Positions 1 through 64,000 of a DNA stretch of 64,000 bases are shown here, in pieces (within the stretch, counting starts at the first letter, position 1; each line of letters opens with the position of its first letter). The DNA lies in the NCBI GenBank assembly GCA_029263295.1, contig JAJCXT010000119.1, positions 1 through 64,000 on the forward strand. Direction: 5' to 3'. This DNA is from Acidobacteriota bacterium. Its GTDB lineage: Bacteria; Acidobacteriota; UBA890; WLXD01. The translations under genes and the position numbers were made by a program. The notes beneath the pieces are model-generated. The model was not told the DNA's origin, searched no databases, and worked only from the letters and a program-made list of their open reading frames with translations.

Positions 1-305
1 TCGTCGATCCCACCGCGCTGGACTCGCGCCGTAACCGCGAGGTCGAAGAAGACCGCCGTGATGCCATTCACCTCTGCGATGACCTCGGTCGCCGCGAAGG
101 CAATGGCATCCTGCGTCAGGATGTAGACCACCGCGCGGGTCTCGCCGGGCGCCTCGGATACAACTTCGAGCGCGAGTTGATTACGACCGATGGTACCGAC
201 CCACAGGCCATCCACGCTCTCCGGCGCAGCGTGCACGGATGCTCCTCCGGCGCCGAGCAAGAGGAACAGCGGAACGCACGCACAGGACCATCTGGGCATC
301 CTCAT
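1..305 (-). CDS. Secreted protein of unknown function, 3' part beyond the window
   Basis: The reading frame starts at the ATG at 305 and stays open to the left edge, giving 101 visible residues. The start is supported by a GGAG about 8 bases upstream. Residues 1-25 form a signal peptide (Arg-containing start, Leu/Gly-rich core, then VHAAP). The mature part begins ESVDGLWVGTI and reads like a small beta-rich secreted domain. I do not recognise a family. It is divergent from the AraC-type regulator at 546 across 240 bases, so the regulator might control it; that is inference from position only. Confidence 0.6.
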   Translation of the reverse strand, partial: MRMPRWSCACVPLFLLLGAGGASVHAAPESVDGLWVGTIGRNQLALEVVSEAPGETRAVVYILTQDAIAFAATEVIAEVNGITAVFFDLAVTARVQRGGID

Positions 306-545
306 TCGATCTCTCCGAGGCTTGAGTAGCGGGTTGGAGGTGGTATACGCCAGGCGCTCCCAGCCTCGAATGGTCCCGGATCGGAGCGAGTACCGCTTCC
401 AGATTCTTACGAATCATCGCGGTCAATCACCCACTTCGCCGGCTCCGCCTCGAACCGCTGAACTGACGCGACTGGAAGCGCCCGCGCGCCAGGTGCCAAG
501 ATCGAACTCGGCCTCTCCGAAGAAGGCCCCAAGTGGAGACGAAGC

Positions 546-1490
546 ATGACGCGCCCTGGCCTCAACGTAGCAACCGCCGACAAAGGCCACGATCTGCGGC
601 TGCTCTTCGACTCCGATGATCTGCGCGTCGGCACCGAGATCATGGAGCCCTGGAGCTCGATGTGGGACGCCGACCTGGAAACAGGCACGGACGCCTCGCT
701 CAGTTTTCCGCACCAGACCTACCGCGTGTTCACCGAGGCACAGGGACTCGACTGCGCATCACCCAACCAGGTGCTGTTCGACAATCCCCAGTGCGCGTAC
801 CGTCGGCCGGCAAGCACACGGCAGCGTCTGCGCAACGACTGGATGGCGTTTGACGCGGCCACCATGGTGTCGAGCATCGAGCGCTACGATCCCGGCGTTC
901 GGACCCGGCCGGACGGGCCCTTCGCCCGCATCGATGCATGCGTCGACGCACGCACGCACGCGGTGCAGAGACTCCTGATTCGCTATCTCGAATTGGAGCC
1001 GCGGGCAGACCGGGTGTTGGTGCGGGAGATGGGTTCATGGGTCCTCCGTCGCGTACTGCGCGCCGCGTATGACACCGAGCGGTGCCCTGTGGTTGTTCGC
1101 GCCGACACCCGAGCGCGCCACCGTCGGACGACCCGGCGAGCGCGCGAACACATCGCCACGAACCTGTCCGCTGCGCTGAGTATTGGCGACCTCGGGCGGG
1201 TAGCAGGGGTGGCCCCTACCCACCTGTGCGAGATCTTCCGACAGCAGACAGGTTCCACCGTCCATGACTACGTGACCGAGGCTCGTGTGAAACGAGCCCT
1301 GGAGCTACTGCCCGGCTACCGCGGGCGCCTGCTCGACCTGGCGTTCGACCTGGGCTTCTCGAGCGCGGGCCACCTCGGCGATGTGTTCCGTCGGCGCTAC
1401 GGGACCCCACCGAGCCGAATGGCACACCTTGTCGAACACGCCCCTGCCACCGCCATGCGAACCATCGCGGATGATCAGCCTGCTGACTGA
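546..1490 (+). CDS. AraC-family transcriptional regulator
   Basis: The product has 314 residues. The C-terminal hundred residues (about 200-300) form the double helix-turn-helix of the AraC/XylS family: a first helix pair around LSIGDLGRVAGVAPTHL, then the signature segment LAFDLGFSSAGHLGDVFRRRYGTPP. The N-terminal 190 residues resemble the cupin-like sensory half in length, but I see no clear ligand motif. AraC proteins bind promoter DNA and often act on a neighbouring divergent gene, here possibly the secreted protein ending at 305. The ligand cannot be predicted. An upstream start is not excluded because no strong ribosome-binding site precedes 546. Confidence 0.88.
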   Translation: MTRPGLNVATADKGHDLRLLFDSDDLRVGTEIMEPWSSMWDADLETGTDASLSFPHQTYRVFTEAQGLDCASPNQVLFDNPQCAYRRPASTRQRLRNDWMAFDAATMVSSIERYDPGVRTRPDGPFARIDACVDARTHAVQRLLIRYLELEPRADRVLVREMGSWVLRRVLRAAYDTERCPVVVRADTRARHRRTTRRAREHIATNLSAALSIGDLGRVAGVAPTHLCEIFRQQTGSTVHDYVTEARVKRALELLPGYRGRLLDLAFDLGFSSAGHLGDVFRRRYGTPPSRMAHLVEHAPATAMRTIADDQPAD

Positions 1491-1644
1491 GACAACACGG
1501 TGAGGGACTCGCCCTGACCGGATCCATGGGTCACGACATCGAGACCATCATGGTCCCGCCTGGCAGCGTCTATAGTCTGCCCCTACGATCCGAATTCACT
1601 ACGGTGATCGAAGATAAGGTGCGCCCGGAGCGCGAAGGGAGACG

Positions 1645-2220
1645 ATGACGACGGGTTCGACGCAGGGGCACGAGGTAACTGCCCTCCTGGATGCCCACCG
1701 CGCCGGTGATGTGTCCGCTTTCGACCGCATCGTCGAGTTGCTCTACCCTGAATTGCGCAGGCTTGCCCGCCGCTGGCGATCTGGTCCGGGAGCTACGCTC
1801 GACACCACGGCGATGGTGCACGAAGCCTATGTGAAGATAGCTGGTGGAGAGTGGACCTGGCAGGATCGCGCTCACTTCCTGTCGGCCGCAGCCCAGGCGA
1901 TGCGGCACATCGCGGTGGACTACGCGCGCAGCAGGCAACGTAAGAAGCGCGGCGGCGGCGAGGCCCCCCTCCCGCTTCAGGACCGGGACGCGGCCACCAC
2001 CCACAATCTCGAGACGATCCTGGCCGTCGATGCTGCCCTGCACGAGGTCCAGGCCGAGTCGTCCCGCATGGTGCGCGTGGTGGAATGCAGGTACTTCGCG
2101 GGTATGACCGTCCAGGAGACCGCGACCGCGCTCGACACGTCGGTCTCGACCGTGGAGCGCGAGTGGCGCGAGGCCAAGCTCCAGCTTCAGCGGCGGCTCC
2201 GCCCAGCAGGACGCGGGTGA
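1645..2220 (+). CDS. ECF-type RNA polymerase sigma factor (Sigma70_ECF family)
   Basis: The product has 191 residues, normal for the family. Region 2 is visible around YPELRRLARRW to AMRHIAVDYARSRQR. Region 4 (VQETATALDTSVSTVEREWREAK) is a helix-turn-helix that would contact the -35 element. GAAGGGAG lies just before the ATG. The variant with AMVHEAYVKI and DRAHFLSAAAQAMR is the group often encoded beside Ser/Thr kinases in Acidobacteria and Planctomycetes. The next gene is exactly such a kinase and overlaps this stop by one base (TGATG), so the two are probably co-translated and the kinase may control the sigma factor. Confidence 0.92.
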   Translation: MTTGSTQGHEVTALLDAHRAGDVSAFDRIVELLYPELRRLARRWRSGPGATLDTTAMVHEAYVKIAGGEWTWQDRAHFLSAAAQAMRHIAVDYARSRQRKKRGGGEAPLPLQDRDAATTHNLETILAVDAALHEVQAESSRMVRVVECRYFAGMTVQETATALDTSVSTVEREWREAKLQLQRRLRPAGRG

Positions 2221-4961
2221 TGGCGAGCCGGATTGCGCGCATCATCGCGCTGCTTAGCGATCCGGACCACGGCGACGCCATCATCGAGCGCCTGGGTGAC
2301 GACACGGAGGCCCGGTCGGAAATTGAGCGCACGATCACACAGATCAACGCTGCCGAGAGCCCCGAACTTGTTCTGCGTACCGGTGGCGCGCTGGGCGGGA
2401 GCGTCTGGGCCCGGATCCTCGACGCCGCCGATGCGGAGCTTCTGCCGCCTGGCACCCAACTCGGACGCTATCGGATCCAGCGGCACGTCGGCTCGGGCGG
2501 AATGGGGGCGGTGTACGCCGCCCACGACCCCGAGCTCGACCGCAGGATCGCCATCAAGGTGCTGCACGCCGTTGATCCAGCGGAACAGGAACGCCTCCTA
2601 CGCGAGGCCCGCGCACTGGCGCAGCTCGACCATCCGGGTATCGTTGCCGTGCATGATGTCGGCACGATCGACGGCCGCGTGTTCGTCACGATGGATTTCA
2701 TTGAAGGGCGCAACCTGCGCGACTGGGCCCGAGGGCGACCATGGCGCGAAGTGCTCGAGACGTGCGTCGAGGCTGGCCGGGGCCTTTCCGCCGCTCACGC
2801 CGTTGGCCTGGTGCATCGTGACTTCAAGCCAGACAACGTGTTGGTGGGTGACGACGGACGCGTGCGTGTAGTGGACTTCGGCCTGTCACGCCTTGCGGAC
2901 TCCCCGCTTCTCCCCGATCCGCGAGGGCCATCGGCGACGGGCGACGCGGACAACATCGAAGTCACGCAGCAGGGGGCGCTCGTTGGAACGCCTGCCTACA
3001 TGGCTCCCGAGCAGCTCCGACAGGCGCGATCGGACGAGGGCTCGGATCAGTTCGCGTTCGCGGTTACGACGTGGGAGATGCTCTATCAGGAGCGCCCCTA
3101 TCCGGGCCGTGAGCTCGACGAGCTGTGCCGGGCATTCGATGCCGGCGACGAACCCCTGGCGCCCGCGGCCAGCTCGGTGCCCCGGCGGCTCCGCGGACTC
3201 CTGCAGCGCGCCCTCAGCATCGAACCGGAGCGGCGGTTCCCGAGCCTGGCGACGCTGCTTGACGGACTCGGCGACCGCCCTCGGCAACGCGCGAGGCGAC
3301 GCGCGGCATGGATGGTGCCGACAGTTGCAGCGGCGGCCGCAGCTCTGTGGATCGGGCTGCGTGATCCGGCGGCCGTCTGCGCCAATGCGGAGGCACAACT
3401 CATCGGCATCTGGGACCTCGGCAGGGCGCAGGCCCTGCAAGAGACCTTCGCCAACTCCGAACACCCCCGGGCGGCCGCCATCGTCGCCAGTGCGAGCGGC
3501 CTGCTGGACCGATACGCCGCAGGCTGGGTCGGCATGCGGACCGAGGCCTGCGAGGCCACCAGCCTGCGCGGCGAGCAGTCGCCGGCCTTGATGGACTTGC
3601 GCATGGCCTGCCTCGATCGAAGAAGCGGCGAACTGAGCGCCCTGGTCGTGAATCTCACCACCGGATCGGCGCGAGACCTCGATCACGCGATCGACTCGAT
3701 TCTGCGGCTCGAGCCGGTGGAGATCTGCGCCGACGCATCCTTGCTCACGGCTACCGCACCGCGACCGGTAACGCCGACCCGGCTGGCGAAGCTGGAGGGT
3801 CTCGAGACTCGCCTGGCTGCTCTCAAGGCGATTCGCGAGAGCGGCGATCCGGTGGCCGTACTGGAGAGTGCACGCGAACTGGCAGGCGATGCCGACGAAT
3901 TCGGCTACGCGCCGCTCACGGCCGAAACGTGGTATCTCGTGGGTGACCTGCAGGATCTCCAAGGTCAGATCGACGCATCCGAGGACAGTCTGTTCCGCGC
4001 GTGGTCAGCGTCCCGACTCGGAGGCCACGACGAGTACCTGATCCGCACGCTCAACCTGCTCGTGTGGCTCGACGGCAACGACCGCGGGCAACTCGCTGCG
4101 GCCGACCGATGGCATCAGCTCGCCGAAGCCGAGTTGGCACGCGCAGAGCCGGGACCTCTTCTACAGGCGGACCTGCGGAGTAACTGGGGTTCGGCGCTCC
4201 AGGTAGCGGGACAACTTGACGACGCGCTCGCGGCGCACGGCGAGGCGCTGCGGCTACGCGAACAGCTCTTCGGTCAAGACAGCTACGCCGTAGCCAAGTC
4301 ACTGAACAATCTGGGCTCAGTCCAGTTCGTCGCTGGACGCTTCGCGGCTGCCCTCGAATTGTACGAGCGGGCGCTCACGATCTCCCGCCGAGTGTTCGGC
4401 GTGCACCCCGCGGTGGCCATGGCACTCAGCAATGTCGGTGCCGCGCACAACGAGCTAGGCGATCACTCCCAAGGCCGTGCGATGGCCAACGAGGCGCTCG
4501 AGATGCGTCGCGGCCTGTTCGGCGAGGAAAGTCCCTGGGCGGGAATCTCGCTGATGAATCTCGGCTTCGCCAGCGTCGGCGACCGTCCTGTGGACGCCCT
4601 CGACTACTTCACAGAAGGCGAGAGGATCTTGACGGCATCGCTTCCCGCCGACCATCCGTATCAAGCGTTCTCCCTTTCGGGCCGTGGTCGCGCGCTGGTC
4701 GCACTGGATCGACGGTCCGAAGCGATCCCCATCTTGCGGGCGGCGCTGAGGTCCTGGGAGGCGTCCGGCATAGCCACCTCCTACGATCTGGCCGCCGACC
4801 GTTTCGCACTCGCCCAGGCAGTGTGGGAAAGCTCGGGCGACCGCGACGAGGCACTCGCTCTGGCAGCTCGAGCGCTCGAGGCCCTGCAAGCCCTGCCCGC
4901 CACGCAGCTCCCGCTGCGCGACCGGGTCGCCGCGTGGGTCGCGGAACGCGCCGGCCGCTAG
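2220..4961 (+). CDS. Transmembrane Ser/Thr protein kinase with TPR repeats
   Basis: The product has 913 residues. The kinase domain (about 83-350) is complete: Gly loop GSGGMG at 91-96, ATP lysine K113 (AIKVL), catalytic HRDFKPDN at 199-206, DFG at 219-221 and APE at 262-264. A single membrane segment lies at about 364-380. The long C-terminal part, presumably outside the membrane, contains tetratricopeptide repeats, clearest at about 680-830 (YAVAKSLNNLGSVQF, AVAMALSNVGAAHNELG). The ATG at 2220 was chosen because it overlaps the sigma-factor stop; a longer in-frame version would run through that gene. Its stop shares a CTAG with the convergent sulfatase-like gene. Confidence 0.93.
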   Translation: MASRIARIIALLSDPDHGDAIIERLGDDTEARSEIERTITQINAAESPELVLRTGGALGGSVWARILDAADAELLPPGTQLGRYRIQRHVGSGGMGAVYAAHDPELDRRIAIKVLHAVDPAEQERLLREARALAQLDHPGIVAVHDVGTIDGRVFVTMDFIEGRNLRDWARGRPWREVLETCVEAGRGLSAAHAVGLVHRDFKPDNVLVGDDGRVRVVDFGLSRLADSPLLPDPRGPSATGDADNIEVTQQGALVGTPAYMAPEQLRQARSDEGSDQFAFAVTTWEMLYQERPYPGRELDELCRAFDAGDEPLAPAASSVPRRLRGLLQRALSIEPERRFPSLATLLDGLGDRPRQRARRRAAWMVPTVAAAAAALWIGLRDPAAVCANAEAQLIGIWDLGRAQALQETFANSEHPRAAAIVASASGLLDRYAAGWVGMRTEACEATSLRGEQSPALMDLRMACLDRRSGELSALVVNLTTGSARDLDHAIDSILRLEPVEICADASLLTATAPRPVTPTRLAKLEGLETRLAALKAIRESGDPVAVLESARELAGDADEFGYAPLTAETWYLVGDLQDLQGQIDASEDSLFRAWSASRLGGHDEYLIRTLNLLVWLDGNDRGQLAAADRWHQLAEAELARAEPGPLLQADLRSNWGSALQVAGQLDDALAAHGEALRLREQLFGQDSYAVAKSLNNLGSVQFVAGRFAAALELYERALTISRRVFGVHPAVAMALSNVGAAHNELGDHSQGRAMANEALEMRRGLFGEESPWAGISLMNLGFASVGDRPVDALDYFTEGERILTASLPADHPYQAFSLSGRGRALVALDRRSEAIPILRAALRSWEASGIATSYDLAADRFALAQAVWESSGDRDEALALAARALEALQALPATQLPLRDRVAAWVAERAGR

Positions 4962-6319
4962 CGGACGTAGCCGAGAGCGCGCAGCTGTCTCATCTCCTCG
5001 TCGGAGAGGAAGACCGAGCCCTCGGTGTATTCGGCGCGTTCGTTCAACTCCATCATCAGCGCCTCGATGCGCGTCTCCATCTCGCGGATCTTGTCACGAT
5101 GGGCCCCTCTGCGGACCGCGTTCTGCTCCGTGGGATCCTCCTGCAGATCGAACAGATGGCGCCCTTTCAGCACGAACTTGTAACGTCCGCGGATCAGCAC
5201 CTGGGCCTTCGCCAGCTCCGAGAAGACCTCACGACCCTCGGTCTCCGTGCCATCCCAGATCGGTCGCAAGCTCGCCCCCTGAAAGCTCTCGGGAACCGGC
5301 ACCCCGGCCAGAGAAAGTAGCGTCGGAGCGACGTCGATGTTGCGACTCATCTGATCGAACACCCTGCCCTCCGGGATTCCCGGACCCGCCATGATCACCG
5401 GCGTCCGGATGACCTCGTTGTAGAGCGTGCCGTGTCGACCCAACGCGCCATGCTCGCCAAACTCGTCGCCGTGATCGGACACGAGCACGACGATGGTGTT
5501 TTCACCCAGCCCGCTGCTATCGAGCCAGTCGAGGAACTGACCGATCTGCTCATCCACGTAGGCCAGCTCGGCGTTGCACATCGCGATGAGGTAGGCGACG
5601 TCTTCAGGGGTGACCTCGAGTTGCCCGCTGTTGATCTCGGCCAGCAGGTCACGATTCAGGATCCGGTCGAGCAGAGGTCCGTCGTAGTCGCCGATGAAGC
5701 GCGCCGCATACTCGGGCAGCGGGGCGTAGGGGACGTGCACCTGAAAGCTGTGGAAGAAGAGAAAGAAAGGCTTGGTCTGCTCGGTGGCCCAGTCGCGCAT
5801 CGACTGCATGGCGGCCGGCATGTCCGGATCGATCGGACCGTCCATCCACTCGCCCTTGCGCCAGACGTACTCGTCGAAACCCCTGGCGAAGCTATCGCCC
5901 ATCAGTTGCGAATGTCCCGCCGTAGCGTATCCGTTCTCTCGCAGAATCTCCGCAAGCATCGGGATCGAAGGGTCGAGCATCTGCCCTTGGCTGCGCACCT
6001 TGTGCACCGTCGGATAGACCGACGTCATCAGCGACGTCTGCGACGGTGGGGTCCACCCGGCCTGCGCGTAGTTGTAGCGCATCAAGATCCCGCGGCTGGC
6101 CAGCGCGTCCAGCCGTGGCGACGTCGGCGCAGGATAACCGTAGGCGCCAAGATGATCCGCGCGCAACGTGTCCAGATCGAACATCACTATGTTCGGAGAC
6201 ACGGGCTCGGGGGCGCAGCCGGTCGCGGCCAGCGTGACCAGGATTACGACCAGAGCCGCACGGTGCCGCGCACCGTACGGAGGTCGGCTGCACCACAGGC
6301 CTATCGATCGGTTCGTCAT
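4958..6319 (-). CDS. Sulfatase-fold lipoprotein hydrolase
   Basis: The product has 453 residues. The ATG at 6319 is chosen because it gives a lipoprotein signal (AATGC, Cys35) directly before the domain; upstream in-frame sequence is not protein-like. The alkaline-phosphatase/sulfatase superfamily is shown by DLDTLRADHLG at 48-58, VSDHGDEFGEHG (metal site) and NIDVAPTLLSLAG. At the active-site motif, where sulfatases have C-x-P-S-R, this protein has TPPSQ (90-94). There is therefore no Cys or Ser to become formylglycine, and Thr90 is the likely nucleophile. The substrate is unknown: a sulfate ester, phosphonate or phospho-group transfer are all possible. It is divergent from a close paralogue at 6507. 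Confidence 0.88.
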   Translation of the reverse strand: MTNRSIGLWCSRPPYGARHRAALVVILVTLAATGCAPEPVSPNIVMFDLDTLRADHLGAYGYPAPTSPRLDALASRGILMRYNYAQAGWTPPSQTSLMTSVYPTVHKVRSQGQMLDPSIPMLAEILRENGYATAGHSQLMGDSFARGFDEYVWRKGEWMDGPIDPDMPAAMQSMRDWATEQTKPFFLFFHSFQVHVPYAPLPEYAARFIGDYDGPLLDRILNRDLLAEINSGQLEVTPEDVAYLIAMCNAELAYVDEQIGQFLDWLDSSGLGENTIVVLVSDHGDEFGEHGALGRHGTLYNEVIRTPVIMAGPGIPEGRVFDQMSRNIDVAPTLLSLAGVPVPESFQGASLRPIWDGTETEGREVFSELAKAQVLIRGRYKFVLKGRHLFDLQEDPTEQNAVRRGAHRDKIREMETRIEALMMELNERAEYTEGSVFLSDEEMRQLRALGYVR

Positions 6320-6506
6320 CGTTCGTGCACACCAAGGGCGAAGTGATTGCGGATTTGCAGTGATGGTAGAACAGGTGCCACCATCGAGTTGACCAGGCAG
6401 CCTCGTGGGGTTGTGTCTGCTCCCGAATGCTACGCTAGCTTGACTGGTACCTCGTCGCTGATCAACGGCGTTCCGTGGACTCGTACCCCCGTCAGGAGTA
6501 GAACCG

Positions 6507-7865
6507 ATGAGTTTTGCTGGGCGACGATATGGCCGGCGAGGGGGCACTGTAGCCGGCCTGGTACTGTGCGTCGCTGCTGGCGCCTGCGCGGCGCCCGGGG
6601 CCGTCCCAGCGCCCGAGCCGCGACCGAACGTGGTGCTCATCTCGCTCGATACGCTGCGCGCCGACCACCTGGGCGTCTACGGTTATCCTGCGCCGACTTC
6701 GCCAAACCTCGACGAACTGGCTGCCGGCGGGACGACCTTCCTCAATGCGTACGCCCACTCCTCTTACACCCCGCCGTCGCAGACGTCGCTGCTCACGTCG
6801 GTGCATCCAAGCGTCCACGGCGTCTGGTTCCACAACATGGCCGCGTCGAACGATGTCCCGATGCTGGCCGAGCTGTTCCAGCAGGCCGGCTACGACACCG
6901 GGGCGATGACCGAGCTGCCGCCAACGCACTACGAACGCGGATTCGATACATACGAGCAGTTGCTGAAGCTGCGCACCGAGAGCGCCGGCCACGAGAACCT
7001 CCGCCAGATCGAAGCGTGGCTGGATGGGCGTGGCGATCGTCCCTACTTCCTGTTTCTGCACGTCTTCGCGGTCCACCTGCCGTACGCGCCGCGGCCCAAG
7101 TATCTGCGTATGTTCGAGTCCGACTATGACGGTCCGCTCGGAGATACCGTCACCCTCAGGGAACTCAAGCCGATTCAGGACGGGACGGTGCAGGCTACGC
7201 CCGAAGACTGGGATCACCTGCGCGCGCTGTATGACGCGGAGATCGCCGGGGTCGATGAGTTTCTCGGCGAACTCTTCGAGCGGTTCCGCGCCGATGGCTC
7301 TTTCGCTTCCACGATCTTCGCGGTGGTCTCGGATCACGGCGAGCAGTTCGGCGAACACGGCACCCAGGGCCATTCCGGGCCGCTGTGGGAGTACATCCTG
7401 CGCACCCCCCTCATCCTCTCCGGCCCGGGTATCCCTGCTGCGAGCGCGCTCCAGGCTCCGGCACGCAACATCGACGTCGCACCCACCCTGCTGCGGCTCG
7501 CCGGCCTCGAACCGCCGCCCCACTACGAAGGCGCGGATCTGGCGCCGATCTGGCGTGGAGACGAACAGGGTGAGCGGATCGTGATCGCGGAGAAGCGATG
7601 CTGCCGCGCTCTGGTGGCAGCGAACTGGAAGTACGCCGTTGTCCTCGAAACCGGCGAGGAGACCCTCTTCGATCTCGACACCGATCCCGGTGAGCAAACG
7701 AACTTGATCGAGTCGCGACCGGAGATGGCAACGCAGATGAGAGAGCTCGCCGCCCAGTGGGACATCCAACTCGAGAAACGTCGCTCCGAGATCGCCCAGG
7801 GAGTCGAGGTGACCCTATCGGAGGATGAGATCAAGCGCCTGAGGGCACTGGGCTACCTGCAGTAA
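6507..7865 (+). CDS. Sulfatase-fold lipoprotein hydrolase, paralogue of the divergent gene
   Basis: The product has 452 residues, with AGGAG 8 bases before the ATG. A lipobox (AAGAC, Cys27) predicts membrane anchoring. The segments SLDTLRADHLGVYGY, VSDHGEQFGEHG and RNIDVAPTLLRLAG match the neighbour ending at 4958, and both end in a shared LRALGY tail. The catalytic-site motif is again TPPSQ (88-92), with Thr instead of Cys/Ser and Gln instead of Arg. The two genes look like an inverted duplication sharing a 187-base divergent control region. Substrate unknown. Confidence 0.88.
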   Translation: MSFAGRRYGRRGGTVAGLVLCVAAGACAAPGAVPAPEPRPNVVLISLDTLRADHLGVYGYPAPTSPNLDELAAGGTTFLNAYAHSSYTPPSQTSLLTSVHPSVHGVWFHNMAASNDVPMLAELFQQAGYDTGAMTELPPTHYERGFDTYEQLLKLRTESAGHENLRQIEAWLDGRGDRPYFLFLHVFAVHLPYAPRPKYLRMFESDYDGPLGDTVTLRELKPIQDGTVQATPEDWDHLRALYDAEIAGVDEFLGELFERFRADGSFASTIFAVVSDHGEQFGEHGTQGHSGPLWEYILRTPLILSGPGIPAASALQAPARNIDVAPTLLRLAGLEPPPHYEGADLAPIWRGDEQGERIVIAEKRCCRALVAANWKYAVVLETGEETLFDLDTDPGEQTNLIESRPEMATQMRELAAQWDIQLEKRRSEIAQGVEVTLSEDEIKRLRALGYLQ

Positions 7866-8053
7866 GACCTTCCGCAGCGGAGACGCGCGCCGGTGATTCG
7901 GGGCTGATGGCCTCGCCTGGCGTCGGCTGGAGCGTGAATCGCCCGCGAAACCGGTGTACCATTTTGTTTACCCCTACTCGCGACGGTGTTCGAGGTGCGG
8001 CACTTCATCCAGCCGCGCTCGGCTCCAGGAATACCCAACGCCAGGACGTTTCC

Positions 8054-9136
8054 ATGCCCAGACTTCTACGTTCACCCGTGCGCCTCGCAGCCGCTCTCTG
8101 TGTACTCATTGCACTGCCCCCCGTCGCTGGACGGGCGCAGGTGGCCAGCCGCGCCAAGTTCCAGCCCGACCTGCGCATGGCGACGGTCAAGAAAGTGGTC
8201 AAGGAAGGTGTCGTGCGGGCCGGACGCTACAAGGGCAATGACGTATACGAGAAGCCGGCAACGGAGAAGCAGACTCTGATCCTGCCCGGAGCGGCCGGCG
8301 AGACGGAGATCTACCTGGTCATGGTGCAGAACGATGGCACCAAGGACGACGAGATCCGGCTTCTCATGGAGGGTCCAGACGAAAGCAGGAACGCATCGTT
8401 CAGCGCCGCGCTCTTCTCGACCTCGGGTCCCAAGAAGAAGAAGGTGCGCGGTGAAGACGTCACCGCCGAAGCGCTAGGCACGAAGGGCATCCAGATGGAG
8501 ATCGCCGCCGGCAAGACGAAGGTCTTCTGGCTCGAGATTACTGCCGGCGGGAACTTCGTCGAGGGCGATACCACGAGCTACACGTTCCTGGCGAGGTCGC
8601 TCGGCTCCAAGGGGAGTGCCCCGCAGGCCCTCGTAGCCGCCACCAGTGACTCCTATGTGGCCCAGATGGGAGAAGCGATCCCTGAAGGACCGGTCGACGA
8701 GATCGATCCCTCCACGATTACGTTCTGGCGGGCGCAGGTCGGCGGCTGGAAGATCACGAGCGATCTCACCGACGCGTCTGGAGCGAACGGAGTACAGATC
8801 CTCCGACACACGAAGGCCGGCAAGTGGCCCGCGAAAGACGTCTTCACGAACGACTCCGCGGGTCCCGACAAGCCGCTCGAGGCTAACTGTTGGATCGTAG
8901 TGAAGATCAACGGCAAGTGGCACGCCGCGCCGTGGGAGTGGTTGGCTCGCGGCCAGACCAGGAAGTCGGTGTCGAACGCGGGGCTCGTATTCCCGGACCA
9001 CATCAAGGTGGCGTTCTTCCGCGGCTGGAAGGTCCGCGCGGGAATGCTGGTCGGACTGTTCGTCACCAGCCGCGCGATCGTCGCGCCGGCGGGTATCAAC
9101 GAGCGATCCAACATCCGGCTCGTGATCTGGAAGTAA
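8054..9136 (+). CDS. Secreted protein with a C-terminal domain shared with the convergent gene
   Basis: The product has 360 residues. The ATG at 8054 follows CAGGACG and starts a signal peptide (Leu/Ala-rich core, then GRAQVAS); in-frame sequence upstream lacks a signal. Residues of about 40-200 look like a secreted beta-sandwich with Lys-rich stretches. The last 145 residues, from DEIDPSTITFWR to the end, match the C terminus of the convergent gene at 9280-11082 (about 90 of 145 positions identical by hand alignment), including NDSAGPDKPLE, WHA, EWL, FPDH, VGLFV and ERSNIRLV. I do not recognise this domain. A terminator follows at 9188. Confidence 0.75.
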   Translation: MPRLLRSPVRLAAALCVLIALPPVAGRAQVASRAKFQPDLRMATVKKVVKEGVVRAGRYKGNDVYEKPATEKQTLILPGAAGETEIYLVMVQNDGTKDDEIRLLMEGPDESRNASFSAALFSTSGPKKKKVRGEDVTAEALGTKGIQMEIAAGKTKVFWLEITAGGNFVEGDTTSYTFLARSLGSKGSAPQALVAATSDSYVAQMGEAIPEGPVDEIDPSTITFWRAQVGGWKITSDLTDASGANGVQILRHTKAGKWPAKDVFTNDSAGPDKPLEANCWIVVKINGKWHAAPWEWLARGQTRKSVSNAGLVFPDHIKVAFFRGWKVRAGMLVGLFVTSRAIVAPAGINERSNIRLVIWK

Positions 9137-9187
9137 CGAGCAGGAATCCGTAGCGGTCGGCCGCGCGGCTCAGCACAGTTCATGCAA

Positions 9188-9228
9188 GAGCCACCCTGGA
9201 GTGATCTCCAGGGTGGCTCTTTGTTCTT
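9188..9228. terminator. Bidirectional-looking intrinsic terminator between convergent genes
   Basis: A perfect 14-base-pair stem (GAGCCACCCTGGAG / CTCCAGGGTGGCTC) with a four-base loop is followed on the plus strand by TTTGTTCTT. It lies 51 bases after the stop of the gene ending at 9136 and 51 bases before the last base of the convergent gene at 9280. It should stop rightward transcription efficiently; the leftward side has only a weak T-run. Confidence 0.9.
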
Positions 9229-9279
9229 CGAATTGTCGGTGTCGCGGAAAACGTGGCGTCAGCGCCGCCCCGGACTGCC

Positions 9280-11082
<1,803 letters not shown>

Positions 11083-11398
11083 CTAGGCTCCTGGCGCTGG
11101 CACCGATCGCTGGTGCGGTGCGACGTCCGACGGAAGACTCCGCTGGGACGCCGCTGACTCCCCCCTGGAAGGTCGTGGTCACTCAAAGACAGGGGAGAGT
11201 CTTAGCCATCGACAGAAGTCATAGAAAGGCCTGTTCAGACAGTAATTATCTTGTGTAGACAGCCTTGGACATCAATAGCTGGAAGTGCTCATTCCTGCGC
11301 TGCAAGAACGAGGGTCGACGGCTCCCATCACGGCCGCGCGAGGGTTCACGACGCCATCCGAGGCCATCGCGAAGCGGCCGACCTCGTGGCTGACCCGG
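11083..11398. other. Intergenic region of 316 bases, no gene seen
   Basis: This region separates the start of the lipoprotein gene (11082, leftward) from the stop of the third sulfatase-like gene (11399, leftward). It holds a short AT-rich patch near 11241-11275, unusual for this genome. On the minus strand a GATAAT (11245-11250) and a TTGATG (11270-11275) are 19 bases apart, a weak candidate promoter for the lipoprotein gene. Small frames here lack ribosome sites and protein-like composition. Confidence 0.4.
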
Positions 11399-13627
11399 CT
11401 AGCGGATGTAGCCGAGGGCTCGCAATTGCTCGGTCATCTCGGGATCGAGCGCGAGGGCGCTCGATGAGTCCCCGCGAGCGAGCATGCCGAGACGATCGAT
11501 GAGTGTCCGCAGATACCCGGCGACGATCGGATGCTCGGCCACCGCCGACGCGGTCTCCCGGGGGTCCGTCGCCAGATCATAGAGGCGGATCGTCACGTCA
11601 CCGCTGGCGGGCGTGGCACGCACGAGCTTTCGATGCTCCCAGCGCATCGCTTCCCTGACGTTCGCGGTCATCGCCAGATGCGACGAAGCGGGCCGTTCCG
11701 TCGCACTGGTGCCGTCCGCCAGGTCGACGAGACTCGTGCCCGGCAGCGGCTCAGGTGCTTCCAGTCCAAGCACGTCGAGAATCGTCGGCACGACATCGAT
11801 GTGCTGGGCACCCACGTCTACACGCGTGCCGCCGAGTCGCTGGCCCGGCAGCTTTACCAGGAGGGGGACGTGAAGCTGCTCCTGGAACAAGGTGTTGCCG
11901 TGAGACCAGCCACCGTGATCGCGAAATTCTTCGCCGTGATCGGACAGCAGGATGATCAGCGTCGAATCGTACAGACCATCGGCGCGGAGTTGATCCAGGA
12001 GGGCGCCGAATTGCTCATCGTTGAACGCGATCTCCGCGTCGTACAACCCCACCAGATCGCTGGTGGCTCGTTCGACGTCGAACTGAGCGTCATCGGCCGC
12101 CAGCACTCGAACGGCGGCGCCTCTGACAACCTCCGGGTACTTCACGTCCGGCGCGAAGCGATCCCGATAGGGCTGCCGCGGTACGTAGGGACCGTGGGGG
12201 TCGGTCGTGTGCAGCATCGCGAAGAAGGGCCGGTCAGCTTCCCTCCCTGATGACCACGAGAAGAAGCTCTCGTTGACCGCGTCGGAGAGCTGGTGCACCT
12301 CGTCGGTCGGGCGCTCGCCGAGCTGTTCGTAGTAGTGGAATCCGATGTCGAAGTTGAAGTAGCTGCCAACCGTCGAATTGGTGACGAACGCGGACGTTTG
12401 ATACCCGGCGAGCTGAAGCAACGTGGGCAAGGTGCGGGCCGCCGGGTCGATGGTGTCCTCCCGCCCGACCACGCCGTGCTGTTGCGGCAGCAGGCCCGTC
12501 AGCAGAGTCGCAACGACGGGCTTGGTCCATGACGACTGTGCCTGCAGCCGGTCGAAGGTAATCGCGTCCGCAGCAAACTCGTCGATTCTCGGCGAGGTCG
12601 GACGAGGATAGCCGTACACTCCCAGGTGGTCGGCTCGCAGGGTGTCGATGAGGTACAGGATCACGTTCGGGGCTGCGCCCTCCGCGACTGTCGGGTCGGA
12701 GCCGGTGGCATCTTGTCGGCGGTCCATACCCGACGGAGTCACGGCTCGAACCTCGGCACTACCGATGTCGATCCCGCCCGCCAGTGGATCCACTCCCGGC
12801 CCGGGCAACGCCACGAGGCCGATCCGAGAGACACCGCCGGCGACGTTCAGCTCCAGCTCCAGCGGCCCCGCGCTGTTCGGCCTGATCTCGAACGCGATCG
12901 GATCCTGCTCGCCCTCGGCGAACACGTCCAGGCGCAACGTCGAGTTCCTGCCGATCCCCCACGTCTCGACGCCATCGATCAGGAGGCGCGTACCCGCCGG
13001 GAGTCGTTCGAAGTACTCATGGCGCACGAGATAGGGGAGTCGCAACGTGTCCTGCGGAGAGTTCGCCGCTGCCACCGCCTCCGGAGGCGCCTCATCATCC
13101 AGGCGCAGCGCGGCCCACTCGAACCGGCGGCGCGAACCCGCGGCATCCTGTCTCAGCTCACCGCCATACGTAAACGCGAGCCGGTTGCTGCCTACCCGCA
13201 TGGCGCTGGCGGGCAGTTCCACCACGTACTCGCGCGACTTCTTCCTGAGCACCAGCGTCTCGATGAGTTCGCCGTTGAGCGCGATGTCGATTTCCGGCTC
13301 GCCCTTCCGCACCGCGGAGGTTGGCCGGCCCTGGATCACGAGCCGGCGGCTCCGCGGCGCCACGCTCTCGAATTCGACCCAGGACGAGCTGCCGATTCCG
13401 TAGACAACCTCTCCGCTCCTGATGAAGCCACGCTCCCGAAGCGGCCGTGCCCGCCAGCGTGCCAGTTCCCCGACACCAGACTCGGTGCGCAGGTCCGCCA
13501 GTGCGGCATCAGCGACAAGGTCCAGGATGACGACACCCGCCGGTTCGCCCGACTCCTCCGTCTGGCAACCGGCCGTGACGAGCGCGAACGCAGCGATGAT
13601 GCTCGCGAGCCAAGTCGTACGGTTCAT
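11399..13627 (-). CDS. Large sulfatase-fold lipoprotein with N-terminal beta domain
   Basis: The product has 742 residues. The ATG at 13627 starts a lipoprotein signal (VTAGC, Cys21) and overlaps the stop of the upstream HEAT gene as ATGA. Residues of about 30-310 look like beta-sandwich sequence of a carbohydrate- or ligand-binding kind (WVEFESV, IDIALNGELIETLVL). The sulfatase-fold domain starts at about 319 (PNVILYLIDTLRADHLG) and has LSDHGEEFRDHG and HIDVVPTILDVLG. The catalytic segment reads SWTKPVVATLLTG with Thr368 at the formylglycine position; even the P-S-R part is changed to P-V-V. It ends in the same LRALGY tail as the other two paralogues. Substrate unknown. Confidence 0.87.
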   Translation of the reverse strand: MNRTTWLASIIAAFALVTAGCQTEESGEPAGVVILDLVADAALADLRTESGVGELARWRARPLRERGFIRSGEVVYGIGSSSWVEFESVAPRSRRLVIQGRPTSAVRKGEPEIDIALNGELIETLVLRKKSREYVVELPASAMRVGSNRLAFTYGGELRQDAAGSRRRFEWAALRLDDEAPPEAVAAANSPQDTLRLPYLVRHEYFERLPAGTRLLIDGVETWGIGRNSTLRLDVFAEGEQDPIAFEIRPNSAGPLELELNVAGGVSRIGLVALPGPGVDPLAGGIDIGSAEVRAVTPSGMDRRQDATGSDPTVAEGAAPNVILYLIDTLRADHLGVYGYPRPTSPRIDEFAADAITFDRLQAQSSWTKPVVATLLTGLLPQQHGVVGREDTIDPAARTLPTLLQLAGYQTSAFVTNSTVGSYFNFDIGFHYYEQLGERPTDEVHQLSDAVNESFFSWSSGREADRPFFAMLHTTDPHGPYVPRQPYRDRFAPDVKYPEVVRGAAVRVLAADDAQFDVERATSDLVGLYDAEIAFNDEQFGALLDQLRADGLYDSTLIILLSDHGEEFRDHGGWSHGNTLFQEQLHVPLLVKLPGQRLGGTRVDVGAQHIDVVPTILDVLGLEAPEPLPGTSLVDLADGTSATERPASSHLAMTANVREAMRWEHRKLVRATPASGDVTIRLYDLATDPRETASAVAEHPIVAGYLRTLIDRLGMLARGDSSSALALDPEMTEQLRALGYIR

Positions 13628-14388
13628 CGCGCCACCGCCTCGATCGAAGAGATCGCCAGGTCCGCCGCGCTTCTGACTCGCGCGTCGTTGTCGGTGCCAG
13701 CGTCGCGCAGCGCCGGCAGTGCAGGCGCCGCGGCGGCGCCGATCTGCCCCAGGGCCCACGCCGCGCCGACGCGGGCCGTAGCCAGATCAGAGGTCAGCGC
13801 CGTGGAAAGGATCGGCACCGCCGATGCTCCCATCCGCGACAGGGCCTGCGCCGCGAAGCGGCTCGTCTGCCGATCGGGATCTTCGAGCACCGCGGCGATC
13901 GAATCGAGTTCGTCGGTCGCTTGCTCGGCCATCGACGCGAGGCCGCGCATGGCCCTTGACCGCGCGCTGCTATCCGGATCCTGCAGGCCGCGGCCAAGCC
14001 ACTGCGCAGCTACCGGGCCCGGTGCCGCATGAAACGCAGCGTACGCCTGCACTCGTACGGCGACATGGTCATCCTCTACCGCGCGGCCGACATGATCCAA
14101 CCCCGCATCACCGAGATGCCCGAGCACTGCGACCGCCTGTGCGCGAACCACCCAGTCCTGCGATTCCAACAGGGGCGCCAGAGCGGCCACCGCTTCCGCG
14201 CCATGGCCCTCCAGCGCTACCGCGCTATCCAGGCGCTCGCCGGGCGATCCGTACTCGAGACGATCGACGAGCTGCCCCACGGACGGCTCGGACACGCCAC
14301 AGCCGGACGCGCCGAGGCCAGCCAACAGCAGCGCCATGACTCCCGTTAGGGCACTTCGCATCTGCGGAAATCCACGGTTGGTTGTCAT
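13624..14388 (-). CDS. HEAT-repeat lipoprotein
   Basis: The product has 254 residues. The lipoprotein signal ends in GASGC (Cys30). The rest is built of short alpha-helical HEAT/armadillo-type repeats such as WVVRAQAVAVLGHLGDAGL, QTSRFAAQALSRMGASAV and ATARVGAAWALGQIG. HEAT arrays usually bind protein partners. The gene lies 7 bases after the M3 peptidase and overlaps the sulfatase-like gene by ATGA, so it probably assists or organises those products. Met10 (14361) is an alternative start. Confidence 0.82.
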   Translation of the reverse strand: MTTNRGFPQMRSALTGVMALLLAGLGASGCGVSEPSVGQLVDRLEYGSPGERLDSAVALEGHGAEAVAALAPLLESQDWVVRAQAVAVLGHLGDAGLDHVGRAVEDDHVAVRVQAYAAFHAAPGPVAAQWLGRGLQDPDSSARSRAMRGLASMAEQATDELDSIAAVLEDPDRQTSRFAAQALSRMGASAVPILSTALTSDLATARVGAAWALGQIGAAAAPALPALRDAGTDNDARVRSAADLAISSIEAVAR

Positions 14389-14395
14389 GAAGAGT

Positions 14396-16102
14396 CTAGG
14401 CAGGCAGCGTGGCCAGTTCCTCGCCCACCCGCTCCATCAACGGCGTGATGGTGTCGGCATCGAAGGCGAGCCGGGCGCCGGCGGCCTCGAACAGTTGCGG
14501 CAGAGGCTTCGAGCCACCCAGGGCGAGCGCGGCGCGATAGTTGCCGAGCGCGAGTTCGGGATTCTGCTTGTAGGTGTTCCAGATCTGTAGCGCGCCCAGT
14601 TGGGCGATGCCGTACTCAATGTAATAGAACGGGTAGCAGAAGATGTGCAGTTGCCGCTGCCAGCTCGACTCCCGCTGCTCCTGATAACCGCTCCAGTCGG
14701 TGGCGGTCTCGAAGCGCTCGCCGAGGGCGAGCCACGCAGCCGTGCGCTCGTCGCCGCTGTGTTCCGGGTGCGTGTAGATCCAGTGCTGGAAGGCGTCCAC
14801 ACGCGCGATCCACGGAAGCAAGCCGATGACGCCCTCGAGGTGCTTACGCTTGGCACGAGCCGCGTCGTCCTCCGAGTAGAACTCGTTCAAGTGATCATCG
14901 CCAAAAAGCTCCATCGTCATCGACGCCACCTCGGCGAACTCGATGGGCGCGTGGCGATACTCGACCAGCGGATCACGGCGCGCGGCGATGGCATGGAAGG
15001 CGTGCCCAGCTTCGTGCAGCAGCGTCTCGACATCGCGATGCAGACCCGCCGCGTTCATGAAAATGAACGGCCGCCGCTGCTCGTCGAGTGTCGACTGGTA
15101 CCCTCCCGGCGCTTTGCCCTTGCGCGAGTCCAGATCGAGCTCGGCCCCTTCCAGCATCCCTACGAACTGCGCCTCGAGTTCAGGGTCGATCTTCGCGAAG
15201 ATCCGTCGGCAACCAGCCCCGAGTTCCTCGGCGCCGTCGAACGGCCGCAGCGGCTCCCGACCGAGCGGATCGACACCGTAGTCCCAGGGGCGCAGTTTCT
15301 CGAGTCCCAGCGCCTCCCGGCGACGTTCCGCCATCGCGTTGGCCAGCGGCATCACGTGTTGCTCTACCGCAGCATGAAACGCCTCGCAGTCGGCCGGCGA
15401 GTAATCGAAACGGCGATACGACTTGAAGATGTACTCGCGATAATCGGCACAGTCGGCATTGCTCGCCATCCGACTGCGCAGCCCGGACAGTTCATCGAAG
15501 ATCTCGTCGAACGCTTCGCGCTCCCGCAGCCGCCGCGCCGACGAAGCTTCCCATGCCTCCCGGCGCTCAGCGCGGTCGGTAACCTCGAGATGCTTGCCCA
15601 GCTGCGGCATGGTGAGATCCTCGCCGCGGAACTGCACCGTCATCGCGCCGCTGATCTTCTGGTACTTCTGGCTCAGCACGCTTGCCTGCGTCTGCAGTTC
15701 GATGTTCGCGTCGCGGTATAGCTCCATCTCCACCGCCACGTCGCGATCGAGCACGCCGTAGCGCGCCGCATCGAGATCCTCACGAGCCTCGCAACCGAGA
15801 TAGAAAAGATTGAGTCGGTGAAACCACGGCTTCGCGGCCGGCATGAAGTTCTCGACCAGGTGCAGATAGGCCTGCTCCGCCTCACTGTCCTCGGTGTTGC
15901 ATGTCATGGCTATGTAACGTCGCGAGCGCTCTTCGGAGACCGCCGCCTGCAGCTCCGAGGAGTCCAGCAGCCACTGCTCCAAGTCTCCGGCATCAGCCAA
16001 CTCGCGGGCCAGCAGTTTCTCGACGAAAGGCTGCACGGCCGGCCAATCGCCGAGATCGAGTTGAGCGGGCAGGAAGTTACGGGGGAACTCATTCGTCGAC
16101 AC
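14396..16102 (-). CDS. M3-family oligoendopeptidase (PepF-like)
   Basis: The product has 568 residues, typical for bacterial oligoendopeptidase F. The zinc site is HEAGH at 363-367, followed by the third ligand Glu391 (IEFAEVASM). Late segments FCYPFYYIEYGIAQLGALQIW and the Gly-Gly-Ser near 540 fit the family. No signal peptide is present, so it likely trims oligopeptides in the cytoplasm. It begins with GTG, with GGAG about 8 bases upstream. It lies 48 bases after the MATE gene and 7 bases before the HEAT lipoprotein, all on the same strand. Confidence 0.92.
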   Translation of the reverse strand: MSTNEFPRNFLPAQLDLGDWPAVQPFVEKLLARELADAGDLEQWLLDSSELQAAVSEERSRRYIAMTCNTEDSEAEQAYLHLVENFMPAAKPWFHRLNLFYLGCEAREDLDAARYGVLDRDVAVEMELYRDANIELQTQASVLSQKYQKISGAMTVQFRGEDLTMPQLGKHLEVTDRAERREAWEASSARRLREREAFDEIFDELSGLRSRMASNADCADYREYIFKSYRRFDYSPADCEAFHAAVEQHVMPLANAMAERRREALGLEKLRPWDYGVDPLGREPLRPFDGAEELGAGCRRIFAKIDPELEAQFVGMLEGAELDLDSRKGKAPGGYQSTLDEQRRPFIFMNAAGLHRDVETLLHEAGHAFHAIAARRDPLVEYRHAPIEFAEVASMTMELFGDDHLNEFYSEDDAARAKRKHLEGVIGLLPWIARVDAFQHWIYTHPEHSGDERTAAWLALGERFETATDWSGYQEQRESSWQRQLHIFCYPFYYIEYGIAQLGALQIWNTYKQNPELALGNYRAALALGGSKPLPQLFEAAGARLAFDADTITPLMERVGEELATLPA

Positions 16103-16150
16103 TTCAGTTGCTCCAGATCGTCTGTTCGCGGCGGGCCGCGTTGTATCGCC

Positions 16151-17587
16151 CTACTCGGGAGGTTCGGGCTGTAGCCCGGGGTCAGGTATGAGTTCTGCTT
16201 TCAAGGCTTCGAGTGGCACGTCGGCATGCACCTCTTCGTCCTCACTGATCACGATTCCCAGCGTCTTGCGTAGCCAGACCACGAAGCCCGCCGAGGAGAT
16301 CAGGCCGACGATGACCAGTCCAATCATCATTCCGTAAACGCCAGGTTGACCCAGCGCCTCGGCGAGCAGCTTGCCGGCCCAGGCCAGCGGGACGGTGAGC
16401 ACCAGCGCCCTTGTGGCGGCCATGATCAACCCTGGCTTGCCCTGACCGAGAGCTTCGAAGACCGGCCGCATCAGAAAGAACGGGACCGACGCCAGACACG
16501 CGATCGGCACCAGATACAAGGCAAACCGCGTGTATTCGACCGTCTGGGGCGACTCGGCCAATGCGCCGGCGAGCCACGGTCCGATGATCACCATGAGAGG
16601 GGTCACAAGGAACACCGAGTAGCCGACTGCGATCCCGAGCGCCTGCCGGATCCCCGCACGCAGCCCGTCCCAGTCCTTCTTGCCGACCAGGCGACCGGCG
16701 AACGGCAACATGGCCACCGACATCGCGATGAGCGGGTTCATCGCGAACATGGTGACGCGGTTATAAATCGAATATGCGGCGATGGACGCGGTTGCGTGGG
16801 TGAGTCCCGAGAGCATCGTATTGACCATCGCCATCTCGACTGCGGAGAGCGTGAAGGTCAGGCCAGCTGGAATCGCCAGGTTGAGCTGCGTGCGGTACGG
16901 GGTCGGATCCAGCCCGGGTACGTTGTGCTCACCAGCTGCCAGGCGGGTTACCTCATGCTGCCGCGCCCGGACGATCGCGTAGACCAGTCCACCTATGCGG
17001 CCAATGACCGTCGATAGCGCGATACCGAATAAGCCCCAGTGGAAGACGAACAGGAACAGTGTGTTCAGCGTCACGTTGATGACGTTGGAGATGATCCCCG
17101 CCCACATGGTGGCGCGCGTGTCTTGATGCGCCTTCACCAGCGAGTCCGGTATCACCGACCAGAACGACGTGAAGGCGGAGCCACCGATCATGATCGCGGC
17201 GTACATCCGGAAACCCGCGAAGACCTCGTCGTTAAGACTGCCCTGCGGCGCGGCAACCCAGATCAGGAGGCCGAACAGAAAGAACAGCGGCGAAATGACC
17301 CACACCATTCGCCAGCCGGCGGCGAGGTACTGCTCGATCTTCTGCCCTTCGCCCGAGGTCATCGAGCGCGACAGCGCAGCCGTCAGTCCGGTCGAGAGAC
17401 CGACCCAGATGGCGATCATCAGGAACTCGAACGGCACCGTCAGGCCGATAGCCGCCACCGCGGCGTCGCCGATCGTCGCCGCGTACGCGGTATCGACGAA
17501 GGTGAACGCGGCACGCATGACGAACGACACCATCAGCGGTGCCGACATCTGCATCAGTGTGAGGTCGCGACGAGGGACGGTGGTCAC
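16151..17587 (-). CDS. MATE-family multidrug/Na+ exporter
   Basis: From the GTG at 17587 the product has 478 residues with about twelve membrane segments in two related halves. MSAPLMVSFVMRAAFTFVDTAYAATIGDAAVAAIGLTVPFEFL is the family's first repeat unit, with the usual GLSTGLTAALSRSMTSG after it. MATE proteins use Na+ or H+ gradients to expel cationic drugs or metabolites. The in-frame ATG at 17554 is the alternative start; neither has a good ribosome site. Sequence further upstream in this frame overlaps the divergent hydrolase gene and is not protein-like. The last 35 residues are an acidic cytoplasmic tail. Confidence 0.9.
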   Translation of the reverse strand: MTTVPRRDLTLMQMSAPLMVSFVMRAAFTFVDTAYAATIGDAAVAAIGLTVPFEFLMIAIWVGLSTGLTAALSRSMTSGEGQKIEQYLAAGWRMVWVISPLFFLFGLLIWVAAPQGSLNDEVFAGFRMYAAIMIGGSAFTSFWSVIPDSLVKAHQDTRATMWAGIISNVINVTLNTLFLFVFHWGLFGIALSTVIGRIGGLVYAIVRARQHEVTRLAAGEHNVPGLDPTPYRTQLNLAIPAGLTFTLSAVEMAMVNTMLSGLTHATASIAAYSIYNRVTMFAMNPLIAMSVAMLPFAGRLVGKKDWDGLRAGIRQALGIAVGYSVFLVTPLMVIIGPWLAGALAESPQTVEYTRFALYLVPIACLASVPFFLMRPVFEALGQGKPGLIMAATRALVLTVPLAWAGKLLAEALGQPGVYGMMIGLVIVGLISSAGFVVWLRKTLGIVISEDEEVHADVPLEALKAELIPDPGLQPEPPE

Positions 17588-17728
17588 GCGTGGAATCCAG
17601 GGGATCGCTGAGAGAGACGACTCAGTGTAGCCGACCAGCGTGGACGCATGCGCGGCCTCAAATCCCGGAACAACGTGGAAGGTGGCGTGGCACACTCTCC
17701 GCGTCTCTCCCGCAGCCAAGCCTCGCCG

Positions 17729-18970
17729 ATGACCTCCCAGCCACGCCGTATTCCCGTCTTCGCGGAGCGCCTCCTGCTCCTGGTGGGCTCGCCGCTGCTG
17801 TTCCTGCTGCTGGCCGAGGCGGCGATCGCTGTCACCGGTATCGACACCGACGTGGCCCGCAACGACAACGCTCAAATCGCGGTGCCGGTGTGGCTGCTGG
17901 CCGATGAGGCATGGGTCGCGGATCGGCGCTCGAAGTGGCGCCGCGAAGGCGACACACCCATAGCTGCCGCCGAGGTGGAATGGCTGTACCACTTCGAAGA
18001 GGCGCGTTGGATCGGCTACAAGATGAAGCCCGCGGTCGACGTTGCCGCAGTGAACCCGTTCAACGCCGTCGAGGTGGACAAGAACATCACGTTCCAACTC
18101 CAGTCGAACGACAGCGGCTTCCGCGACCGTGAGTTCAGACCGCGCGAACCGGGTACGGTGCGCGTGGTCACGCTCGGCGACTCCAGCACGTTCGGCTGGG
18201 GCGTGGATCCCGAGCAGACGTTCCAAAGATTGCTCGAGGGCCGCCTGAACGAAGGCGACGGGCCTCGCTTCGAGGTCCTGAACCTCGGCATCCCCGGCCA
18301 CAACTCACGCCACGGGCTCGGCGTGTTGCGCCACTATGCGCTCGCCCTGGAGCCGGACGTCCTGATCTTCGCGTACGGCGCCAACGACCCGCGTAAGGTC
18401 CCGACCCCGACCGACCTCGTGCTCGCCGGCGACGACACGATGCTCGCAGGCATTCGCCATGGCCTGCTGAACCTGGGCACGTACCGCCTCCTGCGCCGCG
18501 CCGTGTTCAGCGCAAGCGACCCTCTCCGGCCGGGCACGCTGGAACGGGAAACGGTGACCGCCGTGCCGCTCGCGGACTTCGAGGACAACCTGCGCACGTT
18601 TCATGAGTTGGCGGTAGCGGCGAACGCCGTGCCCTTGTTGATGTCGGTTTGCACCGGCGAGCGCCCGTATGCGGCCAGCGTGCGCAATGTCGCCGACGAG
18701 CTGGGCATCGGCGCGCTCGACGTCCGCCAGGTGTTCAGCGAGCACATCGACGCGCTCGAAGCCGGCACGCTGTACCCGGAACGGGTCGACACCTATCGCC
18801 AACTGTACGGCGACATGTTCAATGACCGACGCGCCTACGCGGTGACCTCGGACGGTTGCCACCCGCACTGGGTCGGACATAGTCTGATCGCCGACGAACT
18901 TGCGCCGCTCGTGCTCAGCACGCTCGGGATGACCGCTACCGCCGCCACTGAACCCGGAGACTCGCCGTGA
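17729..18970 (+). CDS. SGNH/GDSL hydrolase with N-terminal membrane anchor
   Basis: From the ATG at 17729 the product has 413 residues. One hydrophobic segment at 14-37 anchors it. All four SGNH blocks are visible: VVTLGDSSTFGWG with nucleophile Ser152, the Gly block NLGIPGHNSRHG (186-196), GAND at 217-220, and DGCHPH with Asp375/His378. The fold usually removes acetyl or acyl groups from envelope polysaccharides or lipids. It is followed by the secreted protein at 18967 with a GTGA overlap, so they are co-expressed. An in-frame ATG at 17648 would add 27 residues. Confidence 0.85.
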   Translation: MTSQPRRIPVFAERLLLLVGSPLLFLLLAEAAIAVTGIDTDVARNDNAQIAVPVWLLADEAWVADRRSKWRREGDTPIAAAEVEWLYHFEEARWIGYKMKPAVDVAAVNPFNAVEVDKNITFQLQSNDSGFRDREFRPREPGTVRVVTLGDSSTFGWGVDPEQTFQRLLEGRLNEGDGPRFEVLNLGIPGHNSRHGLGVLRHYALALEPDVLIFAYGANDPRKVPTPTDLVLAGDDTMLAGIRHGLLNLGTYRLLRRAVFSASDPLRPGTLERETVTAVPLADFEDNLRTFHELAVAANAVPLLMSVCTGERPYAASVRNVADELGIGALDVRQVFSEHIDALEAGTLYPERVDTYRQLYGDMFNDRRAYAVTSDGCHPHWVGHSLIADELAPLVLSTLGMTATAATEPGDSP

Positions 18971-19737
18971 AATCGCATCGCTACCACCTGCTCGCCGTGC
19001 TCCTGAGCGTCGCGCTCCTGGCGCCGAACGCGCTGGCGTTTGCTGGGCCGCAGGCAGACGCCGAGGGTCGCGCCATCGCCGAGTCGGTCATGGAAGCGAT
19101 GGGCGGTCGCGCGGCCTGGGACGGCACGCGCCACGTGTCCTGGAACTTCTTCGGCGGGGCCCGCCAGCATCACTGGGACAAGTGGACGGGAGACATCCGC
19201 ATCGAGGCCGCCGAGGGACAGGACCGTGCGGGTAACCGCAGGCCCGCAACGCTCACGCTGATGAACATCAACACGCGCACCGGGCGCGCGTGGTCGGATG
19301 GCGTGGAGGTGGGTGGGGAGAAACTCGTGGAGATGCTGGAGAGCGGCTGGGCCAACTGGGTCAACGACTCCTACTGGATGTTCATGCCCTACAAGTTGCT
19401 CGATCCCGGCGTGAACCTGACCTACACGGGCGAGGACCTCATGGCCGACGACCGCGCGGCTGATGTCCTGGAGCTCACCTTCGAGTCAGTGGGGGTCACA
19501 CCTGGCAACCGGTACCTGATCTACGTCGCCCGCGACACCGGCCTCGTCGAACAATGGAGCTACTTCCCCACCCGCGAAGCCACGGAACCGGGCTTCACGA
19601 TGCCGTGGGCCGACTGGCAGCGCTTTGGCGACATCCTGATCGCCACCAATCACGGCCGCGGCGCCGACTGGAACATCGCGGTGTACGACGAGCTACCGGC
19701 AGCGCTGTACACCGATCCCGACTACTCGGTCGAGTAG
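18967..19737 (+). CDS. Secreted protein of unknown function, DUF6503-like
   Basis: The product has 256 residues from a GTG that overlaps the upstream stop (GTGA). A clean signal peptide (LLAVLLSVALLAPNALAF) is followed by AIAESVMEAMGGRAAWDGTRHVSW. That opening, the later MLLD-like kernel FMPYKLLDPGVNLTYTGE, and the ending with paired Trp/Tyr beta strands resemble the periplasmic LolA-like DUF6503 group, which may bind lipids. It probably works with the SGNH hydrolase encoded just before it. The family assignment is from memory of the pattern and is moderate. Confidence 0.7.
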   Translation: MKSHRYHLLAVLLSVALLAPNALAFAGPQADAEGRAIAESVMEAMGGRAAWDGTRHVSWNFFGGARQHHWDKWTGDIRIEAAEGQDRAGNRRPATLTLMNINTRTGRAWSDGVEVGGEKLVEMLESGWANWVNDSYWMFMPYKLLDPGVNLTYTGEDLMADDRAADVLELTFESVGVTPGNRYLIYVARDTGLVEQWSYFPTREATEPGFTMPWADWQRFGDILIATNHGRGADWNIAVYDELPAALYTDPDYSVE

Positions 19738-19822
19738 CAGCGGGAGCGCCTCGACAGCCCCGCTACGGAGTCATCGCCCTGATCACCCGGAACGCTTCCG
19801 GCAAGCGAGCGCTCCGGAGGCC

Positions 19823-20995
19823 TCAGGCGAGAGTCCGCGATGGGACGTTCACGGGCTGCGCGCGCTTGAGCAGCAGTTCCTCGCCGAGCGGCACGGACTC
19901 CAGAACCCGCACGATGCGCACAGCCGAACGCCCGTCGCCGTAGGGATTCTGCATACCGTCCAGACTTTCTTTGAACTCGCTGCCGAGCGCCCGCGTGATC
20001 GCCGCCAGGATCGCGGCTGCGTCGGGTTCCACGTCGATGACGTTGGCTGCCCTCTCCCGCCCCTGCTGACGCATCCCGATGTTGACCACCGGCAACACCA
20101 GCGAAGGCGCCTCCATGATGCCGCTCGACGAGTTCCCCACGAGCACCGCAGCCTGCCGGAGGACCCCCCAGTAGAGCACCGGATCGAGATTCACGAACAG
20201 GCGCGCATGCGGCCGTGGCTCGCAGAACGCCGCCGCGCGGCCAATCAGTTCGTGGCCACCAGCATCGCTGTTGGGGAAACAGAACAGGATCGGGCGCTCG
20301 AGCTCGCCAAGCGCCTCGAACAGAGCGTCGGCCTCCCGCGTCGTGTTGCGCGCCAGGGTCACGGGATGAGTGGCAACGACGACTGGTGCTTCGGCCAGCG
20401 ACAGGTCCAGCTCCTGCTCGATCTCCTCGCGGTCCGGTAACTGGCTACGCTGAAGGTGGTCTAGCGACGGAGCGCCCACCTGATGGACGCGCCACTCCTC
20501 TTCCCCCATGGCCAGCAATCGCTGCGCGGCCGTGGCCGTTGGCGCCAGATGCACATGACTCATGGCTGTGAGGGCATTGCGCACCGCGTGATCGATCGCC
20601 CCTTCGCTGACCTCGCCACCCTCGATGTGGGCCACGGGAATCCGCAGCGCAAGCGCCACCGCCGACGGGGCCAGCATCTCGTACCGGTCTGCGATGAGCA
20701 GCAGCAAATCGGGACGCATCGTCCCGAGCACGTCCGCCAGGCCGAGCGTGGCGGTGCCAATGGTCTTGGCCATACCGACATCGGTATCCGAACTCAGCAA
20801 ACACTCGACCCGCGCGTCCACACGAAACCCATCGGCTTCAATCTGATCAACAGTCATCCCGAACGCCGGCGAAAGGTGCGCGCCGGCCACGATCAGACCC
20901 AGCTCGATCTCCCCGCTCGCATCGAGCTCCCGCAGCACCCAGTACAGGTGGCTGTAGTCAGCTCGGGACGTGGTCACGACAGCAATAGTGCGCAT
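19823..20995 (-). CDS. neuC: UDP-N-acetylglucosamine 2-epimerase (NeuC/LegG-like)
   Basis: The product has 390 residues from the ATG at 20995 (MRTIAVVTTSRADYS). Family marks are ADRYEMLAPSAVAL (substrate loop), PVAHIEGGEVSEGAIDHAVRNALT, NSDAGG near 270, GNSSSGIMEAPSL and NIGMRQQGRERA. Hydrolysing members release UDP and form ManNAc or a bacillosamine-type epimer for sialic or legionaminic acid. No synthase or CMP-transferase gene is next to it, so the exact substrate is uncertain. It converges on the secreted protein ending at 19737. Confidence 0.88.
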   Translation of the reverse strand: MRTIAVVTTSRADYSHLYWVLRELDASGEIELGLIVAGAHLSPAFGMTVDQIEADGFRVDARVECLLSSDTDVGMAKTIGTATLGLADVLGTMRPDLLLLIADRYEMLAPSAVALALRIPVAHIEGGEVSEGAIDHAVRNALTAMSHVHLAPTATAAQRLLAMGEEEWRVHQVGAPSLDHLQRSQLPDREEIEQELDLSLAEAPVVVATHPVTLARNTTREADALFEALGELERPILFCFPNSDAGGHELIGRAAAFCEPRPHARLFVNLDPVLYWGVLRQAAVLVGNSSSGIMEAPSLVLPVVNIGMRQQGRERAANVIDVEPDAAAILAAITRALGSEFKESLDGMQNPYGDGRSAVRIVRVLESVPLGEELLLKRAQPVNVPSRTLA

Positions 20996-21111
20996 GCCAG
21001 CGATGGTACGGAATCTGCCCCCGCGCTGCAGCGCTTCCACCGCAGGTACCGGCCGGAATTCCGTGAATCGAGCGGTTCTCTCTGTTAGTACCTAGAGGAG
21101 CGGACTCGCTG

Positions 21112-21119
21112 AAAGGAGG
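21112..21119 (+). promoter_or_regulatory. Strong Shine-Dalgarno site that fixes a GTG start
   Basis: AAAGGAGG lies 6 bases before the GTG at 21126. It is the most canonical ribosome-binding site seen in the window and supports that GTG over later ATG codons. Confidence 0.75.
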
Positions 21120-21125
21120 GCCAAC

Positions 21126-22679
21126 GTGTGGCAACGAGGAGCGGCAACGGTACTCGCGGCGGTGATCCCCGCCCTGGGAGCGATAGCGATCGCCGAGGCC
21201 GCCCCTCCTCAGGCGGCGCCGCCGACGTTCCTGGCGGACAGTGAGGAGGCTGCGGGCTCCGGAACCGCAAGTTTGGAACGGATGGGAGCTTGGTTGCGCG
21301 ACGGCGGCCGTTTCTTGGCGAGTTCGCGACCTGGCAATCCGTATCGTGAGGAGGCGTACCGTAGAGTCGTCCAACTACTCGCCTGGCAAGAGCGCTTCTC
21401 TGCCGACATGGACCGGTACGTAGACGAGTACCTCGACGAGTTCCCCGACGGCGCCTACCGCGACGAACTCGCATGGACGCAGCTATTCTGGGCTACTAAC
21501 CACTACGAGTATCCCGACGATGAGGCATGGCGACCTCTCGAAGTAGCGGCCGCGTACCAGCGTTTCCTCCGACTACACCCTGAATCTCAGGTGCGCGACC
21601 GAATCGCCCTCGAAATCGCGCGTGGCTGGTACAGCGCCGTCGTGATGATCGTCGACCACCCTGACGTCAACGAGGCCTATGAGGTTCGTGACGTAGCGCG
21701 CCTCAAAGCCCGTGCCGTAAGGCTCCTGGAGCCCATTGTCGAACGACGAACGGAGGGAGCGACGAGCAAGATGGAACGGACCATCTGGGAGGCCGAGTCG
21801 ATCCTCGAGTTCCTCACGACGCACAAGGGCATGTCACGGAGTGGCTACGAGCGCCTGGATGTCGAGGAGGCCGAACCGGCGAGGTCGGTTACCGTCACTT
21901 TCTACGAGCCCGTTGACGGCGTGTGGCAGCACGTCTTCAGTCGCTCGAAGCGACGGGCAGACGGCCCGGCAGGGCGGCGCCAGACGAGAATGCCTCGTCG
22001 CGTCGACCACCCCGAGGATGGCACGCATTGGAGATCGGCCCGCGGCGGCCACGCTATCGCCCGGGCCGATCGTGACCTGGCGCAGATGTATCGGCGCTAT
22101 CTCGACGACGAGGCCCACTCAACGCGGGCGGCAGGAGGACAACCGAGCTGCTTCCACGCGACCTACCCGCTTTACGACCCCATGCCCGGAGTCGAGTCCA
22201 CCGTGTCTCTGGACGACTGGGTCGACAACGCGTTCGCTATCTTCACGGGGGAAGTCACTGGCACCGAAGGCGGGTTCTTTGGAGACGCACCGGCCATCCT
22301 GATTCAGTTGCGCATCGACAACGTGCTGCGCAGCGACCGGAAAATGTACCCGGTTCGGCGCGGAGACCATCTCTACCTCGTTTACCCGTCGGGTCGATTC
22401 GACTACAACGGCGGCAGCATTTGCGTGGACAATTCCGACAGCTGGCCGGCCCGGCCACAGGTCGGGACGCAGGTTCTCGTCGGGCCACAGACGTTCGGTC
22501 GCGGGCCGGAGGGCAACATCGTCGTCCTGCAGGCCGGCGGAGTCGAACTCGCGTTTCAGGACGAGTCCAGCCTCGGCCTCGCGGAGGGGTGGACTGATGT
22601 GCCCGGCATTGCCGGAATCACAGTGCTCACGTCTCTCCTGGCCGAAGTCCGGACAAGGTTGCGCAGGAGGGGCCGGTAG
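21126..22679 (+). CDS. Secreted two-part protein of unknown function
   Basis: The product has 517 residues starting at a GTG with a perfect ribosome site. A signal peptide (about 1-25) precedes an alpha-helical region of about 45-240 that resembles TPR/BamD-type repeats (NPYREEAYRRVVQLLAW, EVAAAYQRFLRLHPESQVRDRIAL). A basic, low-complexity middle follows. The C-terminal part (about 360-480) is beta-rich: DNAFAIFTGEVTGTEGGFFG and GDHLYLVYPSGRF, recalling OB-fold/TIMP-like domains, with two Cys in SCFHATYP and GGSICVDN. I do not recognise the whole protein. Confidence 0.7.
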   Translation: MWQRGAATVLAAVIPALGAIAIAEAAPPQAAPPTFLADSEEAAGSGTASLERMGAWLRDGGRFLASSRPGNPYREEAYRRVVQLLAWQERFSADMDRYVDEYLDEFPDGAYRDELAWTQLFWATNHYEYPDDEAWRPLEVAAAYQRFLRLHPESQVRDRIALEIARGWYSAVVMIVDHPDVNEAYEVRDVARLKARAVRLLEPIVERRTEGATSKMERTIWEAESILEFLTTHKGMSRSGYERLDVEEAEPARSVTVTFYEPVDGVWQHVFSRSKRRADGPAGRRQTRMPRRVDHPEDGTHWRSARGGHAIARADRDLAQMYRRYLDDEAHSTRAAGGQPSCFHATYPLYDPMPGVESTVSLDDWVDNAFAIFTGEVTGTEGGFFGDAPAILIQLRIDNVLRSDRKMYPVRRGDHLYLVYPSGRFDYNGGSICVDNSDSWPARPQVGTQVLVGPQTFGRGPEGNIVVLQAGGVELAFQDESSLGLAEGWTDVPGIAGITVLTSLLAEVRTRLRRRGR

Positions 22680-22756
22680 GCGCTCGGTTGCGCAGACCAT
22701 TCAGAAGCGAGCCGCGCCCCCGATGGAACACGCAGGGCCCTGACTATCCGTAACCG

Positions 22757-23755
22757 CTAGCGTCGAGGCAGGCCCGCTACCAGGCCCTGGGCGCCCTGCA
22801 CCATCCTGCCTTCGGCGATGGCAGTCAGGGAACAGGTGTATTCGTCCTTCAGGCGGTATACGACCGTGTCCTCGTAGACGTCGAAGCCGTCGACGAGGAA
22901 GATCTCGCGATCGGAGTTGATATCGACGCCGTTGATACGGCGGAAGCCCTTGCCGCCGCACAATGGAAGTACTCCGGTCTTCTCGAGCAGCAGGAGAACG
23001 TCGCCGTTGCCCACCAGGAAGGTGCCGTCGGGCCGCGACGCGAACGCGGTGACCTGCAACCCGGGGCGGCGATAAAGCTCCTGGGGCTGCGTGTAGCGCG
23101 GCGCGCCCACCTTGAAGATCGCATCGAAGTGCCACTGACCGTTCGTGCCGGGCATCTTCGGGCCCGCGCCCTTGTCGACGATGTAGAGCGTTCCCCATTC
23201 GTCCATATCCAGGAACGTGGGGTTCACCCAGTTGTGTCCGCGCGTCGCGATGCGCCGCAGGTTGCCGTTGGGCGAGTACAGCCAGACGTTGCCATCACGG
23301 GGCCAGCGACCCACCGAGTCGCCGCCCATGTCGGCAATGATCAGGTTGCACTGCATGTCCCACTGCACGTCGGCGATGAGACCGAACCTGTTGTCCTCCA
23401 GAACCTCGACGGTGTGGTCCCAGGTGTCGTAGATCACCACGTTGGCGCTGTTGGCAACCGCGACCTTCTCGCAGTAGGAGCTGTGATCCACGCCCTTGGG
23501 CTTCATCCGAACGCCCATCGGGATCTTGGCGAGCTTGTAGCGCTTGCCGCCCTTGCGCGGACGCAATCGGAGGAGGGAATCGTAGCGACCCGACACAGAG
23601 ACGAGATCACCGGGGCGAATCGAGACGCCCTCGGAGGCGCCCACCTGTGGGGCCTGGGCTGGGGCAGTGGCTGGAGCGATCAGCATCAGGCCGAGAACGA
23701 CCGCTCCAACTCGCGGAATCGTGTACCTGAGCTTCCTCATCGTGCGTTGCCTCAT
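22757..23755 (-). CDS. Secreted NHL/SMP-30-like beta-propeller protein
   Basis: The product has 332 residues from Met at 23755 (Met at 23740 is equally possible). The signal peptide core VGAVVLGLMLIAPATAPAQA is followed by six blade-like repeats with an aromatic or Asp pair near each turn (NVWLYSPNGNLRRIATRG, PTFLDMDEWGTLYIVDKG, AFASRPDGTFLVGNGDV, INGVDINSDREIFLVDGFDV). This fits a gluconolactonase or NHL-type propeller, extracellular, that binds sugars or proteins. Catalytic metal ligands are not obvious. The gene converges on the one ending at 22679. Confidence 0.75.
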   Translation of the reverse strand: MRQRTMRKLRYTIPRVGAVVLGLMLIAPATAPAQAPQVGASEGVSIRPGDLVSVSGRYDSLLRLRPRKGGKRYKLAKIPMGVRMKPKGVDHSSYCEKVAVANSANVVIYDTWDHTVEVLEDNRFGLIADVQWDMQCNLIIADMGGDSVGRWPRDGNVWLYSPNGNLRRIATRGHNWVNPTFLDMDEWGTLYIVDKGAGPKMPGTNGQWHFDAIFKVGAPRYTQPQELYRRPGLQVTAFASRPDGTFLVGNGDVLLLLEKTGVLPLCGGKGFRRINGVDINSDREIFLVDGFDVYEDTVVYRLKDEYTCSLTAIAEGRMVQGAQGLVAGLPRR

Positions 23756-24004
23756 CGGCCCCAGGCTCAACAGTGCAACGAAATAGCGGACCCATCTGCG
23801 GGTGACTGCGAGTCTAGGAACTCCGCCGCGATACGACAACGTGGCCGGCCCAAGCGAGGGGACAGGAGCGGCCAGACGCGGCCAGGAGAGTACGCGCGGC
23901 GGTGGACGGGGTGGGCCAGCAGCGGCCTGGCGACCTCAGAGAGAGCCGTCACACTATTCACGCGCGCCATGCCCGGACCCCAGACGGACCGTTGCGGCTT
24001 TCGA

Positions 24005-25231
24005 CTAGCCCGTGAACAGTCGCTCCACAGCTGCTGGGCTCACCGCGGCGTGCAGCGTGGCGTCGTCCCAACGCGACGCCAGTCGCTCCGCGAGCACGCT
24101 CGCCAGTCGCTCCGTTCCCATGCTGTCGCTGGCGTTGCTCGCCGGAAACGGCAACTCGACCTGGAGTTCGCCACGCACGCTCACCCAGGCCGCGGTGTCA
24201 TCGTCGGGCAACTCCAACCCGGGCCAGCGCACGCCGCCGCCGACATCGCCAGCTACCGCGCTGAAGCCGACGCGCAGTTCGCGACTGTGCACCCCTACTC
24301 TCGCCTTGCCGAGGCGTGCGAGGTAGTCGACCTGCACTTCGGCGCCCTCGGGCAACACGAACGACCGGCCACTGCCACGCCGCAAGATTCGGCTCATCAC
24401 CCCACCGGGTGACGGTCCCCCGAGGAGGCCGCGTAGGCCCCCGGAAGCTTCGGCGAATACGCTGCCAGACATGGGAACCGGGAGTTCCTCGAGTTGCTGT
24501 TGAGTGGTCGCGAGGTCGCATTCCTCCGAGCTCAGCACCTCGGCGAGTTCGTCGAGAAACACCCAGCTGGTGAGTTCGACCGCCGCCTGCTGCAGCGCCT
24601 CGGGATCGCCCACGATCTCGCCCGCCAGCTCCGGCGGAAGTCCGGCCAGCACGGCCTCGATCGCGTCGGCCACGCGCGGCTGTAGGATGTCGGTGCGCAG
24701 GCCCGAAGCTCCTTGTCGGGCGTGCAAAGTGAACTCCACCGCACGAGTGGCCGCGCCGTCACCGGAGCGGCTGAACAACCAGCGCAGCTGCGTATCGCTC
24801 ACTGGCACCGTGCGATCGCGGTGACGCACGCAGTACAAACGGGACCCGACACTACCCTTCGCATTGGTGCGGGCGACGGCGTGCGGGCTACCGCCCCGAC
24901 GTGGCACACCGACCACCAGCAGATCACCGTCTTCGCCGACGAGATGTTCCAGGTGCCCGTCGATGCGCGGGGCGGTGAAACGCGTGAGCATCTCTTCGCA
25001 CGCCGCGCGTGCCTGTTCGTCGTTCATGGCCAGCTCGGATTCGTAACGACCGGCAGCGTCCACGCCGAGTATCACTCGCCCACCGTCGCGATTGGCCAGC
25101 GCGACGATGTCGCGGGCGAGCTGCTCCTGGCCGTCTTCGGTGCCGAGAAGGCTGGACGGCGCGAAGACCAGACGCTGCGCATCCACCGGATACGCCGCGA
25201 GCGCTTGTTTGACTTCCGCCGCTGTTGTCAT
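24005..25231 (-). CDS. AlbA_2 (schlafen-type) domain protein
   Basis: The product has 408 residues. Residues of about 30-130 carry the AlbA_2 signature DIVALANRDGGRVILGVDAAG, found in putative DNA- or ATP-binding regulators, with ACEEMLTRFTAPRIDG after it. The C-terminal 200 residues are beta-rich with VSVRGELQVELPFPAS and are not recognised. No membrane segment or signal is present. It is the last of three leftward genes after the class III dehydrogenase and the metallo-hydrolase, 12 bases from the latter, which suggests co-regulation. Confidence 0.72.
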   Translation of the reverse strand: MTTAAEVKQALAAYPVDAQRLVFAPSSLLGTEDGQEQLARDIVALANRDGGRVILGVDAAGRYESELAMNDEQARAACEEMLTRFTAPRIDGHLEHLVGEDGDLLVVGVPRRGGSPHAVARTNAKGSVGSRLYCVRHRDRTVPVSDTQLRWLFSRSGDGAATRAVEFTLHARQGASGLRTDILQPRVADAIEAVLAGLPPELAGEIVGDPEALQQAAVELTSWVFLDELAEVLSSEECDLATTQQQLEELPVPMSGSVFAEASGGLRGLLGGPSPGGVMSRILRRGSGRSFVLPEGAEVQVDYLARLGKARVGVHSRELRVGFSAVAGDVGGGVRWPGLELPDDDTAAWVSVRGELQVELPFPASNASDSMGTERLASVLAERLASRWDDATLHAAVSPAAVERLFTG

Positions 25232-25243
25232 GCCGAGCCCGGG

Positions 25244-25984
25244 TCAGTCGCCGACAACTTTCGAGCCGGGCGCGATCTCGTCCGTGCCGTCGGCGAAACG
25301 CACCCAGCACTTGGTTCCCCCGTCGTAATCGAGAGCGCGCACCACAAGGGTGGCTGCGCGGTCAAACGCCGTGCAGGGGACGTCGCCCTCCGGATCAAGG
25401 CCGCGCCAGATACGCACGAACGCGTTGGTGTCCCATTCGTCGCCGATCGTCGTCGCGTCGGTGTGGCCCGGGTAGACGACCATCTCCTTGGGGAGCTGCA
25501 TCAGCACGTCCATGATCGACCGCTTCAGATCCGCATACGTCGCATGACCCGGCGCGAGCGTGCCGCCAATCGTGCCCTTGAACAGGGTGTCGCCGGTAAA
25601 CACGGCCTCGTCGTTAACCACCAGGGCGAGCATCCCCACCGTGTGGCCGGGAGTCAGCAATGCTCTGATGCGCAGATCGCCGCAAACGATCTCGTCGCCG
25701 TCCTCCAGATCGTGCTGGATCTCGTCGCAGTACGGTCGCTCGGCAGGATGGCCCCAGATCTCGCAGCCGAAGCGCTTCACGTACTCGGCGTTATGAACGA
25801 TGTGGTCCACGTGGTGATGAGTCAGCAGCAGGTGCGTGATGGAGATGTCATTGGCCGCGATCGCTTCGAGAATCGGTTCCAGCGGCCCGCCCGAGTCGAT
25901 CAGCACACCGTGCCCGCCCGGGCGGTCGGCAACCAGATAGGAGTTCGATAGCCAACCGTCACTCATGCTGCGTTCGATGATCAT
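25244..25984 (-). CDS. Metallo-beta-lactamase-fold hydrolase, glyoxalase II-like
   Basis: The product has 246 residues. The metal sites are THHHVDH (about 55-61), the later histidine of TPGHTVGM, and GD of FTGDTLF, plus GHTDATTIG. This is the glyoxalase II/thioester hydrolase branch. The C-terminal 45 residues, ending in FADGTDEIAPGSKVVGD, are an add-on beta hairpin. It lies downstream of a class III alcohol dehydrogenase, so an S-formyl-thiol or similar thioester is the likely substrate. AGAGGA lies about 8 bases before the ATG. Confidence 0.85.
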   Translation of the reverse strand: MIIERSMSDGWLSNSYLVADRPGGHGVLIDSGGPLEPILEAIAANDISITHLLLTHHHVDHIVHNAEYVKRFGCEIWGHPAERPYCDEIQHDLEDGDEIVCGDLRIRALLTPGHTVGMLALVVNDEAVFTGDTLFKGTIGGTLAPGHATYADLKRSIMDVLMQLPKEMVVYPGHTDATTIGDEWDTNAFVRIWRGLDPEGDVPCTAFDRAATLVVRALDYDGGTKCWVRFADGTDEIAPGSKVVGD

Positions 25985-26039
25985 CCCGACAGTCCTCTTT
26001 GGTTCAGCACAGCTTGATGTTTCCTGATGTCTTGCTGGC

Positions 26040-27143
26040 TCAGAAGGTGATGACAGAGCGGATGCCGTCCTGTGCTTCCATCAACTCGAAGCCCTTCATG
26101 ACCTCTTCCAGGCTCAGATGATGCGAGACGAATCCGTCGAGGTCGAGTTTCCCTGCCATATACATATCCACGAACTGGGGAACGTGTGTGCGCCCCTTCG
26201 CGCCGCCGAAGCTGCCGCCCTGCACTCGACGACCGGTGATGAGCAATCGCGGCACAATATCGAGCGTCTCGCCCTTGCCGGCGACGCCCAGAACCGTGCA
26301 CAGGCCCCAGCCGATCCGGGCCACTTCCACCGCCTGCCGCATCACCTTCACATTGCCGGTCGCTTCGAAGCTGTAGTCAACTCCGTTGCCGCCCGTCAGC
26401 TCCATGATCCGAGCGACAGCCTCCTCCCCGCCGGTGAAGCAGTCGGTGGCGCCGTAACGTCGGGCAATCGCGAGCCGCTCTTCGGACATGTCGACCGCGA
26501 AGATGCGCTCGGCGCCCGCGATCTGACTGCCTGCCACGGCGCCCAGCCCCACGAGCCCGCAGCCGAACACCGCCACCGTCGACCCCGGCTCGACCGCCGC
26601 CTTGTGAATGGCGGCTGCAAGACCCGTTGTTGCCCCGCATGCGAGCGTGCAGATCTTGTCGAAAGGCGCCTCGGGATTGACCTTGGCCAGCGCGATTTCC
26701 GGCATCACCGTGTACTCGGCGAAGGTGCTCGTACCCATGAAGTGACGCACCGGCTCTCCGTCCAGCGACAAGCGTGCGGTCCCGTCCGGAAGGTATCCGC
26801 TGCCCTGCTGCGCACGAATCGCCGTACAGATGTTCGTCTTGCCGCTGGCGCAGTGATCACACTCGCCACACTCGGGCGAGAACAAGGTGATCACATGATC
26901 CCCCGGGCGCAGCGACGTAACCCCTTCGCCAACCTCTTCGACGACACCGGCTCCTTCGTGACCGAGAACCGTGGGCGCGTAGCCGCTCGGGTCGACACCG
27001 CTCCAGGTGTACAGGTCGGTGTGGCACACGCCGCAGGCGTGGATCCTGACGAGGACCTCACCGGCATTCGGCGGGGCCAGGTCCAGTTCGCGAATCGCCA
27101 TCGGCTGGCCGAACTCTTCCAGCAATGCCGCGCGTATCTTCAT
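26040..27143 (-). CDS. Class III (S-hydroxymethyl-thiol) alcohol dehydrogenase
   Basis: The product has 367 residues and matches the class III zinc alcohol dehydrogenase pattern in order: GVCHTDLYTWSG, GHEGAGVVEEVGEGVTSLRPGDHVI, structural-zinc run CGECDHCASGKTNIC, GxGxxG-type Rossmann site GCGLVGLGAV, and RRVQGGSFGGAKGR. It likely oxidises the adduct of formaldehyde with glutathione or another thiol. GGAGA lies 5 bases before the ATG. It opens the three-gene leftward unit with the metallo-hydrolase and the AlbA_2 protein. The thiol used here cannot be told from sequence. Confidence 0.92.
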   Translation of the reverse strand: MKIRAALLEEFGQPMAIRELDLAPPNAGEVLVRIHACGVCHTDLYTWSGVDPSGYAPTVLGHEGAGVVEEVGEGVTSLRPGDHVITLFSPECGECDHCASGKTNICTAIRAQQGSGYLPDGTARLSLDGEPVRHFMGTSTFAEYTVMPEIALAKVNPEAPFDKICTLACGATTGLAAAIHKAAVEPGSTVAVFGCGLVGLGAVAGSQIAGAERIFAVDMSEERLAIARRYGATDCFTGGEEAVARIMELTGGNGVDYSFEATGNVKVMRQAVEVARIGWGLCTVLGVAGKGETLDIVPRLLITGRRVQGGSFGGAKGRTHVPQFVDMYMAGKLDLDGFVSHHLSLEEVMKGFELMEAQDGIRSVITF

Positions 27144-27302
27144 TACGTTCTCCGCTGTCGTGATGTCCGGCCGCCAGAGGCCGAACTCTGCCTAGTGTCG
27201 TAGGGGCGGATCGAGGCCGGCTGAAAGGCGGCGAGACGGACGGTACCATGCGTCTCGTACCGACTCGGCGACCTTCCGCCGCGGGCTGCCAGGGGAAGCG
27301 AC

Positions 27303-28334
27303 ATGGAATCCGACTCCGCGGCACTGGACACGATCGAAGGCAAACGGATTCTGGTGTTCAGCGAACCGATAGCGGGGCTTCGCGCCTTCCTGGTGATCGA
27401 TGATGTGTGCGGCGGAATGGCGGCCGGCGGCACCCGGACGCGGGCGTACCCGGCACCGATCGACGCGGTCCACGACGCCTGCCAGCTCAGCCGTGCGATG
27501 ACTCTGAAGTGCGCGATAGCTGGGCTACAGGCGGGCGGCGCGAAGATGGTCGTCATGGATCATCCTGGGCTGTCTCGGGCCGACGCCTTCCGCGCACTCG
27601 GCAGGCGAGTACAGGAACTGGGCGGCTTGTTCCAGACCGCGGGAGACCTCGGCACCACCCTCGAGGACCTCGCGCATATGGCTCAGACCACCCGCTTCGT
27701 TCGCACCAACGAACGCTCGCTGGCCGCGGCGGTAGCACGCGGTGTCCGTGCCTGTGCCGAGGCCTGCGCCGCGACCCGAGGGCACGCGGATCTGCGCGAT
27801 CTCCGGGTGGCCGTGCAGGGCTGTGGCGCCATCGGCGCAGCCGTGGCCTCAGCGCTGGCGGACGCCGGAGCAAGCCTCCATGTGGCCGACCTCGATCCAG
27901 CGGCGGCAAGCCGTGTCGCAAAGGCGACGGGTGCCCGCGTCGTGGAGCCCGATGGGATTCTCTCGGCCGATGTCGACATCGTCGCGCCGTGTGCTACCGG
28001 CGGCGTGATCAATGGTGAGTCTGTCGAAGCGCTGCGGGCCTGGGCAGTCTGCGGTGCCGCCAACAATATCCTCGCCGACGAGGCGACGGGCACGTTGCTG
28101 GTCCAACGCGAGGTTCTGTTCGTTCCGGACTTCATCGCCTCGGCGGGCGCCGTGATCGTGGGCGTCTGCGAGCTGCAGGGCCGTGACGACGCAGAATCGC
28201 TGATTCAGCAACTCGGAACAACGACACGAGAGGTTCTCCTCGAGGCCGCTGCCGAGGGTACTGCCACCACGGTCGTGGCCCAACAGCGCGCAGAGTACAT
28301 GCGCCAGGCACGGCGGCGCGGAACGACCACCTAG
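27303..28334 (+). CDS. Leu/Phe/Glu-type amino-acid dehydrogenase
   Basis: The product has 343 residues, starting at an ATG preceded by AGGGGAAG. The dimerisation/catalytic half shows GGMAAGGTRTRAYP (about 38-51) and the two lysine regions MTLKCAIAGLQAGGAKMVV. The Rossmann half has VQGCGAIGAAVASALADAG at about 165-185. The length fits leucine dehydrogenase, which deaminates branched-chain amino acids with NAD+, rather than the longer glutamate enzymes. The end of the protein is near the btuF-like gene on the other strand. Confidence 0.9.
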   Translation: MESDSAALDTIEGKRILVFSEPIAGLRAFLVIDDVCGGMAAGGTRTRAYPAPIDAVHDACQLSRAMTLKCAIAGLQAGGAKMVVMDHPGLSRADAFRALGRRVQELGGLFQTAGDLGTTLEDLAHMAQTTRFVRTNERSLAAAVARGVRACAEACAATRGHADLRDLRVAVQGCGAIGAAVASALADAGASLHVADLDPAAASRVAKATGARVVEPDGILSADVDIVAPCATGGVINGESVEALRAWAVCGAANNILADEATGTLLVQREVLFVPDFIASAGAVIVGVCELQGRDDAESLIQQLGTTTREVLLEAAAEGTATTVVAQQRAEYMRQARRRGTTT

Positions 28335-28363
28335 CAAGCCGTGGTGGCAGTCCGATGGGTCTG

Positions 28364-29230
28364 CTAGCGCGCGCGCTCCGGGTGTAACGCGTCCGCTACC
28401 TCGGCCGCGAGCAGCACGATCCTCGGCGAAGGCCGCGTCGCCCAGTCGCCGGGAATCGTCACCACCCTCACGTCGGCAAAGCCAGGCAGCGCCTTCCACT
28501 CGGCGTGAATCGCGGTTGCGCGGCCGTCGGCCGTCTCGAACTCGAGCACCACGTCGGGAGCGCGCGACAGAATCGCCTCGAGGCCACTCTTGAACCCCGG
28601 ACGGGCGATGTCAGCAAAGACGTTGCTGCCTCCGGCCAACTCGACGACGTCGTGCAGGAAGCCAACACCGCCGCTCACCCAGAGCTCGGCGAAGCTACCC
28701 GGGCGTCGCCCGAACACCGCCAGCACGCGTGGCGCGGGTCGTCCAACTACAGAGGCCGTAACCGCATGGAGGCCCTGCACGACACTAGCGGAGAGTTGGG
28801 CGGCTTCGGCCGCGAGATCGAGTTCGCCGCCGAGCGTGTGAACGTGAACGAGCATCTCCTGAATCGATCCCGTCGCGAACGAGTAGACCTCGATGCCCAC
28901 GCCTTCGAGCTGAGTTGTCAGGCTGCGCTGTGCGGGATCCACCACGATGAAATCCGGGCGGACTGCCAGGATGGCTTCGAGGTTGGGGTCAACCAGCCCG
29001 CCGAGACGCGGCAACCGCTCGACTGCCGCAGGGTAGTCGTCGTAATCGCCCACGCCGACCACACGGTCCCCTGCCCCGATGGCGAACAGGATTTCGGTGG
29101 CGGCCGGAACCAGCGACGCCACGCGTTGCGGCGTCTGAGCTCCGAGTTCCCCGGCCCACAACAGCACGGCGACAGTCACCACGGCGGCCGCGGCGATCCC
29201 TACAGATCTCGGCCGCGGCACTCTAGTCAC
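28364..29230 (-). CDS. btuF: ABC transporter substrate-binding protein (vitamin B12, BtuF-like)
   Basis: The product has 288 residues from a GTG at 29230 that overlaps the permease stop by 8 bases. A signal/anchor (VGIAAAAVVTVAVLLWAGE) is followed by RVASLVPAATEILFAIGAGDRVVGVGDYDDYP, the hallmark of class III binding proteins for cobalamin or iron chelates. GGLVDPNLEAILAVRPDFIV and GGSNVFADI also match. The third and last gene of a leftward operon under a cobalamin riboswitch, it most likely binds B12 or cobinamide in the periplasm. A second in-frame GTG at 29221 is possible. Confidence 0.9.
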   Translation of the reverse strand: MTRVPRPRSVGIAAAAVVTVAVLLWAGELGAQTPQRVASLVPAATEILFAIGAGDRVVGVGDYDDYPAAVERLPRLGGLVDPNLEAILAVRPDFIVVDPAQRSLTTQLEGVGIEVYSFATGSIQEMLVHVHTLGGELDLAAEAAQLSASVVQGLHAVTASVVGRPAPRVLAVFGRRPGSFAELWVSGGVGFLHDVVELAGGSNVFADIARPGFKSGLEAILSRAPDVVLEFETADGRATAIHAEWKALPGFADVRVVTIPGDWATRPSPRIVLLAAEVADALHPERAR

Positions 29231-30242
29231 GAGCAAACCCACGGCGCAGCAGCAGGAACAGGAAGAACGGCCCGCCAAGACAAGCGGTGAGAATGCCGAT
29301 CGGCAGCTCGACCGGGCGGATCACGACTCGCGCCAAGATGTCGCAGACAACCAGAAAGCCCGCGCCACCGAGCAGCGCCCCGGGCAGGACGACGCGGTAA
29401 TCGACACCGCCGATCAGCCTCACCGCGTGCGGTACCAGGATGCCGACGAAACCAACCGGTCCGGCCACCGCCACGGCGACACCCGTGAGCCACGAGGCCA
29501 ACAGCAGACCGCGCCGGGTCGCGCGGTCGGCGTCGATGCCGTGCGCCTGCGCCTCTTCCCGGCCCAGGCTCATCAGATTGAAGGTGCGGCCACAACGCAG
29601 CAGCAGCACCCACGCGGGCAAGCTGGCGACGAACAGGATCGCCAGGAGTCTGTAGGTGGCGCCTTCGAGATCGCCCATCATCCAGCGCACCATCCGCGCC
29701 GTCGCGGTGTAGTCGGCGAAGTACTGCACGAGTAAGACCGCGGCGCCGATGGTGAAATTCAGCGTCACGCCGGCAAGCAGCAGGACTGTGGGCGGCGTCC
29801 CGCCAGTCCGCGTCGCCAGCGCCATGACGAGCGTAGTGGTGGCCAGCGCGCCGATCAGCGCCGCCCCCGGCACGGTGAACTCTGCCAGGCCTCCGCCTGG
29901 CAGGAAGCGGATCACCAGAAACGTCATCAAGCTCGCACCTGCCGTCACGCCCAGCGTGTAGGGACTCGCGAGCGGATTCCGCAGCAGCGACTGGTAGGTG
30001 GTTCCAGCTAGCGCCAGCGAACCGCCCACGAGTGCAGCAAGCAGGACCCGCGGCAAGCGGGCCATGAAGAAGATCGCCGCGGCTGGATTGCTCGACCAGT
30101 CGAATGGATCCGACCACACCTCACGCAGATCGACGTCGGTTGCTCCGACCAGGGGCCCGAGCAACAGGGCACCGACCAGGAAGGCGCCGCCGAGCAGAAC
30201 GATGCGGGCACGCCGTCGACGGGCCATTACGGGAAAAGTCAC
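29223..30242 (-). CDS. btuC: ABC transporter permease (vitamin B12, BtuC-like)
   Basis: The product has 339 residues from a GTG (30242) overlapping the ATPase stop as GTGA; Met at 30227 is the alternative. About ten membrane segments are visible. The FecCD/BtuC family signature appears as NPLASPYTLGVTAGASLMTF and, near the C terminus, GFVGILVPHAVRLIGGVDYRVVLPGALLGGAGFLVVCDILAR. It sits between btuD and btuF in the riboswitch-controlled unit and forms the channel for corrinoid entry. Confidence 0.92.
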   Translation of the reverse strand: MTFPVMARRRRARIVLLGGAFLVGALLLGPLVGATDVDLREVWSDPFDWSSNPAAAIFFMARLPRVLLAALVGGSLALAGTTYQSLLRNPLASPYTLGVTAGASLMTFLVIRFLPGGGLAEFTVPGAALIGALATTTLVMALATRTGGTPPTVLLLAGVTLNFTIGAAVLLVQYFADYTATARMVRWMMGDLEGATYRLLAILFVASLPAWVLLLRCGRTFNLMSLGREEAQAHGIDADRATRRGLLLASWLTGVAVAVAGPVGFVGILVPHAVRLIGGVDYRVVLPGALLGGAGFLVVCDILARVVIRPVELPIGILTACLGGPFFLFLLLRRGFARD

Positions 30243-30988
30243 GCGCGCCCTCCTGCGGTGAATCGGTCGGTCCCATACGCGTCGTTGAGCAACTCCGGCT
30301 GTAGCACCGCCACAGGATCGCCCTGCTGCAGCACCCCGCCGCGCTGCAACACGACCACGGCGTCGGCCAGCGCCCCGACGAACGACAGGCGATGGGTGGA
30401 AACGACCAGAGCCACGCCCTGCTCCTTGAGTGCCGCCAACGTGGCGGTGAACTCGAGCACGAACCCCGGGTCCAGGGCGGCCAGCGGTTCGTCCAATAGC
30501 AGGACCGCAGGCCGCGCGACCAGGGCGCGGGCCAGCAATACTCGGCGTTGCTCGCCGCCAGAGAGCGTGGCGAAGGAGCGGCGCAAGAGATGCCCGGCAC
30601 CAACCCGTGCCAGGGCGCGGCCGACCGCCAACCACTCGGTCTTGCCCTCCCAGCCCCGCGCCGGCAACAACGAATACAGCCCCATGAGGACCATTTCGTG
30701 CACTGCGAAGCCGGCCGCACGCGGACTGCGCTGCGGCAGATACCCGAGCCCGGCCGTCCGCTCGGCCGGACTCAGCGTGCCGACCTCGCGCCCACCGAAC
30801 CGCACCGATCCGGCCTGTGGCGGGAGCAGGCCGCCGAGAATACGCAACAACGTCGTCTTACCGGCTCCGTTGGCGCCGATCAGCGCGACGCACTGGCCGG
30901 GCTCGATGCGCAGGCTGATGTCACGCAACAGAGGCGCGTCGTAGCCAAACGTGACTTCGCTGGCAACCAGCGACGCGTCAACGCTCAT
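30239..30988 (-). CDS. btuD: ABC transporter ATPase (vitamin B12, BtuD-like)
   Basis: The product has 249 residues. Walker A is GANGAGKTT at about 38-46, the signature is LSGGEQRR, Walker B is VLLLDEP, and the switch His lies in VVSTHR. The pattern of the FepC/BtuD group is clear (GLGYLPQRSPRAAGF for the Q-loop region). It is the first gene after the cobalamin riboswitch and overlaps btuC by 4 bases. No conserved ribosome-binding site precedes the ATG, which would suit a riboswitch that controls translation. Confidence 0.92.
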   Translation of the reverse strand: MSVDASLVASEVTFGYDAPLLRDISLRIEPGQCVALIGANGAGKTTLLRILGGLLPPQAGSVRFGGREVGTLSPAERTAGLGYLPQRSPRAAGFAVHEMVLMGLYSLLPARGWEGKTEWLAVGRALARVGAGHLLRRSFATLSGGEQRRVLLARALVARPAVLLLDEPLAALDPGFVLEFTATLAALKEQGVALVVSTHRLSFVGALADAVVVLQRGGVLQQGDPVAVLQPELLNDAYGTDRFTAGGRA

Positions 30989-31039
30989 CGCACGGCCGAT
31001 CGCGGCGAATTCGCATAAATGTCACCCTAACCCTCGAGG

Positions 31040-31225
31040 GCCGGTCGGGATGGACCGGTGACGGTTTCCTGGCTCACGGATCGTCCTACTAACCGCCGCC
31101 TTCCCAGGCATTCCCGGTGGCGTTCCGGGTGCTTGTGCACCCTCGGACGGTGTTCGTCCCCGTTCACAGTTGCGGGGCAGCGCGGGATTTACACCCGCTT
31201 CCCGTATGAATCGTGCGTCGCTTAT
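31040..31225 (-). promoter_or_regulatory. Cobalamin riboswitch upstream of btuD
   Basis: Read on the minus strand the region carries the conserved RF00174 core in order: GGGAAGCGGGTGTAAATCCC, CTGCCCCGCAACTGT, GCCACC...TGGGAAGGC, AGTAGGA, and the B12 box AGCCAGGAAACC (31060-31074 region), followed by a CCGGTC/GACCGG hairpin that could be the kissing stem. It lies 52 bases or more before the btuD start. Its promoter must lie beyond 31225, that is, inside or across the 5' end of the divergent aminoacylase gene. When B12 is abundant the fold should reduce expression of the importer. Confidence 0.93.
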
Positions 31226-31228
31226 ACC

Positions 31229-32902
31229 ATGGCCGGCGAGATGCCCACAACGAACTCTTACCGACTCCGTCACGCGTTTGTTCACGATGGCACGGGTGCG
31301 GCCGCGGCCGCCGCGGACGTGGTCGTCGAGGGTGGCCGTGTGGCAGACATCCTGCCACCGGGCCGCGCCCCATCCGCGGGCCGCACGATCGACGCTGACG
31401 GGCTCTGCCTCGCGCCCGGCTTTGTCGATATCCACTCTCACTCCGACGGCGCCCTCGCCCACCCCGCCGCGGCCGAGTTGCTGGAGCCGTTTCTGCTGCA
31501 GGGGATCACCACCCAGGTGATCGGCAACTGCGGCCTCGGCCTTGCACCCGCACCGCCTGAACGCCGCCGGGAGCTGGCCGCCTTCATGGCACTGATCATC
31601 CCTGAAGGGATGGGTTTCTCATGGACGAGCTTCGCGGACTACCTCGACCACCTCGAAGCGAGGCCGCTGCCGCTAAACGTCGCCGCGCTCGCCCCCCACG
31701 GCAGCCTGCGTTGTTCGGTCACCGGCACCGAGCCCGGCCCGGCACGCGGCAAGGCGCTGGAACAGATCGGCGACGCATTGAAGGAGGCGCTCGATGCGGG
31801 CGCCTTCGGCCTCTCTGCCGGGTTGATCTACCCGCCCGGAATGTGGTCCGACACCGAAGAACTCGTCGAACTCTGTCGTGCGGTGGCAGCGGTGAGCGGC
31901 GTATTTACCTGCCATGTGCGCGGGTCCAGTGAACTGGCGATCGAGGCCGAGCGCGAGTTGCTCGAGATCGGCGCGCGTACCGGCGTGCGGCTGCAACATT
32001 CGCATCACGAAGCCTTCGGCCCGGGCTACTGGCACGTGGCGCGTAAGACACTTCAGATGGAGGACGCCGCTCGACGCGAGGGCGTCGATGTCGCCTCGGA
32101 TGTCGTCCCGTACCACGCGGTCAACACGACACTCCTCGCCATCCTGCCGCCGTGGAGCCTCGTTGGCGGCGTCGGTGCTTTGTGCGAACGCCTCGCGCAG
32201 CCGCACCTGCGGGCCCGCATCGACGACGAGGTCCACCATCGGATACCGGTGTGGCCGCCCTGGGACGAGGGCTGGGCCCACAACCTGGTGCGCGCCGGGG
32301 GCTGGGACAACATCGTGCCGCTGCAGGCACGCAGCGAGGGCCATGCCGGATGGCTGGGCCGGAATCTCGCGGAGACGGCGACGCGCGAAGCCAAAACTCC
32401 CTTTGAATGCGCGGTCGAGCTGCTAATCGCCTCCGAGGGCGACGTCATGGCCCGCTACCACGGCATCAGCGGCGCACCCGGCGACGAGGGCATGCTTCGC
32501 GAGTTGCTCGTGCATCCGCACCACTCGATCGGCGTCGACGTCATCCTCAAGGGTGCTGGCGTAGCGCACCCGGGAGGCTTCGGGGCCATGCCCAGAGTGC
32601 TCGGCCACTACGGCCGCGATGCGGGCTGGCTCGACCCAGGCACAGCCGTGCGCAAGGTCACGTCACAGCCGGCCGATCGGATCGGAATTCCACGTGGCCG
32701 CATCGAGGTCGGAGCCGCGGCCGACCTGGTTCTCTTCGACCCCTCCACCGTGGGCGAACGCGGCACCTATGCCCACCCGGACCGTCCGCCACGCGGGGTC
32801 GAGCACGTATTCCTCAACGGCGCGCAGGTCGTCGCCCAGGGCGCAATAATCGCCCATGGAGGAGGCCGCGTGCTGCGACGTGGTCAGGGCGAGGCCGGCT
32901 GA
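31229..32902 (+). CDS. N-acyl-D-amino-acid deacylase-like amidohydrolase
   Basis: The product has 557 residues. Metal ligands are visible in FVDIHSHSDG (His69, His71) and later HSHHEAFG; the D-aminoacylase hallmarks GITTQVIGNCGLGLAP and SAGLIYPPG are present, and the end has the typical GRIEVGAAADLVLFDPSTV. Such enzymes remove the acyl group from D-amino acids or act on dipeptides. The ATG at 31229 (or Met5 at 31241) was chosen because further upstream in-frame sequence overlaps the riboswitch. It is followed closely by the convergent APC permease. Confidence 0.9.
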   Translation: MAGEMPTTNSYRLRHAFVHDGTGAAAAAADVVVEGGRVADILPPGRAPSAGRTIDADGLCLAPGFVDIHSHSDGALAHPAAAELLEPFLLQGITTQVIGNCGLGLAPAPPERRRELAAFMALIIPEGMGFSWTSFADYLDHLEARPLPLNVAALAPHGSLRCSVTGTEPGPARGKALEQIGDALKEALDAGAFGLSAGLIYPPGMWSDTEELVELCRAVAAVSGVFTCHVRGSSELAIEAERELLEIGARTGVRLQHSHHEAFGPGYWHVARKTLQMEDAARREGVDVASDVVPYHAVNTTLLAILPPWSLVGGVGALCERLAQPHLRARIDDEVHHRIPVWPPWDEGWAHNLVRAGGWDNIVPLQARSEGHAGWLGRNLAETATREAKTPFECAVELLIASEGDVMARYHGISGAPGDEGMLRELLVHPHHSIGVDVILKGAGVAHPGGFGAMPRVLGHYGRDAGWLDPGTAVRKVTSQPADRIGIPRGRIEVGAAADLVLFDPSTVGERGTYAHPDRPPRGVEHVFLNGAQVVAQGAIIAHGGGRVLRRGQGEAG

Positions 32903-32951
32903 GGTCGGAGCCAGGCTGTTCCAACGCTGCTACCTCAGCGGCCGGGCGTGC

Positions 32952-34247
32952 CTACCTGCGTGGCCGGCCCGCGACCCAGTACAGTACGGCGCCGATCAGC
33001 AGAGCCACGCCGCCCGCAGAGAGCGAAACGGCGTCGGCGCCCATGATGATGGCCGCGGCAACGAGCACGGCGAGCGCTGGAATCAGCGCCCCACCGGGAA
33101 GACGGAACCCCTCGACCTCGGCCGTACGGCGACGCAGCACGGGCACCGCCGCGCAGGTCGCCAGGTAGAAGATCAACCTTGCTACAGCGCTGACCTTCGC
33201 CATCTGCTCGAAGGAACCCGATAGCGCCAGGCCCAACGCAATGGTCGCGTAGATGACAATCGACACGTCGGGGGTCCGGAAGCGTTTGTTGACGTGCCCG
33301 AACCAAGCGGGAACCTGACCGCTCTCAGCGAGCGCGTAGGTGACGCGTGGCCCCGCCAGCATCGTGCCGGCGTTGGCTCCCGCGATCGACACCAACCCGC
33401 CGATGGCCACCAGCATGCCACCGAGGGGCCCCAGGAAGACGGCTGCGGCATCGGCAACCGGCGTCTCCGCGGTGGCCACGCCGGGTAGCGTGCCGGCGGT
33501 GACGTATTGCACGGCCACGAACACCAGGCAGACAATGCCGATCGTCGTAAGCAGCGCGAACGGCACGTCGCGACGGGGCGAACGCGCCTCGCCGGCAGGC
33601 AGAGTGATCAGTTCGAAGCCGCCGAACGCGAACATCAGCAGCAACACGGCCTCCCCCGTCGCCGCGTCGATGGTCGGAGTGAATTCCGCGAACACGCTGG
33701 TATCTACCGCCCAGAGGCCGAGGAGCACGAAAATCAGCAGCGGCACGAGCTTGCTGACCGTGAACAGATTGATCGTCCAGGAGCCGTAGCGAACGCCGAG
33801 CAGGTTGATCAGCGCAAGCGTGCCGATCAGTACGGTAACGGTCACCGCGCGCCCATAGCCTACGGATGCGCCCGGGACGAAATAACCCAGGTACAGCGCC
33901 AGCGCGTTGGCGAGTGCGGCCAGCGACGCGAGCCGTGTGAGCCACAGCATCCACGCCACCTCGAAACCAACGAACGGCCCGAACGCTTCGCGCGCGTACA
34001 CATACGGCCCGCCAGCCGCACGGAACCGTGTCGCAACCTCGGCAAAGCAGAGCACGATCAGCAGATTTGCGGCGCCCGCGAGCACCACGGGCCAGACGCT
34101 CGAGGCGACACCCACCAACACGGCCACCGAGGCAGGCAAAACGAAGATGCCGCTGCCGATGACCTGATTGACTCCGACAGCGGTCAGGTCCCAGCGCCCG
34201 AGGACTCGGGCCAGCCCACCCGTGTTGACGTCGTTCGTGGCGCCCAA
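32952..34247 (-). CDS. APC-family amino-acid permease
   Basis: The product has 431 residues and about twelve membrane segments. VNQVIGSGIFVLPASVA is the first-helix substrate motif (G-S-G-I-F) of the APC superfamily, and FAFGGFELITLPAGEARSPRRDVPFALL is the conserved helix 6 region. The start is a TTG with GGAGG five bases upstream. It likely imports amino acids or amines. Convergent placement beside a D-aminoacylase could mean a shared use of D-amino acids, but the genes are on opposite strands. Confidence 0.9.
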   Translation of the reverse strand: MGATNDVNTGGLARVLGRWDLTAVGVNQVIGSGIFVLPASVAVLVGVASSVWPVVLAGAANLLIVLCFAEVATRFRAAGGPYVYAREAFGPFVGFEVAWMLWLTRLASLAALANALALYLGYFVPGASVGYGRAVTVTVLIGTLALINLLGVRYGSWTINLFTVSKLVPLLIFVLLGLWAVDTSVFAEFTPTIDAATGEAVLLLMFAFGGFELITLPAGEARSPRRDVPFALLTTIGIVCLVFVAVQYVTAGTLPGVATAETPVADAAAVFLGPLGGMLVAIGGLVSIAGANAGTMLAGPRVTYALAESGQVPAWFGHVNKRFRTPDVSIVIYATIALGLALSGSFEQMAKVSAVARLIFYLATCAAVPVLRRRTAEVEGFRLPGGALIPALAVLVAAAIIMGADAVSLSAGGVALLIGAVLYWVAGRPRR

Positions 34248-34448
34248 CCAAACCTCCGTCGGCCTCTGGAGCCGATTCCTGAAAGCCCGTATCGTAGGCT
34301 GACCGACTCGCGGTCGCCCAGCCTAGCAGGCGGCGGCACCGAGCAAGGTGGCAAATGAACGCAACCAGCTCCGAACGGTCGGCGTCGAACGGATCAGAAC
34401 AGCCCCGCGATGGGGCCTGACACCAACACGAAGCAGAGAGTAGTTGCC

Positions 34449-34892
34449 ATGTACCTGTTCGAATCACGCGCACTCTGGGCCCTGGTCCCGGTCGCTGGCG
34501 CCGTCGCACTATTCACCTTTCTGGCGGTAGCCAGTTGGGCCGAGCAGCGACGCAAGGAACGCGAATCGTACTACCGCTACGAGTTCCGCAAACAGCTGGT
34601 CGAGGCGGGCAAGATGGACGCGAAAGACGTACGCGAGCTGATTCAGTATGAACAGGAGTCGCAGATGTACCGCGGCCGGCAGTCCTCCGTCGTCGGCGGC
34701 TTCGTCCTGATCGGGGTCGGGCTGGGACTGCTTCTCGGCCTCCAGTGGATCGGAGATGGAGTCTGGATGGTGGGCTACATTCCGCTGTTCATCGGAATCT
34801 CGTTGATGGTCTACGCGCTCCTGGTGGCGCCGCGAATCGTGCCCACGCCCCCGCCCTCGTTCCAGGACCGGCAGCCGCCTGCAGGCGACTAG
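34449..34892 (+). CDS. Small membrane protein, DUF6249-like
   Basis: The product has 147 residues from the ATG at 34449, preceded by AGAGAG. Two groups of hydrophobic segments, one at 8-28 and two at 78-125, flank a charged cytoplasmic stretch (RRKERESYYRYEFRKQLVEAGKMDAKDVREL). This arrangement fits the DUF6249 proteins that sit beside ECF sigma and anti-sigma genes. It is followed by such genes within 70 bases. Function unknown. Confidence 0.75.
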   Translation: MYLFESRALWALVPVAGAVALFTFLAVASWAEQRRKERESYYRYEFRKQLVEAGKMDAKDVRELIQYEQESQMYRGRQSSVVGGFVLIGVGLGLLLGLQWIGDGVWMVGYIPLFIGISLMVYALLVAPRIVPTPPPSFQDRQPPAGD

Positions 34893-34957
34893 CAAGACCA
34901 TCCCCTGTCGTCGCGAGCGCAAGAGCGATGATGCAAGCCACGAGTACACTGAGGAGC

Positions 34958-35548
34958 ATGGACGTCGTGCCCACGACCCCTCGCTACGACGACGATGGCC
35001 TCGCCGCCAATCGCGTGCTTGGCGGCGACATCGATGCCTTCGAGAGCATCGTGGAACGGTGGCAGGGCCCCCTCGTGAACCTCGCCTATCGCTACTGCCG
35101 CAACCGTGGAGAAGCTGAAGAGATGGCGCAGGAGGCTTTCATGAAAATCTTCAAGGGCCTCGGCAAGTGGCGTCAGGACTCGCGCTTTTCCACCTGGCTG
35201 TACGCGGTGGCAGCGAACCACTATCGCAGCGCGATGCGACGGCGTCGTCCCGTCTGGGCCGATATGGAGACAATCGAGCAACTGGTTCCCGGCGGCGATC
35301 GATCACAAGAAGTCGACAAGACGTCGCAGGCCGAGGCGATACGCCGCGCCGTGGCGAGCCTGCCGCCGAAGTACCGCGACGTCACGGTCCTGTACTACTT
35401 CCAGGACGAGGATTTGGCCGAGACGAGTCGCATCATGTCGCTACCCCCAGGTACCGTGAAGGCGCGGCTGCATCGCGCCCGCAAGATGCTCGAGACGAAG
35501 CTATCCACATTGCTCCAGACGAGCCCGCTGCAGGAGGCCCACCAATGA
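34958..35548 (+). CDS. ECF sigma factor, RpoE-type
   Basis: The product has 196 residues from the ATG at 34958, with GAGGAG close to it. Region 2 is YRYCRNRGEAEEMAQEAFMKIFKGLGKWRQDSRFSTWLYAVAANHYRS, a textbook ECF pattern; region 4 is VLYYFQDEDLAETSRIMSLPPGTVKARLHRARKML. The start is uncertain (ATG at 34928 or 34931, GTG at 34967 are in frame). It overlaps the next gene by ATGA, so the small membrane protein after it is probably its anti-sigma factor. Confidence 0.92.
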   Translation: MDVVPTTPRYDDDGLAANRVLGGDIDAFESIVERWQGPLVNLAYRYCRNRGEAEEMAQEAFMKIFKGLGKWRQDSRFSTWLYAVAANHYRSAMRRRRPVWADMETIEQLVPGGDRSQEVDKTSQAEAIRRAVASLPPKYRDVTVLYYFQDEDLAETSRIMSLPPGTVKARLHRARKMLETKLSTLLQTSPLQEAHQ

Positions 35549-35913
35549 GTGACATTGACCGCATCCTGTCAGCCGATCCCGTCATCGAGCCTTCCGCCAA
35601 CTTCGCCGCGCGCGTGATGGGCCAGGTGCGCGAGGAAGCCACCGCGCCGCCACCCATCGAGTTCCCCTGGCGACGTTTCCTGCCGGTAGCGATCACCTGC
35701 GCCGCAGTCCTTCTGATCGCGGTGGGGCTGGCGGTCGCCAACTTCGACCCGACGGCAGTGCCCGTACAGCCCGAGGCGGAGCTGTTGCCCGCATTCGATG
35801 TCGCACTACTCAGTCAGCCTTCGGCGATCGCGGCGATTGCGCTAATAGGCAGCCTCCTGGTCGCCTGGCTCGCCACGCGCTTCGCCGCGCTACCGAGCCG
35901 CGAGCTGTTCTAG
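35545..35913 (+). CDS. Putative anti-sigma factor, two membrane segments
   Basis: The product has 122 residues, starting 4 bases inside the sigma-factor stop, with AGGAGG 7 bases upstream. The N-terminal 40 residues (DRILSADPVIEPSANFAARVMGQVR) resemble the cytoplasmic helix of small anti-sigma proteins. Hydrophobic segments lie at about 50-70 and 92-112. No zinc-binding HxxxCxxC motif is present. Anti-sigma function is inferred from position and layout. Confidence 0.65.
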   Translation: MSDIDRILSADPVIEPSANFAARVMGQVREEATAPPPIEFPWRRFLPVAITCAAVLLIAVGLAVANFDPTAVPVQPEAELLPAFDVALLSQPSAIAAIALIGSLLVAWLATRFAALPSRELF

Positions 35914-36051
35914 CAGAACGCACGGGCCACGGTTGGTGCGCAGCGAGTTGACGTGCCGCGAGGCCTGCGATTCAGTTGGCGCTTAGCGACTGCATCATCC
36001 CTCTGAAACCGGCAGCGCGCCTCGTGCACGGCCGCCGGCAGGAGCCACCGC

Positions 36052-37743
36052 ATGCCCGCCTCGAAGCGGCGCGCAGACATTGCCCTGCGGCGATGTGCTG
36101 TCCTCGCGCTTTCCCTCTGTCTGCTCGCTCTCGCCATCACTCCAGCGCTCGCACAGCGTCCGCGCGTCTACGCGATCACCGACGCCACTGTCATCGTCGC
36201 TCCCGGACAAACCCTCGAGGGTGCGACCGTTCTGGTCCGTAACGGTCTGGTCGAGGCCGTCGGCACAGGCGTCACGATCCCGGCGGATGCCGACGTCATC
36301 GATGGCGCGGGCCTCACTGTATGGCCGGCGTTCATCGACCCTTACTCGCACCTCGGGCTGAAACCCGTCGAGGGCGGAGGTGGCGGGTTCAGTCTGGCGG
36401 CGCTGTTCTCAGGGCCGGGCGAGGAAGATCCGGGCACCGGGCACCCGATCGAACTGGTGCACCCGCAATATCGGGTCAACAGCGAACTGATCAGCGACGA
36501 CGGCGCGTTCGAGAAACACCGGGAGGCCGGTTTCGGGACGGCTCTGACTGCACCGCGCGACGGGATCTTCCGTGGCTCGAGCGCTCTGGTCGCGCTGCGT
36601 GACGGGCATCCGCGCGACTACGTCATCAAGTCCGATGTCACCACGCACCTGGGGTTCGATAGCGGCCAGTTCTTCGGCGGCTACCCGTCGGACATTCTCG
36701 GCACGGTCACCACGATGCGCCAGGTGATGTACGACGTGACACGCTACGCGGAATGGCAGGCACGCTGGCAGGCCAACCCGGCGATGCAACGTCCAGAGAC
36801 GAACGACGCGCTCGCGGCACTCGTGATCGCCCACGCCGATCCGGCCCTGCCGGTCTTCCACGCCACATCCCTACGTCAAATCGAAAGCTCGATACGGCTC
36901 ACCAGCGAGTTCGGAGCCGAGGTCGTGGTGGTGGGAACCGGCAACGAGTACGAGATGCTCCCGCGCCTGGCAGACACCGGCGTTACCGTGCTGGTACCCC
37001 TCGACTTCCCCGACGAACCGGACGTCTCGAGCGACGAGAGACTGCCTGGAGTGAGCCTGCAGTTGCTGCGACGGTGGGAGGGTGCGGCCGCCAACGCCGG
37101 CGCGCTCGAGGCCGCCGGCATTCGCTTCGCGCTCACGCCGTACGGGATGGGCAACGTCAGCAAGTTCACCGAGAATGTCCGCAAGGCCATCGACGCGGGC
37201 CTCACAGCCGATGCGGCGCTCGCCGCGCTGACCACCACACCTGCCGAGATCTACGACGTCGCCGACATTCTCGGCACGGTCGAGGCCGGCAAGATTGCGA
37301 GTCTGGTGGTCGGCACTGGGGCTCCTTTCGACGAAGACACCGAGATCCGGCATATGTTCGTCGACGGTGAGCACTTCGAGATGGAGGAAAAGGAGCAACT
37401 CGGCGACCCCGATGCGGTGGTCGACCCGCGCGGTGAATGGGCCGTGACGGCCACCGTGATGGGTAACGCACAGGACGCGACCTGGACGATCGAAGGTGCG
37501 GCAGGCTCCTACTCCGGTCACAGCGTCGGCGCGCAAGGCGAGACCGAGTTCGAAAGCGTCGCGCTCGAAGGCAACGCCTTGACCGTCGTGCTGGCAGGCC
37601 CAATGGGCAGCCTCGAAGCCACCGTCGTCATCACGGGTGACGAGTTCGAAGGCAGCGCCACCGTCGATGCTCCTGGCGGACAAACCTTCTCGATCAGCTT
37701 CAAGGGCGAGCGTACGTCTGGCCCCGACGGAGGTCTCCGATGA
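36052..37743 (+). CDS. Secreted amidohydrolase-like protein, incomplete metal site
   Basis: The product has 563 residues with a signal peptide (LALSLCLLALAITPALAQ). AGGAG lies 7 bases before the ATG. Residues of about 35-460 follow the imidazolonepropionase/dihydroorotase-like amidohydrolase fold, with the usual ending LTTTPAEIYDVADILGTVEAGKIASLVV. The metal-site entry reads FIDPYSHLGL instead of the usual D-x-H-x-H, so the first His is missing. The C-terminal hundred residues are a small beta domain (WAVTATVMGNAQDATW). It overlaps the next amidohydrolase gene by ATGA; they may form a complex. Confidence 0.82.
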   Translation: MPASKRRADIALRRCAVLALSLCLLALAITPALAQRPRVYAITDATVIVAPGQTLEGATVLVRNGLVEAVGTGVTIPADADVIDGAGLTVWPAFIDPYSHLGLKPVEGGGGGFSLAALFSGPGEEDPGTGHPIELVHPQYRVNSELISDDGAFEKHREAGFGTALTAPRDGIFRGSSALVALRDGHPRDYVIKSDVTTHLGFDSGQFFGGYPSDILGTVTTMRQVMYDVTRYAEWQARWQANPAMQRPETNDALAALVIAHADPALPVFHATSLRQIESSIRLTSEFGAEVVVVGTGNEYEMLPRLADTGVTVLVPLDFPDEPDVSSDERLPGVSLQLLRRWEGAAANAGALEAAGIRFALTPYGMGNVSKFTENVRKAIDAGLTADAALAALTTTPAEIYDVADILGTVEAGKIASLVVGTGAPFDEDTEIRHMFVDGEHFEMEEKEQLGDPDAVVDPRGEWAVTATVMGNAQDATWTIEGAAGSYSGHSVGAQGETEFESVALEGNALTVVLAGPMGSLEATVVITGDEFEGSATVDAPGGQTFSISFKGERTSGPDGGLR

Positions 37744-40484
37744 AGCGCCACATGGCATTACTACTCGCATGCACACTCGTCGCCCCTCTGGCGCTCGCGC
37801 AGCAGGAAGATTCGGCGCCACAGGCGCCTCAGGCGCCGCGGCTGGAACTCACCTTCGAGAACGCCGGCCCGGCCGGCACCGTTCTCATCCGCAACGCCAC
37901 GGTCTGGACTCAGGATGAGGGTGGTGTGCGTGAGAATGCCGACCTGCTCATGCAGGACGGCAAGATTGTCGCTGTCGGGACCAACCTCGATGCGCCCGCC
38001 GGGGCTACGATCATCGATGGCACCGGCCGCCACGTGACGCCGGGCATCATCGATGCCCACAGCCACACAGGGTCGTTCGGCACCAACGAAGGCAGTGAGA
38101 ACGTCACGGCGCAGGTACGCAGCCAGGATGTTCTCAATCCCGAAGATCCGAACATCTATCAGCAGCTCGCGGGCGGCACCACGACCGCGCAGATCCTGCA
38201 TGGCTCGGCCAACGCGATCGGCGGCCAGTCGGCGCTCGTCAAATGGCGCTACAAGGTCAGCGACTCCAGCGAGATGCTTATCAAAGGCGCCACGCCGACG
38301 ATCAAGTTCGCGCTCGGCGAGAACCCCAAGCGATCCGCGTTCGCGCTGCCGATCCCTGGCCTTCCGAGGCGCTACCCGGCCACCCGCATGGGCGTTGCCA
38401 ACTCGATTCGTCGCGCCTTCCTGCGCGCCCGCGACTACGCGGCCGAATGGGGCGCGTACCGGGCCTTGTCGGATGCGGCACGGGCCAACGCGGTGCCGCC
38501 ACGTCGCGACCTGCAGCTCGAAACCCTGGTGGAGATCCTCGAAGGCGAGCGCATGGTCCACTCCCATTCGTATCGGCAGGACGAGATCATCATGCTGATC
38601 CGGATAGCCGACGAGATGGGCTTCAAGATTGCCGCGTTCCAGCACGTTCTCGAGGGCTACAAGGCGTCGCTCGAGATCGCGGCCCATGGAGCCGGCGCGT
38701 CGACCTTTGCCGATTGGTACTCGTACAAGTTCGAGGTCTTCGACGCGATCCCATATAACGGCGCGATCATGCACGACGACGGCGTGGTGGTGTCGTTCAA
38801 TTCCGACTCCGGTGAGCTGGCACGCCACCTCAATCAGGACGCGGCCAAGGCCGTGAAGTACGGCGGCCTGAGTGAGCCCGATGCTCTCGCGTTCGTCACG
38901 TCCAACCCCGCCAAGCAACTGTTGTTGTTCGACCGCATCGGATCGCTGCGCGCCGGCAAGGATGCCGACGTCGTCGTCTGGAACGGCCATCCGTTGTCGG
39001 TGTACTCGCGCGTCGACCTTACCTTCGTCGATGGACGCCGGGTCTTCGATCGCGAGTTGGACATGCAGCTCCGCGAGGCGCGCGCCGCCGAGAAGGCTCG
39101 GCTGGTGGCGGCGATCCGTGGCGACGGCGACGAGGACGGTGAGGAATCCGCAGAGGAAGAGGCAGACACCGCGGCCGCCAGTGAACCCCACCGCTTCAGC
39201 GCGGTCGCCAGCCGGGCGTACGACTCTTCGCCGCACCTACAGCGCGGGTCGACCGCGATCATCGGGGCGACCATCCACACGGTCAGCGGCGACACCATCG
39301 AGTCCGGCGTGGTTGTCTTCGAGAACGGCACGATCACCGCCGTCGGCGGCCCCGAGACGGCCATCCCGGACGACGCCGAGCGCGTCGACGCTACGGGCCG
39401 GCATCTGTTCCCGGGCATGATCTCGTTCGATAGCACCGTCGGTCTGGTCGAGGTCGACCAGGGGGTCTCCGGATCCGTGGACACGGCCGAAATCGACGAC
39501 ATCAACTCCGATCTCCGCGCCGAGGTCGCCGTGAACCAATCGAGCGAGCACATCGCGGTCAATCGCGCCAATGGCGTCACCCACACGCTGACCGCGCCAC
39601 GCGGCGGGACCATTACAGGCGCGAGCGCCTTGCTCCGACTCGATGGCTGGTCCTGGGAGGAGATGACCGCGCTGCCTCGTGCGGCCATGCACATGAACTT
39701 CCCGAGCGGGCCCAGTGGATTCGCCGCGTTCTTCGCGCCGCCTTCCAGCGACGACGAGATCGAACGCCAACGCAATGAAGCTCTAGGCCGCATCGACGAC
39801 CTGATCGCCGACACCGAGGCTTATGTCAGGGGTAAGAGCGCTCAGGCCGCAGGAGCCGTGCTGCACGACACCGACGTCAAGCTCGAGGGGATGATCCCGG
39901 TCGTGAGCGGCGACGTTCCCTTGTTCATCCACACAAGCGGCGCGCGGGACATTCGCGCGGCGCTCGAGTGGGCCGCCGAACACGATCTTCGGATCGTTCT
40001 GATCGACAGCGGCGACACCTGGCGGGCTGCCGAGGCACTGGTCGCCGCCAACGTGCCCGTCGTTGTCTCCAACGTCCTGACGGTTCCTGGCAACGCCGAC
40101 GATCCGTACGACGCGATGTACGCCAACGCCGGCAAGCTCGCCGCCGCCGGCGTCAGGTTCGCCATCGCTGATGGTGGCGGCACCAGTGGCGGAGACGACC
40201 GCAATTTGCCGTATCAGGCAGGAATGGCGGCAGCCTTCGGCCTCGACAAGGGCGAGGCTCTGCGGGCGGTGACCCTCTATCCCGCCCAGATCCTGGGCGT
40301 GGGCGACAGCCTCGGTTCGATCGAGGTGGGTAAGAGCGCGACCTTCGTGCTTACCGACGGCGATCTGCTCGAGATCCGCACCAACGTGCTGCAGGAGTGG
40401 ATCGATGGCAACGGCATCGATCTGGAATCCAAGCACACTCAACTGTGGCAAAAATGGCGCGACCGGCCGGCGACAACTCGCTAG
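37740..40484 (+). CDS. Large secreted protein with two amidohydrolase units
   Basis: The product has 914 residues with a short signal peptide. The first unit (about 40-440) has the normal metal entry GIIDAHSHTGSFG, EIIMLIRIADEMGFKIAAFQHVLEGYK and HDDGVVVSFNSDS. It ends in LRAGKDADVVVWNGHPLSVYSRVDLTFVDG. The second unit (about 500-900) starts with IIGATIHTVSGD and GRHLFPGMISFDSTVGL, lacking the HxH, but has a normal ending VTLYPAQILGVGDSLGSIEVGKSATFVLTDG. An acidic linker at about 460-480 joins them. The second half is probably structural. It follows the partner gene at 36052 with a 4-base overlap. Confidence 0.84.
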   Translation: MKRHMALLLACTLVAPLALAQQEDSAPQAPQAPRLELTFENAGPAGTVLIRNATVWTQDEGGVRENADLLMQDGKIVAVGTNLDAPAGATIIDGTGRHVTPGIIDAHSHTGSFGTNEGSENVTAQVRSQDVLNPEDPNIYQQLAGGTTTAQILHGSANAIGGQSALVKWRYKVSDSSEMLIKGATPTIKFALGENPKRSAFALPIPGLPRRYPATRMGVANSIRRAFLRARDYAAEWGAYRALSDAARANAVPPRRDLQLETLVEILEGERMVHSHSYRQDEIIMLIRIADEMGFKIAAFQHVLEGYKASLEIAAHGAGASTFADWYSYKFEVFDAIPYNGAIMHDDGVVVSFNSDSGELARHLNQDAAKAVKYGGLSEPDALAFVTSNPAKQLLLFDRIGSLRAGKDADVVVWNGHPLSVYSRVDLTFVDGRRVFDRELDMQLREARAAEKARLVAAIRGDGDEDGEESAEEEADTAAASEPHRFSAVASRAYDSSPHLQRGSTAIIGATIHTVSGDTIESGVVVFENGTITAVGGPETAIPDDAERVDATGRHLFPGMISFDSTVGLVEVDQGVSGSVDTAEIDDINSDLRAEVAVNQSSEHIAVNRANGVTHTLTAPRGGTITGASALLRLDGWSWEEMTALPRAAMHMNFPSGPSGFAAFFAPPSSDDEIERQRNEALGRIDDLIADTEAYVRGKSAQAAGAVLHDTDVKLEGMIPVVSGDVPLFIHTSGARDIRAALEWAAEHDLRIVLIDSGDTWRAAEALVAANVPVVVSNVLTVPGNADDPYDAMYANAGKLAAAGVRFAIADGGGTSGGDDRNLPYQAGMAAAFGLDKGEALRAVTLYPAQILGVGDSLGSIEVGKSATFVLTDGDLLEIRTNVLQEWIDGNGIDLESKHTQLWQKWRDRPATTR

Positions 40485-40969
40485 CGAATCGAGAGATCGA
40501 GCGGAAGTTCCTGGTTTCCTCCGACGCCTGGCGCGACGGCACCCCGGGGGTGCCGATGCGGCAGGGCTACCTGTCGGAGGGCACCCGAGCGACCGTGCGA
40601 GTTCGCGTTGCGGCCTCGCACGCATGGCTGACGATCAAGGGCCGAGCGATCGGCGGCGTGCGGCCCGAGCATGAGTACGAGATCCCGGTCGCAGAGGCCG
40701 AGGCATTGTTGCCCCTGTGCTCGGGCGCGATCGTCGAGAAAGAACGTCACCGGATTGCCCACGGCGACCACATCTGGGAGGTCGACGTATTCGCCGGAGC
40801 CAATTCCCCCCTGGTCACAGCCGAAGTGGAGCTCGACAGCCCCGACGAGGCCGTCACCATCCCAGGGTGGGTAGGCCGTGAGGTCAGTGACGAACCTCGC
40901 TACTCGAACTCTTCTCTGGCGCAGCACCCCTACAGCGACTGGCCTACGCGATCACGGCTGGCCCCGTGA
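40454..40969 (+). CDS. CYTH-domain protein (triphosphatase-like)
   Basis: The product has 171 residues. The CYTH signature EIERKFLV lies at about 14-21, followed by the alternating Lys/Arg/Glu pattern of the triphosphate tunnel (RVRVAASHAWLTIKG, EYEIPVAEAE, EKERHRIAHGDHIWEVDVF, AEVELDSPDE). Such proteins hydrolyse inorganic or nucleoside triphosphates. The start ATG lies 31 bases inside the end of the amidohydrolase gene in another frame, so the two overlap. Confidence 0.9.
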   Translation: MARPAGDNSLANREIERKFLVSSDAWRDGTPGVPMRQGYLSEGTRATVRVRVAASHAWLTIKGRAIGGVRPEHEYEIPVAEAEALLPLCSGAIVEKERHRIAHGDHIWEVDVFAGANSPLVTAEVELDSPDEAVTIPGWVGREVSDEPRYSNSSLAQHPYSDWPTRSRLAP

Positions 40970-40978
40970 GCTAGCCGG

Positions 40979-41908
40979 CTAGCGCGTTTGTCGCAGAAAC
41001 GGGTCCGGGTCGATCGGCCCCTGGCCGTCGGCGTAGATCGCGAAGTGGAGATGAGGAGGCGTGGTACGCGCGTTACCCGTGTTGCCCACGCGGCCGACAA
41101 TGTCGCCCGCGTTGACCCACTGACCAGGTTCGACTAGCTGCTCGTCGAGGTGGGCGTAGTACAGATGTAGATTCCGCTCGCGGTCGTACAGCCATACCGT
41201 CAGGCCGCCAAGACCCTGTTCGCGCACGCGGCGAACATATGCCCGGGTCGCCGCCACGGCAGGCGTGCCACGTGGCGCGAAGATGTCCACACCATGATGC
41301 GAACGCCGCCCGGCATCTCGCTCAGCCCCGAACGCGCTCTGGATATCGCCGGCGTCGTGCTCAGCCACGGGGAATCCGAGCGCGGGCGCCGCCTGCACTC
41401 GCAGTTCAAAGTCCCCGCCGCGCAGCAACTCCGGCTGCAGTCGCAGGATGTATACGGCGTCGCGTCGCGGCTCGAAAACCAGCCGTCTGGACTCCGCATC
41501 AGCGCTGGCCACATGAACACGCGGCGTGTCCTCCCCGAGCCGGAATACATCCAGGAACACCTGTGGCGTCGGCCCTGTAAGAGCCAGTCCAACTTCGACC
41601 CGCTGCCCACGGGCAACGGCGAAGCGATAGCCGAGGGCGCTCGCTTGCCTCGCATCGAACGTACCGCTGTACACATAGGGCAGCCCGATCTCGGCCGGCG
41701 CCGCCAGCGCCGCGTCGGCAGCCTCGCGCCAGTCATTGCCAAGCGCCGTTCCCGCCAGACCGGCCTCCTGGAGGCCCTGGCGATAGGCATCCCAAGCATT
41801 CGTCGGGACGTAAAGCTCGGGTACGACCTCTTCGGTGGCGCATCCTCCAATCGACGCTGCCAGCAGGAACGTCAGTGTCGGAAGCCGCCGTGGAATAGCT
41901 TTTTTCAC
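40979..41908 (-). CDS. M23 peptidase lipoprotein
   Basis: The product has 309 residues from a GTG. The lipobox SIGGC (Cys23) predicts membrane attachment. The catalytic LytM/M23 domain is at the C-terminal end: HHGVDIFAPRGTPAVA (first ligands), LYYAHLDEQLVEPGQWV, VGNTGNARTTPPHLHFAIY with the final His pair. It likely cuts peptidoglycan cross-links or helps divide cells. The N-terminal half is a beta-rich pre-domain (VYSGTFDARQASALGYRFAV). It is encoded opposite and convergent to the CYTH gene. Confidence 0.9.
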   Translation of the reverse strand: MKKAIPRRLPTLTFLLAASIGGCATEEVVPELYVPTNAWDAYRQGLQEAGLAGTALGNDWREAADAALAAPAEIGLPYVYSGTFDARQASALGYRFAVARGQRVEVGLALTGPTPQVFLDVFRLGEDTPRVHVASADAESRRLVFEPRRDAVYILRLQPELLRGGDFELRVQAAPALGFPVAEHDAGDIQSAFGAERDAGRRSHHGVDIFAPRGTPAVAATRAYVRRVREQGLGGLTVWLYDRERNLHLYYAHLDEQLVEPGQWVNAGDIVGRVGNTGNARTTPPHLHFAIYADGQGPIDPDPFLRQTR

Positions 41909-42022
41909 AGACGCTCAGTTCGGGGATCTCGACCGATCGCCAGATCCTACCGCGTCCGAGCACCGGTCCGCACGGCGAGCCCGCCCTGCGCGGCCCGCGC
42001 GCTCCCCAGTTATCATCCGCGC

Positions 42023-42946
42023 ATGAACCCTGTGCGCGCAATGTTGCTGGCAATGGCCGGCTCGTCGACCTGGAAGAAACTCCTCACCGGCTGGGGCGTC
42101 ACCCACCGGGTAGTGGCGCGCTTCGTTCCCGGCGAGACGCTCGATGAGGCGCTAGTGGCGGTTCGCGAACTCAACGCAGCGGGGATGAGCGCCACGCTCA
42201 GCCCTCTCGGCGAGAACGTCACGACAGAGGACGAGGCGAGCGCCGTGACGGACGCCTACATCGAAATCCTCGAGCGCATCGCCTCCGAGAACCTCGACTG
42301 CAACATCTCGGTGAAGCTCACCGTGATGGGGCTGGACCTTGGCGAAGAAATCGCCGCGGTGAACCTGTGCCGAGTGCTCGAGGTTGCGGCGAAACACGGC
42401 AACTTCGTGCGCATCGACATGGAATCATCGGCGTACGTCGATCGGAGCCTGAATGTCTGGCGCGACACCCACGCTCGGTTCCCGGCGGTGGGCATCGTGA
42501 TCCAGAGCTACATGCGGCGCAGCGGCGACGATGTCGAACGCCTCGTGGCCGACGGTGCCGCGCTGCGCATCGTCAAAGGCGCGTACGCCGAAGCTGCCGA
42601 GATCGCCTTCGCCGACAAACGTGAGGTGGACGCTGAGTATCTCCGGATTCTGGACCGGCTCGCCAAGCCCGACGCCGGAGCCAACGGCGTCAAGGTGGCC
42701 GTGGCAACCCACGATCCCTCCATGCTCGAGCACGGGCGCCAACTGATCGACGAACACGCCCTTGTCGGTTGGGAGTTCCAGATGCTCTACGGCATTGGCA
42801 AGGCCTTGCAGCGCGAACTCGTCGAGGCAGGCTACGGCGTTCGCGTTTACGTGAGCTACGGGCCGAGCTGGTATCCCTGGTTCATGCGGCGACTCGCCGA
42901 ACGACCCGCGAACCTGGGCTTCTTCCTGCGACACCTGTTGCCGTGA
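42023..42946 (+). CDS. Proline dehydrogenase (monofunctional)
   Basis: The product has 307 residues from the ATG at 42023; further upstream in-frame sequence overlaps the M23 gene and is not protein-like. The FAD-binding barrel is shown by ATLSPLGENVTTEDEA (substrate helix), ISVKLTVMGLD, VRIDMESSAY, IVIQSYMRRSGDD, RIVKGAYAEA and, near the end, FQMLYGIG and YVSYGPSWYPWFMRRLAERPAN. This is the short bacterial form that oxidises proline to pyrroline-5-carboxylate. The partner P5C dehydrogenase gene is not in the window. Confidence 0.92.
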   Translation: MNPVRAMLLAMAGSSTWKKLLTGWGVTHRVVARFVPGETLDEALVAVRELNAAGMSATLSPLGENVTTEDEASAVTDAYIEILERIASENLDCNISVKLTVMGLDLGEEIAAVNLCRVLEVAAKHGNFVRIDMESSAYVDRSLNVWRDTHARFPAVGIVIQSYMRRSGDDVERLVADGAALRIVKGAYAEAAEIAFADKREVDAEYLRILDRLAKPDAGANGVKVAVATHDPSMLEHGRQLIDEHALVGWEFQMLYGIGKALQRELVEAGYGVRVYVSYGPSWYPWFMRRLAERPANLGFFLRHLLP

Positions 42947-43086
42947 CCATGAACGCTGGCGTCTGCGCTTGCGTGGCCTTCCGCGTGGCCGGCTGACGCG
43001 TGAAATCATGCCCGAGGCAAGTTAGTCTGTGCCCTGCGCAGGCGCCGCCGTGGCGCCGCTGATCCCACTATTCGAGGAGAGCTACG

Positions 43087-43647
43087 TTGGGAATCCCCGC
43101 GACCCAAATCCGCAAAGGCATGATCCTCGAGGTGGATGGCGGTCTCTTCCAGGTCCACTCCTTCACCCACGTCACGCCAGGCAAGGGCCAGGCGGTGATG
43201 CAGACGCGGCTTCGCAACCTGCATACAGGTTCGCTCGCGGAGAAGCGCTTCCGCTCATCGGAGAGCGTCGAAGTGGCCCGCCGTGACAGTCGCATGATGC
43301 AGTACCTGTACAAGGACGGCGACCTTTATAGCTTCATGGATATGGAAACCTACGAGCAAATCGGGTTGACGGCCGAGAAACTCGGAGATGGACTTCCGTA
43401 CTTGATGGAGAACATGGAGGTCACGGTGGTCTACATCAACGACCAAGCCCTGAGTGTCGAACTGCCTGGCGTCGTGGAACTCGAGGTCACAGAGACCGAG
43501 CCCGCAGTGAAGGGCGCGACGGCTGCCGCGCAGACCAAACCGGCCACGCTCGAAACGGGTCTGGTCATCCAGGTACCGCCGTTCTTGAGCACGGGCGACC
43601 GCGTGCGCGTTGACACCGCCACCGGCTTGTACCTGACACGCGCCTGA
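43087..43647 (+). CDS. efp: Translation elongation factor P
   Basis: The product has 186 residues from a TTG with GAGGAG 7 bases upstream. Three beta-barrel domains are in normal order. The tip loop is THVTPGKGQAV, with Lys33 at the position that is modified in many species. EF-P relieves ribosome stalling at proline runs. No genes for the lysine-modifying enzymes are visible in the window. An imperfect 24-base duplication covers its 3' end and the spacer after it. Confidence 0.95.
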   Translation: MGIPATQIRKGMILEVDGGLFQVHSFTHVTPGKGQAVMQTRLRNLHTGSLAEKRFRSSESVEVARRDSRMMQYLYKDGDLYSFMDMETYEQIGLTAEKLGDGLPYLMENMEVTVVYINDQALSVELPGVVELEVTETEPAVKGATAAAQTKPATLETGLVIQVPPFLSTGDRVRVDTATGLYLTRA

Positions 43648-43672
43648 GAGCAGTACCTGACAGGCGCCCGAG
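43629..43672 (+). repeat. Imperfect 24-base tandem duplication at the end of efp
   Basis: GTACCTGACACGCGCCTGAG (43629-43648) returns as GTACCTGACAGGCGCCCGAG (43653-43672), 24 bases later, with two mismatches. The second copy lies after the efp stop. It looks like a local duplication. Confidence 0.7.
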
Positions 43673-43696
43673 GCGCAGCGCCGTCGGAGAGACGGA

Positions 43697-44857
43697 ATGA
43701 GCACCAAGGTCGAGGCACTTGAAGCCGACGCCAGCGCGCGGCCGCGGCTGCGCGAAGACCTGGCGGCGTTCGCTTCCGGTTCGGTTCTCGCGCTCGTACT
43801 GCTCTGGTACATCTACGGCACCTGGCAGCCCAACTGGGCTCTCGTCTGCGGCGGAGTGGGCGGAATCATCACGCGCCGCTGGGTGCGTCCGAGCTACGCC
43901 ACTTTTCCCGACTACATTCGGCGCCCGGTTAGCGTCGGTGTCGTTGTGCTCGGCACCGTATTCGCTGCCTGGGCTACGCTAGCGCGGGAGCCGCTGTCGG
44001 TCTGGCTGCTGCACTGGCGCGAGGCCGTGACCCTTCCGATCCTCGGGGGCATTCTCGGCCTCGGGCTCGCGTCCGTCATCTACTCGCACCGCCGTCTGGA
44101 GCGCGAGATAGAGGACAAGAAACGGCTCGAGGATGATCTCGCCATGGCGAGCCGGATCCAGCAGAACCTGCTGCAGACACGAGTGCCTGAACGCAGCTGG
44201 GTCGAAACGCACGCAGTGAACATCGCGTCACGGCAGGTGGGCGGTGACTACTACGAGATCATCGATTCCGGCGAGACAGGGATCTGTTTCGCGGTGGGCG
44301 ACGTGTCCGGCAAGGGAGTACCCGCAGCGCTGCTCATGTCGTCGTTGCAGTCGGCCTTCCTGGCTGCGTACGCGATCGATCCCCGCCTCGACCGCGTCTG
44401 CACCATCGTGAATCAGTTCCTGGTGACGAAGACTACGCCCGAGCGTTACGCAACGTTCTTCGTTGGGCAGCTGTCGCCCGAGGGGAACCTGTCGTACGTG
44501 AATGCTGGGCATAACCCACCGCTGATGATCGACGGCGGTGAGCCTGAACGCTTGTTCGGCGGCGGCCTGCCGCTCGGTCTATTCAGCGACAGCGACTACA
44601 TCGTTCACGAACGCAAAATAGGCCAGAACAGCATCCTGCTTGCATACACCGACGGGGTCACCGAGGCGACGAACATCCACGAGGAGGAGTTCGGAGAGGA
44701 ACGCCTGTCGCGGCTGATGATGTCGTTCTCCGGCGGTACCGCGGTCGACATCGCGGCGGCCGTGCTCGAGAGCATCCGGAGTCACAGCGGCAGCGGTACG
44801 GCACAGCACGACGACATCACGCTGCTAGTGCTGCGACCGCGGGCGAAGGTCTCTTGA
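43697..44857 (+). CDS. Membrane-anchored SpoIIE/PP2C-type phosphatase
   Basis: The product has 386 residues. The N-terminal part (about 22-130) has three to four membrane segments with WQPNWALVCGG, RRWVRPSYATFP and REPLSVWLLHWREAVTLP; the same domain occurs in the next gene. A short coiled linker (130-150) leads to an RsbU/SpoIIE phosphatase domain: QVGGDYYEI (Asp184), GDVSGKGVPAALLMS (Asp202), YVNAGHNPP, LAYTDGVTEA and HDDITLLV. Such enzymes dephosphorylate anti-anti-sigma or related proteins. No STAS or RsbW gene is adjacent; the coupling with the LytS kinase is likely. Confidence 0.9.
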   Translation: MSTKVEALEADASARPRLREDLAAFASGSVLALVLLWYIYGTWQPNWALVCGGVGGIITRRWVRPSYATFPDYIRRPVSVGVVVLGTVFAAWATLAREPLSVWLLHWREAVTLPILGGILGLGLASVIYSHRRLEREIEDKKRLEDDLAMASRIQQNLLQTRVPERSWVETHAVNIASRQVGGDYYEIIDSGETGICFAVGDVSGKGVPAALLMSSLQSAFLAAYAIDPRLDRVCTIVNQFLVTKTTPERYATFFVGQLSPEGNLSYVNAGHNPPLMIDGGEPERLFGGGLPLGLFSDSDYIVHERKIGQNSILLAYTDGVTEATNIHEEEFGEERLSRLMMSFSGGTAVDIAAAVLESIRSHSGSGTAQHDDITLLVLRPRAKVS

Positions 44858-45975
44858 GCGAGGCAAACGCCTCCGAAATCGATCTCCGGCTCGAGACGGA
44901 CGCTGCGCCGCGGCCGAGCAAGCGACTGCGACTGCTGTTCGATCTGATCGCCGTCGCGGGCGGCACCGGGATGGCGCTTCTCCTGCTCTGGTACTTGCAC
45001 GGGGCCTGGCAACCTGGGCGAGCCCTAGGCTGCGGGTTGATAAGTGGAATTGTGCTCCGCCGCATGGCGCGTCCGAGCTACAGCACCTTCCCCGCCTACC
45101 TGCGCCGCCCGATCGACACGGGAGTAGTTCTACTGGGCAGCATCCTCACCAGCTGGGCAACCCTGGCGAGCGAGCCCCTGTCCGTCTGGCTGCTGCTCTG
45201 GCGCGAGGCGGTGACCCTGCCGATACTGGCGACGGTGCTGGGGCTAGGGTTGGTTGGCGTCGTCTATTCGCACGCACGCATGCGCCGAGAGATCGAGGAG
45301 GCCCGCACGCGGGAGGCCGCGCTGCGCGAGGCTGCGCTCCGCGCCCGGCTGCGCGCGCTCCAGGCTCAGATCAATCCACACTTCCTGTTCAACGCGTTCA
45401 ACGCGCTGGCTGAACTCACCCATGCCGACCCAGAAGTCGCCGAACAGATGGTCGGCGACCTGGCCCACATCCTCCGCTACACCCTGCGTTCATCGGCCGA
45501 GGGTATCGTCCACCTCGACCGGGAACTCGAGGTGATCCGCCGATACCTGCGCGTCGAGAAGGCCCGGCTCGGTGATCGCCTGTGTGTGATCGAACAGATC
45601 GCGCCGGAGACGCTCAAGCGGCCGCTGCCGGGGCTCGTGCTCCAGCCGCTGGTTGAAAACGCCGTGCTGCACGCCGTCGCACCGCGCCGCGAGGGCGGGA
45701 CGATACGCATCGAGGTCGTGGCGCGCGAAGACCACCTTCGTATCCGCGTCGATGACGATGGCCCGGGACTCCCCGCCGCGGTTCATGAAGCGCTAGCGGT
45801 CGACTACGCCGAGGCCATCGCTATCGAAAGAGCCAGCCGTGGTGGCACCGGCGGAGCCGGCGGGGGGCTGGTGAACGTGCGCCAACGGCTGCTCCTGCGC
45901 TACCGTGGCAGCGCCACGCTGGAAACGGCAGAATTGAATCCCGGCACGCGCATCGAAGTGAGGATCCCACAATGA
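44854..45975 (+). CDS. LytS-type sensor histidine kinase
   Basis: The product has 373 residues from a TTG overlapping the phosphatase stop (TTGA). Residues of about 30-140 repeat the membrane domain of the phosphatase gene. The kinase core has the family's H-box LQAQINPHFLFNAFNALAELTHA (His176), an N-box (LVENAVLHAVAPRR) and G-boxes DDDGPGLP and GGGLVNVRQRL. It should phosphorylate the LytTR regulator encoded next, whose start overlaps this stop. Confidence 0.92.
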   Translation: MSEANASEIDLRLETDAAPRPSKRLRLLFDLIAVAGGTGMALLLLWYLHGAWQPGRALGCGLISGIVLRRMARPSYSTFPAYLRRPIDTGVVLLGSILTSWATLASEPLSVWLLLWREAVTLPILATVLGLGLVGVVYSHARMRREIEEARTREAALREAALRARLRALQAQINPHFLFNAFNALAELTHADPEVAEQMVGDLAHILRYTLRSSAEGIVHLDRELEVIRRYLRVEKARLGDRLCVIEQIAPETLKRPLPGLVLQPLVENAVLHAVAPRREGGTIRIEVVAREDHLRIRVDDDGPGLPAAVHEALAVDYAEAIAIERASRGGTGGAGGGLVNVRQRLLLRYRGSATLETAELNPGTRIEVRIPQ

Positions 45976-46760
45976 CCATTCGCGCCTTGTTAGTAGACGA
46001 CGAGCCGCTGGCCCGCCGTCGCCTCAAGCGACTTCTGGCCGAGCACACCGACGTCGAGGTAATTGGCGAGGCGGCAGACGGAGACGAAGCTGTGCACAAC
46101 GTCCTCGAGCTGCAGCCCGACCTGGTCTTCCTCGACGTGCGCATGCCGGGCAGCACGGGCATCGAGGCGCTCGAGGAGATGCACCGGCAACTGCCCGACA
46201 CGGTCCGTCCACTGGCCGTTTTCACCACTGCCTACGAGGAACACGCTGTCGAGGCGTTCGCGCTGGAGGGAACCGACTACCTGATCAAGCCGATCGACCA
46301 GGAGCAGCTTACACGCGCACTGCGGCGAGCCCGCGAGACACTGTGGACTCGGCGTGGACGCCCCGCCGACGACGAAGAGGCCGAGGCTCCCGCAACGGCA
46401 ACGGCGCCAGCACCGGCAAGCACGGTCGCCGCGCACGTGGCGGCGCATCGGGCCGGCAAGATCGTGAACCTGGCTACCGAGGATATTGGCTGCGTGGCCG
46501 TCGAGGACACGATCACATGGGCTCATACACCCCAGGGCAAGTACAGGCTCAAAGCCGCCCTGCACGAAATCGAAGAGCGCCTCCCGTCGCCACCCTTCGT
46601 GCGTGTCTCGCGCTCGACGATCATCAACCTCGAGTGGATCGACCACCTCTCCCCCATGTACTCGGGCACATACAAGGCGTCGCTGAGAGGGGCCATCGGC
46701 CTGGAGGTCCACGTCTCACGGCGGCGAGCACGACGATTGCGCGAGTTGCTGGGATGGTGA
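45972..46760 (+). CDS. LytTR-family response regulator
   Basis: The product has 262 residues. The receiver domain has the acidic pair VDDEP at 8-12, phospho-acceptor Asp55 in LVFLDVRMPG, and Lys of LIKPID near 103. An Ala/Pro/Thr-rich linker (about 125-155) leads to a LytTR DNA-binding domain with LKAALHEIEERLPSPPFVRVSRSTIINLEWI. It overlaps the LytS kinase gene by ATGA. Likely target promoters include the following membrane-protein/ABC genes, by position only. Confidence 0.93.
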   Translation: MTIRALLVDDEPLARRRLKRLLAEHTDVEVIGEAADGDEAVHNVLELQPDLVFLDVRMPGSTGIEALEEMHRQLPDTVRPLAVFTTAYEEHAVEAFALEGTDYLIKPIDQEQLTRALRRARETLWTRRGRPADDEEAEAPATATAPAPASTVAAHVAAHRAGKIVNLATEDIGCVAVEDTITWAHTPQGKYRLKAALHEIEERLPSPPFVRVSRSTIINLEWIDHLSPMYSGTYKASLRGAIGLEVHVSRRRARRLRELLGW

Positions 46761-46901
46761 CCCAATCCACTCAACGGCGGCTATCGACCGGTGACGCGCA
46801 CGAACGGCCGCTGCGTAACCGGGGTATCGCGGCCTCCGTGCCGCACTGCGATACTCGTTAGTTAACCGGTGTCGAAACCCTATTCTGCAGAGCGACCGGA
46901 T

Positions 46902-48119
46902 ATGAAGACTCAGAGAGCATTCCTAGTGGCGGGCCGTTGGGCCGCTGGCCTGGCGGCAGTTCTACTGCTGGCACCCGCCGTAGCCCAGCAGACACCCGAC
47001 GCACCTTCGGTCGCAGCCGCTGAGGCCGCGACTCCGAGTCAGAGACAGAGCGACGGGCCGCCCGCGGCCGAGCGCGAACTGCCACCGATTCCCGACCCGC
47101 CCCGCTTCCTGAGCGAGATCGTCGGCAATGTCGGCGATGTCAACGGTGACCTCTTTTTCTGGGGCCAGTCCGTGAATCTCGCTGGCAGCGTTCTGAACAA
47201 CGCGTTCGTCGGAGGCAGCACCGCGTCGATCGACGGGGTCGTGGGCAGCGACGCCTTCATCTTCGGAGCCACGGGCTACGTGAACGGCGAAGTCATGCAG
47301 AACGTCTATGCCTTTGCGGGGCAGATGTTCGTCAACGAAGGGGCCGTGATCCACGGCAACCTGATTTGTTTCTGCGGCGCGCTGACGATCAACGGTACCG
47401 TGCGCGGCCAGGTTCTCGGCTCGGGAGGGTCGACGAACGTGACCGGCGAGGTCGGTTCGATGAAGCTCGAGGTCGGGCATCTCCTCGTGACCTCAGACGC
47501 GGTCATTCACGGTGACCTCGAATATGAGGCCAACGACGAGGCCGACATCTCGGACGAAGCCCGGATCGGCGGCGTCGTCCGCTGGGATCAGGACGAACCG
47601 GCCGAGGACTCGGCACCCGAGGAGTCCACCAGATTCGGTTTCTGGGACGTCGCCAGCGACGTCTGGTGGTACCTGGCAAATCTGACGGTCGGTGTAGCGT
47701 TCCTGCTCATCGGTGGTCCGCTGGCGCGGGCTCCCGTCCAGCGGTTGCGCGAACAGGCTGCGGTCGGACTCGGCTTCGGATTCGTGGTGACCGTCGTGGT
47801 CCCGGTGGCATGCCTCATCGCCATCGCGGGTCTGATCACGCTGCCGCTCGGCCTGATCGTAATGGAGTTCTACGTCCTGGCGCTGTTCCTGGCCCGGCTG
47901 GTCACGGCACAATTCCTGGGCGACTGGTTGCTGCGCAAGTCAGGCCAGGAGACTCCCTCCGAATACCTGGCCCTTGCCGGCGGACTAGTGCTCTTTTTCG
48001 TCGCGACCGAGATTCCGTACGTCGGCTTCCTGATCTACCTGACCGCGTTGTTCCTGGGGATGGGCGGGCTGTTCCTTGCCGGTCGCGGCAGGCGTCTGAC
48101 AGCCACGGTGCGTGGATGA
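46902..48119 (+). CDS. Bactofilin-like polymer-forming membrane protein
   Basis: From the ATG at 46902 the product has 405 residues with a signal peptide (LAAVLLLAPAVAQQ). Residues of about 70-230 form a parallel beta-helix with short repeating rungs (VNLAGSVLNNAFVGGSTASIDGVVGSDAFIFGATGYVNGEV), as in polymer-forming cytoskeletal/bactofilin-like proteins. The last 150 residues hold four to five membrane segments (VGVAFLLIGGPLA, FGFVVTVVVPVACLIAIAGLITLPLGL). An in-frame GTG at 46869 is possible. Its stop overlaps the ABC ATPase start by 8 bases. Confidence 0.78.
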   Translation: MKTQRAFLVAGRWAAGLAAVLLLAPAVAQQTPDAPSVAAAEAATPSQRQSDGPPAAERELPPIPDPPRFLSEIVGNVGDVNGDLFFWGQSVNLAGSVLNNAFVGGSTASIDGVVGSDAFIFGATGYVNGEVMQNVYAFAGQMFVNEGAVIHGNLICFCGALTINGTVRGQVLGSGGSTNVTGEVGSMKLEVGHLLVTSDAVIHGDLEYEANDEADISDEARIGGVVRWDQDEPAEDSAPEESTRFGFWDVASDVWWYLANLTVGVAFLLIGGPLARAPVQRLREQAAVGLGFGFVVTVVVPVACLIAIAGLITLPLGLIVMEFYVLALFLARLVTAQFLGDWLLRKSGQETPSEYLALAGGLVLFFVATEIPYVGFLIYLTALFLGMGGLFLAGRGRRLTATVRG

Positions 48120-49065
48120 CGCGTTGATCGTCCAGGCGCACGGACTCCGCAAGGAGTACGGCGACACAGTCGCGCTGCGAAGCCTCGATATCGAGATCGA
48201 AGCCGGCGGCATAGTGGGCATCCTGGGTCCGAACGGCGCGGGTAAGACGACCTTCGTGGAGACTCTAGAGGGCCTCCGTGCGCCGACCTCCGGCTCGGTG
48301 ACCGTCCTCGGGATGGACCCCACGACACAGGGAAAGGCGCTGCGCGAGAGGCTCGGGGTGCAACTCCAGAAGACTGCGCTACCCAAGGAACTGACCGTCC
48401 GCGAGGTGCTCGGGCTGTTCGCCTCGTTCTATGCGTCGGCGTCGCCGACGAACTCCATCCTCGAGAAGGTCGACCTGATCTCCGAGGCCAACCAGAAGAC
48501 GGCGACGTTATCGGGAGGGCAGCAGCAACGACTCGTCGTCGCCATCGCGTTGAGCCACGACCCTGAATTGGTGATCCTCGATGAGCCCACCACCGGCCTT
48601 GATCCCAAGGCACGGCGGGACTTACACGAGGTAATCCGCCAGTTGCGTGAGCAGGGCCGTACGACACTCCTCACCACCCACTACATCGAAGAGGCCGAGC
48701 AACTCTGCGACCGGGTGATCATGATCCGCGATGGTGAGATCGTGGCCGATGGCGCGCCGTTCGATCTGGTCGGCCGATCGAGCGAATCTTCGACTATCTG
48801 GATCCACGTCGACGGACCGATGGACCCGGCGCCGCTCATCGCCGCCGGCGTCCTACCGCTGGGCCAGGAGGGGGCCCACCATAAGTTCGTCACGACCGAC
48901 CCCACGGCCACGATCCTCGCGTTGGGCGACATGCTGCGCTCGCAGGGCCTGCGGCTCGTGGATCTGCGCCTCAGACGGCCGACGCTCGAGGACGTCTATC
49001 TCGAATTCATGGGCGACGCGCCCGACGACGCCACACTGGAAGATGGCGCCGAGTCGTCACCATGA
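48112..49065 (+). CDS. ABC-2 exporter ATPase
   Basis: The product has 317 residues from a GTG inside the end of the previous gene. Walker A is GPNGAGKTT at about 39-47, signature LSGGQQQR, Walker B LVILDEPTTGLDP, switch His TTHY. The C-terminal extension after residue 225 is typical of drug or lipid export ATPases (CcmA/DrrA type). It overlaps the permease gene by ATGA. The cargo is unknown. Confidence 0.93.
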   Translation: MDDALIVQAHGLRKEYGDTVALRSLDIEIEAGGIVGILGPNGAGKTTFVETLEGLRAPTSGSVTVLGMDPTTQGKALRERLGVQLQKTALPKELTVREVLGLFASFYASASPTNSILEKVDLISEANQKTATLSGGQQQRLVVAIALSHDPELVILDEPTTGLDPKARRDLHEVIRQLREQGRTTLLTTHYIEEAEQLCDRVIMIRDGEIVADGAPFDLVGRSSESSTIWIHVDGPMDPAPLIAAGVLPLGQEGAHHKFVTTDPTATILALGDMLRSQGLRLVDLRLRRPTLEDVYLEFMGDAPDDATLEDGAESSP

Positions 49066-49910
49066 GCCATCCCCTACGAGGTCTCGGACCGCTCACGCGC
49101 GCGTACCTGCTGCAGTCATTCCGGTCGCGCACCGCCATCCTCTGGAACCTCGTGTTTCCGATGGTATGGCTATTCCTGTTCGGGTTCATTTTCTACCGTG
49201 ACGACGCCTCGCTCATGATGCCCGGCCTGTTCACCATTACGCTGATCTCAGGCGCCTTCTTCGGCGTCTCGTATCTGATGGTGTCAGAACGTGAGGCTGG
49301 AATCCTGCGCCTGTACCGCGTGACGCCGGTATCGGCGCTAACCGTGGTCCTGGCCAATGCCATTCGCGCGATGGCAGTGCTGTCGATTTCCGTCGGCGCC
49401 CAGGCCAGCGTCGGCTGGGTCCTGTTCCGCTACGAGGTGGCCGGATCCGTTACGCTAACGTTCTTCATCATGTTGATTGGTGCTGCGGCCTTCGTTCCGC
49501 TCGGCATGTTCGTGGGCAGCGTCGCCCAGGACATGCGCACAGCCCCGGCGATCAGCAACCTGATCTTCTTCCCGCTCGTGTTCGCTTCGGGCGCGGCGCG
49601 GCCCGCTTTCATGTTGCCGGACTGGATGCAGGCGGTGATGCGAATCATCCCGTCCAGCTACCTGGTCGAGGCGATGCAGGGGGTCATGCTGCGCGGCCAT
49701 GGCCTCGTCGAACTAGCTGGGCCCATCACCGTGTTGCTGCTCACCCTGGTGGTGGGCGCCTGGTTCAACAGCAAGATGTTCCGCTGGGAGACCAGCGAGC
49801 CACTGAACAAGCGCGCCATGCTCACCGCCATCCTGGTGTTGACGTTGCTCTACGTCACCGCGGCCCTGCTCGCCCCTGATTTCGAGATGGTGCGTCCACC
49901 TGGGGCCTAG
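49062..49910 (+). CDS. ABC-2 type permease
   Basis: The product has 282 residues and six membrane segments. The family's signature helix appears as NLIFFPLVFASGAARPAFMLPDWMQAVMRIIPSSYLVEAMQGVMLRG. It forms the exporter with the ATPase encoded just before it. The pair follows a LytS/LytTR system, an arrangement often seen for envelope-stress or antibiotic-peptide exporters. Confidence 0.92.
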   Translation: MSHPLRGLGPLTRAYLLQSFRSRTAILWNLVFPMVWLFLFGFIFYRDDASLMMPGLFTITLISGAFFGVSYLMVSEREAGILRLYRVTPVSALTVVLANAIRAMAVLSISVGAQASVGWVLFRYEVAGSVTLTFFIMLIGAAAFVPLGMFVGSVAQDMRTAPAISNLIFFPLVFASGAARPAFMLPDWMQAVMRIIPSSYLVEAMQGVMLRGHGLVELAGPITVLLLTLVVGAWFNSKMFRWETSEPLNKRAMLTAILVLTLLYVTAALLAPDFEMVRPPGA

Positions 49911-50048
49911 CAGGCGGTGGCCGCCCGAGATCCGAACCTGTCGAGATCTCGTACGAATCGGCTTCGGAATGCTCCTGGCGGGGCGCTAATCTCGACTTCT
50001 ACCGTCCGCCCGAGCTTTACCTGCGTCCGCCGCCGGAGAAACGAACCG

Positions 50049-51698
50049 ATGCCCAAGTTGAGCCGCTCTGACCTGACTCTCGCCGCGCTAGGAATAGTGG
50101 GCGTGATGGCCATCTTCGGCCTCTACAAGTCGGCGTTTCCCCTGGCCATCGTGGAAATGGAGATCACTCGCGACGACGCCGTCGAGTACGCGGCACAGTT
50201 CGTCAGCAAGCAGGGCGGCGAACTGGGAGACTTCAAGCAGGCAGCGCTGTTCACCGGCGAGACCGAGTCACTGATCTTCCTGCAGAAGTCACTGAGCGCT
50301 GAAGACGCGGCTCGCTGGGCCCGAAGCGCACCCATCTGGAGCTGGAACGTCCGCTGGTTCCAGCCACTCGAGACCGAGGAATGGCTCGTCGACGTTGGCG
50401 TCACCGGCAGCATCGCCGCGTTCCGCCACATCATCGAAGAAACCGCTGCAGGGGCGAACCTCGAAGAAACAGCCGCCCGGCAGATCGCGTCGGCCTTTCT
50501 TGCCAATGAAGGCTGGGGAGTTGCTGAACTCGAGGCCGTCTCGGCCGTGAGCGACGTGAAGGCCAACCGCACCGACCATGTGTTTATCTGGCGCGCCAGT
50601 CCCGAGACCATCGCGTGGGCCGGCGACGGCGAAGGCGAGGCACGCGTTTCGGTGCGCGTGCAAGGCGATGAGGTGGGCGGCTATGCCCGCTGGGTACAGG
50701 TGCCGGAGGACTTCTCGCGCGAGCTCCAGAACACCCTGAGCGTCGGCACTCTGCTGGCCGTCGGCAGCATTGTCATCACCGTTCTGCTGACCTTGGCCGC
50801 AGCGGTAATCGCCATCACACGCTACCGTACGGGCGACATCGACTGGCGCACCGCGATCGTCTGCGGCGCTCTCGTGGGTACGATGTTCGCCATCTCGATC
50901 GCCACCAATTGGCCGCAGGCGCAGTTCGGCTACCAGACGCAGATTTCCTGGACCGTGTTCATCGGCTCAGCCCTACTCGGCCTGGTTCTGCTGTCGGTGT
51001 TCTATGTCGTCTTCGTGACCTTCCCGGTGGCCGCCGGCGTGAGCATGGCGCGTGACTTCTTTCCGAAGTCTGTCGATGGCTTTGCCGAGATGTTTGCGGG
51101 GAAGTTCTTCACGGCCAAGTTCGGAACGGCAGCGCTGCGCGGCTACGCGTTAGCCGCGGTCTTCCTCGGCTACCTCACGGCGTTCTACTGGTTCGCGCAG
51201 CGGTTCATGGGCGCATGGATGCCGGCCGAGGGCCCGTACTCCTCGATCTTCAACAACGCGTTCCCCTTCCTCACGCCGCTGACGATCTCGCTCGTTGCCG
51301 CGATCTCCGAGGAAACGATCTACCGCCTGTTCGGCGTCTCGCTGTTCAAGAAGATCACCGGCTCGACCTGGATGGCACTGCTGATCCCCGCGGCGATCTG
51401 GGCCTTCGGACACTCCAACTACCCAGTGTTCCCGGTCTACATTCGCGGCATAGAGCTCACCATCGGCGGGCTCATCTTTGGCATCGCGTTCCTACGCTAC
51501 GGCCTGGTGACCTGCATCGTGGCGCACTACGTGGTCGACGCCGTGGCACTCGGCATGCCCCTGGTTACAAGCGCCAACCCGACCTACATCGTGTCCGGTC
51601 TGGTCGCCATGAGTCTGGCGCTGGTACCAGGCATCATCGGCCTGTTCGCCGGCCGACGCGCCACCTCGGCGCCCGCTCCGGAGCAGGTCACCGCCTAG
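50049..51698 (+). CDS. CPBP-family intramembrane protease with large N-terminal domain
   Basis: The product has 549 residues from the ATG at 50049, with GGAGAA upstream. An N-terminal membrane segment (about 8-30) is followed by a 200-residue outer domain (AVEYAAQFVSKQGGELGDFKQAAL) and then about seven more membrane segments. The C-terminal CPBP (Abi) domain has EETIYRLFG, FGHSNYPVF and AHYVVDAV, the presumed Glu/His active residues. These proteases process prenylated or other membrane proteins. It follows the ABC exporter on the same strand. Confidence 0.87.
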   Translation: MPKLSRSDLTLAALGIVGVMAIFGLYKSAFPLAIVEMEITRDDAVEYAAQFVSKQGGELGDFKQAALFTGETESLIFLQKSLSAEDAARWARSAPIWSWNVRWFQPLETEEWLVDVGVTGSIAAFRHIIEETAAGANLEETAARQIASAFLANEGWGVAELEAVSAVSDVKANRTDHVFIWRASPETIAWAGDGEGEARVSVRVQGDEVGGYARWVQVPEDFSRELQNTLSVGTLLAVGSIVITVLLTLAAAVIAITRYRTGDIDWRTAIVCGALVGTMFAISIATNWPQAQFGYQTQISWTVFIGSALLGLVLLSVFYVVFVTFPVAAGVSMARDFFPKSVDGFAEMFAGKFFTAKFGTAALRGYALAAVFLGYLTAFYWFAQRFMGAWMPAEGPYSSIFNNAFPFLTPLTISLVAAISEETIYRLFGVSLFKKITGSTWMALLIPAAIWAFGHSNYPVFPVYIRGIELTIGGLIFGIAFLRYGLVTCIVAHYVVDAVALGMPLVTSANPTYIVSGLVAMSLALVPGIIGLFAGRRATSAPAPEQVTA

Positions 51699-51710
51699 GA
51701 ACCCTCATTC

Positions 51711-52601
51711 ATGGCTAATCGACGAAAACTGAAGAACATTCTGCTGCAGCCGCGCCTGCAGTTCCGCTACGCGTTCAAGTTCTTCGTGTTCTCAGCGTTC
51801 ACGATCGGAGCCATCCAGATCGTCTCGTACTTCCTGGTGACGAACGTCGTGCAGCGAGTACTCAACGAGGCCGGTGGCCAGTCCGAGATGCTCGCGCCGG
51901 TGATCGACATGGCCATCCGGACCGAGTTGTTACGGTCGGCATGGATGCTGCCACTCGTCTGTATCGCCGCTCTCGCGTTCACCTCGAAGATGCTGCACCG
52001 GTTCATCGGCCCGGCCGTTCCGATCAAGCGTCATATCGACAAGCTCGCGACGGGCGCATACGGGCTCGAGTGCCGCACCCGGGCCAACGACGAGATGCAG
52101 GACGTCGTCGCCTCGCTCAACGCGTTGAGTCAGTCCTTGGAGGCGCGCCACGCGCCGGCTGCCGAAGTGACTTCGACCGGCAAGCGTCGTGAGGCCGGGT
52201 TTTCATTGATCGAACTTCTCGTGATCCTCACCGTCGTGCTCGTCATCGGCATGACCGCTGTGAGCCAGTTCATCACCGCGTACGATCGCAGTCGCCAGCG
52301 GAGCACCATGGCTGACCTGCGCATACTCGCGATCGCCAACGGCACCTACGCGGTCGACCAGGGCGACTATGCGGAGACCCTGTCCGATCTGGAGCCCTAC
52401 TATCTGAACCCTCCACCGCCGGTGGACCGTTGGGGCTTCGCGTGGGAATACAGCCATGCCGACGGCGGATACTCGGTATCGTCGCGTGGATCGGACGGCA
52501 TCACTGGGCCCTCCCCCCCTGCGGGCTGGCGCGGTGATCCCTTCGAGTGCGATCTCATCATGGAAAACGGGATGTTCGTGCAGGCTCCAGCGAACAGCTA
52601 G
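51711..52601 (+). CDS. HAMP-like membrane domain fused to a type IV pilin-like domain
   Basis: The product has 296 residues. Residues 1-160 form a two-helix membrane module (FRYAFKFFVFSAFTIGAIQIVSYF and LLRSAWMLPLVCIAALAF) with a HAMP-like linker (FIGPAVPIKRHIDKLATGAYG). From 163 it reads GFSLIELLVILTVVLVIGMTAV, a full prepilin N terminus with Glu at +5, and then a short pseudopilin body with PVDRWGFAWEYS. The two parts are in one frame. An in-frame GTG at 52167 would give a normal 10-residue pilin leader (MTSTGKRREA). The stop shares CTAG with the convergent gene. Confidence 0.82.
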   Translation: MANRRKLKNILLQPRLQFRYAFKFFVFSAFTIGAIQIVSYFLVTNVVQRVLNEAGGQSEMLAPVIDMAIRTELLRSAWMLPLVCIAALAFTSKMLHRFIGPAVPIKRHIDKLATGAYGLECRTRANDEMQDVVASLNALSQSLEARHAPAAEVTSTGKRREAGFSLIELLVILTVVLVIGMTAVSQFITAYDRSRQRSTMADLRILAIANGTYAVDQGDYAETLSDLEPYYLNPPPPVDRWGFAWEYSHADGGYSVSSRGSDGITGPSPPAGWRGDPFECDLIMENGMFVQAPANS

Positions 52602-53491
52602 TCGCTCTCCCGTACCGCACGCGCGGTACCGCGCCGCACCAGCAGGATGGCGTTCGATCCGAGAATCAGCGCGCCGCCGAGCCACACCTGCCCGCCAATC
52701 ACCTCGCCGAACATGATCCAGGCGAGGAGCCCCGCCGCGGCCGGTTCGAGCAACAGCATCATCCCCGCTGTTGAAGCCTCCAGCGCCGTCATCCCCCACA
52801 TCACCAGCATGGATGGCATCACGTTCACCAGCACCGTGTAGATCAGCACTGCCTGCCAGTGCGTGGCGAAAACGCCGGGGTCAAATCGGGACATGCCGGT
52901 GAACACGGGCCACGTCGCCAGCACCGGCCACAACGCGAACAGCCCGAGACTGGTGCTCACCTGATACCCGAACGTCGTGGTAATCGGGTGGTTCCCGCGT
53001 AGGGCACTGATGCGACCGAGAATGATCCAGACGGCCAGCATCACGCCTGCAACAAGGGCGGCGGCAAGTCCCAGACGTGAGTGCTCCTGTGCGGATCCTG
53101 TGGGGCCAACCAGCACGACAATGCCAATCGCGGCGAGTGCCAATGCCCCGAGCTTGCGCCGCGTGATCGGCTCGCCCAGCCACAACCGTCCGAGTAGGAC
53201 AGTCCACAGCGGCTGTGTGTAGAGCAGCAGCGCGACGATTGCGACCGGTACCCCGAGCACGATGCCGAGAAACTGGCCGAGTTGCAGCACGGCGCCCATG
53301 ACGCCGAAGGCGACGAAGATGTCCGCGTCGCGTCGCTTGATGCGAAGCTCGCGCCTCCACGCCACGACCGGCGCTAGCAACAGCGCACCGAAGAGCCCGC
53401 CCGTAATCGCGATCTCGAACAGGGAGAACCCGAGCTGGGCGAAAACTCGTCCACCTACGGTGATAGCCCCGTAGAGTGCCGCCCCGGCCAT
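52598..53491 (-). CDS. EamA/DMT-family transporter
   Basis: From the ATG at 53491 (or GTG at 53494) the product has 297 residues and ten membrane segments in two related halves. The first half opens with LYGAITVGGRVFAQLGFSLFEIAITGGLFGALLLAP, and the second EamA motif reads SMLVMWGMTALEASTAGMMLLLEPAAAGLLAWIMFGEVIGG. DMT members export amino acids or similar metabolites. It is the last gene of a leftward group with dehydratase, nitrilase and hydrolase, so it may export their product. Confidence 0.88.
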   Translation of the reverse strand: MAGAALYGAITVGGRVFAQLGFSLFEIAITGGLFGALLLAPVVAWRRELRIKRRDADIFVAFGVMGAVLQLGQFLGIVLGVPVAIVALLLYTQPLWTVLLGRLWLGEPITRRKLGALALAAIGIVVLVGPTGSAQEHSRLGLAAALVAGVMLAVWIILGRISALRGNHPITTTFGYQVSTSLGLFALWPVLATWPVFTGMSRFDPGVFATHWQAVLIYTVLVNVMPSMLVMWGMTALEASTAGMMLLLEPAAAGLLAWIMFGEVIGGQVWLGGALILGSNAILLVRRGTARAVRESD

Positions 53492-53529
53492 CACGGCCGC
53501 CGCGTGGCCCCATGGTGGAGGCCCCTGCT

Positions 53530-54507
53530 CTACTGGTCGAACCACGTGGCAAACTGCTGCAAGTCGACGTTGCCGCCGCTGAGAACGACGCCTACCCGGA
53601 GGCCGGCGGCATCCACGGTCCCCTCGAGCACCGCCGCCGCACCGAGCACCGCCGTCGGCTCGACGACGATCTTCATTCGTTCCGTCACCCACCGCATCGT
53701 CCGCACCAGCGCCGCGTCGCTCACGGTCACCATGTCGTCTACGAGGCTAGTGACCAGCGGGTAGGTCAGTTTCCCCAGCGCGCTCGTACGGGCACCATCA
53801 GCAATGGTCGCTGGGTTCTGCACGGTGCAGAGCGTGCCGCTGTGAAACGAACGCGTCGCGTCGTCGCCGAGTTCCGGCTCCACACCGACGATTCGACAGC
53901 CCGGGCTGAGGCTCCTGGCCGCGAGCGCGCAGCCGGACAGCAGGCCCCCGCCGCCGCAAGGCACCAGCAACAGATCTAGCGGGCCGGCGTCTTGCAGCAG
54001 CTCACGGGCCACGGTGCCTTGCCCCGCGATGATGTCGGGGTGGTCGAACGGCGGGATCAGGTGCAGGTCGCGTTCCACCGCGAGGTCCGCGGCGAGTTCC
54101 TCGCGCACGGTCGTCTCCGGGTCGTAGGTAACCACCTCGGCACCGTAGCCACGCGTCGCGGCCAGCTTCACCGAAGGGGCGTCCTCGGGCATCACGATCG
54201 TGGCGGTCAATCCGGTCAACCTGGCCGCGAGTGCTATGGCCTGGGCGTGATTTCCGGAAGAATAGGCGATGGCACCGCTCGCACGGCCGCCGCACGCGAG
54301 CCTGGACAGCGCGTTGTAGGCGCCACGAAACTTGAACGCCCCGATGCGCTGGAAGTTCTCGCACTTGAAGAACAGCTGGGCGCCTGTCATAGCGTCGAGC
54401 GTGCTGGAGGTCATGATCGGTGTACGGTGGGCCACGCCATCGAGTCGCATCGCAGCGCGCACGACGTCGCGGTAGTCGACCGGAAGATCGCCGTCCGAGT
54501 CCGACAT
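53530..54507 (-). CDS. PLP-dependent threonine/serine dehydratase-like enzyme
   Basis: The product has 325 residues, the length of the catabolic threonine dehydratase/serine racemase group without a regulatory domain. KCENFQRIGAFKFRGA holds the PLP lysine (Lys59), with SSGNHAQAIAL and GGGGLLSG as phosphate- and ring-binding loops. It deaminates Thr/Ser or racemises a hydroxy-amino acid. Its ATG shares one base with the nitrilase stop (TGATG), and GAGGAG lies upstream. Confidence 0.9.
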   Translation of the reverse strand: MSDSDGDLPVDYRDVVRAAMRLDGVAHRTPIMTSSTLDAMTGAQLFFKCENFQRIGAFKFRGAYNALSRLACGGRASGAIAYSSGNHAQAIALAARLTGLTATIVMPEDAPSVKLAATRGYGAEVVTYDPETTVREELAADLAVERDLHLIPPFDHPDIIAGQGTVARELLQDAGPLDLLLVPCGGGGLLSGCALAARSLSPGCRIVGVEPELGDDATRSFHSGTLCTVQNPATIADGARTSALGKLTYPLVTSLVDDMVTVSDAALVRTMRWVTERMKIVVEPTAVLGAAAVLEGTVDAAGLRVGVVLSGGNVDLQQFATWFDQ

Positions 54508-55484
54508 CAGCCTTTCTCCTCGTCGAGGCTGACGACGGCCTCCACTGGAGGCTTCGGCGTTTCGTCTACCTCCAGACGGAAGACATCTGGCCTCGCGTAG
54601 TGCCCCGACGCGTCGAAGTCGAAGCGGGCGCGCGTGATCTCGCGCGTGTCCAGGTCGGCAAGCAGAATGCCCTCTTCGCCGTACAGCGGGCCCGCGAGCA
54701 GATCGCCAAGCGGCCCATAGATGGCACTACCTCCGCTACATAGTTCCTCGGGCATGGCCTCGATCTCGTGAGCATCAGGCACGTCGGTGGGAACCATCGA
54801 GCGGTGAACGTACTGGTTGCAGCCAACGACGAAGCAGCGGCCTTCAATCGCGATGTGCCGCAACGTCGCCTGCCAGGTGTCGCGGCAATCGGCGGTGGGC
54901 GCCAGGTAGATGTGCACGCCCTTCGCGTACATCGCGGCGCGCGCCAGCGGCATGTAGTTCTCCCAGCAGATCAATCCTCCAGCGCGACCCCAGTCGGTGT
55001 CGAACGTCGTGAGTGTGCTGCCATCCCCCTCGCCCCAGATCAGGCGCTCGGATCCCGTGGGCTTGAGCTTGCGGTGCTTGCCCAGATAGCGACCGTCGGG
55101 ACCGTAGTAAAGCAACGTACAGAACAGAGTCCCTCCACCATGGTCAGTATCTCGCTCGACGACACCTACCGTGAGGTACACGGAGTTCTGCCTGGCAATC
55201 TCGGCAATCGCATCCGCTGCGGCGCTCGGAACGGCGACGCTCTCGGCCCAGTATCGTGCCCACAGATCGCGGCCACTATCGGTCCGGCTTCCGACGACGG
55301 CACCGAACGAGAACCCACGCGGATAAGCCGGGACTAGGGCCTCCGGCAGGACGACCATCTGCGCCCCCTGCGCGCCCGCGTCGGCAACCAGATCGGCCAT
55401 CTTGGCGATCGTGCCGTCGCGATCGAACAGCACCGGTGCGGCCTGAATCGCCGCGACTCGAACAACTGGGTACGCCTCGTTCAT
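54507..55484 (-). CDS. Nitrilase-family C-N hydrolase
   Basis: The product has 325 residues. The triad is visible: Glu48 in VVLPEALVPAYP, Lys139 in KHRKLKPTGSERLIW and Cys173 in LICWENYMPLARAAMYAKG. The CWENYMPL block, and the ending of the domain with NIT-type HYARPDVF, place it in the aliphatic/aromatic nitrilase branch that converts R-CN to the acid. The start ATG overlaps the stop of the alpha/beta hydrolase gene as ATGA. Substrate unknown. Confidence 0.92.
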   Translation of the reverse strand: MNEAYPVVRVAAIQAAPVLFDRDGTIAKMADLVADAGAQGAQMVVLPEALVPAYPRGFSFGAVVGSRTDSGRDLWARYWAESVAVPSAAADAIAEIARQNSVYLTVGVVERDTDHGGGTLFCTLLYYGPDGRYLGKHRKLKPTGSERLIWGEGDGSTLTTFDTDWGRAGGLICWENYMPLARAAMYAKGVHIYLAPTADCRDTWQATLRHIAIEGRCFVVGCNQYVHRSMVPTDVPDAHEIEAMPEELCSGGSAIYGPLGDLLAGPLYGEEGILLADLDTREITRARFDFDASGHYARPDVFRLEVDETPKPPVEAVVSLDEEKG

Positions 55485-56434
55485 CGACTCTGCAGGAACT
55501 CTTGGAGGATGGCGCCGAACTCGCCGGGGTCTTCTTCGTGCGGATAGTGCCCCGTGCCTTCGAGTACTACCAGGCGCTCCAGCGTCGGCACCGAGGACTC
55601 GATGTCGTGGTACTCCTCGAGCGGCAGCATCAGGTCCCTCCCTCCGACGACGAACAAAACGGGCACCTCGATTCGGGCCCACCTCGGTTCAGAGCGAGGT
55701 CCGAGCGTCCAGTCGGCGCTGACGTCCAGTTGCGAGAAGTAGGCCGCGATCGCGTCGAGGGCAGCCTGGTTGCTCAATCCCGCTGTGTAGCGCTCGAGGA
55801 GTTCACTGGACACGGTCTGGGGGCCACCGACGACGCCAATCTCATAGCTGCGGCTGACGAAGATCTCTGGATTACGCAGCAAATCCGGGACACTGTCGGG
55901 GTCGTGGTGAAAGTCGCGATAGTCCGGATTTCGCGTGAGATCGTAGCGTCGCAGTGGCGCACTAACGTGAGTGTAAGAGAGCACGCTGCCGATTGCGGTC
56001 GAAGCAGCACGGGCACCGATCAGTGCTCCCCAGTCGTGCCCCACTAGGTGAAACTGGCCGACATCGATCGCGTCGAGCAGCGCGAGCAGACGCGCTGCCA
56101 TGGCGTCCACGGAAAAGTCCTCCGCTTCGGTCCGGGTCTCCCCGAACCCCTCGAGGTCCACCGCGATAACCCGGTAGTCTGCGGCGAGCCAGTTGAACTG
56201 ACGGCGCCAGGCATAAGCCGTCTCCGGCATGCCGTGGAGGAACACCACCGCCTCGCCGCTGCCGCCCTCGAGAAAATGCCAGCGTGTCGGCCCTACTTCG
56301 ACGAACCGATGCGTCGCGCCGACGATCTCGTCATGCGGGCTGCCGTCACCATGGCCGCCACAGGCGGACACGACCAGCAACGACGCAAGCGCCAGACTGA
56401 CGGTAGTGCGCGTACAGCGCGCCAGCTGTTTCAT
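55481..56434 (-). CDS. Alpha/beta hydrolase lipoprotein (epoxide-hydrolase/dehalogenase-like)
   Basis: From the ATG at 56434 the product has 317 residues; a GTG at 56446 would add four. The lipobox SAC near residue 25 suggests anchoring. The fold is shown by VVFLHGMPETAYAWRRQF (oxyanion HG), nucleophile elbow GHDWGA with Asp, and the ending EGTGHYPHEEDPGEF with the catalytic His. The Asp nucleophile fits epoxide hydrolases or haloalkane dehalogenases. It is co-directional with the nitrilase gene, overlapping by 4 bases. Confidence 0.87.
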   Translation of the reverse strand: MKQLARCTRTTVSLALASLLVVSACGGHGDGSPHDEIVGATHRFVEVGPTRWHFLEGGSGEAVVFLHGMPETAYAWRRQFNWLAADYRVIAVDLEGFGETRTEAEDFSVDAMAARLLALLDAIDVGQFHLVGHDWGALIGARAASTAIGSVLSYTHVSAPLRRYDLTRNPDYRDFHHDPDSVPDLLRNPEIFVSRSYEIGVVGGPQTVSSELLERYTAGLSNQAALDAIAAYFSQLDVSADWTLGPRSEPRWARIEVPVLFVVGGRDLMLPLEEYHDIESSVPTLERLVVLEGTGHYPHEEDPGEFGAILQEFLQSR

Positions 56435-56457
56435 CGCAGCGTCCACAGCATCTCTAC

Positions 56458-56982
56458 CTATGAGGTGCGCCGGAAACGCATCTCGTTGCCACTCGGGAAG
56501 AACAGCGTCAGGGTGTCGTGGTCGACCGCGAAGTGCGCGGCCTCCGCGGTCATGGTGTCGTGCACCACCATTCGTAAGTCGTCCGCGGGCAACCCGGGCA
56601 GGGCCTCGCCGATGGACAGATTGAAGCGATGCATAAAGGTCAGGCTATCGCCTTCCGTCGCGTACGTACCGCCCTCGGCCGAACCCCGCCTCGGGTTTGC
56701 GTCTGTGTCCAGCACGAAGAACACCACCTGCCAATCGGTGGACGTGAAGAAAATCTTGCCAGCGAGAGCGTGATCCTCCCCAGTCGAGAGCATGTAACTC
56801 TGCGCCTCCCAGGCGCCCACGATGCTCTCCTGCCCCACCCCGACCGATGCCGACGCGCCGACGGGCACCGCAGCGAACATCATCAATCCGGCCGCTACGA
56901 AACTCACTGCCAGGGCCGCCGCGCCGATCCACCCGACATTCTTCGCCCCGGCCGAGCCACGCCGCACGCTGTCACTTTCCAT
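56458..56982 (-). CDS. Small exported or membrane-anchored protein of unknown function
   Basis: The product has 174 residues from the ATG at 56982, which has GGGAG six bases upstream; another ATG at 56988 directly abuts that site. A hydrophobic segment (about 18-42) anchors or exports it. The rest (SIVGAWEAQSYML, LTFMHRFNLSIGEALPG, DTLTLFFPSGNEMRFR) looks like a small lipocalin- or META-like beta barrel. It lies 23 bases before the alpha/beta hydrolase start and may be part of the same unit. Function not recognised. Confidence 0.6.
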   Translation of the reverse strand: MESDSVRRGSAGAKNVGWIGAAALAVSFVAAGLMMFAAVPVGASASVGVGQESIVGAWEAQSYMLSTGEDHALAGKIFFTSTDWQVVFFVLDTDANPRRGSAEGGTYATEGDSLTFMHRFNLSIGEALPGLPADDLRMVVHDTMTAEAAHFAVDHDTLTLFFPSGNEMRFRRTS

Positions 56983-57016
56983 GCTCATCTCCCGCTACAA
57001 TCAACACACAACTCTC

Positions 57017-57364
57017 ATGTCGCTGGAGAAGACCACGTTGCACGTTCAAGAGTCAATCGAAGCCAAGCTACGCGAAGCCCTGTCGCCCGAGCACCTCGAG
57101 GTGGTCAACGAGAGCGGCATGCACGCTGTTGCCCCGGGATCGGAGACGCACTTCCGTGTAGTAGTCGTCGCCGCCGCGTTCGCAGGCAAGCCCCGGGTGG
57201 CCCAGCACCGGATGATCTACGAGGTCCTGGCCACGGAGCGCGAGGAAGGCGTTCACGCGCTCGGTATCCAGACCTTCACACCGGCAGAATACGATGCCGA
57301 CATCGCTCAGAGAATCGAATCTCCGCCCTGTGCCGGCGGCGACGGCACTCTCGATCGCACCTAG
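57017..57364 (+). CDS. bolA: BolA-family protein
   Basis: The product has 115 residues from the ATG at 57017. The BolA core is complete: VVNESGMHAVAPGSETHFRVVVV, FAGKPRVAQHRMIYEVLATE, and HALGIQTFTPAEY. The conserved His of the RMIY area is placed to share an iron-sulphur cluster with a monothiol glutaredoxin. It is divergent from the gene starting at 56982, and the TolB-like gene follows 17 bases later. Confidence 0.93.
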   Translation: MSLEKTTLHVQESIEAKLREALSPEHLEVVNESGMHAVAPGSETHFRVVVVAAAFAGKPRVAQHRMIYEVLATEREEGVHALGIQTFTPAEYDADIAQRIESPPCAGGDGTLDRT

Positions 57365-57381
57365 ACAAGAGGCGAACAGTG

Positions 57382-58275
57382 ATGACCACCCCGAGACTCC
57401 GTCGCACCCATTGGGCCTTCATCGTGGCGATCTTCGCGCAGGCGCTGGCGGTCGCGAGCGCACATGGCCAGGCCCCCCCTTCGACGGACATCTGGCTGGT
57501 CCCGCTCGACCTGGAGGCATCAACGCCGACGCTGGGCACACCGCGCAACGTGACGGATCGCAACGGATACGACAACCAGCCGTTCTTCGAGCCCGAGGGC
57601 GACTCGCTGCTGTTCACCTCGCAGCACGATGGACAAACGGATATCTACAAGGCACGCCTGACGCTCGCGCCGATCGAGCAGCTCACGGACACAGCTGAGT
57701 CGGAGTACTCGGCGACCGTTATGCCCAACGGCTACGAGTTCTCGGTGATCCGAGTCGAGGACGACGGGACCCAGCGCCTATGGGCTTTTCGCCGTGATGG
57801 CTCGGCGCCCAGGCTGCTGCTCGAGAACGTGTCACCGGTCGGCTACCAGGCGTGGACCCCCGACGAGGCCCTCGCCATGTTCATCCTCGGTGACCCTGCG
57901 ACGCTGCAGTTGGGGGATCTGACGGACGACAGCGCCCAGGTCATGGCGCGGGACATCGGCAGGTCCCTGCACCCACTGCTCGACGGGTCGGGATTCAGCT
58001 TCCTGCACCGTGTTGATGACGTGTGGCGCATACGGGCGCTGGATCTCGCCAGCGGCAACCTCAGCGAACTCGGGCTTCCCTTCGAAGACTCCCAGGACAT
58101 GGCGTGGACGCCCGACGGCCGCATCATCATGGCCAGCGGATCGCGCGTCGCCATCCGCTCGGTCGAGGGGACCTGGCAGGTGATCGGCGATCTGGCCGCC
58201 GCGGGCGCCACGGGGTTAACCCGCGTGGCTGTGCATCCCGACGGCACGTCGATAGCAGTCGTCGCGGTGCGCTAG
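57382..58275 (+). CDS. Secreted TolB-like (PD40) beta-propeller protein
   Basis: From the ATG at 57382 the product has 297 residues with a signal peptide (FIVAIFAQALAVASAHGQA). Propeller blades of the WD40-like PD40 type are visible: NQPFFEPEGDSLLFTSQHDGQTDIYKARL, EYSATVMPNGYEFSVIRVED and AWTPDGRIIMASGS. The protein probably binds partners in the periplasm. A GTG one codon upstream (57379) is equally possible. Confidence 0.85.
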   Translation: MTTPRLRRTHWAFIVAIFAQALAVASAHGQAPPSTDIWLVPLDLEASTPTLGTPRNVTDRNGYDNQPFFEPEGDSLLFTSQHDGQTDIYKARLTLAPIEQLTDTAESEYSATVMPNGYEFSVIRVEDDGTQRLWAFRRDGSAPRLLLENVSPVGYQAWTPDEALAMFILGDPATLQLGDLTDDSAQVMARDIGRSLHPLLDGSGFSFLHRVDDVWRIRALDLASGNLSELGLPFEDSQDMAWTPDGRIIMASGSRVAIRSVEGTWQVIGDLAAAGATGLTRVAVHPDGTSIAVVAVR

Positions 58276-58313
58276 CAGAAGCCAGTCGGGGACGAAGCGC
58301 GGGCCAGTTCTCG

Positions 58314-59069
58314 TTAGCTCGCGTAGGCGCGCGCCATCATGGCGAACCCCGACACACCGAGGCTGTCGAGCAGACCTTCGAGGTCGGTGATGACCCTGCA
58401 CTCTTCTGGGGTGCTGCCTTCGTAGCGTCCGTTGCGATCGATGAGCATCGCATCCATGCCCACTCTTCGCGCCGCTTCCCAGTCCTTGCGGAGATTGTCG
58501 CCTACGTGAAGGGCCTCGCCGGGCTCGACGTCGAGTTCCGCTAGCGCCCGCTCGTAGATGCCGGGGTGAGGCTTGGGCACTCCCGCGCGCGACGAGAACA
58601 CGATGGCATCGAACCAGATACTCAGGTTCAGCGCTACGAGTACCTGCTCGATGCGAGAGTCGAAATTGGACACGAGTGCCAGCTTGTAGCCGGCCGACCG
58701 CAACAGGCACAGCACCGACGCCGCCTCGCGATAGGGCTTCCATGCTTCGGCGCCGCGGTAGATCGCGTACAGCTCATTGAAGAACTTGTCGAAGTCGTCG
58801 ACTTCCTGTTCGGCCGCCTCGACAACCCGCTCCACCATCGTGCGCCACCAGTCGTACTCGCGCTCGTACAGCGCCTCTTCCGACATCGGCGGGAAAGCCA
58901 GCGGCGGCATGCCGGGAAAGACCTCGAAGAACGCATCCTCGATAGCCTCGGTGGACAGCTCGGCGCCGTAACGCCGGGCCACCGCAGCGTAAGTCTCGCC
59001 CACCGGGAAGCGCACGCGCAGCAACGTGCCGCGTGCGTCGAAGGTTATGGCGCGGATCTTGTCGGTCAT
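58314..59069 (-). CDS. HAD-superfamily hydrolase, HDHD3-like
   Basis: The product has 251 residues from the ATG at 59069. Motif I reads ITFDARGTLL: the nucleophile Asp is kept but the second Asp is replaced by Arg, as in the HDHD3 type where it is Lys. Motif II is LALVSNFDSR, motif III has Lys of VPKPHPGIY, and motif IV is LHVGDNLRKDWEAARRVGM. An alpha-helical cap lies at 20-110. The changed motif I may alter or weaken phosphatase activity. The start overlaps the aldo/keto reductase stop by 4 bases. Confidence 0.85.
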   Translation of the reverse strand: MTDKIRAITFDARGTLLRVRFPVGETYAAVARRYGAELSTEAIEDAFFEVFPGMPPLAFPPMSEEALYEREYDWWRTMVERVVEAAEQEVDDFDKFFNELYAIYRGAEAWKPYREAASVLCLLRSAGYKLALVSNFDSRIEQVLVALNLSIWFDAIVFSSRAGVPKPHPGIYERALAELDVEPGEALHVGDNLRKDWEAARRVGMDAMLIDRNGRYEGSTPEECRVITDLEGLLDSLGVSGFAMMARAYAS

Positions 59070-60133
59070 TCTGGGTGGGCTGCCCTGCGGCTGTTCAAAT
59101 CGGTCCACATGATCGCCGCATGGGGTCCGGTCAACTCTCTTTCGAGACCGAAGATATCGTCTCGCGGCCCATCGTGCAGCTTGTGGAGCGACTGAATTCT
59201 ACTCTGATCCTCCGGGGTTAGCGAAAACGAAAACGCTCGGCCCGCTTCAGCGAGATGTTGCGCGCCTCGCATCCCCACAATCACCGCCGCGACCTGCGGC
59301 TGCGCCAGCACCCAGGCGCTCGCGATGTGGGCCGGATCCACACTGTGATCGCGCGCGATCTCGGCTACAGCCGCCAACAGCCGCTGGTACGACTCCCAGC
59401 CGCCCGCCTCGTCGATCATCAGTCGGTACTTGGTTAGCGATCGATTGGCCAAGCCTCCATCGGGATCCTGCTTGCCCAGCCAACCCCCTGTGAGGAACCC
59501 GCCAGCCAGGCTGCCGTAGCAAACCATGGCACCCGGTTGCCCCTCCAGGTACGTAACCAAATGGCGTTGCGGTCTCCGATCGAGCAGCGAGTACTGCACC
59601 TGATGGGCGGCCATGGCCACGCCAGCCGCCTCCATCTCCCGCAACCGCGCCACATCGAAATTGGTGGTTCCTACCAGCCGGATCTTGCCCGCCGTCTGCA
59701 GTTCGCCGAGCCATCCCATTGCGTCGACGTAGCCCGGGACGTCGTATTCCCACCAGGCGAACTGCACGAGGTCGAGCCGCTCGGCGCCGAGACGCCGCAG
59801 CGAACGGTCGATCGTCGCAGTCACGGCCGTGCGGCCCAGGTTGGCAAGCGCGTCACGGTCGGGCACATACTTGGTGTGCACCTTCAACCGATCGGCGCGG
59901 GAACCCAGCCGGGCGCGGAATCGACCGAGGATCTCCTCCACTCCGGTGTAGATGTCGGCGCAGTCGAACGTGTCGAATCCGGCCTCGAAGTACTGCTCAA
60001 GAGCCGCGAGCGCTTCTCCGTCGCTGGTAGGCACCTGCTGATGGCCGCCGGAGAGCTGCCAGAGCCCGACGATGTGCCGCGGCACGTCGTAGCCCGGCGC
60101 CAGCGCGACGCGCGGGATCGTTACCTCAGTCAC
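59066..60133 (-). CDS. Aldo/keto reductase, catalytic His replaced
   Basis: The product has 355 residues from a GTG that overlaps the TIGR04076 gene by 8 bases. The TIM-barrel has DCADIYTG (Asp, Tyr of the tetrad), VHTKYV (Lys) and LDLVQFAWWEYDVP. The last segment has Ala where related proteins have His in QFHWW. The NADPH site at the end reads VAAVIVGMRGAQHLAEA. Catalysis may therefore be altered, or the protein may have a binding role. It lies between two other overlapping genes and is probably translated with them. Confidence 0.86.
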   Translation of the reverse strand: MTEVTIPRVALAPGYDVPRHIVGLWQLSGGHQQVPTSDGEALAALEQYFEAGFDTFDCADIYTGVEEILGRFRARLGSRADRLKVHTKYVPDRDALANLGRTAVTATIDRSLRRLGAERLDLVQFAWWEYDVPGYVDAMGWLGELQTAGKIRLVGTTNFDVARLREMEAAGVAMAAHQVQYSLLDRRPQRHLVTYLEGQPGAMVCYGSLAGGFLTGGWLGKQDPDGGLANRSLTKYRLMIDEAGGWESYQRLLAAVAEIARDHSVDPAHIASAWVLAQPQVAAVIVGMRGAQHLAEAGRAFSFSLTPEDQSRIQSLHKLHDGPRDDIFGLERELTGPHAAIMWTDLNSRRAAHPE

Positions 60134-60467
60134 CGAGCGGAACTACTGTCACGTCGCTGTGGCGAAAGGTGCGCGTTCCGGTGCGCGTGATGCGGAACCT
60201 CCCCCCACAGTACGGATCGGGGCAGGCCACCTCCATGTCGGTGGTCATCCAGTCGTTGGGCTCGGTGACGCGCTGCTTCGCCGGCAGCAGCGGCAACAGC
60301 GCCGCGAGCGGGTAGATCGGAAAGGACTGGCCCGGCGGCAACGTCAGGTTCTCGCCCGACAACTCGAAGTAGTCGCCCTCGGGGTGATCGCACACCATCG
60401 GCCTGTCGCTTGCCACGACCTCCACCCTGAGGTCGTACAACGTGAACTCGTCGCCATGCTCGGCCAT
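60126..60467 (-). CDS. TIGR04076-type small protein
   Basis: The product has 113 residues from the ATG at 60467, with GGAGGA about seven bases upstream. YDLRVEVVAS, LPPGQSFPIYPLAALLPLLPAKQR, DWMTTDMEVACPDPYCGGRFRI and the preceding Cys (MVCDHPEGDYFEL) match the TIGR04076 family of unknown function, which has conserved Cys residues that could bind metal. It starts a three-gene overlapping unit with the aldo/keto reductase and HAD genes. Confidence 0.8.
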   Translation of the reverse strand: MAEHGDEFTLYDLRVEVVASDRPMVCDHPEGDYFELSGENLTLPPGQSFPIYPLAALLPLLPAKQRVTEPNDWMTTDMEVACPDPYCGGRFRITRTGTRTFRHSDVTVVPLGD

Positions 60468-60528
60468 GTTCTTTCCTCCGGCGCTTGCGGTAAGGTCGTG
60501 CCGCAAGGCTCACCGAGGAAGCGTCCAG

Positions 60529-61923
60529 ATGCAAGAAGCTACGAAAACCACACGATTGTCGTTCTTCGGCGGAAGCGCCGGGGCCCTCATGCCTCTCCTG
60601 GCATTCGTCACGGGCGCCACCTACCTCGGGTTCGCCGGGGCTCCCGACGAGCGCGGGCTCTGGACGGTGCTGCTGTTGGCGCTCGGCCTGGCGTTGCTAC
60701 TGAGCCGCGACCGCGAACGGTGCGCCGAAGTGATGATTGAAGGTATGAGCCAGCCGCTGGTGCTGTTGATGATCATGGCCTGGCTGCTAGCAGGCGTATT
60801 CGGGGCACTGCTGTCGGCGTCCGGACTGGTCCAGGCTCTCGCGGGGGCAGCGCATGCGATCGGGCTGCAGGGCGGCATGTTCTGCGCCGCCGCGTTCATG
60901 GTGGCCTGCCTGTTCTCCACCGCTACCGGTACCAGCCTCGGAACGATCATCCTCTGCTTCCCACTGCTGTACCCGGCCGGCGCGGGATCCGGCGCCAGTC
61001 CGATCTGGCTGGCAGGAGCGATCATCGCGGGCTCCACGTTCGGCGACAACATCTCGCCGGTATCGGACACGACCATCGCGTCGGCCACCACTCAGATGGC
61101 GACATTGGGCGACGTAGTGAGCTCGAGACTTCGCTACGCGCTGCCGGCAGCGGCCGCCTCGATGCTCGGCTTTGTCTTGCTCGGCGGTGGTGAACCTGTC
61201 GCGGACAGCGTCTCGACGAGCATCGACCTGAGCGCCCTGCTGATGCTCGCAGCGCCCGCCTTCGTGCTCGGCCTGCTTCTGCGAGGAACTCACCTGGTGG
61301 TAGCGCTCGCCGCTGGAATCGGCGTGGCCATCGTGCTCGCCGTCGGTGGGGGCTTCGTCAGCTGGAGCGAGGTGGTCCATATCGACCCGCAGGCGTACGG
61401 CGCTCGCGGGCTGCTCGTCGATGGCCTGGATCGTGGGGTCGGGGTCTCCGTCTTCACGCTGTTGCTCATGGGAATCGTCGCGGTGGTCGAACATACCGAC
61501 CTGCTGTCCCGCTTCAGCAGCGGCGAATCAGCTCGCACCGTCGCCAGCGGGGAGCGCCAGATCTTCGGAGCGATCACCGCCTCCTGCCTGCTGACGACGC
61601 ACTCCTCGGTCGCCATCCTCGCAGTCGGCAGCACCTCACGGCGCATCGGCGAACGTCTCGGTATTCCTGCCACGCGACGCGCCAACATACTCGACACCAC
61701 GGTATGCACGTACCCGTTTCTGCTGCCCTGGTTCATCCCCACGATCCTGGCGGCGAACCTCACCGCGACGGACGGCGTCATGCCCCGACTCACCGCCCTG
61801 CAGGTAGGCGCGGCCAACCTGCACTCATGGATCCTGCTGGCCGTCATCTGTGCCGCGGTCTTCTTCGGCTACGGAAGACGGACCGGCACCGACGGGGCGA
61901 GCGCCAAGCCAGCCGGCTTCTAG
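60529..61923 (+). CDS. NhaC-family Na+/H+ antiporter-like membrane protein
   Basis: The product has 464 residues from the ATG at 60529, with GAGGA nine bases upstream. About eleven membrane segments are visible. SQPLVLLMIMAWLLAGVFGALL, GTSLGTIILCFPLLYP and GSTFGDNISPVSDTTIASATT are the NhaC motifs, with Asp residues for Na+ binding. The end (TTHSSVAILAVGSTSRRIGERLGI, LDTTVCTYPFLLPWF) completes the family pattern. It exchanges Na+ or an organic ion for H+ across the inner membrane. Confidence 0.9.
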   Translation: MQEATKTTRLSFFGGSAGALMPLLAFVTGATYLGFAGAPDERGLWTVLLLALGLALLLSRDRERCAEVMIEGMSQPLVLLMIMAWLLAGVFGALLSASGLVQALAGAAHAIGLQGGMFCAAAFMVACLFSTATGTSLGTIILCFPLLYPAGAGSGASPIWLAGAIIAGSTFGDNISPVSDTTIASATTQMATLGDVVSSRLRYALPAAAASMLGFVLLGGGEPVADSVSTSIDLSALLMLAAPAFVLGLLLRGTHLVVALAAGIGVAIVLAVGGGFVSWSEVVHIDPQAYGARGLLVDGLDRGVGVSVFTLLLMGIVAVVEHTDLLSRFSSGESARTVASGERQIFGAITASCLLTTHSSVAILAVGSTSRRIGERLGIPATRRANILDTTVCTYPFLLPWFIPTILAANLTATDGVMPRLTALQVGAANLHSWILLAVICAAVFFGYGRRTGTDGASAKPAGF

Positions 61924-61955
61924 CGCTGCCTTATCCGGGTTGGCCTCGGTTTGAG

Positions 61956-64000
61956 TCAGCCGTCGGCGCGCTTGAGCCGGATGATCTTATCGACCGTCAG
62001 GTCGTCGAACCCGGCTGCCTGCAGGCGCGCGATGAACTCTGGCTCGACCTCGTAGCGTTTGAGTTGGATGATCTTTTCGATCGCGAGGTCCCCAAGACCG
62101 ACGGATTCGAGCCCGGCAACATACTCGGCCGTAACTTCGTAGCGCCGTAGGCTCACCAGGTCCGCAACGGTGAGCCGACGCGACACGGTGGCGCTCAGCT
62201 CGCGGATGAAGTCGGCGCTCACCGCGTAGCGCTGCAGTTGAACCAAGTCGGAGATCGGCAACGTCGCGTAGCCCGCGTCGGCCAGCGCGGTCATGCGGTC
62301 GAGATCGACCTCATAACGCTGCAAGGTCACGAGGTCCTCCACGCTCGGATTCGCATACCCGAGCTGCTGGAGGCCCACCACGTAATCTGGATCGACCTCG
62401 TACCGCTGCAATTGCACCAACCCCTCGACGCTGAGGTCCGTCTGGCCCAAGTCCATGTAACGTCCCACCATGACGGGATCCACGGAGTAGCGCATCAGCT
62501 GCACCAGACCTTCCGTGCTGGTATCGAGCCCCGCCAAACGCATCTCCGCCGCATAGTCCGGAGTCACGTCGTAGCGGCTAAGCTGAACCAGTTCCTCGAC
62601 GGGTACGTAGCGGCTGCCATCCTCGGTCATCCCGCGGATGTAGGCATCGTCAATCTCGTAGCGCTTCAGCTGAACCAGGTCCTCGACCGAGAGGTCATCG
62701 AGGCCCACCGCGGCGAGCCGGGCGACCTCCTGCTCATCGACGTCATAGCGATGTAGCTGCACGAGATCCTCGACGGACAGCTCGTATCCGGCCTCCTTGT
62801 AGGTGCCCGCGTATCCAGGTTCGACGTCGTAACGGCTCAGCTGTACCAGATCTTCCGGGTCCAGATCGGTGTACCCGAGAACGCGGAACTCGCCGATGTA
62901 CGCGCCGGTGACGTCGTAGCGAGCAAGCTGGATGACCTCATCGACCCCAAGATCAGGAAGGCCGCTGTCGCGCAGCGCCCGCACATACGCGCCATCGGCG
63001 TCCGACCACACTAGCTGCAGAACCTCCATCACGCGCAGCCGACGCACGCCGAGGGCCTCGAGTTCGTCCGGCAGTTCGGCGTCGATCCCGTAACTGACCC
63101 ATTGGCGCAGTTCATCGAACGTCACAAGTCGATTCTCTGAGCCGTCGAGCTGTTCCAGAAAGCTCTCGTCCATTCCACGGTCGACCAGTTCATCGATCGC
63201 GCCCGCGGAGATCTCGATGATTCCGTCATCGACCCCCAGCGACACGGTCCGCCTGCGGCTGAAGATCCCCTCCTGCAAAGGCAACGGAGTGACGCTCGGC
63301 GGTAACGAGGCGACAGCCGAAGGCAGCGGGGTGATGACCGACGGTAACGGAGCAAGAGCCGACGGCAGAGGCGTGGCCTCTTGAGCAGGTACAGAGGCGC
63401 CGAGCGTGTATGCGCTGGGAACCACGATCACGGCGAGCAAGGCGAGCGTGATGAGGGCGAGCCTAGAGAGGTGCGGCGAAGGTCGTGCTGATGGGTTCAT
63501 GATGCGCTGAATTCTCCTACCGAGGGGATGTGAAAAGCTGCCGTGCGCCACCGCGGGAAGGCCCGGTCGGTGATCGCCGAGAACGGCTGCCGCGTCGAGT
63601 AGCGACTGGCAATAAGAGCTGGCGCGGCCGGTGTCGACTACCGCCATGTCGTCGCAGCAGTCTTCGCCGACATGGCGCAGTTCGCTTCGCAGGAGCCAGT
63701 ACACCGGGTGGGCCCACCATACGAGCCCGCCAAGAAACACGAGGGCCTCCACCCAGAGGTCGCGCCGCCGATGATGGGCAACCTCGTGGGCTATGACCGG
63801 ACGTAAACGCGACGCCGGCACGCGATCGATGATTGCGGCCGGGAGAATAATCCGACGTCGCCAGAGTCCGGCAGCAGCCGGACCAACGCCCGCCGCGGAT
63901 GAGACGAGTTCAGGGGCCCGCCGCAGACCCTGGTGAGTGCTGGTTTGTCGAACAACCTTCAGCAGCGCTTCATCGACAACCGGTACTGTGCTCCGCAGCA
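61956..64000 (-). CDS. BlaR1/M56-type membrane metalloprotease with 29-residue repeats, 5' part beyond the window
   Basis: The frame is open to the right edge, giving 680 visible residues; the start lies outside. The M56 protease has the entry segment LWRRRIILPAAIIDRV and zinc site HEVAHHRRRD (H71, E72, H75 of the visible part), then CCDDMAV. A membrane segment near residue 175 (LITLALLAVIVVPSAYTLG) precedes a Pro/Ser/Leu linker. The C-terminal half is about twelve and a half tandem repeats of 29 residues built on VEDLVQLxRYEVD. BlaR1 relatives sense a signal outside and cut a BlaI-type repressor; the repressor gene would lie beyond the edge. Confidence 0.88.
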   Translation of the reverse strand, partial: LRSTVPVVDEALLKVVRQTSTHQGLRRAPELVSSAAGVGPAAAGLWRRRIILPAAIIDRVPASRLRPVIAHEVAHHRRRDLWVEALVFLGGLVWWAHPVYWLLRSELRHVGEDCCDDMAVVDTGRASSYCQSLLDAAAVLGDHRPGLPAVAHGSFSHPLGRRIQRIMNPSARPSPHLSRLALITLALLAVIVVPSAYTLGASVPAQEATPLPSALAPLPSVITPLPSAVASLPPSVTPLPLQEGIFSRRRTVSLGVDDGIIEISAGAIDELVDRGMDESFLEQLDGSENRLVTFDELRQWVSYGIDAELPDELEALGVRRLRVMEVLQLVWSDADGAYVRALRDSGLPDLGVDEVIQLARYDVTGAYIGEFRVLGYTDLDPEDLVQLSRYDVEPGYAGTYKEAGYELSVEDLVQLHRYDVDEQEVARLAAVGLDDLSVEDLVQLKRYEIDDAYIRGMTEDGSRYVPVEELVQLSRYDVTPDYAAEMRLAGLDTSTEGLVQLMRYSVDPVMVGRYMDLGQTDLSVEGLVQLQRYEVDPDYVVGLQQLGYANPSVEDLVTLQRYEVDLDRMTALADAGYATLPISDLVQLQRYAVSADFIRELSATVSRRLTVADLVSLRRYEVTAEYVAGLESVGLGDLAIEKIIQLKRYEVEPEFIARLQAAGFDDLTVDKIIRLKRADG
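61959..63040 (-). repeat. About 12.5 tandem 29-residue protein repeats
   Basis: Successive units read VEDLVQLHRYDVD, VEDLVQLKRYEID, VEELVQLSRYDVT, VEGLVQLQRYEVD, VADLVSLRRYEVT and so on, spaced 28-29 residues, with a Gly at the end of most units (AVGLDD, LAGLDT, QLGYAN, ESVGLGD). The final unit is cut after the RLKR. They lie after the membrane segment of the M56 protein and would be on the outer face or in the periplasm. Confidence 0.88.

Follow-up and report, generated by a model that had tools for sequence, protein, structure and literature searches.

In the LytS/LytTR systems (i.e., LytSR, BtsSR and YpdAB), a kinase with His_kinase and HATPase_c domains is paired with a REC-LytTR response regulator. 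In the SpoIIE/RsbU/RsbP-type phosphatases of the partner-switching stress responses, a PPM domain is connected through a helical linker to an N-terminal sensor. A 2025 study of RsbU proposed that coiled-coil linkers let one type of sensor drive PPM phosphatases, kinases or cyclases, all of them dimers that are fed by helical linkers, with cited examples that come from different proteins and organisms (PMC12143880). In the RsbQ-PAS modules, one sensor family is coupled through coils to a PPM phosphatase, a histidine kinase or a cyclase, with exchange between lineages (Nadezhdin, 2011; PMC3183031). In RsfSR of Mycobacterium smegmatis, a histidine kinase and a PP2C phosphatase are brought into one signalling unit via a receiver domain (PMC10950880).

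The window described here, a stretch of 64,000 nucleotides from a bacterium of the Acidobacteriota, carries a cassette in which one kind of membrane sensor is found on both a SpoIIE/PPM phosphatase (P) and a LytS-type histidine kinase (K), followed by a LytTR regulator (R) and an exported bactofilin-like protein (B). The features of this region are as follows.

43087..43647, + strand: elongation factor P gene (Pfam EFP domains), which ends 49 bases upstream of P
43697..44857, + strand: P, membrane-anchored SpoIIE/PPM phosphatase of 386 aa (Pfam SpoIIE, 3.5e-44), metal-binding motifs intact
43748..44110, + strand: four-helix membrane sensor domain of P, residues 18-138, without a Pfam family
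44081..44176, + strand: helical linker of P, which connects the end of helix 4 with the phosphatase domain and is of invariant length; a continuous helix (102-161) in a low-confidence model
44854..45975, + strand: K, LytS-type histidine kinase of 373 aa (Pfam His_kinase, 5.6e-25; HATPase_c, 1.4e-14) with the H176 motif
44932..45294, + strand: four-helix membrane sensor domain of K, residues 27-147, homologous to that of P
45265..45381, + strand: helical linker of K, which spans the stretch between the end of helix 4 and H176 and is of invariant length
45972..46760, + strand: R, REC-LytTR response regulator of 262 aa (Pfam Response_reg, 1.7e-23; LytTR, 1.7e-21) with D55
46869..48119, + strand: B, exported bactofilin-like repeat protein of 416 aa with a C-terminal membrane region (Pfam Bactofilin, 0.0034, weak), kept behind R
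48112..49065, + strand: ABC exporter ATPase, drrA-like (NCBIfam drrA, 3.1e-70, below the drrA cut-off)
49062..49910, + strand: ABC-2 type permease, drrB-like (NCBIfam drrB, 8.9e-14, below the drrB cut-off)

The P and K reading frames are open. K begins with TTG and overlaps the stop of P at TTGA, and R overlaps K by four bases; the coordinates thus bear out both overlaps of the original prediction, which had named P, K and R correctly and had missed B directly behind R. An ATG at about 46902 is a possible true start of B. All the catalytic motifs that were examined are intact, i.e., VGGD (D184), GDVSGKG (D202), TDG (D319) and DDIT (D372-373) in P, and NPHFLFN (H176), ENAVLH, DDGPG and GGGL in K, and the phospho-acceptor motif residue D55 is present in R. 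In Pfam, P consists of SpoIIE alone, with neither a receiver domain nor a PAS domain. The elongation factor P gene, which by its sequence also adjoins the cassette in another locus (L030), is possibly co-transcribed with P and lies outside the signalling unit.

Over 139 aa, P and K are 60% identical at their N-termini (E = 2e-49), and the alignment scores 67 standard deviations above shuffled sequences, which establishes the homology of the two membrane domains that had been predicted. Neither N-terminus has a Pfam match at E up to 1 or an NCBIfam match, and no consistent Pfam match was found for 19 domains of the type present in distant families. No convincing structural match to the sensor domain was found in the PDB, where a hit to NDRG1 (E = 0.019) was attributed to chance. 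The four helices are those of a low-confidence structure model of the P sensor, built on an alignment of four sequences; the model of full-length P, built on two sequences, is also of low confidence.

Profiles of the window-type and distant-type domains were searched against 396 Acidobacteriota genomes, and the sensor domain was found in 28 of them, nearly always in an adjacent pair of P and K. Strong matches to the window-type profile occurred in 6 of the 396 genomes, all in the window's order and each with two adjacent copies (i.e., P and K); three further genomes of this order, none of them complete, were without it. The distant-type profile matched in 22 genomes, nearly all as adjacent pairs. 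Once the linkers are cut off, the P and K domains of the distant families are clearly homologous to each other (hhalign, 6.8e-16 and 2e-27). The homology between the window-type and distant-type domains appears modest (hhalign, 3e-7 over 84 columns, with reversed controls at 0.04 or worse), and an HMM made from the distant sequences alone matched most domains of the window's order at 3e-5 to 1e-2 and had no match in eight loci with other LytS kinases. The domain was found neither in 201 genomes of one other phylum nor in three distant genomes. The possibility that the domain is a known LytS sensor family spread on phosphatases does not agree with these results, given that it belongs to no Pfam or PDB family and is nearly confined to adjacent P and K.

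A P-K-R set was identified in a distant family (G010) by a search with the phosphatase, and the loci found by following its kinase belong to families f4, f64, f55, f26 and f80. In these loci P, K and R, together with B where the contig reaches that far, are encoded on one strand in an unchanged order. The phosphatase-kinase-LytTR triplet is therefore kept in at least five other families, and the P-K-R-B arrangement is confirmed as real, conserved and general. There are exceptions: two loci (L102 and L140) are without P, one (L108) has a weak match, and in one (L105) the kinase frame is short and B is elsewhere in the genome. In the last of these (G334, L105:4098-6187), the sensor domain alone is recognised in a frame of about 286 codons and B is found on the same contig at a distance of about 900 kb, which possibly reflects decay or an assembly error.

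Two loci hold a reduced cassette. In G205, P and B occur without kinase or regulator (L139:6324-8818), and in G038, K, R and B occur without phosphatase (L140:5073-8380), so the two outputs are separable. The latter locus would also be expected if the real system were K-R-B, and P only a recent fusion with the membrane anchor of K that has no shared signalling role; a membrane domain can indeed be a mere anchor. However, the P motifs are intact and the P linker is invariant across families, P is kept with B in the absence of K in G205, and the P and K domains change together, so that we consider P very unlikely to be such a passenger.

Linker length varies with neither genome nor family within a domain class. 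It is 27 residues in the six P proteins of the window's order and 34 in 19 distant ones, and 36 residues in the six K proteins of the order and 43 in 19 distant ones, with no exception. Compared with the distant linkers, those of the window's order are shorter by an equal amount in P and K, namely by 7 residues, or one heptad, a value that depends on the profile alignment and register used. The equality of the two shortenings is independent of that alignment because, in each class, P and K were measured from a common anchor. These lengths would fit a linker that forms a rigid coiled coil, and replacement of sensor and linker as one unit in both genes.

The trees also point to matched evolution of P and K. 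P domains and K domains from the distant families cluster largely apart. Those of the window's order are united in a single group (100/100), in which the P and K sets of the genus are sisters (96/92), and they are closer to each other than to their counterparts elsewhere. Monophyly of the P domains is rejected for the tree as a whole (p = 5e-5) and, more weakly and in the presence of long branches, within the order (p = 0.016). Because the P and K domains of the order are in one clade, the pair has undergone homogenisation or re-duplication on at least one occasion. A synonymous-codon test for recent gene conversion gave an excess in G007 alone (p = 0.0013), with p = 0.06 for the window, and any gene conversion in the window itself would accordingly be old.

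Such homogenisation or re-duplication would be expected if P and K were subunits that must fit each other. They might co-assemble via their matched membrane domains, with P directly tuning K or R, e.g., by removing Ser/Thr phosphates, and with no separate arm of signalling. Consistent with this are the linkers that changed in step and the 4-base overlap of the P and K genes. On the other hand, the P and K domains of the distant families have diverged into separate clades, P or K can occur alone (G205 and G038), and a requirement for a common ligand would likewise keep the domains alike. A hetero-oligomer of this kind is therefore unlikely in our view.

A single origin of the cassette is not proved by the trees of the catalytic domains, which are quick trees with SH-aLRT support only. 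For the window's order, the P catalytic domains cluster with the order's own FHA-SpoIIE paralogue (82); the distant P domains are split between two separate clades. It is thus possible, though not the more probable course of events, that the cassette arose more than once by convergence, with separate lineages fusing different SpoIIE phosphatases and kinases to the sensor. The deep forks of these trees are weak, however, and gene order and sensor family are constant throughout. This alternative is about origin, not function, and its likelihood does not exclude the other readings.

The comparison with the described systems shows known parts in what appears to be a new combination, and no description of a P-K-R-B module was found in the literature that we searched. 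K and R have the domains of the LytS/LytTR systems, and their genes adjoin and overlap, but the sensor is not of the 5TMR-LYT type (no Pfam match) and the pair is preceded by a phosphatase that carries this sensor as well. P shares the PPM domain, helical linker and N-terminal sensor of the RsbU-type phosphatases; in contrast to the RsbU-RsbV-RsbW modules, it has no STAS or RsbW protein alongside and is paired instead with a same-sensor kinase. In the RsbQ-PAS modules the outputs differ between organisms, whereas here a single operon encodes both, with a membrane domain as the sensor; no PAS domain was found by Pfam in P or K, and no hydrolase gene adjoins them. Unlike the phosphatase of RsfSR, P has its own copy of the sensor and no receiver domain. 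The same difference applies to three loci of other families (L150:3942-8423, L157:3528-7716 and L151), in which a LytS kinase is followed by a REC-SpoIIE fusion and a LytTR regulator. These loci appear to combine the two outputs in a different way, which resembles that of RsfSR.

We consider it somewhat probable that P, K, R and B constitute a two-output membrane signalling cassette, in which one kind of sensor on two enzymes is coupled to them via helical linkers of fixed length. As a design, one signal with two outputs appears well supported, because the domain is essentially confined to pairs of P and K and the triplet is conserved across families. In such a cassette the sensor would dimerise and sense some condition of the membrane or the cell envelope, possibly one connected with B. 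K would phosphorylate R on D55, and R would control its own operon, probably B and, in the window's order, the ABC exporter. In response to the same signal, P would dephosphorylate a Ser/Thr-phosphorylated protein as the second arm, perhaps a single STAS-type antagonist encoded elsewhere in the genome.

PPM phosphatases have phosphoserine and phosphothreonine substrates, and histidine kinases pass phosphate from His to Asp. The two outputs, described in the original prediction as enzymes of opposite chemistry, are indeed a phosphatase and a kinase, but they act on different phospho-residues, and the description is only partly right. The predicted absence of the usual partners, STAS and RsbW, holds locally, as none of the genes neighbouring P in the window encodes either, but not for the genome, which encodes, at other sites, a single STAS protein and at least one RsbW-like ATPase. 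The same genome also encodes a second SpoIIE phosphatase (L031:7432-9135, - strand, G000:C10), the catalytic domain of which is about 47% identical to that of P and the N-terminus of which, judged from sequence only, is FHA-like.

More speculatively, and with rather more doubt than hope, P and K might be subunits of a two-enzyme receptor on one sensor, matched by homogenisation and working mixed or in parallel, so that one envelope signal would set both His-Asp and Ser/Thr phosphorylation and control an exported bactofilin-like polymer of the envelope. Because a single operon here encodes a phosphatase and a kinase that carry the same sensor, with linker lengths that change in step, the idea of a shared sensor is directly testable by domain swaps. 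The cassette also points to an unstudied route of envelope signalling in a large and poorly studied phylum.

B resembles the bactofilins in its bactofilin-like repeats and differs from the cytoplasmic members in that a signal peptide precedes the repeats and a hydrophobic membrane region follows them. The match of the window's B to PF04519 (Bactofilin) is below the cut-off, and five distant homologues are above it. Full-length B was found in 20 of the 22 carrier genomes and in 2 of 57 others, a count that ignores relatedness. No clear conserved regulator site was found in the gap between R and B. In G100, a genome without P or K, a homologue of B is located behind genes for an ECF sigma factor and a zf-HC2 anti-sigma factor (L168:6102-8671, - strand), which points to B as an output under regulation.

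The drrAB-like ABC pair is tied to the cassette in the window's order only, where it also occurs in L026, L027 and L028. By eye, the membrane protein that follows the pair in the window looks like a CPBP-type protease, and the block formed by the pair and this protein (48112-51698) is also found behind the cassette in L026 and L027.
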